29,451 nucleotides of DNA, from positions 1 to 29,451 of the IMG/VR virus record IMGVR_UViG_3300021376_002984; one strand, given 5' to 3'. The notes below the pieces were generated by a model. That model was not told where the DNA came from. It saw only the letters and a program-made list of their open reading frames with translations, and did no database searches. The stretch comes from a virus. Positions 1 to 29,451 of this stretch are shown in pieces. Both the position numbers and the translations under genes were made by a program. Positions within the stretch are counted from its first letter, which is position 1. Every line of letters begins with the position of its first letter.

Positions 1-852
1 TAATAAATATATAGCGTCCCACGTTGGTTCAAGAGCACAATTACCTGCATATTGATTTGATAAAGCGATTGAAGCAGCACTAGCATTAGTTAAATCTTGT
101 ATTAATAACGTCCGACCATCATAAGTATAATTAGACCAAGGAGCGGCAACAACGGCAAATTTTAAATCAGCACGATTATTATATTTCACAACCCATGTTT
201 TAGAAACATTAGCTATATTTCTAATAACATTTTCCATTGAGCCGCTTTCATCAATAACAAATACAATATCTATTAAGCGATTTGGTTTTGTTACATTTTC
301 ATCTATTTCTCCATCGCAATCGTTGTCTTTACCGTCACAAGTTTCATATTTTGGTAATTGTTGATTGATGCACTGTACTTTTCCTGCTATACATCTTGAA
401 GAACCGGGATGGCACTCGCCATATAATAAATCGTTAGCGTTACCCTCGTAGCAAAACTGAGATTGAAAAACAAAATCGTCTATTTTACCATTACAATCAT
501 TGTCTAAACCGTCGCATTGTTCTACGCTTGGCTGTGGAGCGGAACAATTGACAAATTTACCATTATCACAATATTCAAACCCTTGACCGCAAGGGGATTG
601 GCATTGTTGAACTAGCTTTTCATCGACTGAGCCATTACAGTTATTATCTATACCGTCACATATTTCTTTTCCAGCTGCAACGTATCCTAGACATTCCGGG
701 TCATTACCTTCGACGCATTCCCAATAGCCCACAGAACACTGTCCGACACCAGCTAGTTTTGGATTTGGGTGGCAAGCAGTGCCGCAAATGGTTGATTTTT
801 GTATTTTTGTTGTATCACAAGAAAGAAGCAATAATATTAATAGATATCTCAT
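1..852 (-). CDS. Predicted lipoprotein with MopE-type metal-binding repeats and a vWA domain (3' end outside window)
   Basis: I translated this frame by hand: 284 codons from ATG at 852, open to the window edge. Residues 1-12 (MRYLLILLLLSC) are a short signal peptide ending in a lipobox, so C12 should be lipidated and the protein exported by the host. Three repeats of the pattern CDGxDNxCxGxxDx sit near residues 65-78, 113-126 and 172-185; this acidic Cys-Asp-Gly motif is the 'putative metal-binding (MopE)' type, common in myxobacteria and other Deltaproteobacteria. About twenty cysteines suggest disulfides and an extracytoplasmic location. From about residue 194 a von Willebrand A domain begins, with an intact MIDAS DxSxS (DESGSM, 201-206). 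The start lies 1 base after the preceding gene's stop, with only a weak upstream GGGAA. The role is unknown; surface binding, adhesion or superinfection exclusion are guesses. The domains are clear, the function is not. Confidence 0.8.
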   Translation of the reverse strand, partial: MRYLLILLLLSCDTTKIQKSTICGTACHPNPKLAGVGQCSVGYWECVEGNDPECLGYVAAGKEICDGIDNNCNGSVDEKLVQQCQSPCGQGFEYCDNGKFVNCSAPQPSVEQCDGLDNDCNGKIDDFVFQSQFCYEGNANDLLYGECHPGSSRCIAGKVQCINQQLPKYETCDGKDNDCDGEIDENVTKPNRLIDIVFVIDESGSMENVIRNIANVSKTWVVKYNNRADLKFAVVAAPWSNYTYDGRTLLIQDLTNASAASIALSNQYAGNCALEPTWDAIYLL

Positions 853-853
853 A

Positions 854-1498
854 TTAATATTTAGATTCCCAAAAGAAGCAAAAGACTTCTTTTGGTAACT
901 TTTTTTCTTTATCGAACACTTTTGACCAATAATATGCCGAAAGTCTATGCATACCATCCATTATTACATACTGGTCGTTTCTTTTCATTATAAAACATCT
1001 GTTTAGGGCTAGAGACAAATTATCACTATTTCTTTGGCGACTATCAAGAATGTCTTTTTCATTAACATTCTTATATTGTTTAACTAATTTAGTCTTTATG
1101 GCATATTCATACTCTACTGAAGAAAATGGCTTGTAGTGTCGTTTCATGAAATATTGGGAACGGTCATTCACCATATCCCGTTTATTATCATGAGCTTCTT
1201 TATATTCTAAAACAAATTCATGAAATTTGATATTTTCAAAACATGTTTGAAATGTCTTTAAGTCTTCTATACCTATTTTCGCTAGAGCAAAAGAAGCTCT
1301 ATCGCCCATTTCTTCGGCTATCCAATTTCTCTTGGATTTAAAGACTTCATATCGTAGATTATTTTCTATAGGACTCAATAAATCAGGCTGCTCAATAAGT
1401 TTTTTATTGAGCAGCGATACATTGCTCTTTAATGCGTGATCACCACACAGAAAAGACCAAATAACAAAATGCTGATTTATTGGGTATAAGATTTTCAT
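854..1498 (-). CDS. Phage protein with ParB/Srx-like DGxHR motif
   Basis: Cytosolic protein of 214 residues. The C-terminal part contains 'YVIMDGMHRLSAYYW', matching the DGxHR box of ParB/sulfiredoxin-like folds, preceded by a loop rich in N/R/S. Proteins with this box occur both as DNA-binding ParB relatives and as members of sugar-biosynthesis clusters, and the second setting fits the neighbours here. A longer reading from TTG at 1507 is possible, but ATG at 1498 overlaps the stop of the upstream 40-codon gene as ATGA, a classic translational-coupling arrangement, so I chose it. No helix-turn-helix or partner parA gene is visible. Function is unresolved; the motif itself is clear. Confidence 0.6.
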   Translation of the reverse strand: MKILYPINQHFVIWSFLCGDHALKSNVSLLNKKLIEQPDLLSPIENNLRYEVFKSKRNWIAEEMGDRASFALAKIGIEDLKTFQTCFENIKFHEFVLEYKEAHDNKRDMVNDRSQYFMKRHYKPFSSVEYEYAIKTKLVKQYKNVNEKDILDSRQRNSDNLSLALNRCFIMKRNDQYVIMDGMHRLSAYYWSKVFDKEKKLPKEVFCFFWESKY

Positions 1499-1617
1499 GG
1501 ACGCCAAAAGCCATCTTTGCTGGTCTTCATCTTATATAAAATATGTCCTGTCGCAACCAAAGATCCAACGCCAACAACCAATCCTAAACCAATAAAAGTA
1601 TATTCAAGAATTTGCAT
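1495..1617 (-). CDS. Small single-pass membrane protein (40 aa)
   Basis: Short ORF of 40 residues starting MQILEYTFIGLGLVVGV and ending DGFWRP. Residues 7-24 are an uninterrupted hydrophobic, glycine-rich stretch that would span a membrane once, followed by a short positively charged tail (KMKTSK), so the C-terminus should be cytoplasmic. A good ribosome site, GGAG 9 bases before ATG, lies in the end of the preceding gene, and its TGA overlaps the next gene's ATG by 4 bases. That tight packing is the main evidence that it is real. No family is recognised; small phage membrane proteins can be holin-like, spanin-like or exclusion factors, and nothing here decides among them. Confidence 0.6.
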   Translation of the reverse strand: MQILEYTFIGLGLVVGVGSLVATGHILYKMKTSKDGFWRP

Positions 1618-1623
1618 TTTATG

Positions 1624-1869
1624 TTACTCCATAGGAAAGAGCGATGCTTCCAGATTATCTACTTCAGACAACATCTTTTCAAGATTTTCTGTAAACTTTA
1701 CGTATGTTTTTCTTGTCTGTTCAAGGGCAATAAAATCATTATCATTAAGTAATTCATCAAAAAACATCTTTTGATCTATAGATAATTCTTGATAATAGTT
1801 AGGAAGATTTATTTTCGTCTTGCGATAGTTGCTCATCTGATTGTATTTGTTCTCTGCCATCTTGCTCAT
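1624..1869 (-). CDS. Hypothetical small helical protein
   Basis: 81 residues, rich in E/N/K/L, predicted mostly helical (for example FTENLEKMLSEVDNLEASL near the C-terminus); no cysteine, no membrane segment, no family recognised. Its 5' end overlaps the nucleotidyltransferase-like gene by 71 bases. AAGGA lies 9 bases before ATG 1869, supporting the first start; internal Met codons at residues 4 and 12 are alternatives. The stop region supplies the GGAG ribosome site for the downstream 40-aa gene. Confidence 0.55.
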   Translation of the reverse strand: MSKMAENKYNQMSNYRKTKINLPNYYQELSIDQKMFFDELLNDNDFIALEQTRKTYVKFTENLEKMLSEVDNLEASLFPME

Positions 1870-2701
1870 TGAGAAATATCCTTTTTTTGTATTGAGTAAA
1901 GAAATGTTTTGGACGTTTAAATATTTTAGAATGTTCTGATGCTAAAAACTCTCTGTAACCGTCCCAAGTGCTGATATCATAAAACCAAGGCAATTCTATC
2001 ATTGTAGCGTCTTCCGTATCAAGACCTTTGTAAACTGTCTGTAAATCATATAATGCAGCATTTAATTTATGGTCTTTCCATGTACCAAGATCTCTTTGTC
2101 TTACTATATCTCTACAAGAAAAATAATCTTTTGGGTCAAATGTAAAACTAACATGTAAATTATCTTTTACACTTTTGTTTTTATAAGTAAAAATTGTTTT
2201 ATTATTTTTAGAAAGATTTATTCTATAATTCATTATAAAATATGGATCTGGCACACCATATGGGAAAGAACAGTAAAACCTTTCTGGTATTGTCCATTTG
2301 GAAATAAATTTACATACTCTATGTGCCATGTAAGCACCATATAAAACACTCCATGAAAGAGAATCACGTTTCTTTTTATCTTTTGGAGATATTGGCACAT
2401 AATATACTGGTATTAATCTTGTTGGCCCGCCTCTTTTAAGATAATCATATGATTTAGGATCAACAACAAAATCTCCTATTCTTTTACGTAATATAGGATG
2501 CGTTCCATAGTGCGCCACTAACCATATTGTTTCGCAACCAGCTAACGCACATTCATAAATAGATTTTTCAATAGAAAAATAGTTAGCTGCCAACGGCATC
2601 ATGGCATCGTGCCAAGGCATATTGAATTCTAATGGCCGACCGGCAATTGGCACAATCCCAGCTAGATGTTTTATTAATTTTCCGCTATCAATCGATTCCA
2701 T
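1799..2701 (-). CDS. Nucleotidyltransferase-like protein (GT-A fold sugar-nucleotide transferase)
   Basis: 300 residues. The first 75 residues follow the layout of sugar-1-phosphate nucleotidyltransferases: a hydrophobic strand plus Gly/Arg loop (GIVPIAGRPLEF), a MP-x4-MMPL segment where the pKPL motif normally lies, then a helix and strand 'SIYECALAGCETIWLVAH', the usual 'aGideivvv' element. The canonical GGxGTRL loop is not exact, so the match is structural rather than motif-perfect. The C-terminal tail is charged and low complexity. It overlaps the upstream gene by 14 bases, and a phosphomannomutase lies two genes upstream in the same unit, so a role in making an NDP-sugar (perhaps GDP-mannose-like) is a reasonable inference. 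Another GT-A enzyme is possible. Confidence 0.5.
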   Translation of the reverse strand: MESIDSGKLIKHLAGIVPIAGRPLEFNMPWHDAMMPLAANYFSIEKSIYECALAGCETIWLVAHYGTHPILRKRIGDFVVDPKSYDYLKRGGPTRLIPVYYVPISPKDKKKRDSLSWSVLYGAYMAHRVCKFISKWTIPERFYCSFPYGVPDPYFIMNYRINLSKNNKTIFTYKNKSVKDNLHVSFTFDPKDYFSCRDIVRQRDLGTWKDHKLNAALYDLQTVYKGLDTEDATMIELPWFYDISTWDGYREFLASEHSKIFKRPKHFFTQYKKRIFLNEQDGREQIQSDEQLSQDENKSS

Positions 2702-3518
2702 ATAGTTTTTTAATTTTATCTATTTTTTCGTTTTTTATTTCTTGTCCATTTAATATTGTGTTATGATCATCATATAACATATTAATATTTTTTGGTAAAT
2801 CTTTATAAATATTTTTTCCTAAAGGATATAGATAGCGTTTAAAAGATTCAATATAAATTGGTCTATATGCTTGTACGCCATTGCAAATACCATTTTTCTT
2901 GCCGTTAATGCCAGCGTCTTTCATCATTTTGATTATTTTCATTCTTACTATTGATTGAGAGTGATCAAAATAATAAACATCTTTTCCATCTATTAAGGAA
3001 ACAGCTGCAATATCTTTTACATGTTTTTTAAATGTTCTTTTAGATTTGTAAAAATAAACTTTTTTCACAAAATTATCATTACTGCAAAGATATTCATAAT
3101 TATGCGCACAGCCGCTAGGAACATTAAAATAATCAATTACCCAATAATCATTATTGGTTTTTTTATAAACTGGCGGTAAGCCAATTATATCAGTATCGTC
3201 CGAAATGGTTAATTTTTTAAAATGCATGTTTACTATAAGATTATTTTTAGTAAACACTTTTATTAAATTATCGTTTTCTAATCTTAAAGAATCTATATTA
3301 TTGTTAAATGGTATATAGCTCCCCTGAGATAATAGAAAAGCTAATTTATTCCATAAAGCTTGTTGCTCTAACCAATTTTCTTCCTTGTTGTATTTATGTG
3401 GTTTTGAAATATGTTTATAAATTAAAACACTTTTATTCATATAAGCATATGACAGCGCACTTAAATCACTACCAATAACTAACTGTTCTTGATATAAATC
3501 TAAAGTGCGCTGAAACAT
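2688..3518 (-). CDS. Unknown protein with Rossmann-like N-terminus
   Basis: 276 residues, Lys/Asn/Tyr rich. The N-terminus 'QLVIGSDLSALSYAYMNKSVLIYK' (split here as strand QLVIGSD, helix LSALSYAYMN, strand SVLIYK) looks like the beta-alpha-beta dinucleotide-binding start of FAD/NAD proteins such as UDP-galactopyranose mutase, but the GxGxxG is reduced to GSDLSA. The rest has no motif I can name; a conserved-looking stretch 'GKKNGICNGVQAYRPIYIE' lies near residues 206-224. It is placed between phosphomannomutase (1-base gap) and the nucleotidyltransferase-like gene (14-base overlap), which argues for a role in the same sugar or modification pathway. Function not assigned. Confidence 0.4.
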   Translation of the reverse strand: MFQRTLDLYQEQLVIGSDLSALSYAYMNKSVLIYKHISKPHKYNKEENWLEQQALWNKLAFLLSQGSYIPFNNNIDSLRLENDNLIKVFTKNNLIVNMHFKKLTISDDTDIIGLPPVYKKTNNDYWVIDYFNVPSGCAHNYEYLCSNDNFVKKVYFYKSKRTFKKHVKDIAAVSLIDGKDVYYFDHSQSIVRMKIIKMMKDAGINGKKNGICNGVQAYRPIYIESFKRYLYPLGKNIYKDLPKNINMLYDDHNTILNGQEIKNEKIDKIKKLYGID

Positions 3519-3519
3519 T

Positions 3520-4236
3520 TTATATTAGTTCTAAAATGGTTTGCAAATCTTTAGGACCATTAATCTGATAATAGCCGCTATATTCATCCATATTTTTTAC
3601 TATATCTTCTACTATAGCTCTATCATTTCCTCCCGGCATCGTTTTATCACCAAAGAAAATAATATCAGAATCGGCAACATATTTACGAACATATTTACTA
3701 GCTTGGCTTTTATTGTTTCCTTTATTTTGTATATCAATACTGATTTGCCCTCCTACGCATGCTTCCATATTAGGATAATTTTTATTGATATAATATGCTA
3801 TGCGTTGTCTTTCGCCACTAAGAACATCCCAGTGATAATATGCGTTACGCTCTTCTAAAGAAGAGTCTCTACCAGCAACAGAAAAATTCAACATACCACT
3901 ACGAAATTCTAAATTATTAGTTCTTTTAATAGGATATTCAGATTTTTTTAATTGTTCTTTCAGCCAAAAAATTAATTCATCTTCTATCTTTAGATCATTT
4001 TTATAAATCTGTTTTTCGCCTTTATATAATTCATTAGCCATAGAACAAAAAACACCTTGGCAAGAAAGAATTATTCTTTCGCTTAATTGCTCTTTTACTT
4101 TGGATAAATCGCTTCCAGTAACAAGAAACACCATTCTTTCCTGCATCCAATTAAAAAAGAATTCTTCAAACTCTGGTGTTATTCTTTGTCTTGGCTCTGT
4201 TAACGTACCGTCTATGTCAAATAAATAACTAATCAT
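3520..4236 (-). CDS. Phosphomannomutase, eukaryotic PMM type (HAD superfamily)
   Basis: 238 residues, the usual size of the eukaryotic PMM1/PMM2 family, which interconverts mannose-6-phosphate and mannose-1-phosphate. The catalytic DxDGT is at residues 7-11 (DIDGT); motif 2 is TGSD (40-43); the cap has EFRxGMLNxS followed by GRxxSxEER (110-130), the family's sugar-binding block; then GGQISID (162-168), and the acidic Mg site is FFGDKTMPGGNDRAI (195-209), where human PMM2 reads nearly the same. ATG 4236 overlaps the ThyX gene by 8 bases, with GAGG 6 bases upstream. Bacterial phosphomannomutases normally belong to an unrelated alpha-D-phosphohexomutase family, so this fold in a phage is notable. 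Likely supplies mannose-1-phosphate to the nucleotidyltransferase-like neighbour. Confidence 0.88.
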   Translation of the reverse strand: MISYLFDIDGTLTEPRQRITPEFEEFFFNWMQERMVFLVTGSDLSKVKEQLSERIILSCQGVFCSMANELYKGEKQIYKNDLKIEDELIFWLKEQLKKSEYPIKRTNNLEFRSGMLNFSVAGRDSSLEERNAYYHWDVLSGERQRIAYYINKNYPNMEACVGGQISIDIQNKGNNKSQASKYVRKYVADSDIIFFGDKTMPGGNDRAIVEDIVKNMDEYSGYYQINGPKDLQTILELI

Positions 4237-4990
4237 GTTTACCTCTTACTTCTTTATAAGCTTTAATAGTCTCTGGGAATAAGTCTTCCGCCATTGTTAA
4301 ACACGCTTGGGCAACTTTTTGAATTTCCAATTGTGCCCCATCATGAGTACGCAATTCAATAAACTTAAATAGATTATTTAAGTTAGTAGTACCATAATAC
4401 TCAGTATATAAATTTTGTGGTAATACGCCTCTTGCTTGTTCACGACACACACCTGCTTCCAGCAGATTTTCATATAAATCTAAACTCATTCTATGATGTT
4501 GCTTTATTATACTTGCCGCCGTATGTTCTGGAATGTCTGGTTCATATTTTTCATAAATGCGATATAATATATTTGGCATAGCTACTATTGGGTCAATTAG
4601 CTTATCACTATTACTTGCTTGTCTATTGTTTTTGTGCTGTGTACGAAATTGTTGTGGCTCATAAAATTGCAGATTTTCATCTGTATATCTACGAGAGATT
4701 TCATTATATGACCAAGTGCGATGTCTATGATGTTGTGAGCGAATAAATAGCGGCACAACAAACTTAAACGTTATACTGCAATGTTCTAATGTGGACGTAT
4801 GACGATGCTGAATAAGATAACGAATTAGCTTCTTATCTCTATCATCTAATTCTTTTTCATTATCCTGTCCGAAACTTACACGGGCTGCTCGCACTATCGT
4901 AGAATCAGAACCCATTGATTGGATTAATTGCACCCTTCCAATTCCGTCACCATATAAGTAAATTGTTTTATTATCATTTTCGTGATTCAC
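4229..4990 (-). CDS. thyX: Flavin-dependent thymidylate synthase ThyX
   Basis: 253 residues. Carries the ThyX signature RHRxxSxNExSxRY exactly (RHRTWSYNEISRRY, residues 89-102) and the family's N-terminal 'MGSDSTIVRAARVSF' block, H66/E69 (HTSTLEH) and the C-terminal 'VCREQARGVLP' segment with the substrate-binding arginines. It converts dUMP to dTMP using methylenetetrahydrofolate, FAD and NADPH, supplying thymidylate for phage DNA synthesis. The start is GTG at 4990, 6 bases after AGAGG; no ATG fits better. Lies in the same transcription direction as the class II ribonucleotide reductase and overlaps phosphomannomutase by 8 bases. Confidence 0.95.
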   Translation of the reverse strand: MNHENDNKTIYLYGDGIGRVQLIQSMGSDSTIVRAARVSFGQDNEKELDDRDKKLIRYLIQHRHTSTLEHCSITFKFVVPLFIRSQHHRHRTWSYNEISRRYTDENLQFYEPQQFRTQHKNNRQASNSDKLIDPIVAMPNILYRIYEKYEPDIPEHTAASIIKQHHRMSLDLYENLLEAGVCREQARGVLPQNLYTEYYGTTNLNNLFKFIELRTHDGAQLEIQKVAQACLTMAEDLFPETIKAYKEVRGKHD

Positions 4991-4991
4991 A

Positions 4992-5102
4992 TTATACCTC
5001 TTTCCATGTTTTTCCTTGAATAATTTTTCTTACTGTAGCTGGGCTAATATTAAATTGTTTTGCTCCATAGGCCCTTGCCGTCTGTTTCAAGTGTAAATGT
5101 TT
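4992..5102 (-). pseudogene. Remnant of an HNH homing-endonuclease-type C-terminal helix-turn-helix
   Basis: Between ThyX and the GroES-like gene, one frame reads 36 codons open from an in-frame TGA to TAA, giving AYGAKQFNISPATVRKI followed by IQGKTWKEV. This 'YGxxxxISxxTVxxIIxGKTWK' pattern is the DNA-binding tail seen at the C-terminus of many phage HNH/NUMOD homing endonucleases. There is no HNH catalytic part and no good start codon, so I read it as the residue of a lost intron-less homing gene. A tiny stand-alone HTH peptide started from TTG is the alternative. Its last codons contain the ribosome site of ThyX. Confidence 0.5.
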
Positions 5103-5113
5103 TCATCTATCAC

Positions 5114-5392
5114 CTATTTGTATAGTACGCCATATACAGCCGCTTCCGGCACTACATATAATGTTTTACCAAGAACATTAATAGTTTCAACCATCTGAGC
5201 AGACACTACCATCAAACATTGGCCGATATCTCTGTATGGAGATTCACCTGATGCTTTTAAAAACTTAACAACTTTATAATTTTCAACCTTTTTGTAGTCC
5301 TCTGGAAGAACGAAGCCAGAGGTTTTATTCTCTGGCTTCCCTTCTTCTATAGGCTCTACCAAAAGGTATTTATTCTTAGGGTAGAAATCCAT
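5114..5392 (-). CDS. GroES-like co-chaperonin
   Basis: 92 residues, the normal GroES size. The order of elements matches the 10-kDa chaperonin beta-barrel: N-terminal strand 'YLLVEPIEE', a mobile-loop region with Gly/Thr/Ser leading to 'TSGFVLPEDY' (GroES: KTxGGIvLP), 'YKVVKFLKAS' (GroES: geVvAVG), then 'GQCLMVVSAQMVETINV' and the closing 'LYVVPEAAVYGVL' (GroES: ylivxExDilavi). Phage GroES analogues such as T4 gp31 cap host GroEL so that the major capsid protein folds; the same job is inferred here. AAAGGA lies 7 bases before ATG. Sequence identity to GroES is low, so the call rests on pattern. Confidence 0.65.
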   Translation of the reverse strand: MDFYPKNKYLLVEPIEEGKPENKTSGFVLPEDYKKVENYKVVKFLKASGESPYRDIGQCLMVVSAQMVETINVLGKTLYVVPEAAVYGVLYK

Positions 5393-5402
5393 ATATTATC
5401 CT

Positions 5403-5666
5403 TTATGGTGTAGAAACGGTCTTATATGCTTGCTCAAGTTCAGAAAAGTCAGTTTGATCCTTCATTAAACGATAAGCACGCATAACATTTTTCATTTCTT
5501 GCTTTGTTAAGAAGCCATTTTCAACATAATTCTTTCGTAGATCGCTACGTTGATCCTTATATGGTTGAATTGCCTGTTCAATAGAAACCATACTCTTAAC
5601 AAAATCCTTCATGTGCTCCTCCTTGGACTTTGGCTTATCGGTAACATTATCGACGCTATAAGACAT
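5403..5666 (-). CDS. Hypothetical small helical protein, faintly GapR-like
   Basis: 87 residues, no cysteine, no membrane segment. The middle 'VSIEQAIQPYKDQRSDLRKN' followed by 'NGFLTKQEMKNVMRAYRLMK' has the spacing of GapR/DUF2312 DNA-binding proteins (ieRLExEkk..i...I.dvy.eAKgnGfd.kalR.iirlRK): two helices, a Gly-Phe turn and a basic helix. The resemblance is weak and could be chance in a helical protein. TAGGAG stands 7 bases before ATG. It is followed closely by the GroES-like gene (10-base gap), suggesting co-expression. Confidence 0.5.
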   Translation of the reverse strand: MSYSVDNVTDKPKSKEEHMKDFVKSMVSIEQAIQPYKDQRSDLRKNYVENGFLTKQEMKNVMRAYRLMKDQTDFSELEQAYKTVSTP

Positions 5667-5674
5667 ATATACTC

Positions 5675-5917
5675 CTATCGGTTAGATATCTTTTGGATCT
5701 CTCCAAGAAGATAACGATACTTCTCCTCTAATCTACCACGTTCTTCTGCCTCTTGTAAATGGTCTAATCGCACTTTGATGCCTGAATCTTTGTTGTCAAT
5801 TATAAGCTTACGATAAAAGCCAAAATCATCAGACATATAATAAGATTCATGAGAAAAACGTATATCACGGCTAGAACGACGGGCTAATTCATTTTCAATA
5901 ATTTTTATATTGAACAT
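5675..5917 (-). CDS. Hypothetical protein (80 aa)
   Basis: 80 residues, charged, no recognised family. The N-terminal half has alternating strands (MFNIKIIENE, FYRKLIIDN) and the C-terminal half is a strongly charged helix with heptad-like spacing (LQEAEERGRLEEKYRYLLGEI) that could form a coiled coil. The start is well supported: the terminator hairpin at 5938-5969 runs through a T-rich tract into GGAGATATAGTT and ATG. It begins a short run of three small genes ending with the GroES-like protein. Confidence 0.5.
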   Translation of the reverse strand: MFNIKIIENELARRSSRDIRFSHESYYMSDDFGFYRKLIIDNKDSGIKVRLDHLQEAEERGRLEEKYRYLLGEIQKISNR

Positions 5918-5929
5918 AACTATATCTCC

Positions 5930-5969
5930 AAAATAAAAACTGCACCATGAAATATAACATGGTGCAGTT
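5930..5969 (-). terminator. Hairpin with T-tract abutting the next ribosome site
   Basis: Perfect 12-bp inverted repeat (AACTGCACCATG / CATGGTGCAGTT, arms 5958-5969 and 5938-5949) with an 8-base loop, followed on the minus strand by TTTATTTT. A standard intrinsic terminator for the tagged gene ending at 5993. The T-tract continues directly into GGAG of the next gene, whose ATG is 20 bases past the stem. Confidence 0.8.
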
Positions 5970-5992
5970 AAGTTGTAAAGAGAGTAATTTAG

Positions 5993-6625
5993 CTACCTAT
6001 CTCCATATGGTTCATCACGATGCGCTTCGTCGCGATGCGCTCTAGTCGCAAATGTAACTTTTGAAGGTATATAATATTTATCATGATATGCCCTTAACCA
6101 ATCTTTTTCTGATCCATCTATTTTTGAAACACCTTTCTCTTCTACGCCACCAAGATATAAAAGATATTTAGCCATATTTCCTGTATTATAATTTAATATT
6201 TGAGATGTTCTAGCGGGAATATAATTTTTGGAGTTATATAATGTTTCAGGAAAATTTTGTCTATTAAAATTTTTTATTTCACCAAACAAATCATAAAATT
6301 TATTTAAAACCTTTGTTTTCTCTTCGTCTTCTAAATCAAATGTTTTTTTAGATAATTCATCAGATGTTCTTACAATAAATTTTATTATTTCTTGTCTTTG
6401 ATCTCCTTTAGAGTTTTTTAATTGAGAAACTTTTTTTTGTAATTCTTGTAATGTTTTTAATAAAGATTTAACTTGAAAATTTATAATTTGTTCTTCACCA
6501 CTTTGTTGTATAGAAGGAGTTTTAGAAGAAGAAAATCTACTGGCGGCATCGATAACATCGCCTTCAGTTATTTTATTAATTTCTTCTTTAATAATTTGTT
6601 TCAAATAGTTTTTATTAATTTTCAT
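5993..6625 (-). CDS. Tagged protein A: unknown protein with N-terminal MKIxKxYLxxIIKEE peptide
   Basis: 210 residues. The first 16 residues (MKINKNYLKQIIKEEI) are almost the same as the start of two other genes in this window (6677-7057 and 13709-14146), while the remainder differs. The body is mainly charged helix (residues about 45-110, probable coiled coil) and the tail ends in a tandem AHRDE-AHRDE repeat. No catalytic motif is recognised. AAGGA lies 7 bases before ATG. Followed by a strong hairpin terminator. I infer that the tag directs this protein to a common destination, perhaps the prohead interior, because the I-K-E sequence fits the (I/L)-x-E cleavage rule of T4-type prohead proteases. 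Confidence 0.55.
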   Translation of the reverse strand: MKINKNYLKQIIKEEINKITEGDVIDAASRFSSSKTPSIQQSGEEQIINFQVKSLLKTLQELQKKVSQLKNSKGDQRQEIIKFIVRTSDELSKKTFDLEDEEKTKVLNKFYDLFGEIKNFNRQNFPETLYNSKNYIPARTSQILNYNTGNMAKYLLYLGGVEEKGVSKIDGSEKDWLRAYHDKYYIPSKVTFATRAHRDEAHRDEPYGDR

Positions 6626-6676
6626 TTTTTTATCCTTATAACAAACTATTTTATTGAGGTTTTGATAACGTTCTTT

Positions 6677-7057
6677 TTAATATGTACCTTTTATCCTAAA
6701 CTCAACCCCCGTAAAAACAGGTTTTCCATCTTCCGTGGTTTCGCTACGATACCTAGTAATAGTTTTACCTTGTGAGTTAGCAATCAACTCTGCCATTTGT
6801 AGTCTCTTCCAAGAATCTTTATGATTTTGGTTTAATATTATTTTATCACCTTGTATTTGTCCTAATGATTGAGCTTTTGCGGCTTGGGCACTTAGTTCTT
6901 TAGCTGGTTTGGCTTCAGCATCTGTAGGGGCTAATCCACCCATTAATGCGCTAGCTCCTAAAGCTAAACCTGCTAGTTTATTTCTCCAACCTTCATTAAT
7001 CTCTTTTTGTATTTCTTCTTTAATAATTTCTTGCAAATAACTTTTTTTAATCTTCAT
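6677..7057 (-). CDS. Tagged protein B: N-terminal MKIxKxYLxxIIKEE peptide plus hydrophobic segment
   Basis: 126 residues from ATG 7057 (an upstream in-frame TTG at 7069 would add four residues but leaves no ribosome site). Starts MKIKKSYLQEIIKEEIQKE, the shared tag. Next comes a hydrophobic, small-residue stretch 'LAGLALGASALMGGLAP' followed by an AEA-like sequence, resembling a signal peptide or membrane-insertion segment placed unusually behind a charged helix. The C-terminal half 'HKDSWKRLQMAELIANS' and following strands form a small unassigned domain. The gene lies 19 bases downstream of the ribonucleotide reductase terminator, leaving no room for its own promoter. Confidence 0.5.
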   Translation of the reverse strand: MKIKKSYLQEIIKEEIQKEINEGWRNKLAGLALGASALMGGLAPTDAEAKPAKELSAQAAKAQSLGQIQGDKIILNQNHKDSWKRLQMAELIANSQGKTITRYRSETTEDGKPVFTGVEFRIKGTY

Positions 7058-7067
7058 TATATTTTCC

Positions 7068-7109
7068 AAATAAAACGCCTAAATCACTACAATAAATAGT
7101 GATTTAGGC
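7068..7109 (-). terminator. Hairpin terminator after the ribonucleotide reductase gene
   Basis: Perfect 13-bp stem (GCCTAAATCACTA with TAGTGATTTAGGC; plus-strand arms 7077-7089 and 7097-7109), 7-base loop, followed on the minus strand by GTTTTATTT and then GGAAAATATA-ATG of tagged protein B. Typical intrinsic terminator geometry, directly adjoining the next gene's ribosome site. Confidence 0.8.
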
Positions 7110-7126
7110 AAGTAATTTACCAATTT

Positions 7127-8989
7127 TTATTTAACAGGACAAACTCCACCTTCACACTCCATAGAACTTAATAGCTCACCTTCTCCTACGCCATTATCAA
7201 TATTGATTGGTTTAATCTTGGAAGATAGCTTTTCATATTGCTCCTTACTAATCTTCTCTTTTGGAGCCTGCTTAAAACCATGTTCGCTATGACAAAGGAA
7301 AGATATAGTTTTAAGATATTTAAGATTATCTTTTAACCATACTTTTAGCTGTTCTAGTTCTTCACGTTTATAATACACGGTTACACTAACCGCTTGATCT
7401 GCCCAATGCTTTTGGGCCATTTTAACTACATCTAATTGTTTCCATGTAGTCCATTTTTCATCTGCTACAGGCGCATTGTCAGGAGCAGCAACATAAAAAT
7501 CAACTACAAGCGTATTATGATCTAAAGTACCATCAAAACGCACAGATGGTTCAATATAATGACCAGCTTCTTTTAATAATGGAATAAGTGGATCACTAGC
7601 GGAGAAGCGTACACGTTGAATAATATAACGTGAGTAACCCGGATGCACACCCTCATAGCAATCAAATACTTTGCTGATGGTACCGCTGGGTTTAATTACG
7701 GTTGTACGTATACTTTCTGGAATATTTAATTCTTTTGAATAATCACGATTTTCTTTTTGGATTGCTGCATAAGCACGATCAAGAGTATCGGGATTAAATA
7801 AATTACTTTGTAAGCAACCAGTAATACCAGTACCAATTCTACGATTACGTTTTACTACAGCATCGCATTTTGGTTGATGATATGTTTCTGTAGTTACACG
7901 CTTACCCCAACGATGCATTAATTTTGCTGCTTCAATAAATTCGCTTTCATCTAGCAAATTTGGTAAAGCAATTTCTTGTAGATTGCACGGTTCGCCATCT
8001 TCTAAAGTTGCTTCAGCGCATGGATTTACACCAACTGCGCTATCTGCTTTTAGTTCACCCATACGAGCAAACTTTTGAATATTTTTTCTATTAACAATAC
8101 CAAATGGTTCACCTTGTTCATATGTTTTCCAGAATAGCGGATGCAAATCTTCTGTATCATCGACAACAACAGAATAGTTTGCCATAGCACGTTGTGTAGG
8201 GATATTACCCAAATCCCAACGCTTTGCTTTTAGGTATTCTTTATCCCAAGGATCACCAAGAATAATGATAGCGCTGCGACGAACATTACCAGCAACAACC
8301 ATTTCGCCAATAGAACAAAGTATATCTGCTGCATCTACGGGACGCAAATGACGACCTTCACGGCTTTTTAAAATAGCTACCAACTTATCAACAAAAAGAA
8401 TTAATGGCTTAGGACCGCTGCTGGTTCCGCCAAAGCCCTTAATTGGCTCACCAGCAGGGCGAACGCAGACAGTAGAATAAGAGAAAGACTTACCAGTAGA
8501 GAAATAAGATTCAAGAATACGCCTTGTTAGCTCATTCCAACCTTCACGGGAATCAGGTACTATAAAGTCTGCATCTTTGCTATCACGATTAAGTACAGAT
8601 ACATCTTTTTTTAACTTTGGTAATTTGCTGACAAAGCGATGTTCTACGCTCATGCCAACACCACCACCAAGCATTAGCAAATCTTGCGCTAATACAAAGT
8701 TATTCCATTCATCTCCAGCTACAAACCAGCAATTGTTTAATGCAACGCCACCAAGCTTTTTGTGACTTGGAGCGCCACTATACCACCAACCACGTCCAGC
8801 TGGTCCAGCTTTGCGATTCATCAAATAATAACGCAAACGCTCAATTTCTTGAGCAGTTACATTATGACCTTGAACATTTCCTGCAATTACTCGTTCTACA
8901 GTATCTGCCCAATTTTCGAGAGTACCAGTATCTTTACGAGCATAGGTACGCTTATAAACAACTTTCGCAAGGTTAGACCAGTTAGACAT
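7127..8989 (-). CDS. nrdJ: Adenosylcobalamin-dependent (class II, monomeric) ribonucleoside-triphosphate reductase
   Basis: 620 residues. Reduces ribonucleotides to deoxyribonucleotides, supplying phage DNA synthesis without oxygen dependence, using host vitamin B12 coenzyme. Key residues by position: N-terminal redox Cys in 'LNNCWFV' (C87), radical site 'VNPCAEATL' (C324, E326), partner Cys in 'EPCNLQE' (C335), phosphate-binding 'KPSGTIS', and the C-terminal swinging-arm pair C612/C617 with C-x4-C spacing, as in Lactobacillus leichmannii RTPR (739 residues). The shorter length suggests loss of part of the N-terminal regulatory region. Thioredoxin is the next gene upstream and would re-reduce the C-terminal pair. 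No beta subunit or NrdD-type glycyl radical site is seen, supporting class II. Confidence 0.92.
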   Translation of the reverse strand: MSNWSNLAKVVYKRTYARKDTGTLENWADTVERVIAGNVQGHNVTAQEIERLRYYLMNRKAGPAGRGWWYSGAPSHKKLGGVALNNCWFVAGDEWNNFVLAQDLLMLGGGVGMSVEHRFVSKLPKLKKDVSVLNRDSKDADFIVPDSREGWNELTRRILESYFSTGKSFSYSTVCVRPAGEPIKGFGGTSSGPKPLILFVDKLVAILKSREGRHLRPVDAADILCSIGEMVVAGNVRRSAIIILGDPWDKEYLKAKRWDLGNIPTQRAMANYSVVVDDTEDLHPLFWKTYEQGEPFGIVNRKNIQKFARMGELKADSAVGVNPCAEATLEDGEPCNLQEIALPNLLDESEFIEAAKLMHRWGKRVTTETYHQPKCDAVVKRNRRIGTGITGCLQSNLFNPDTLDRAYAAIQKENRDYSKELNIPESIRTTVIKPSGTISKVFDCYEGVHPGYSRYIIQRVRFSASDPLIPLLKEAGHYIEPSVRFDGTLDHNTLVVDFYVAAPDNAPVADEKWTTWKQLDVVKMAQKHWADQAVSVTVYYKREELEQLKVWLKDNLKYLKTISFLCHSEHGFKQAPKEKISKEQYEKLSSKIKPINIDNGVGEGELLSSMECEGGVCPVK

Positions 8990-9001
8990 TTTATGTACTC
9001 C

Positions 9002-9256
9002 TTATTGGTTAATAAATGCTTTAAGTTTTTCTACTGTTGCTCCACCACTCATACGAGCAACTTCTTGGGTACCATTAAGTAGTACAAAAGTTGGAACAGC
9101 GAAAATATTAAATTGTTCTGCTAAATGCATCTCCTCATCAACGTCAACTAGTTGATATTCCACACTATTTACACTTTCTTTAAGTGTATTGAAATGTGGT
9201 TTTGTACGTTGACAAGGTTGGCACCACGCCCCACTAAACATAATCAACTTTTTCAT
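9002..9256 (-). CDS. Thioredoxin-like protein
   Basis: 84 residues from ATG 9256, preceded by AAAGGAG at 7 bases; the longer in-frame reading to 9313 lies inside the upstream gene and adds a basic segment foreign to the fold. Active site 'SGAWCQPC' (residues 8-15), central acidic strand 'YQLVDVDEE', and the cis-proline loop 'FAVPTFVLL' are all in the expected order; it is a minimal thioredoxin, shorter than the 105-residue host type. Lies 12 bases upstream of the class II ribonucleotide reductase and most likely serves as its reductant. Confidence 0.9.
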   Translation of the reverse strand: MKKLIMFSGAWCQPCQRTKPHFNTLKESVNSVEYQLVDVDEEMHLAEQFNIFAVPTFVLLNGTQEVARMSGGATVEKLKAFINQ

Positions 9257-9524
9257 TTTCGTTCTCCTTTTTATATTCCAGTGCTTCAATATAACCAATC
9301 TTTGCTTTAGCATTCATTGGATTATTAACAGCAAATTCAACTGCACTTTTTTTAGGTAAAAGATAACATTCTATACCTAATCTTTTTGTTTTTAACCATT
9401 CCAAAGGCATGATAATTAAATTCATAAATACTAAACCAAAAATTGGTTTGTGAATTTTCATAATTTTACCATTTGGATATTGTGTATAACCAAATAACTT
9501 CAAAAAAAATGTTTTAAACGTCAT
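9234..9524 (-). CDS. Hypothetical small protein with one hydrophobic segment
   Basis: 96 residues. A hydrophobic run 'PIFGLVFMNLIIMPLEWL' (about residues 27-44) could cross or lie along a membrane; the remainder is basic, with an acidic/basic mixed tail. No family recognised. It starts 3 bases after the helicase stop and its end overlaps the thioredoxin start by 23 bases, so it sits inside a coupled helicase-to-reductase run. Reality is supported by packing alone. Confidence 0.45.
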   Translation of the reverse strand: MTFKTFFLKLFGYTQYPNGKIMKIHKPIFGLVFMNLIIMPLEWLKTKRLGIECYLLPKKSAVEFAVNNPMNAKAKIGYIEALEYKKENENEKVDYV

Positions 9525-9527
9525 AAA

Positions 9528-10910
9528 TTATCCTTTCTTTTCTTTCTTATACGACTTGTATTTTTCCTTCAAATTTGCTTCTTGCTTCTTTGTTGCTTTT
9601 TCAATTATTTCTGTTGCTGTTTCACTGCTTTGAGAAAGTACCTTTATTTTAACATTACTTGTATCCATGAATATAGGAAAAACTAACCCATCCGGACCAT
9701 TTCTATTTTTGGCAACAAATAGTCTGCCTTCATTCATGTTTTTATCTTTGATTGTTCTAGAGATAGTGAAGATAAAATCAGCGACGAAACACTTGTTAAA
9801 AGCTTCGCTAATGCTTTCCATAGTGATTACTTCTGCATTAAGACCAGAACGATTTGTTTGCGAAGCTGTCCAAAGCGAACATTGATAAACTTGCGCTAAC
9901 CCACGCAGTTCTTCATAAATGCTTTCAATTTCAATCCGCTTCTCCTTCTGAGCGTTTATTGGTCTAATTAGATCGCCGTAATCTACAATTACCATATCAA
10001 TGCGAAAATCTTTACGCTTTAGCTTTTCAAGATGGTGTTTAATTGTATTAGTTGAGGCAGACTTGGTTGGATATTCCTTAATAATCAGCTTGCCTTTAAC
10101 GTCTTTAACACCATTCCAAACAATATCTTTCTGTTCTTTTACATCAGTAAGAGAGATGCCTGTGATGCAAGAATCATATCGCAAAGCTACAACCTTATCT
10201 TGTAGCTCAAGAGTATAATGTACTACGTTTAAACCTGCTTGTAAGGCCATAGCGCCAAGATGTACCAATGCCATGCTTTTACCAGCGCCTGTAGGAGCGA
10301 TTACTACACCAAGTTCACCACGACCAAGACCACCCTTGGTAATATTATCAATTAATTCCCATCCAGTACTAACTGGATTTCTAGCTTTTAACTCAAAGCG
10401 TTTTTCAAAGTCAACAATAAAATCATAACCATGATTATTGTCCGTTCCCAACTTAAGAGCATCATTAATGATTTTGCTGATTTCATCATAGGATGAGTTT
10501 TGAATAAGTCCAACACTTTTGATCATAGCCTCCTTAAGCTTTTGCTTCTTACAAAAATCAAGAGAAATATCTTTGATATGTTGTTCGCCATCTAAACTAA
10601 ATTCATTGCTGCTTATTCTAGCATAAAAATCACGAACTTGCTTTTGCAGCAATTCATTTTCTTTTTCTAATTCAGTACGTAAAATAGTTGTAATTGTATC
10701 CCGCGATGGATGCGTACCATACTTCTTGCGATATTCTAACACCTTGTCTACAAACACCCGTAGATATTTTAATTCAAAGAAACTTACATCCATGATTTCG
10801 GAAATCTGATCACAGAAGCTACGATCATCAAGCATAATCTGTACAAGATTTTCTTGAAATACCTTACCATAGCGCTCAAAAGATACTGCGTCCTTCAAAA
10901 AGTCGCTCAT
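9528..10910 (-). CDS. DnaB-family replicative helicase (T4 gp41-like)
   Basis: 460 residues, typical for phage DnaB/gp41 helicases, which unwind the replication fork as a hexameric ring. The N-terminal 150 residues are helical (primase-interacting part). The RecA-like core starts near residue 180 with 'VSTGWELIDNITKGGLGRGE', Walker A 'APTGAGKS' (205-212), a catalytic Glu in 'HYTLELQ', Walker B 'MVIVDYGDLI' and the H4/sensor element 'LWTASQTNRSG', followed by 'FVADFIFTISRT'. The tail is lysine-rich. No separate primase gene is seen in the window; a primase may lie elsewhere. Transcribed just after the 5' nuclease gene. Confidence 0.92.
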   Translation of the reverse strand: MSDFLKDAVSFERYGKVFQENLVQIMLDDRSFCDQISEIMDVSFFELKYLRVFVDKVLEYRKKYGTHPSRDTITTILRTELEKENELLQKQVRDFYARISSNEFSLDGEQHIKDISLDFCKKQKLKEAMIKSVGLIQNSSYDEISKIINDALKLGTDNNHGYDFIVDFEKRFELKARNPVSTGWELIDNITKGGLGRGELGVVIAPTGAGKSMALVHLGAMALQAGLNVVHYTLELQDKVVALRYDSCITGISLTDVKEQKDIVWNGVKDVKGKLIIKEYPTKSASTNTIKHHLEKLKRKDFRIDMVIVDYGDLIRPINAQKEKRIEIESIYEELRGLAQVYQCSLWTASQTNRSGLNAEVITMESISEAFNKCFVADFIFTISRTIKDKNMNEGRLFVAKNRNGPDGLVFPIFMDTSNVKIKVLSQSSETATEIIEKATKKQEANLKEKYKSYKKEKKG

Positions 10911-10948
10911 ATATTCCTCAAAAAGTTTATAGATGATACACTGCGTTG

Positions 10949-11914
10949 CTAGCAGTTTTCAAGAACTATCTTATGCATCTGGATAAACAGTTCTTCCCAA
11001 TTATTCTGCCCAAAACCATCTTGCAACATCATTTTAACGATATCAGTTTTTTGAAACGTGCATTCACTATTGTTTAGCGCATAATCAATTTTTTGAGAAT
11101 CTTGTATAGATATGCTTGGAGAATATAGTTGCATCAATTTGTAGTTTTCTTTTATCAAATCTTGATTATCGCAGATGTTTTTATAAAGCTTTATATCAGA
11201 ATCTATGCTGGCACAATAATCAAATATTTCTTGAAGCATTAAACTTTTTTCTTCTTTTACCTGCGGGATCCTCTTACTAATAGTAGGAATACCAGCGCCG
11301 CCAACACCGCCCAGATTATCGCTCTTATCACCCGAAATGGCGCGTACCAAGCAGAAATTATTAGGATGGACTCCATATTCTTGTATTATCCTTTTTGTAT
11401 TTAAATATTCATCTTTTACTGGTCTATAAAGAATCGTTTTGCTATTACATAATTGAATAAAATCTTTATCGTTAGAAACAATAACTTTATAGTAATCATT
11501 TAAATCTGTATGACCTACAACAGCTGAAATAATATCGTCAGCCTCAACGCTATCTAATAGTATTTGAATAACTGGCATTTTATTAAGATATTCAGCAAGT
11601 CTGGTCATTTGCCATATCTTGTTTTTTAATTCATCATCACCTTCAAGTATTTGAACGTTTCTATTTAAACGCAATGGCTTACGTCCATCTTTATAATTTT
11701 TATTTACCACTCTACGTTTCGTAGAGCCACCTTTACCATCCCAACAAATAACAATACGATTTGGTTTTATTTCTCTGCATAGTTTTTGCAGAGATTTAAT
11801 AAAACCAAATACACCACCTATTGGATCTCCACTGGTGGATACAGCGGGATTCATAACATAATTTCTTATGTATAAATTATTGGCATCAATTACTAATATC
11901 TTTTTTCCATCCAT
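10949..11914 (-). CDS. 5'-3' exonuclease / flap endonuclease (T4 RNase H family)
   Basis: 321 residues. N-terminal metal site 'KILVIDANNL' (D10), 'RIVICWDG' as the second acidic strand, 'DSVEADDIIS' (the family's EADD cluster), 'KVIVSNDKDF' (SxDxDF), and the helix-hairpin-helix/DNA-binding block 'GDKSDNLGGVGGAG' around residues 194-207. These are the ordered motifs of FEN/5'-nuclease enzymes, which remove RNA primers and 5' flaps during lagging-strand synthesis. The polymerase encoded here has no 5' nuclease domain, so this separate protein would fill that role. The gene's start overlaps the preceding small gene by 29 bases; AGGA lies 9 bases upstream of the ATG. Confidence 0.92.
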   Translation of the reverse strand: MDGKKILVIDANNLYIRNYVMNPAVSTSGDPIGGVFGFIKSLQKLCREIKPNRIVICWDGKGGSTKRRVVNKNYKDGRKPLRLNRNVQILEGDDELKNKIWQMTRLAEYLNKMPVIQILLDSVEADDIISAVVGHTDLNDYYKVIVSNDKDFIQLCNSKTILYRPVKDEYLNTKRIIQEYGVHPNNFCLVRAISGDKSDNLGGVGGAGIPTISKRIPQVKEEKSLMLQEIFDYCASIDSDIKLYKNICDNQDLIKENYKLMQLYSPSISIQDSQKIDYALNNSECTFQKTDIVKMMLQDGFGQNNWEELFIQMHKIVLENC

Positions 11915-12197
11915 TTTGGAAGTCCTTGGAATCTTTAACGTGTTGTTTGGCTGCTTCTACAATTTCATCATATCTTTTATCGCCAAGCAATTCTTGTACT
12001 TTTTGTAGACATTCAAATCCAATATCATTTTTAATAGCTACATTAATCAGCCAATAAGCACATTTTTCTAATGCAATATTTAATTCTGCATTTTGGTTTA
12101 TCAGAGACATGGTTTCTACACACAATTTTCTGATTTCATCATTTAATTGTTCATTCTGCTCTTTAACTCTTAAATAATCATTTTCTGTAATATTCAT
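11886..12197 (-). CDS. Hypothetical coiled-coil protein (103 aa)
   Basis: 103 residues. Residues 5-45 form a likely coiled coil (YLRVKEQNEQLNDEIRKL and following heptads), the middle has a small hydrophobic helix containing C and W (KCAYWLINVAI), and the C-terminus is basic. No family recognised. It begins 3 bases after the deaminase gene's stop and overlaps the 5' nuclease gene by 29 bases, so it is probably co-translated with it. Confidence 0.5.
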   Translation of the reverse strand: MNITENDYLRVKEQNEQLNDEIRKLCVETMSLINQNAELNIALEKCAYWLINVAIKNDIGFECLQKVQELLGDKRYDEIVEAAKQHVKDSKDFQNGWKKDISN

Positions 12198-12200
12198 AAA

Positions 12201-12669
12201 TTAGAACTTATAGGATCCCACTACTTCATTATCAACAGTGTAATAAACCTTCTTGATACCACGCTCCTGCATAATTGCATGACACATATTACAAGGCTTG
12301 CTCATACGTGCATCAATTCCATTCTTGGAACAACGAGCAACGTACATAACGGAACCCTTGGTTACGTTGCGATCTAACGAGAGGATCGCCTTGATTTCCG
12401 CATGGTACGTGGCGTTTCCTTTGTCTTCGGGACGGTAATCCTTTCCAACTGAACAATACCGCTCTGAATTGATCCCCAAGCCAACAATAGCGCCGCCTCG
12501 CACAAGAACCGCACCATGTCTAAAATTACCATAAGTAGAGTTGCCAGCGAGCTTTTTAGCCAGCTGGAAGATACCTCCGAACTTTTTTAGATGCCTCCTC
12601 TCTTGGAATATGGGTATCCTCTATGTCGCTATGCTTCTTCGTATACGTCTGCGTCGGATCCGGGTTCAT
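12201..12669 (-). CDS. dCMP/cytidine-deaminase-like protein with an interrupted reading frame
   Basis: Zinc-dependent deaminase fold: 'YHAEIKAIL' supplies the His ligand and catalytic Glu, and 'PCNMCHAIM' the two Cys ligands; likely deaminates dCMP to dUMP, the substrate of ThyX. The uninterrupted frame (12201-12503, GTG start) is too short, because family N-terminal sequence continues upstream without a start codon (LAKKLAGNSTYGNFRHGAVLV). A separate 37-codon ORF starts at ATG 12669 with AAGGAG 6 bases upstream and stops at 12556. The two frames join if one base of the six-A run at 12583-12588 (minus strand AAAAAA) is skipped, giving 155 residues. Either +1/-2 frameshifting, a real mutation or a sequencing error explains this. 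Confidence 0.75.
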
Positions 12670-12706
12670 GTGTAGCTCCTTAGAAAGTGTGTGTATAGTA
12701 GCAATC

Positions 12707-13636
12707 TTATACCGCTATGTCAAACTGTTTTCGCATCTGTAGAACAGCAAGATTTTTCATTTTTGCTTCTACGTCTACATCAACAAGGTTATCACGAATA
12801 GCTGCTAGCTGTAAATCAGGAACATGATGAATATAATTTGAATGCGCTCTACGTTGAGTATAAGAACCGTTTTCCATTCCCGGTTCTGTATTTGAAATGT
12901 GCTGCAATGGTTTAATCTTTCCCCATGTTTTAGTTGTCTCAAGAAATGCATCTACGAAAGATAGATCATTGCTTCCAAAAGTATAGTGATGAGAATCAAA
13001 GACGACAGGAATACCAGTTTTTTCGTGAACATATAATAGATCCTTTACATTGTAGCACTTTTCATCGTTTTCAAGAGTTAAACGCTTCTTGACATTATCT
13101 GGGAGGATAGAATAAGTTTGTGCAATTTTATCTGCACGGTCTTTCTTGCCACCGTGAATATTAATTGCATAATAGGGAGTTTGTTCAAAACCCATCATGT
13201 CAAAAATCCATGCATGATATTCAAGTTCACGAATGCTATTTGTAATTACTTTGTCGCTATCACTAGAGATTACAGTAAATTGACCGGGATGGCAAGTAAC
13301 ACGAATATTATTTTTATGGAATAAGCCACCAAGATAAGCAAGCTTATTTATTAGCACTTGATCATTCTTTGCAAGATTACTACAAAACTCAAAGAGCGGA
13401 AATAAAGTACTAGTAAGCCTGAAAGATTTAATATTATTTTCAAGAAGTTTAGGAAATATCTTGATGTGCTGATCAACATTATTGTGATACGTAGCAACGA
13501 TTTTTTCCTGTGAATATTTACCAGCTTTGTATGCTCCAAGTTGGAGCATTTTTTCATCAATAAGATTTACAATTTCTTTAGTACCATTACGCTTAGTTTG
13601 TTCTTCAACCCACTGACAACAGACGCTAAGACCCAT
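12707..13636 (-). CDS. uvsE: UV damage endonuclease (UvsE/UVDE)
   Basis: 309 residues from ATG 13636, preceded by GGAGG 4 bases away; the upstream in-frame GTG at 13660 lies inside a terminator hairpin and is rejected. The TIM-barrel UVDE motifs occur in order: 'FRLTSTLFPL', 'VTCHPGQFTV', 'YAINIHGGKKD', 'LTLENDE', 'VVFDSHHY', 'HISNTEPG' and 'RAHSNYI', which provide the His/Glu/Asp ligands for the trinuclear metal centre. The enzyme nicks DNA 5' of UV photoproducts, starting excision repair. Length matches bacterial UvsE. It stands alone between a hairpin terminator and the deaminase gene. Presence suggests an environment with light or other DNA damage. Confidence 0.93.
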   Translation of the reverse strand: MGLSVCCQWVEEQTKRNGTKEIVNLIDEKMLQLGAYKAGKYSQEKIVATYHNNVDQHIKIFPKLLENNIKSFRLTSTLFPLFEFCSNLAKNDQVLINKLAYLGGLFHKNNIRVTCHPGQFTVISSDSDKVITNSIRELEYHAWIFDMMGFEQTPYYAINIHGGKKDRADKIAQTYSILPDNVKKRLTLENDEKCYNVKDLLYVHEKTGIPVVFDSHHYTFGSNDLSFVDAFLETTKTWGKIKPLQHISNTEPGMENGSYTQRRAHSNYIHHVPDLQLAAIRDNLVDVDVEAKMKNLAVLQMRKQFDIAV

Positions 13637-13644
13637 AGAACCTC

Positions 13645-13684
13645 CAAAAGAAAACCGCACCAGCTATTCTACACTGGTGCGGTT
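13645..13684 (-). terminator. Hairpin terminator between tagged protein C and UvsE
   Basis: 11-bp perfect stem (AACCGCACCAG / CTGGTGCGGTT; arms 13674-13684 and 13653-13663), 10-base loop, then TTCTTTT on the minus strand leading into GGAGG and the uvsE ATG, 16 bases past the stem. Confidence 0.8.
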
Positions 13685-13708
13685 AAACAGGCAAGAGAGA
13701 TAAAATTA

Positions 13709-14146
13709 TTATTTAGTAAATTGGGCTTTTGTTACGGGAGGAAGACCAAAAAACTTTTCAGTATCATTGGAGGCGTATTTATGCGCTCTAGTACTGCCAT
13801 CAGCAGCCTTATATTTATTAAAAACATAATTATTATAATAATCCTGTAAATCTTTACCTAAACCACCAGATTTTATCATCAGAATATATTGTTCTGGTAG
13901 GTTAATCATTTGACCTTTTATTGCGTTAGACATTTTAGGATTATTTACTAACTTAGATTTAACTAATTGTTTAATCTCTTTGGTTGGTGGCTCGTTTAAC
14001 ATTTTTTTCACTACCGTTTCTTCATCGTTCATAATAGTGTCCATATAATCGCCTTGTCTAAAGCCTTTCTTAAATTGACCCTCTATCACAGCTTTTTCTA
14101 ATTCCTCTTTAATAATTTGCTTCAAATATTGTTTTGTAATTTTCAT
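13709..14146 (-). CDS. Tagged protein C: unknown protein with N-terminal MKIxKxYLxxIIKEE peptide
   Basis: 145 residues. Begins MKITKQYLKQIIKEELEKA, the same tag as proteins A and B; beyond the tag there is no evident similarity apart from a short 'TRAH' near the C-terminus shared with protein A. The body is helical and basic with 'YNNYVFNKYKAADGSTRAH' towards the end; no catalytic motif. It is a single-gene unit flanked by two hairpins (14157-14192 upstream, 13653-13684 downstream). The GGAGG ribosome site is part of the upstream hairpin's 3' arm, 11 bases from ATG. Confidence 0.55.
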   Translation of the reverse strand: MKITKQYLKQIIKEELEKAVIEGQFKKGFRQGDYMDTIMNDEETVVKKMLNEPPTKEIKQLVKSKLVNNPKMSNAIKGQMINLPEQYILMIKSGGLGKDLQDYYNNYVFNKYKAADGSTRAHKYASNDTEKFFGLPPVTKAQFTK

Positions 14147-14156
14147 ATATTACATT

Positions 14157-14192
14157 GCCTCCGATATGCTATTAATTAGTAATATCGGAGGC
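14157..14192 (-). promoter_or_regulatory. Hairpin that sequesters the ribosome site of tagged protein C
   Basis: 11-bp perfect stem (GCCTCCGATAT / ATATCGGAGGC; plus arms 14157-14167 and 14182-14192). On the minus strand the 3' arm ends ATCGGAGGC, so the GGAGG Shine-Dalgarno is paired. No T-tract follows (AATGTAATAT then ATG), unlike the other hairpins, so this may act more as a translational switch or processing site than as a terminator of the recombinase gene. Confidence 0.6.
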
Positions 14193-14212
14193 AAAGTTCC
14201 TTGTAACTTTTA

Positions 14213-15343
14213 TTAATTTGCTTCTTCTTCGCTACCTTCAATATTATAGAAGTTTTTCGCATCGCCTTCACGGGTATCAAATTTAACAACAACTTCCTTG
14301 TCCATAATATCAAGAACCCCTTTCTTAAACGTTTCATCTTTCATTAAATCTTCCCAAGAGCTTTGCTGGAATTTCTTTGATTGCCCATCAATTTCAATTT
14401 CATACCAAGCACCTGTTTGTTTAATAAATGGTTTGATTGCTTCAAAGATGCTTTCATTATCAAGAACACCAATTGCCCCACCCCACATTATCTTGAAAAG
14501 ACATTCACGACCAGCAGTACCAAAGCGTGACTTTTCAAGCCTTGCCTTCACCTCGCTACCGACTTTATAGCCACGTTCGTCAAGAACATAACTATCCTTG
14601 GCTTTACGTCCTGTAAGCCAAATGCGGAGGCTATAGGCATATGATAATGCCTTACCACCGGGAGTGGTATAGCGTTCGCTATCGGTAGCATACTTGATGT
14701 TCTGAACCTGTAGGTTTGTCTTTAGTTGGTTAAGAACAAGAAGTGTGCTTTGACTATTGGCAATAGGTAGAATAAGTTTTGATAAACCCTTTGCAAGAAT
14801 ACGTGGCTTAACTGCCATAGAAGATTGTGGGTCAAAATCACCTTCTAAATCAGTCTTGCTTGGAGTTAATGCCATAGAATCCCATACAAATAACATACGG
14901 TTTTGATTATTCTTTAATAGGTCTTCAATGCTTTCCAAAACATATTCTACATTTTCAGCCTGAACATAAAGAATTCTTGACATATCACACCCCGCTTTCT
15001 TCATGAATTCAGGGTCAATAGCACTTTCGGAATCAAAGTAAATAACATCAATTCCCATCTTTTGTGCATTAGCAGCTATCTGTGCTGCCATATAGGACTT
15101 ACCGCTACCTTCAAGACCAGCTAATTCGCTAATCTTTCCTACTGGAATACCTGCGAGCTTTCCACGGCAGATAATTGAATCAAGCCAACGTGAACCTGTT
15201 GGAATCCAATCTGTTACTTCTGTTGGATTATCGTCTTGCAAATCATATGCTACTTCACGACCGCTTTTTTTATTTAATAAATCTCTTAATTGATTAATTG
15301 ATACTTTACCTGCTGATTCTTTTTTATTTTTTGACATTTGCAT
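14213..15343 (-). CDS. RecA/UvsX-type recombinase
   Basis: 376 residues, similar in length to T4 UvsX. Walker A 'GLEGSGKS' (76-83), the acidic element 'IYFDSESA', Walker B 'MLFVWDSMA', and 'LLVLNQLKTN' (L2-side segment with the key N-Q) followed by 'TTPGGKALSYAYSLRIWL', the conserved RecA block. The C-terminus is acidic, as usual. It forms filaments on ssDNA for strand exchange, recombination-dependent replication and repair. GGAGATAAC precedes ATG 15343; the identical string GGAGATAACATGCAA also starts the neighbouring 69-aa gene. Works with the adjacent ssDNA-binding protein; no UvsY-like loader is recognised. Confidence 0.93.
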   Translation of the reverse strand: MQMSKNKKESAGKVSINQLRDLLNKKSGREVAYDLQDDNPTEVTDWIPTGSRWLDSIICRGKLAGIPVGKISELAGLEGSGKSYMAAQIAANAQKMGIDVIYFDSESAIDPEFMKKAGCDMSRILYVQAENVEYVLESIEDLLKNNQNRMLFVWDSMALTPSKTDLEGDFDPQSSMAVKPRILAKGLSKLILPIANSQSTLLVLNQLKTNLQVQNIKYATDSERYTTPGGKALSYAYSLRIWLTGRKAKDSYVLDERGYKVGSEVKARLEKSRFGTAGRECLFKIMWGGAIGVLDNESIFEAIKPFIKQTGAWYEIEIDGQSKKFQQSSWEDLMKDETFKKGVLDIMDKEVVVKFDTREGDAKNFYNIEGSEEEAN

Positions 15344-15354
15344 GTTATCTCCGG

Positions 15355-15564
15355 TTATATTTTATACGCTATTTTTAACATTCCTTCAAGAGCATCAAGA
15401 TTTATTTTTTTGCCTTCTTCGGTTAAAGTAGTTACAGAGTCGTCTAATTCTGGATTATTTAAAGGACTCCATATAATTCTTGTGTTCTTGCCGTTCTTAT
15501 TTATAATTTTTCCATCAACTAATTTGCATTCGTATTTTTCAAGCAGATTTAAGTATTCTTGCAT
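15355..15564 (-). CDS. Hypothetical small protein (69 aa)
   Basis: 69 residues with no recognised family. N-terminal helix 'MQEYLNLLEKYECKL', a short beta hairpin 'KLVDGKIINKNGKN' and an amphipathic C-terminal helix 'LDALEGMLKIAYKI'. Translation signals are strong (T-tract of a hairpin, then GGAGATAAC, ATG) and match those of the recombinase gene, which starts 11 bases further on. Position between the ssDNA-binding protein and recombinase suggests a helper in recombination, but this is only context. Confidence 0.5.
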   Translation of the reverse strand: MQEYLNLLEKYECKLVDGKIINKNGKNTRIIWSPLNNPELDDSVTTLTEEGKKINLDALEGMLKIAYKI

Positions 15565-15573
15565 GTTATCTCC

Positions 15574-15614
15574 AAAAAGGAAGAAGGGAACAAGTTTTAC
15601 CCTGTTCCCTTCTT
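15574..15614 (-). terminator. Hairpin terminator after the ssDNA-binding protein gene
   Basis: 12-bp stem (AAGAAGGGAACA / TGTTCCCTTCTT; arms 15603-15614 and 15581-15592), 10-base loop, followed on the minus strand by CCTTTTT and GGAGATAAC-ATG of the 69-aa gene. Highly expressed SSB genes are often followed by such a terminator. Confidence 0.8.
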
Positions 15615-15671
15615 TATACTATATCTGCTCTACAATGTTAAGCGTAGTTGACCTAGCATTTGAAGAAAAGA

Positions 15672-16439
15672 TTAATTAGACATTAACTCCTCAAATGCGG
15701 AATCGACTGCACTCTTACCCTTAACAGGGGCAGCAGCAGCAAACTTCTTTGTCTCAGAAGAAGCTTCCTCTGCTTCTTCATCTGTGTTACCAGCAAGATA
15801 TGCATCAAGAATAGCTGACACTTCTTCGCTGGTCTTACGTTGGTGCAGGGTTTCAAACTCTGGGAGGGTTTCTAGAAGTTCCTTGCATTCCACATCAGTA
15901 CCTTGGCATAGTTTACTGGTCTTACGAGCAGGAGTTACCTTGGTTGTTGGGAATGATTGACCGGGAGCCTTGTTGGCTGTAATAGTCAAATCAGTACCAG
16001 CTTCTGGATCAGTAATATCGCCATAGTCTGGGTTGAGAACAAGGTTAATTAGATCTTGATAAACAAGCTTACCATAACCCCAGATTTTTACACCTTCCTT
16101 TTCTTCGCCGCGTACTAGAACTGGTGAGAAGAAGCGTTGACGTGGCAAGAGCTTCTTTGCCATCTTGGCACTCTCTTCATTCTTTTCCTTGTAAAGCTTG
16201 CTGGCAAAATCACAAGCTGGGCAGGAATCACCATAGTTCTTCTTGGGACACAGGAATCCGCCCGTTGTACCAAGTTCATAGTGGAACCATGACTCCTTGA
16301 ATGGATCACCGTCTGGTGTTGGAACTACACGGATAGAGTAAGTTTGTCCTTCCTTTGGACTCCAAAAATTAGTCTTGTTGCCGCCCTTGTTATTTAGTGC
16401 GTTTAGCTTTGCCTTCATCTTCTTTAGATCAATACCCAT
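15672..16439 (-). CDS. Single-stranded DNA-binding protein, T4 gp32-like
   Basis: 255 residues from ATG 16439 with AAAGGAG 8 bases upstream; the longer reading to 16466 begins in a hairpin region. The basic N-terminus 'DLKKMKAKLNAL' matches the cooperative-binding (LAST-like) segment of gp32. The zinc site has ligands H-x10-C-x8-C-x2-C ('WFHYELG' to 'GDSCPACDF'), close to the gp32 H-x12-C-x9-C-x2-C arrangement. The C-terminus is acidic with a Ala/Lys linker and ends SAFEELMSN, the type of tail that contacts replication partners. It coats template strands and recruits polymerase and recombinase. Strong translation signals and a following terminator fit high expression. Confidence 0.9.
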   Translation of the reverse strand: MGIDLKKMKAKLNALNNKGGNKTNFWSPKEGQTYSIRVVPTPDGDPFKESWFHYELGTTGGFLCPKKNYGDSCPACDFASKLYKEKNEESAKMAKKLLPRQRFFSPVLVRGEEKEGVKIWGYGKLVYQDLINLVLNPDYGDITDPEAGTDLTITANKAPGQSFPTTKVTPARKTSKLCQGTDVECKELLETLPEFETLHQRKTSEEVSAILDAYLAGNTDEEAEEASSETKKFAAAAPVKGKSAVDSAFEELMSN

Positions 16440-16458
16440 TTTTACTTCTCCTTTATAT

Positions 16459-16485
16459 ATCAGCACGGTAAATTTCCCGGCTGAT
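16459..16485 (-). promoter_or_regulatory. Imperfect hairpin upstream of the SSB gene
   Basis: Stem ATCAGC-CGG / CCG-T-GCTGAT with one bulged base (plus arms 16459-16468 and 16477-16485), 20 bases before the SSB ATG and directly followed by ATATAAAGGAG. No T-tract, so it is more likely an mRNA 5'-end structure or autoregulatory site (gp32-type proteins bind their own leader) than a terminator. Confidence 0.4.
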
Positions 16486-16515
16486 GGTTAGACTCTAACA
16501 CGGTCTGTATAAGAG

Positions 16516-16755
16516 TTACAACACAAACAATTCGTCTTGTTTCTTTACTTCACCTACAACCGTATTCCAATTAAAAATACGGAAATCTTGTGCATCCAAA
16601 TCCCAAACTACTTCCATGCCTTCTGTTAATTTTGTGTTCTTGGATTTACGAATCTTATCAGGAACAAACTGCTTTGGCAACTGCCTAAGTTTTGTAAAGC
16701 GCATGCTACGAAATTGACCATTCTTTTTTCTATATAATGCCTTGTAAGTTATCAT
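16516..16755 (-). CDS. WYL_2/DUF2693-like small Sm-like beta-barrel protein
   Basis: 79 residues. Pattern 'ALYRKKNGQFRSMRFTKLR' followed after a spacer by 'GMEVVWDLDAQDFRIFNWNTV' matches the phage WYL_2 (DUF2693) family, described as an Sm-like SH3 beta-barrel: a strand with 'kkdG..R.MrfT', then 'vvvwDlxxxxfRxFrxdtV'. The function of the family is not established; nucleic-acid binding is assumed from the fold. It lies 7 bases after the tubulin-like gene and before the SSB, in the replication cluster. Confidence 0.6.
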   Translation of the reverse strand: MITYKALYRKKNGQFRSMRFTKLRQLPKQFVPDKIRKSKNTKLTEGMEVVWDLDAQDFRIFNWNTVVGEVKKQDELFVL

Positions 16756-16762
16756 ATGTCCT

Positions 16763-17587
16763 CTATTGTATAATTTTAGTATATGCTTTTAAATAACAGT
16801 AATTATTATTATTTTTGGTACTATGAATAGTATAAGACAATTTTATATTATCACCAGTTTTAGATTTAATTTTTTGTTTTATTTTTTTGTATAAAGTATT
16901 ATCGTTTTTTAAATTTTCTTCATTTATAAAGAAATTATAGCACTTGTTCTGTATCAAATTTAAATTAAAAAATAGCTTTTCTGTATCGCTTTCTAAATCA
17001 TAATATCCTATAGAACAAATTCTATTTGTTGGATTTGGTTTACTGTCATATTTTATAATTGGATCTGCGTTTTGTAAATTATAGATTGAATTAATACAAT
17101 TATATATTAATGAATTATATGAGTCAGCGACTTCTGTAATTGGCAAGTCGCCTATTATAGTTTCTGTATTTTTTTCGTCTAGCAATATTAATTCAGCAAA
17201 TAAGGCAGATCTCGCATATTCTTGAAAAATTTTAAATATAGCTCTACTTTGCAGAATTTGCGTTTCAGACAAAAATTCAATTTCTGGAATAATATATGAT
17301 ACGCTTATATTTTTATTTTTTATCTGTTCCAATAGTTTTAACGAACAACTAGCTAATTCACTATCGCCACTAGTTATAAACAAAACATCGTCACTTATAT
17401 CGTGAAAAAACTTTTTAAAGTTAGGAGTGTTTTTTTCGTATTCTTCAGGACTTTCATAACGCTTTAAAGAAAAGCAATTATCGCCTTCGATATCTATATC
17501 TAATAATTTAACTTTATAGTTATCGTTATTTTCAAACTTTTCTCCTATATCGCAGGCTTTATCGCCAAGACAAATAACTGTTTGCAT
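16763..17587 (-). CDS. Divergent tubulin/FtsZ-superfamily-like protein
   Basis: 274 residues, shorter than FtsZ core plus tail. Elements align in FtsZ order: N-terminal nucleotide strand and loop 'VICLGDKACDIGEKF' (4-18); 'DDVLFITSGDSELASCSLKLL' split as strand DDVLFIT and loop SGDSELAS (73-80) in place of the GGGTGTG tubulin signature; strand 'ISVSYIIP'; helix then 'AELILLDEKNTETIIGD' where FtsZ has 'LIVIPNDKLLEVVG'; 'ITEVADSYNSLIYNCINSI' for 'LLDAFxxADDVLxxGVxGI'; 'NADPIIKYD' (173-181) at the T7 loop; 'ICSIGYYDLESD' for 'xMGIGxxxGxx'; and a C-terminal domain ending 'YCYLKAYTKI' for 'VTVIATGF'. The signature loop lacks its glycines, so GTP use is doubtful. Adjacent to the polymerase gene (1-base gap). 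Confidence 0.55.
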   Translation of the reverse strand: MQTVICLGDKACDIGEKFENNDNYKVKLLDIDIEGDNCFSLKRYESPEEYEKNTPNFKKFFHDISDDVLFITSGDSELASCSLKLLEQIKNKNISVSYIIPEIEFLSETQILQSRAIFKIFQEYARSALFAELILLDEKNTETIIGDLPITEVADSYNSLIYNCINSIYNLQNADPIIKYDSKPNPTNRICSIGYYDLESDTEKLFFNLNLIQNKCYNFFINEENLKNDNTLYKKIKQKIKSKTGDNIKLSYTIHSTKNNNNYCYLKAYTKIIQ

Positions 17588-17588
17588 A

Positions 17589-18797
17589 TTAAACCTTTAA
17601 ATTAAGTTTTTTCATATTATAGAAATCTTTACCTGCTTTAATATTTACAGGAAATATTCCATATGGTGTTTCTTGAAGCGTTTTAGCAACATCAATAAGT
17701 AATTCTTTTTCCTCTTCTTTAACATCAAGAACAAATTCATCATGTATCATAAAAGCAATAAATGATTTTTTATTTTCTAATAAATCATCAACTTTGATGA
17801 TTTGTCTATGAAATAAATCAATAAATGTAGATTGATTTAGATAAGAGATAGCATGATGATTGTCGCTTTCAATAATTCTATTATATGGAGTATGTACATA
17901 ACCATCAATCCAATATTTATTTTTTAAATGTTCTTTAGAAAATAAAGCAGATAATTGATCATCGTATTTTTGTGTTAGCACGCTATTGCTGTTATACAAC
18001 CACGATGTTGTTGTTTCTTTAGCCAAAGATCTATTTAATTCATTATTATAGATATTGCCGACAGTCCATTCATGAAAATCTCCTGCTGGCTGCTCTTTCC
18101 CTAGTAATGCCAAAGCAGTCCTTAATTCGGCTGCATTTATATCAAAACTTATAAACCAATCATTTGTTGGCTTTAATATATTTCTATATTGTTTTTCAAA
18201 GGTTAAAATAGGAAAACTATCTTTTTTAACTGTTAAGCGACCAGTGATGCTACCATACAAATTATAATTAATATAATGACTGCCATTGACAATCTTTTTA
18301 TAAAATCCCATAGCAGCATCTTTATATAGCTTGTTTTGTATTTCATTCGCATCAACGTTTAATTTACGGTATTTAATGTCATTAATTATTTCAGTAAACC
18401 TTTTATAAAAAGCATACTCTTTTGGCTTTTCATAATTATCAAAAACATATTGACAAATTTTATTTTTTATATCGCAATATTGAATTAAAAACTTTTGTGG
18501 TGTCAAATCAAAAAAACAATTTTCTTTTAAAGAAACTTTTGATTCAACAAAAGAATTAATAAAAGCTTTCAATCTATTGTTGATATTTGTCCATTCTTCT
18601 TTTAGATGTTCTGGGCAGACAGAATCCAGAGATTTTCCTTCAACATATAAAGCAGCATAATCAATATCTTGGCCTTTTAAGAAAGAGCTGTAGTTCCATG
18701 TTTTTTTGAGGTTTGTGAAATCTAAATGATAATTTAATTTATTGTCAGCATATATCGCAACACATTCTTTTTTATCATCTAAAGTTTGAAATAGCAT
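17589..18797 (-). CDS. Short family A DNA polymerase lacking an exonuclease domain
   Basis: 402 residues. Pol I motifs in order: 'YGSITGRL' (motif 1/2 region, 181-188), 'FISFDINAAELR' (motif A, catalytic D219), R256/K260/Y268 spacing (reduced motif B, RxxxKx7Y), 'YLNQSTFIDL' (for NxPxQGTAADL), and 'MIHDEFVLDV' (motif C, H352-D353-E354). The A-to-C distance is about 134 residues against about 175 in Taq, so the fingers are trimmed. The first 130 residues show no DxE-type 3'-5' exonuclease motif and no 5' nuclease domain. It is the only polymerase in the window and is presumed replicative, but a repair-type role cannot be excluded. AAATTT-TAGAGG precedes the ATG. Confidence 0.8.
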   Translation of the reverse strand: MLFQTLDDKKECVAIYADNKLNYHLDFTNLKKTWNYSSFLKGQDIDYAALYVEGKSLDSVCPEHLKEEWTNINNRLKAFINSFVESKVSLKENCFFDLTPQKFLIQYCDIKNKICQYVFDNYEKPKEYAFYKRFTEIINDIKYRKLNVDANEIQNKLYKDAAMGFYKKIVNGSHYINYNLYGSITGRLTVKKDSFPILTFEKQYRNILKPTNDWFISFDINAAELRTALALLGKEQPAGDFHEWTVGNIYNNELNRSLAKETTTSWLYNSNSVLTQKYDDQLSALFSKEHLKNKYWIDGYVHTPYNRIIESDNHHAISYLNQSTFIDLFHRQIIKVDDLLENKKSFIAFMIHDEFVLDVKEEEKELLIDVAKTLQETPYGIFPVNIKAGKDFYNMKKLNLKV

Positions 18798-18804
18798 TTT
18801 TCCT

Positions 18805-20076
18805 CTATAATTTTATTAATGGTCTTTGATAATTTGTTATATCATCAATTTTTTCTTCTGGAATGGTAATTTTTGACTTATAATATAATATATTATTATA
18901 ATCTTTAAAAAAGTCATTTATATATTTTAAAGATCTCTCTTGCTTGCCAATCTTGCAATATTCTCCAGCTTCTCTAACTATATTATCAAATTGCGTTTGT
19001 GTCAAGCCCTTTTGAAATTCAAGATTTTTAAAATATGTATAAACTTTAATCCAATAATTATCTTTATAGTTTTTATAAAATTCTTCTTTATTAGCTAGTT
19101 GTCTTGTTAAAATTATAGTTTTGGAAGAATTTTCAGCACATATATCTTTATGGTTTTTGTGATACCGTTCATTATCTTTTATATAAAAATTATAACTATC
19201 AAAATAAAAATTTTTGATATTTTTTAATTCATCTGTATAAGTTTTTTTATAATATTTAGAAAAAACATCATTTATATTTTTTATTTCATATCTTTCATAA
19301 TATTTATACATCGCTTTAGAATTTAGGTCTGCGATTAATCTCCAAGGAACATTAACATCGATTCTGAATCCAAAACGCAAACATGCTTCAGCAAAAATAA
19401 TAAATTCTTTTGTTGATAAAAACTGTATATATTTCAGTAAATCATTGTCTGCTTCTGTATTAGCGATATCAAAAACTAATCCGCTACTAAAACCGATAAA
19501 ATTGCTGGATAGCAGGGAGGTGCCCTTGGTTAAGGGGTAGGAGCCAATATTATTAATTAAATAATTGTTATAATGAATAATAAAATCATGATAATCAGTT
19601 ATAGACGAATTTAATTCTTGGCTTTTTATATATTCATTTTTAAAGTTGTTTTTTATAATATCTTTAATAACTATATCGTAAGAATCAGGATTAATATATG
19701 CCCTATATATCTGCATCTCAGTCATAAAATTATTAGCTGGCATTTTGCCAATTAAAAATACCTTATTTAAATATTCTTTTAAATCCAAGTAAGCATCAGC
19801 AATAAAATTCAAAAGTTTGAAATTTTCATTATTATAGCCGTTGACTATTTTTAAGTCAGTATTTGGATTTTTTAATTGTATTAAATCGGCGTTTAAATCC
19901 ACCAAACCATACAGTGAATTATCTAGATATAGATCAGCAAATGGTATTTTGCTACCATAATCTTCAATTAATTTTATTTGCTCAATAAAATATTCTTTAT
20001 ATAGCTTTCTATCTTCAAAAAGAACGCTTGTGGATTTTACTTTATTGCTACCATATGGAAAAGATGTGGGATTCAT
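18805..20076 (-). CDS. Putative virion structural protein, unknown (423 aa)
   Basis: 423 residues, strikingly rich in Tyr/Asn/Lys/Asp. N-terminus 'MNPTSFPYGSNKVKSTSVLFEDRKL' is extended; a central block 'FIIFAEACLRFGFRIDVNVPWRLIADLNSKAM' (split: helix FIIFAEACLRFGF, then NVPWRLIADLNS) looks like the conserved core. No membrane segment or enzyme motif is seen. It follows the 931-aa hub-like gene by 12 bases and precedes the polymerase by 7, at the boundary of the tail and replication modules; a baseplate or tail-fibre-attachment role is inferred from position only. Confidence 0.45.
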   Translation of the reverse strand: MNPTSFPYGSNKVKSTSVLFEDRKLYKEYFIEQIKLIEDYGSKIPFADLYLDNSLYGLVDLNADLIQLKNPNTDLKIVNGYNNENFKLLNFIADAYLDLKEYLNKVFLIGKMPANNFMTEMQIYRAYINPDSYDIVIKDIIKNNFKNEYIKSQELNSSITDYHDFIIHYNNYLINNIGSYPLTKGTSLLSSNFIGFSSGLVFDIANTEADNDLLKYIQFLSTKEFIIFAEACLRFGFRIDVNVPWRLIADLNSKAMYKYYERYEIKNINDVFSKYYKKTYTDELKNIKNFYFDSYNFYIKDNERYHKNHKDICAENSSKTIILTRQLANKEEFYKNYKDNYWIKVYTYFKNLEFQKGLTQTQFDNIVREAGEYCKIGKQERSLKYINDFFKDYNNILYYKSKITIPEEKIDDITNYQRPLIKL

Positions 20077-20088
20077 AAAAATTAATTA

Positions 20089-22884
20089 TTATTTACAATC
20101 TTTATTAGGATCATCGTGTTCAATATATTTATGTGCTTTAAATAAAGCTGTCAAATTTGTATTAAATGCATTTTCATTAATGTTTGTTTCTACTTCAGTT
20201 ACTAAATAATATCCACCAATACCAACATAGTCCTGCATGTCAACTAATATAGATATTGTTTTAGTTTCTTGCTGACCTGTTGCACCTTTCGTAGAATATG
20301 CTTGTTGTCTAGTTCTAGAAACATAACTTACATATGGTTCAACATATATTATATCTCCGGGTCTATAGATATTATTACCAAACATTTCTATTTTTGCATC
20401 ATAAACTTGTTTTATTAGAGAAACGTTGTCTTTGCCTTCTTGAGCAGCTACGGCTTCTCTATAAAAAGGAGAATCTGTTTTAGAAAAAGTTATTTTTTTA
20501 ACAATACCACTATCGGTACCCATTCTAAAATGAAATATGCCTTTTTTAGCATCTTCATCTTCATCGCCAACATTGCCTTTTTCATTAAATTTTGTAGAGC
20601 AATATATAAAATAATAACTTGCTACATCATTAGCTAATAAACTTTCGATATCGGTATCAAAAAACTTTTTAATCCCATCTCGATATTCTTGCTTAAGATT
20701 ACTTAAGTCAATAGGATCCGGGTAAGAACTATATTGATTGGCGTTTATAAATTCTTGCGCTGTTTTTTGCATTAAAACATCTCTTTTATTATTATCTAAA
20801 GGAACGCTTAATAACAAATTAGAAATTCTTATTGCAGAATTAAGCTTTGCAGAAGTACCAAAATATTTTGGCGATATACAAGCAATCACTAATTCACTTA
20901 TAACATCTTTAATAAAAAGTGTTACTGGGTATGAAGATTTATTTTGTCTAACAAGTTTATCTATCAAAAACGCATTTAATAATTCTAAAGATATCGGTAC
21001 ATCGGCTAAATTTATAGTAGTTGTTATAGTCCAAGATTTAGTTTCTTCATCATCGCCTTCAATATATACGTGTGGAATCTCAATATTTATATTTCCTAAA
21101 ACTATTCTAGGAACAGCGCTGGCTGGACTAACGTATTTCATGCATTCCAATGCTGCGTCTAATACATCGCCAAGAAAGACGAACTTAACATTTACCGTAT
21201 TGTTGCTTTGTGGATTTAATTCTTCGTTTTCACTATCAGATTTTTTTTGATATTCATCAGCAGCTTTTTTATTTTCTATATCTTTTATAATTTCTTGCGA
21301 TGGCTTATCGACAAGTTTGTTAGCTAATTCTCTTTTAGATTCACCTTTTAATAATTCTATTTTAGAAATTTTTCTTGAATCACTGATTTTTTTAATTCTT
21401 ATAGTATCTGCTTTTTCTAATCTCTCTCCACCTGAACTAAAAAAAGATAAAACACTAGATAAAAAACCTCCTGTAGCCATAGTAATTGTTTCTGCTGCCG
21501 CATTGTCAATTAAACTAGTGACACCTACCGCGCTAGGATGCATACTAGCAACGTATACACCTGCATATTCCTTACCATGGCTATCTTTTTTATTAGCACT
21601 AACAGGGCCGGTTTCAAGATTAAGTATTTTTTTGTTTAATGCGCTATAAAGTTTTAGATTAGCAATTCTTAAATTATTTTGCGCGTCTTGGATTGTTTTT
21701 TTATTGTTTTCTTCTGCTTGATTTATTTCTTTTTCTCTGTTAGTTGTGTCTTTTTGATTACATTTTATTTTATTAAGTTGTTTAAGTTTATTATCTTTAG
21801 CATCTTCAAGAGTTTTTTTAGCTTGTTTATACGCTACATATTCTGTTATATTTGCTTTTAATACATCTGCATCTTGTGACGCAAGAACTTTATCTATCAT
21901 TGCATGATATTCAATTTTTAAACTTATATTACCATTTTCATTAAAATCAAAACTATGAGAATAAGGTGTTAATAACAAAATTACTTTTGAGATATTAATT
22001 GCTTTTTTAAGATCTTCTATTTGTTGTTGTGTTAAATTTAAATTGTTTAAATAATTTTGTGGTGGCGTAACATAACCAACAACTGCTTTAATTCTATAAT
22101 AATGCTCATTAACCACTAAGCGTTTATCAATTTTTGTAAAAGCATCAACTCTAATTCTTGATGATTGATTAACCAAATCAGAATAGGAAAAGCTTATCCC
22201 TTCTGGTAATCCGGAAACACCAGCATTAATAAATCTTGGATCATCGTTGCGAATATTTATAGATCTAATTAAATCATCTGGTGACGACATGAATAATTCT
22301 AAGTTTGCAACTATATTTGTATTTATTTCTGCTGGATTTACGCCTTTATAGGAATAGCTAAAAGATTTAATACCAGCTCCACCTAATCTACCAGCACCAT
22401 TTAAAACACCTTGCAACGTTTCATTAACATATTCACTAGAAGTTGGATTACCGGGACTACCAACAGAAACATCGTCAAAAGGTATACGCCAATCGTAACC
22501 ATTAATAGATTTAGTGCCTTTTTCTGCTGTTTCAACCAATTGTGAAGTTGGATAAAATATTTTATATAGTTTTATTGTTGGTTGCAAAACAGACATTACA
22601 TGTGGTGGTAATTTATAAAAAAATGATTTTATACTTTCATTTTTTGTTAATAAATTAGTTATTTCAAAACAATCAGTAGTGGTGCTTTTATTTTCACTAT
22701 CACGAATTGTAGTAAAGTATTTATATTTAACTTTTCTTCTATCTGCGTATTCAGAATTTTGTAATTTATCTAATATTTTGTCACAATTAAGCATAAGCGC
22801 TGCTTGTTGCCCTAATCTATTTTGCGAGGCAGCAGCTGCTTTATCTTCTACTATAGCTTTTTGATTATCATTATTAGACGGCAT
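20089..22884 (-). CDS. Large baseplate hub-like structural protein
   Basis: 931 residues. Two beta-rich parts are separated by a charged coiled-coil insertion at about residues 345-412 (runs such as KKTLEDAKDNKLKQLNKI) and a hydrophobic small-residue patch 'MATGGFLSSVLSFF'. The C-terminus 'GIGGYYLVTEVETNINENAF' with 'NTNLTALFKAHK' resembles the closing segment of phage hub/late-control-type proteins, which form the tail tip around the tube end; 'YRPGDIIYVEP' upstream fits the same type of fold. Encoded between the LysM baseplate gene and an unassigned structural gene. Identity as hub is an inference from order, size and this terminal pattern. Confidence 0.5.
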   Translation of the reverse strand: MPSNNDNQKAIVEDKAAAASQNRLGQQAALMLNCDKILDKLQNSEYADRRKVKYKYFTTIRDSENKSTTTDCFEITNLLTKNESIKSFFYKLPPHVMSVLQPTIKLYKIFYPTSQLVETAEKGTKSINGYDWRIPFDDVSVGSPGNPTSSEYVNETLQGVLNGAGRLGGAGIKSFSYSYKGVNPAEINTNIVANLELFMSSPDDLIRSINIRNDDPRFINAGVSGLPEGISFSYSDLVNQSSRIRVDAFTKIDKRLVVNEHYYRIKAVVGYVTPPQNYLNNLNLTQQQIEDLKKAINISKVILLLTPYSHSFDFNENGNISLKIEYHAMIDKVLASQDADVLKANITEYVAYKQAKKTLEDAKDNKLKQLNKIKCNQKDTTNREKEINQAEENNKKTIQDAQNNLRIANLKLYSALNKKILNLETGPVSANKKDSHGKEYAGVYVASMHPSAVGVTSLIDNAAAETITMATGGFLSSVLSFFSSGGERLEKADTIRIKKISDSRKISKIELLKGESKRELANKLVDKPSQEIIKDIENKKAADEYQKKSDSENEELNPQSNNTVNVKFVFLGDVLDAALECMKYVSPASAVPRIVLGNINIEIPHVYIEGDDEETKSWTITTTINLADVPISLELLNAFLIDKLVRQNKSSYPVTLFIKDVISELVIACISPKYFGTSAKLNSAIRISNLLLSVPLDNNKRDVLMQKTAQEFINANQYSSYPDPIDLSNLKQEYRDGIKKFFDTDIESLLANDVASYYFIYCSTKFNEKGNVGDEDEDAKKGIFHFRMGTDSGIVKKITFSKTDSPFYREAVAAQEGKDNVSLIKQVYDAKIEMFGNNIYRPGDIIYVEPYVSYVSRTRQQAYSTKGATGQQETKTISILVDMQDYVGIGGYYLVTEVETNINENAFNTNLTALFKAHKYIEHDDPNKDCK

Positions 22885-22887
22885 ATG

Positions 22888-23226
22888 TTATCCAGATAAA
22901 TAATTTAAAACTTTTGGTAAAGGAGTAGGGATATATATTACATCGCCAACAGATACATGAGATTCGGTTGGCTTATTATTAAATTTTGCTATCACCCACC
23001 AAGTTTTAGCATCACCATAAAATTGGTCTGCTAATTTAAAGTAACTATCACCCATTTTCCATGTATAGGTTATGATTTCAAATTTATTTAATTCCTCTCC
23101 TTTAGGATATCTAAAGTTTGGAGATTCATATTGACGTATAAATTTTACATTTCTTTTACGAAATGTTTCTTTATACATTTCTAAATTATTTTGTAGTATT
23201 TCTCTATTCTTATAACGATTGGACAT
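22888..23226 (-). CDS. LysM-domain baseplate protein (T4 gp53-like)
   Basis: 112 residues. After a basic N-terminus, residues about 45-105 hold a LysM-type fold: 'EIITYTWKMGDSYFKLADQFYG' (strand, GDS turn, helix with A/Y) followed by 'TWWVIAKFNN' (the 'xWxxIaxxN' element) and 'VSVGDVIYIPTPL' (the 'lxxGdxlxIP' strand). T4 gp53, a baseplate wedge protein, has the same short LysM-type layout, and such proteins sit next to tape measure and hub genes in many myophages. Here it is probably structural rather than a cell-wall binder. It starts 9 bases after the 318-aa gene's stop. Confidence 0.75.
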   Translation of the reverse strand: MSNRYKNREILQNNLEMYKETFRKRNVKFIRQYESPNFRYPKGEELNKFEIITYTWKMGDSYFKLADQFYGDAKTWWVIAKFNNKPTESHVSVGDVIYIPTPLPKVLNYLSG

Positions 23227-23235
23227 AATATATTT

Positions 23236-24192
23236 TTAATTATTAAATACTGCTAATTCCGTAATAGCTGGCGAGTTGGGTGTTGTAGTAAATCCAACCG
23301 AACCACCATTCCGATTTATTGGTATGCCGATAAGTTGTCCATCGGAACTTTTATAGACTTTGTATACATTCGTTGTATTCACTAAAGTAAATCTTTCAGG
23401 TGGCTTGCCACCCATAGAAGTTGGACTAACTTGATATATTCTTCCTTGTGGCGCGGCATTAGGACCAGATTCTAATAATCTAGAAGTATATAGTTGTATT
23501 TCGTTACTGGGAGTTGTAGCTTGTTGCGTAGCAGCTGATGTTGAACCAGAGGCAGGGGTAGTCGCACCAACAAAAGTTCGCTTATCATATTTATGCGCAA
23601 AGGCATAACTAAATCCTTCCCCAACTTTTATTCTTGGTACGTGTTTATTTCCAATAACTTTAGTTCCCAATGCATGCTCATGCAGCACATTAAAAGTAAA
23701 AGAAGCTTTAAGCAATTTTGGATATATTATACCACTATCAATAAAGTGTCCACTATTCATTTCTGGCTTAAAATCAAATCCGTTTAAATATCCTAATAAT
23801 CCCTCGCCTGTTTGTACATTACAAATCAAATTAGACATTTCTATTCTGAATAGCGGTGGAGCAGAAATATTGCTTGAGCCAGATAATCTTTCATCATACA
23901 CAGGATATAAACCTTTAATAATTGTATCTAAATTAGATAAATTTTCTTTAGCGTTTATTATATCAGAATTTGGTATATCAAAAGCTAAATTAATAGTTCT
24001 AGATGTATTTTTGAAAGTAGCTATAGGATCCATCCTACCATAAATTTCTTGTGTTGTCCAATTACTTTTAAAAGAGTCGTTATAATCTGTCACGAACGCA
24101 GGAAAAGTTACAGTTTCATTTATACTAAATGAATATATTTTTATTTGATATTCAGTATTTTGATATAAACTACTAAATCCATAATATGACAT
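23236..24192 (-). CDS. Putative tail/baseplate protein (318 aa)
   Basis: 318 residues. The first 190 residues are beta-rich: 'FPAFVTDYNDSFKSNWTTQEIYGRM', here 'NWTTQEIYGRMDPIATF' then 'TSRTINLAFDIP' and 'PLFRIEMSNLI', and 'GYLNGFDFKPEM', a pattern common to tube-like or tail-tube-initiator proteins that lie between tape measure and baseplate genes. From about residue 210 a Ser/Thr/Ala/Gln-rich linker leads to a separate C-terminal part. No cysteine motif or enzyme motif. AAGGATATT precedes ATG. Could be the equivalent of T4 gp54/gp48 (tube initiation), but I cannot show that. Confidence 0.5.
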   Translation of the reverse strand: MSYYGFSSLYQNTEYQIKIYSFSINETVTFPAFVTDYNDSFKSNWTTQEIYGRMDPIATFKNTSRTINLAFDIPNSDIINAKENLSNLDTIIKGLYPVYDERLSGSSNISAPPLFRIEMSNLICNVQTGEGLLGYLNGFDFKPEMNSGHFIDSGIIYPKLLKASFTFNVLHEHALGTKVIGNKHVPRIKVGEGFSYAFAHKYDKRTFVGATTPASGSTSAATQQATTPSNEIQLYTSRLLESGPNAAPQGRIYQVSPTSMGGKPPERFTLVNTTNVYKVYKSSDGQLIGIPINRNGGSVGFTTTPNSPAITELAVFNN

Positions 24193-24206
24193 AATATCCT
24201 TAACCG

Positions 24207-26804
24207 TTATCCATTACCGTTAACTAATTTACCCAAATTTCCCGTTAAAGTGCCATTTAGCACTTGACCATCTTTTAATACTAATTTAATGTCTATTGGT
24301 TCATTGTTAGTTTTTGGTGTTAGTATACCTTTTAATTCTTTTAATGCTACAGCGAGCGCATCTTTATCAGAATCTTTTGATTTTTCTTGTGCTACATAAT
24401 ATTCTCTTACAGCATCAACAAAGTCTTTAGCTGGTTTAATTTCTTCTTCTTTGATTGTTTTTGCGGTATATAGAGTATCGTTTAACGCTCTTAAGGTAAC
24501 ATCCTTACCTTCAGGAATTGCTCTTAAAGCTAATCCTATGGTCAAAATAGCAGCTGCTGTTTGATTTGCTCCTTCTTTAATATCTTTTATTGCAGAAACT
24601 TTATCTGTGAAAGTAGTAAAAGCTTCTAATTTAGTAACATCTAGTGTTTGTAAGGAATTACCCAATGCTGCTATGGCTATTGACAAACCCATTATACCCA
24701 ACACACCAGCACCAAAAAATATAAGACCCGGACCTGTAAGAAACGCTCCAAGTGCAAACATACCAATAGTTAATAAAGTTAAAACTCCTAACCCTTTCAT
24801 CACTTGTTCAAAATCGATCCCAGTAAATTGTTTAAGAGCAAAAGCAAATACGATCATTGAAGCACCAACGGCAGCAGCTACTAATGTAAAAATTAAAGCT
24901 CCTTTTAAAACACCCGCAGTGTTACCAAAGGCGGCAAAACCTTGTGCCATACCTTCCATTGCCGATTTAAAAGAAAAACCAGCTTTTGGATCCATTTCTG
25001 GTATTTTAGGAACTACTGGAACTTCTGGGGTTTTTCCTTTAAAAAACGCATTAACGCCAGATAAGAAGCCACCACCTTCTGGAGCCTTCATTGCAGCTGT
25101 CATCGCCTTTATTCTTGCAGGCATGGACGCGATAAAACCATACATGCTTTTTAGTGGAGACAATAGAGAAGTTATATTGCCACCAAAAAACTTAATTCCT
25201 AACCCAACGCCAATTAAAGTTCCACCAAACCCAAATGCTTTATCATTTAACCAAGTAATCCATTCAACTAATGTTTCTATAGTAGAAACTAATGGTTTGA
25301 TGATAACTAAAAATCCATTAAAGATTTCATTCATTTTTTTCTGCGTGGTTACTGCTTCCTTTTGAACAGCTTCTAATTTTTCTTGAGTTGCTGCCTGTTT
25401 TTCCATATCGGCATTTAAATCAGAAGTAGAAGAACCAAATAGTTTACTTGCTTCATTTAAATCGCTTATTCCCAAAGAAGCAGCAATAGCTTTTTTCTCA
25501 TATTTATCAAGAGAATCAAAATTCTTTCCACTCATATCAAATGAACGTTTTAATATTTCTATGCGCTCACTTTCTGTGGCATTTAACATTTCTACTGAAT
25601 TTAAATAATCACCGCCTAATATAGCGTTTAATCTGCCTGCTGCACGGGCACCGCCTTCAAATGTATCAAAGGTATCACCGACTATGCCCATTAAGGTATT
25701 CATTTCCATACCAAGCGATTTAGCTTGTTTTTGTAATTGTATAAATACTTCTACGCCTTGCTTGCCGAAAGCAGCCATTTTAGGTGTTGCAGCAGCAAAT
25801 TCTTGTGCCATTTTTTGCGGTGGCACACCCATTCCTATAGCTGCACGGGCAAGATATTCATTTGTTGTCCGTGCTTCATCGGCGGTCATGCGCATACCCT
25901 TGGTCAAATCATTTATGATTTTTCCAGTAGTGCTGGCGCTAACGCCTAATAGTTCCATTTTTGCAGCAGATTCGGCTAAATCCTTTTGAACGTTTTTATT
26001 TAAATTAGAAAAGCCGCTCATTGAGACAAATAATTCACCAGCAGCTTTATTTAATTCTTCAAATCCAATACCAAATTGGCTTAAACCCATGCCAAAATTA
26101 AAAGTACGATCTGCTATCTGACCGGTTGTTTTAGCAAATTGTGCATTACCTTCATTAACCTTTGAAAGTAACTCAGCGGCGTTATCAACAAATTTTTGAA
26201 ACAATGCGGATGTTAAACTGACGCCCCTTTTATAGTTACGCCATACATCATCTAGAGCAAACATTCTTGATGTTTGTATTTCAATAGAATTTATAATTTC
26301 TTTATGTATTCTTTGCTCTTGTCCTAGAACCTCAACACGTTTATCGGAAATTTCTAGATTTCTTTGTGAAGCGGCTATTTGTTCTTTAATTATAGGTATT
26401 TCCGCTTTAGCGGCATTTAATTGATTTTGTTGCTCTTTGGTTAAAATACCATTATTGTTTTTTTGTTGTTCTTCAAGAGTTTTTATTTTTTGATTTATCA
26501 ATAATAAATCATTTTGTTTTTTTATTAAATCATCAGTAAATTTTTTTCTTTCATCGGCAATTTTTTTTGCGTCTTCAGATATTCTTGCATTTTTACTGTT
26601 TTCTAATTCAGCTAATCTATTTGTTTCTCTTATTAAATCATTGCCCTTTTGTCTTTCTTCATTTTGTTTTATTAAAATTTTTACTAGATCAGAAGAAGAA
26701 GTTTCAACTAATTTCATAAAATCGTCTAGTTCTTTAACTGACGTGCCAGATTGCTTCAGCAATTCTCTTAATTCTTCTAATTGTTCTTTAGTAGGAACAG
26801 CCAT
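24207..26804 (-). CDS. Tail tape measure protein
   Basis: 865 residues. N-terminal 190 residues are a long charged coiled coil (NRLAELENSKNARISEDAKK and similar). The middle is Ala/Gly/Met-rich and helical ('AAIGMGVPPQKMAQEFAAAT'), and hydrophobic segments occur at about 526-540, 635-656 and 672-715, the membrane-active parts of a tape measure released during DNA entry. This composition, size and position after the tube/chaperone genes are typical. By the usual 0.15 nm per residue, 865 residues would set a tail of roughly 130 nm (rule of thumb, not measured). It starts 50 bases downstream of a terminator hairpin. Confidence 0.88.
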   Translation of the reverse strand: MAVPTKEQLEELRELLKQSGTSVKELDDFMKLVETSSSDLVKILIKQNEERQKGNDLIRETNRLAELENSKNARISEDAKKIADERKKFTDDLIKKQNDLLLINQKIKTLEEQQKNNNGILTKEQQNQLNAAKAEIPIIKEQIAASQRNLEISDKRVEVLGQEQRIHKEIINSIEIQTSRMFALDDVWRNYKRGVSLTSALFQKFVDNAAELLSKVNEGNAQFAKTTGQIADRTFNFGMGLSQFGIGFEELNKAAGELFVSMSGFSNLNKNVQKDLAESAAKMELLGVSASTTGKIINDLTKGMRMTADEARTTNEYLARAAIGMGVPPQKMAQEFAAATPKMAAFGKQGVEVFIQLQKQAKSLGMEMNTLMGIVGDTFDTFEGGARAAGRLNAILGGDYLNSVEMLNATESERIEILKRSFDMSGKNFDSLDKYEKKAIAASLGISDLNEASKLFGSSTSDLNADMEKQAATQEKLEAVQKEAVTTQKKMNEIFNGFLVIIKPLVSTIETLVEWITWLNDKAFGFGGTLIGVGLGIKFFGGNITSLLSPLKSMYGFIASMPARIKAMTAAMKAPEGGGFLSGVNAFFKGKTPEVPVVPKIPEMDPKAGFSFKSAMEGMAQGFAAFGNTAGVLKGALIFTLVAAAVGASMIVFAFALKQFTGIDFEQVMKGLGVLTLLTIGMFALGAFLTGPGLIFFGAGVLGIMGLSIAIAALGNSLQTLDVTKLEAFTTFTDKVSAIKDIKEGANQTAAAILTIGLALRAIPEGKDVTLRALNDTLYTAKTIKEEEIKPAKDFVDAVREYYVAQEKSKDSDKDALAVALKELKGILTPKTNNEPIDIKLVLKDGQVLNGTLTGNLGKLVNGNG

Positions 26805-26849
26805 AATATTTATCCATTAAAAACTACACAAAATAATTAGACAATAAAT

Positions 26850-26880
26850 AAAAATTGAGCGGATAATTAAATCCGCTCAA
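26850..26880 (-). terminator. Hairpin terminator before the tape measure gene
   Basis: 10-bp perfect stem (TTGAGCGGAT / ATCCGCTCAA; arms 26871-26880 and 26855-26864), 6-base loop, followed on the minus strand by TTTTTATTTATT. Directly follows the stop of the small chaperone-like frame at 26883. It would reduce read-through into the tape measure gene, helping to set the ratio between abundant tube proteins and the scarce tape measure. Confidence 0.8.
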
Positions 26881-26882
26881 GA

Positions 26883-27119
26883 TTATTTACGACTTGCCTT
26901 TTTTATTGCATCATTTTCTTCTTTTAGTTGATCTATTAGCTTTTTAACAAACCATTGTCGCAAACCAATTGGCAAATTGTAGCTTTCAAAAAGACTGAAT
27001 CCGCCATAATATTTCAAATAAAAGAATTGTTCATATATATTTTCTTGGTATTCGCTATTTAACCCAAAAAAAGTCTGCGGACAGCGGCACCTCCATCTCC
27101 GCTTCATATGAACAAGCAC
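26883..27119 (-). CDS. Small downstream frame of a tail-assembly chaperone pair (probable frameshift extension)
   Basis: Read independently this is 78 residues from GTG 27119 (ATG 27107 possible), but the first 18 residues are only the upstream gene's sequence read in another frame (RRWRCRCPQ) and no start has a convincing ribosome site. The natural-looking protein begins at GLNSEYQENIYEQFFYLKYY (27065 downward) and ends 60 residues later with a charged helix. It is therefore best read as an extension reached from 27055-27927 by +1/-2 slippage on a T7 run (27066-27072). Position between tube and tape measure genes is where lambda gpG/gpGT, Mu and P2 carry frameshifted chaperones. Confidence 0.6.
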   Translation of the reverse strand: MLVHMKRRWRCRCPQTFFGLNSEYQENIYEQFFYLKYYGGFSLFESYNLPIGLRQWFVKKLIDQLKEENDAIKKASRK

Positions 27120-27927
27120 TACAAGTAAACGTTTTCTTTAGATCTACTGCTTTTACTGTATTTTGATATTGTTTACGTAAAAACCTTGAGTCAGCTGCTG
27201 GAAGCAAACTAACTACTCTAGCAAGAGTATCTTTATCTGTATTGCCTTGTATGGAAACAATCATACAGCGTAATTGCTCTAACAGCGTAGAATCGCCGCT
27301 ATTGCCCTTCTTTTTGCTTTCTGATACACGCAGCAACTCTTTCTCGTCCATACCATTTAAAGCCCTGCAAATCACCGTGTACTTCGTTACAGGCAGTGTT
27401 ACGACGAATAAACCGTTATCATCAACTTGCAATGAGCTTTCTTCGCTTTCTAGTTGCTCAAGCCTTTCTAATAAATTAAAAGTGCTTTTAACTTTTTCAT
27501 TACATGATGGACAGGTAACAGTTGTATTATAATCCGCTCCATAAGCTGAAATGCGTGAAGCAACTATGATTGCATTTCTATCCTCTACAGTTAATGTGTC
27601 AGTATTGATATTCTTATCCAATACTAGAGATTGTATAAGTTTATCTAATGCAACACCTTTTTTAAGTAGATTACGAGAAGTAAGAATATCTTCTTCTTTA
27701 GCGGTCATTTGTTTGATTTCAATGCTGTCTTTTTTATGTAATGGGTGATGTGGTGGATAAAATAATCCTTTGGATGGCAAAGCAACAAATTCTGTTGGTA
27801 CCATGAAATCTAACTGTGTTGCTTGCAGTGGATTATTTTGTTGTAAAGGTTGGGTTGCTAATTGTTGAGTTGGTAGTCCGTCTTGACGATTTAAGTTTGC
27901 CCCTAAACGATCTTCGTTATTGCGCAT
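27055..27927 (-). CDS. T4 baseplate/PF12322-type protein, probable tail-assembly chaperone
   Basis: 290 residues. A Gln/Asn/Leu-rich disordered start is followed by the family block: 'VALPSKGLFYPPHHPL' (FPSkGkfYp..hPL), 'IEIKQMTAKEEDILTSRNLL', 'LTVEDRNAIIVASRISAYGADY'. That is the signature of the T4 baseplate protein family that includes gp26. It carries two CxxC pairs, CPSC (139-142) and CSAC (269-272), likely one zinc ribbon split by an inserted helical domain. The frame ends in TTT TTT TGG GTT AAA TAG; the 7-T run is the slip site proposed for the downstream frame. Follows the second tail tube gene by 30 bases. Confidence 0.75.
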   Translation of the reverse strand: MRNNEDRLGANLNRQDGLPTQQLATQPLQQNNPLQATQLDFMVPTEFVALPSKGLFYPPHHPLHKKDSIEIKQMTAKEEDILTSRNLLKKGVALDKLIQSLVLDKNINTDTLTVEDRNAIIVASRISAYGADYNTTVTCPSCNEKVKSTFNLLERLEQLESEESSLQVDDNGLFVVTLPVTKYTVICRALNGMDEKELLRVSESKKKGNSGDSTLLEQLRCMIVSIQGNTDKDTLARVVSLLPAADSRFLRKQYQNTVKAVDLKKTFTCSACSYEAEMEVPLSADFFWVK

Positions 27928-27957
27928 TTTTTACCTAGCTTTCTTTAAAAGTACTAC

Positions 27958-28518
27958 TTATTTAATTTTCTTGTTTCTATCGATATCAAATTTTAATTCT
28001 GCAAAATCATAATTTATTGTTGCGTCTATGGTAACTATATCTTCACTTGCATAAGATAGATTACCATATTTTATATTTGATATTAAAGGATTATATAATA
28101 ACCATTTTTCTATTTCAGCACCACCAGTGTTTATTTGTATAATTTCAATATTTTCTATATTAGTAATCATATCTATTTTATTAATATTATTTTCTTGAGT
28201 TAAATTTGGTAAATAATAACCACTTCTGTTTGCCAATACATGAAATATTCTAGAGGCATCTTCGCTATATTTTTGCCCAACCACAGAGGCAACTTTAATA
28301 TTGATTGGCTTCCACTTAACAAGGCCGGGATACTTAAAATAATGATTTAAAAGTAAATGTTCTGATGTAGTGATTTCCATTTCTGGCTTACCACATTCCA
28401 TCAGAGCATATCTTAATTTATCTAAATTACTTTCTAATTTATTATCGCCAAACTGTAAATACCAACGATATTGGCGTAATGGTTCAGGAGTGTTATTTAT
28501 GTCAGACCAAAACGCCAT
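27958..28518 (-). CDS. Tail tube protein, second copy (T4 gp19-like)
   Basis: 186 residues, paralogue of the preceding gene: both begin MAFWS, then 'EPLRQYRW', then 'LNHxFxYPG' and end with 'YDxAxL' strands ('NYGNLSYASEDIVTIDATINYDF', here split as KYGNLSYASEDI and TINYDFAELK). Beta-barrel tube subunits of the gp19 family assemble as hexameric rings inside the sheath. Differences are spread over the length and this copy is more acidic. No clear Shine-Dalgarno precedes its ATG (AATACTAATACTAT), which suggests lower or coupled translation compared with the first copy. It may form the tube end or a special ring. Confidence 0.8.
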   Translation of the reverse strand: MAFWSDINNTPEPLRQYRWYLQFGDNKLESNLDKLRYALMECGKPEMEITTSEHLLLNHYFKYPGLVKWKPINIKVASVVGQKYSEDASRIFHVLANRSGYYLPNLTQENNINKIDMITNIENIEIIQINTGGAEIEKWLLYNPLISNIKYGNLSYASEDIVTIDATINYDFAELKFDIDRNKKIK

Positions 28519-28530
28519 ATAGTATTAGTA

Positions 28531-29115
28531 TTATGGAACGCCGAGATTATTAATATTTCTTACGCTATCATCCCGATCGTTGACATCCATTAACTTTGCC
28601 CAATCATATCTTACAGTAGTAGTAATTTCTACTATTTCTTCACTAGAATAATCTAAACTGCCGAATTGTACGCTAGTAAAAAATGGATTAGCTAATCTCC
28701 AACGTTCTAAAATTTGACCATCCGGGTTTAATTGTATAATATCAATTGAAGAACCGAGCATATTGCTAAATTTTCTTTTTCCTATGCTAGAGACATTATC
28801 AAAACCGGTTACATTTGTTGGTACCCCATACCCAGCTCCTAAAAAAACATTATTAACTAAATTTGTGGCATTTGGTGTTGTAATCGCTGCAAAAGTCATA
28901 TTAATCGCTTCCCACTCAAGACGACCGGGATAATAAAAGAAATGATTAAGATATTTGTGCGTTATTTCACCAACTTTGGCTTTTGGTTTATCAACTTTTT
29001 TTAATGCATATATAAGACTGTCCATAGAGCCGTTGGTAACTTCGGTGGCACCAAAATTTATTATCCAACGATATTGTCTTAATGGTTCTGATTCTTGTTT
29101 GCTCCAAAATGCCAT
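28531..29115 (-). CDS. Tail tube protein, first copy (T4 gp19-like)
   Basis: 194 residues. gp19-family features: N-terminal 'EPLRQYRWIINFG', 'HKYLNHFFYYPGRLEWEAINMTF' (here YPGRLEWEAINMTF as the conserved strand pair), a central flexible part with 'GAGYGVPTNVTG', and C-terminal 'QFGSLDYSSEEIVEIT' with 'VRYDWAKLMDV'. Translated from AGGAG 9 bases before ATG, stronger than for the second copy, so it is probably the main tube subunit. Directly follows the sheath gene (42-base gap). Confidence 0.85.
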   Translation of the reverse strand: MAFWSKQESEPLRQYRWIINFGATEVTNGSMDSLIYALKKVDKPKAKVGEITHKYLNHFFYYPGRLEWEAINMTFAAITTPNATNLVNNVFLGAGYGVPTNVTGFDNVSSIGKRKFSNMLGSSIDIIQLNPDGQILERWRLANPFFTSVQFGSLDYSSEEIVEITTTVRYDWAKLMDVNDRDDSVRNINNLGVP

Positions 29116-29157
29116 TTTTTTATTCTCCTAAAATTAAATTCCTATAATATATATAGT

Positions 29158-29451
29158 CTAATCGTTGAAACTTGCGCCGGTATTTGTAATAACGAAGTCA
29201 AGAGCGATAAATTCAATAGCGCGGGTTGGCTTCAAAAGGATCTTGGCATATACAACGTTGCGATCTACAAGTTCTGGCGTTGTTGTTGTTTCATCAAGAA
29301 TTAAACGATACTCTGATAATCCAAAGCGTGACTTAACGCTTGCAAGGAATGGTTCTGCTTGATTTGTGAAACGCTTCCAAGTTACTTGGATGTTTGGGTC
29401 AAAGAGAACAACGCTTGCCATGCGGCTAATTTCTTTTTTCAAGTAGATCAT
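29158..29451 (-). CDS. Tail sheath protein, C-terminal part (5' end outside window)
   Basis: Last 97 residues or so of a contractile tail sheath, open to the window edge; the Met at 29451 is only the edge codon. 'VVLFDPNIQVTWKRFTNQAEPFL' (key residues F-x-P-N, then RFxN-x-xEPFL), 'YRLILDETTTTPELVDRNVV' and 'PTRAIEFIALDFVITNTGASF' match the C-terminal domain of T4 gp18-like sheaths, which interlock with neighbouring subunits and contract to drive the tube into the host. Stop TAA at 29158. Confidence 0.9.
   Translation of the reverse strand: MIYLKKEISRMASVVLFDPNIQVTWKRFTNQAEPFLASVKSRFGLSEYRLILDETTTTPELVDRNVVYAKILLKPTRAIEFIALDFVITNTGASFND

Follow-up and report, generated by a model that had tools for sequence, protein, structure and literature searches.

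What a common N-terminal peptide does on otherwise unrelated proteins is the question raised by three genes of an uncultured phage, all of them located in a virus record of 29,451 bases (label G000; "the window" refers here to this whole stretch of analysed DNA). The window is a segment of a T4-like phage, whose minus strand encodes UvsX, single-strand binding protein, family A DNA polymerase, a ribonucleotide reductase (RNR)-like protein, and T4-type baseplate proteins.

Tagged genes in the window

The tagged ORFs at 13709-14146, 6677-7057, and 5993-6625 (all minus strand) have MKI-x-K-x-YL-x-x-IIKEE in common at their N-termini, which read MKITKQYLKQIIKEELEKAVIEG (start 14146), MKIKKSYLQEIIKEEIQKEINEG (start 7057), and MKINKNYLKQIIKEEINKITEG (start 6625) on the minus strand. 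A preliminary description of this DNA held that the three genes share this tag and then diverge, which agrees with their ORFs and N-termini as well as with the lack of mutual similarity among the three mature parts once the leader is removed (blastp, best E 0.85). The pattern search proposed there was run on the window DNA; as a degenerate DNA pattern, the tag gave three matches, which are these three genes alone, and the reversed pattern gave none. Searches of the three proteins against Pfam and PHROGs returned no assignment. The shared N-terminus is real, while the common element ends at residue 21-22 and not at residue 15 as first described. The leaders, mature parts, and neighbouring hairpins are as follows:

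14155..14194, minus strand: hairpin TTGCCTCCGATAT..ATATCGGAGGCAA in the interval between uvsX and tagged gene 1, without a T run after it
14081..14146, minus strand: leader 1, residues 1-22, MKITKQYLKQIIKEELEKAVIE; cut predicted from sequence at VIE22/G23
13709..14080, minus strand: mature part 1, residues 23-145 and stop, in the slot flanked by uvsX and a UV-damage endonuclease-like gene; no family match
13653..13684, minus strand: terminator-like hairpin 3' of tagged gene 1
7076..7110, minus strand: terminator-like hairpin separating tagged gene 2 from the RNR-like gene
6992..7057, minus strand: leader 2, residues 1-22, MKIKKSYLQEIIKEEIQKEINE; cut predicted from sequence at INE22/G23
6677..6991, minus strand: mature part 2, residues 23-126 and stop, in the slot downstream of the RNR-like gene
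6563..6625, minus strand: leader 3, residues 1-21, MKINKNYLKQIIKEEINKITE; cut predicted from sequence at ITE21/G22
5993..6562, minus strand: mature part 3, residues 22-210 and stop; homologue at the same slot in the relative G009
5938..5969, minus strand: terminator-like hairpin 3' of tagged gene 3

The tagged genes are bounded by terminator-like hairpins, in the manner of separate transcription units. AF2 models of two of the proteins are of low confidence (mean pLDDT 45 and 58). Tagged protein 1 is modelled with a helix at residues 5-21 that ends at the predicted cut, and tagged protein 3 with a helix at 5-21, a low-confidence linker at 20-46, and a helical region beyond. A helix followed by a low-confidence stretch, as modelled in both, is consistent with a detachable leader.

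Specificity of the leader

A degenerate DNA pattern for the tag matches 47 stretches in IMG/VR. A relaxed pattern gave 89 matches in 33 other tag-carrying contigs and 0 when reversed, and a scan of 1.12 Mb of related phage DNA with a position-specific matrix yielded 156 distinct ORFs that carry the tag, compared with 0 after reversal of the sequence; a chance origin of the tag was rejected on these two comparisons. The contigs of the matrix census were chosen for carrying the tag, and the unbiased figure comes from 257 Gb of scanned prokaryote contigs, in which the strict tag was found in ten stretches on seven contigs only. Several of these contigs carry many consecutive tags and two lie in assemblies that also contain gp21, so the tagged "prokaryote" contigs are likely misassigned phage DNA. 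Up to 11 tags were observed on NHDW01000006.1 (L129) and PBIO01000025.1 (L130), which are binned in the MAGs Methylococcaceae TMED69 and Halobacteriovorax SP2999 and are probably phage contigs credited to the wrong organism.

Among 50,697 GenBank phage records, a tblastn search with the bare tag found no close versions except in LR756508, an uncultured huge phage (484 kb) whose protease and capsid genes are surrounded by ten or more tagged ORFs. Allowing one mismatch, the relaxed pattern gave 0 matches in T4, RM378, Mel-JY01, and immuto. Two weaker tag-like N-termini, MKKSQLRQIIKEAL... and MGKVNKAYIENIIKEIL..., were picked out by the matrix in the cultured Flavobacterium phage immuto (L116:1185-1655, 3189-3947).

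At the conserved leader positions, synonymous codons are free to vary while the residues are kept, so selection acts on the peptide. The shared start might instead be a DNA- or RNA-level element, such as a recombination site or a translation enhancer, with the peptide being incidental, and a common 5' segment would indeed aid cassette exchange; this explanation is extremely improbable, because third codon positions vary freely, changes within the leader are conservative, and its end carries a motif at the protein level.

Candidate cut motif closing the leader

The leader comprises 21-22 residues, approximately MKITKxYLxxIIKEELxxxLxE, and mostly ends with [L/I/V]-x-E. Beyond the positions that were searched, residue 16 is hydrophobic, residues 19-20 are mostly hydrophobic, and E peaks at residues 21-22. 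The motif [LIVM]xE, whose leader-end positions lay outside the search pattern, has its E at residues 18-24 in 59/83 non-redundant tagged proteins (71%), as against 26.4 +- 3.8 proteins when residues 16-26 are shuffled, and its frequency drops sharply to ~8% past residue 24 in the same proteins. It occurs at 18-24 in 72% of a wider tagged set and in 20% of untagged ORF N-termini from these phages; an E/L-rich amphipathic helix favours the motif by itself, yet helix-prone N-termini reach 32% only. The residue following this E is mostly G, S, A, or E, and ~28% of the tagged proteins have no [LIVM]xE at residues 18-24.

Cleavage by gp21, the prohead protease of T4, takes place after L/I-x-E (PMC9026906). 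A cut after I12-K13-E14, as put forward in the preliminary description, fits the gp21 rule and is possible, but [LIV]-x-E at residues 19-22 is the better candidate. Judged from its sequence, IKE at residue 14 could be a second cut site, and propeptides cut more than once are known. Internal [LI]xE was not clearly depleted in the mature parts, with a ratio of 1.14 for tagged and 1.20 for untagged proteins (ratios without bootstrap).

gp21, gp23, and the position of the tagged genes

The prohead protease gp21 (PF03420) was detected in 15/34 tag-bearing records, many or most of which are short fragments. All 15 gp21 N-termini contain LTE near residues 19-24, which from its sequence is a possible self-cut site. 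Among the gp23 proteins, 11 sequences carry L[RK]E followed by A or S, which aligns to the T4 cut site (LTE65/A66) and is located directly before the conserved mature capsid sequence. The window encodes neither gp21 nor gp23, so it is tied to them through its close relatives only.

In the gp21 loci, 15/33 tagged ORFs of the matrix set are located within 2 kb of gp21 (p = 9e-4); with the strict pattern, clustering near gp21 has p = 0.006 at 1.5 kb and is not significant at 12 kb. The gp21-adjacent tagged genes occupy the interval between portal and gp21 or directly follow gp21, where T4 has genes 67 and 68, while the majority of tagged genes, including the three of the window, are not close to gp21. 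The late-promoter signal TATAAATA was absent upstream of the tagged genes and of the other ORFs of these phages alike.

Host machinery is the target of many early proteins of T4-like phages, and the amphipathic, K/E-rich leader might accordingly dock another partner, such as host RNA polymerase, a membrane, the tail, or a degradation machine, with the Glu motif being a by-product of the amphipathic helix. This is improbable, since tagged genes cluster beside gp21 and the motif is far above helix-prone controls and falls to background level after residue 24.

Two other genes near gp21 were also observed. In L066-L080, a conserved gene of ~130 aa beside gp21 (e.g., L078:10614-10991, L076:16310-16702) starts with MKKxELKxLIKPLIKECIKEVLxEEG, which is tag-like with a two-residue offset; this gene may encode a core protein that is related to the tag. 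In almost every locus of L051-L065, the interval from portal to gp21 encodes a small conserved membrane-like protein with a CPMC(M/V)GFWVG motif, upstream of gp21 and the tagged genes.

Tagged genes in near relatives

The UvsX of the window shares 97% identity with that of G009, 95% with G013, 88% with G026, 86% with G022, and 77% with G023, and both gp21 and gp23 are encoded by G013, G022, and G023. The gp23 of G023 appears closest to those of far-T4-like phages, with Flavobacterium phage immuto, Microcystis phage Mel-JY01, and RM378 as the nearest cultured records, and would tentatively place the group with far-T4-like phages.

The slot between uvsX and the UV-endonuclease-like gene holds a tagged gene in the window and in G023, with different mature parts, and is without a tagged gene in G009, G013, G022, and G026. 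Between the RNR-like gene and a small gene at 5675, there are two tagged genes in the window, one in G009, and none in G013, while the RNR-side slot of G026 holds two other tagged genes (423 and 240 aa). With 42% over 129 aa, the tagged protein of G009 is homologous to window tagged protein 3, and it carries the same leader. The replication genes flanking both slots stay conserved, and the tagged genes are present, absent, or exchanged.

Mature parts of the tagged proteins

The mature parts fall into ~123 families at E 1e-3, including 111 singletons. Most tagged proteins (median 131 aa) have no recognisable domain. Exceptions are a pentapeptide-repeat protein of 617 aa (L085:5295-7148) and a sigma-70 region 2 protein of 383 aa (L081:10399-11550), which are candidates for delivered transcription or topoisomerase modulators, and a tagged protein of L068 has a weak match to 5'-nucleotidase.

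The three window proteins might also be diverged copies of one domain family, with the leader as a remnant of common descent, in keeping with an N-terminus common to all three and with two of the genes adjoining each other. One homologous folded domain common to the three proteins, which the preliminary description had named as a finding that would speak against a targeting tag, was looked for and not found. Common descent of the three is highly improbable, given the lack of similarity after removal of the leader, the number of mature families, the known unrelated domains that follow the same leader, and the models, in which, at low confidence, the leader forms a helix of its own and is followed by a poorly ordered stretch.

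Mature part 2 of the window (6677..6991) has a hydrophobic stretch at its start, at about residues 28-47. In the protein of 6677-7057 and in L077:10349-10861, which are unrelated to each other, the post-leader hydrophobic stretch has an AxA-like end and resembles a signal peptide; these two proteins are possibly exported or inserted into a membrane after delivery.

In LR756508 (L119:22697-28573), a series of paralogues after the MCP gene has a shorter common start, MKLKxLLxE, and a conserved LYRGT-like motif; this start resembles a second leader type of 10 residues. The paralogues were suspected to be ADP-ribosyltransferases, for which Pfam gave no match and no support.

Comparison with known systems

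In T4, the capsid-targeting sequence (CTS) of IPI, IPII, IPIII, and Alt is likewise a short N-terminal propeptide on small proteins that are otherwise unrelated, and it likewise ends with a gp21-type L/I-x-E. The T4 CTS alone suffices for the packaging of foreign proteins (PMC9026906, PMC3012670). Judged by sequence, the leader matches the T4 CTS in every feature that can be tested in this way, including unrelated mature parts, the end motif, and a gp21 with motif-bearing substrates. Unlike the leader of ~22 residues, the T4 CTS has 10 residues and an MKTYQEF start, and there is no detectable homology between them; tagged proteins are also many more per genome in the tag-bearing phages than CTS proteins in T4. 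The T4 CTS pattern was absent from the tag-bearing genomes tested and was found only in T4 ipII and ipIII. Since these genomes lack MKTYQEF, T4 lacks the tag, and the lengths differ, the leader is not the T4 CTS by descent. T4 ipII and ipIII, which are far from gene 21, adjoin the UV-repair gene denV, and tagged gene 1 of the window is also located beside a UV-repair-like gene, which may be a coincidence.

Ejection proteins of the giant phages phiKZ and SPN3US also have shared N-termini, which are removed after Glu by a gp21-related protease (PMC5694885, PMC9026906). Those propeptides differ from the present leader in cut specificity (S/A-x-E or A-x-E), in leader sequence, and in phage lineage. 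T4 gp67 and gp68 are encoded at the same genomic place, between portal and gp21, and gp67 contains LIKEEK..FLIEG; however, neither has significant profile similarity to the conserved family encoded after gp21, and hhalign found no homology of this family to T4 gp67, gp68, gp22, or gp21.

According to this position, the leader might be a signal for the prohead core, with the tagged proteins acting as gp67/gp68-like assembly factors that are consumed in the prohead without reaching the host. Tagged genes do cluster at the gp67/68 position beside gp21, and the conserved post-gp21 gene has a tag-like N-terminus ending with EEG. However, most tagged genes are far from gp21 and are present, absent, or swapped among close relatives; sigma-70 region 2 and pentapeptide repeats, being enzyme-like or regulatory, are unlike essential core parts; and the mature parts are not enriched in internal cut motifs. 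We consider a purely assembly-related role unlikely.

In the far-T4 paper (Roux et al. 2015, PMC4360716), there is no mention of internal proteins, of the prohead, or of a signal for capsid targeting. Among titles and abstracts using the term "capsid targeting sequence", a set that covers few subscription journals, none points to these phages, and no earlier description of the leader was found.

Proposed role and significance

The preliminary description likened the tag to the T4 targeting peptide. The likeness is upheld by the leader-end motif, gp21 and gp23 in relatives, clustering, and swapped mature parts, but does not extend to the sequence, which is not that of the T4 CTS. The leader is very probably a capsid-targeting propeptide of far-T4 phages that is cut by gp21, equivalent to the T4 CTS in function and not in sequence.

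We infer the docking, cleavage, packaging, and ejection of tagged proteins as follows. The leader, as an amphipathic helix, would let unrelated proteins dock on the core of the prohead (scaffold, core proteins, and gp21) during head assembly; where the helix ends, gp21 would then cut after [L/I/V]-x-E, and the mature protein would stay in the head, packed with the DNA. Tagged genes adjoining gp21 may encode core proteins. In analogy to the internal proteins of T4, at least the accessory tagged proteins, including the three of the window, are probably ejected into the host at infection, where they might serve as anti-defence or takeover factors. On balance, we slightly favour the broader proposal that, in far-T4 and related huge phages, one interchangeable leader loads a large and fast-changing arsenal of proteins, including sigma-factor-like and pentapeptide-repeat proteins, which is delivered with the DNA, and that the leader alone reveals the delivered set.

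If this is true, an N-terminal profile would pick candidate virion-packaged, host-delivered proteins from the unknown genes of an abundant group of uncultured phages, and unknown small phage proteins of more than 120 families would become testable candidates for anti-defence or host takeover. The leader would also provide a second packaging signal for loading cargo into phage heads. Furthermore, the strategy of T4, in which a fixed targeting peptide is combined with changing cargo, would reach a distant lineage that uses a different peptide.
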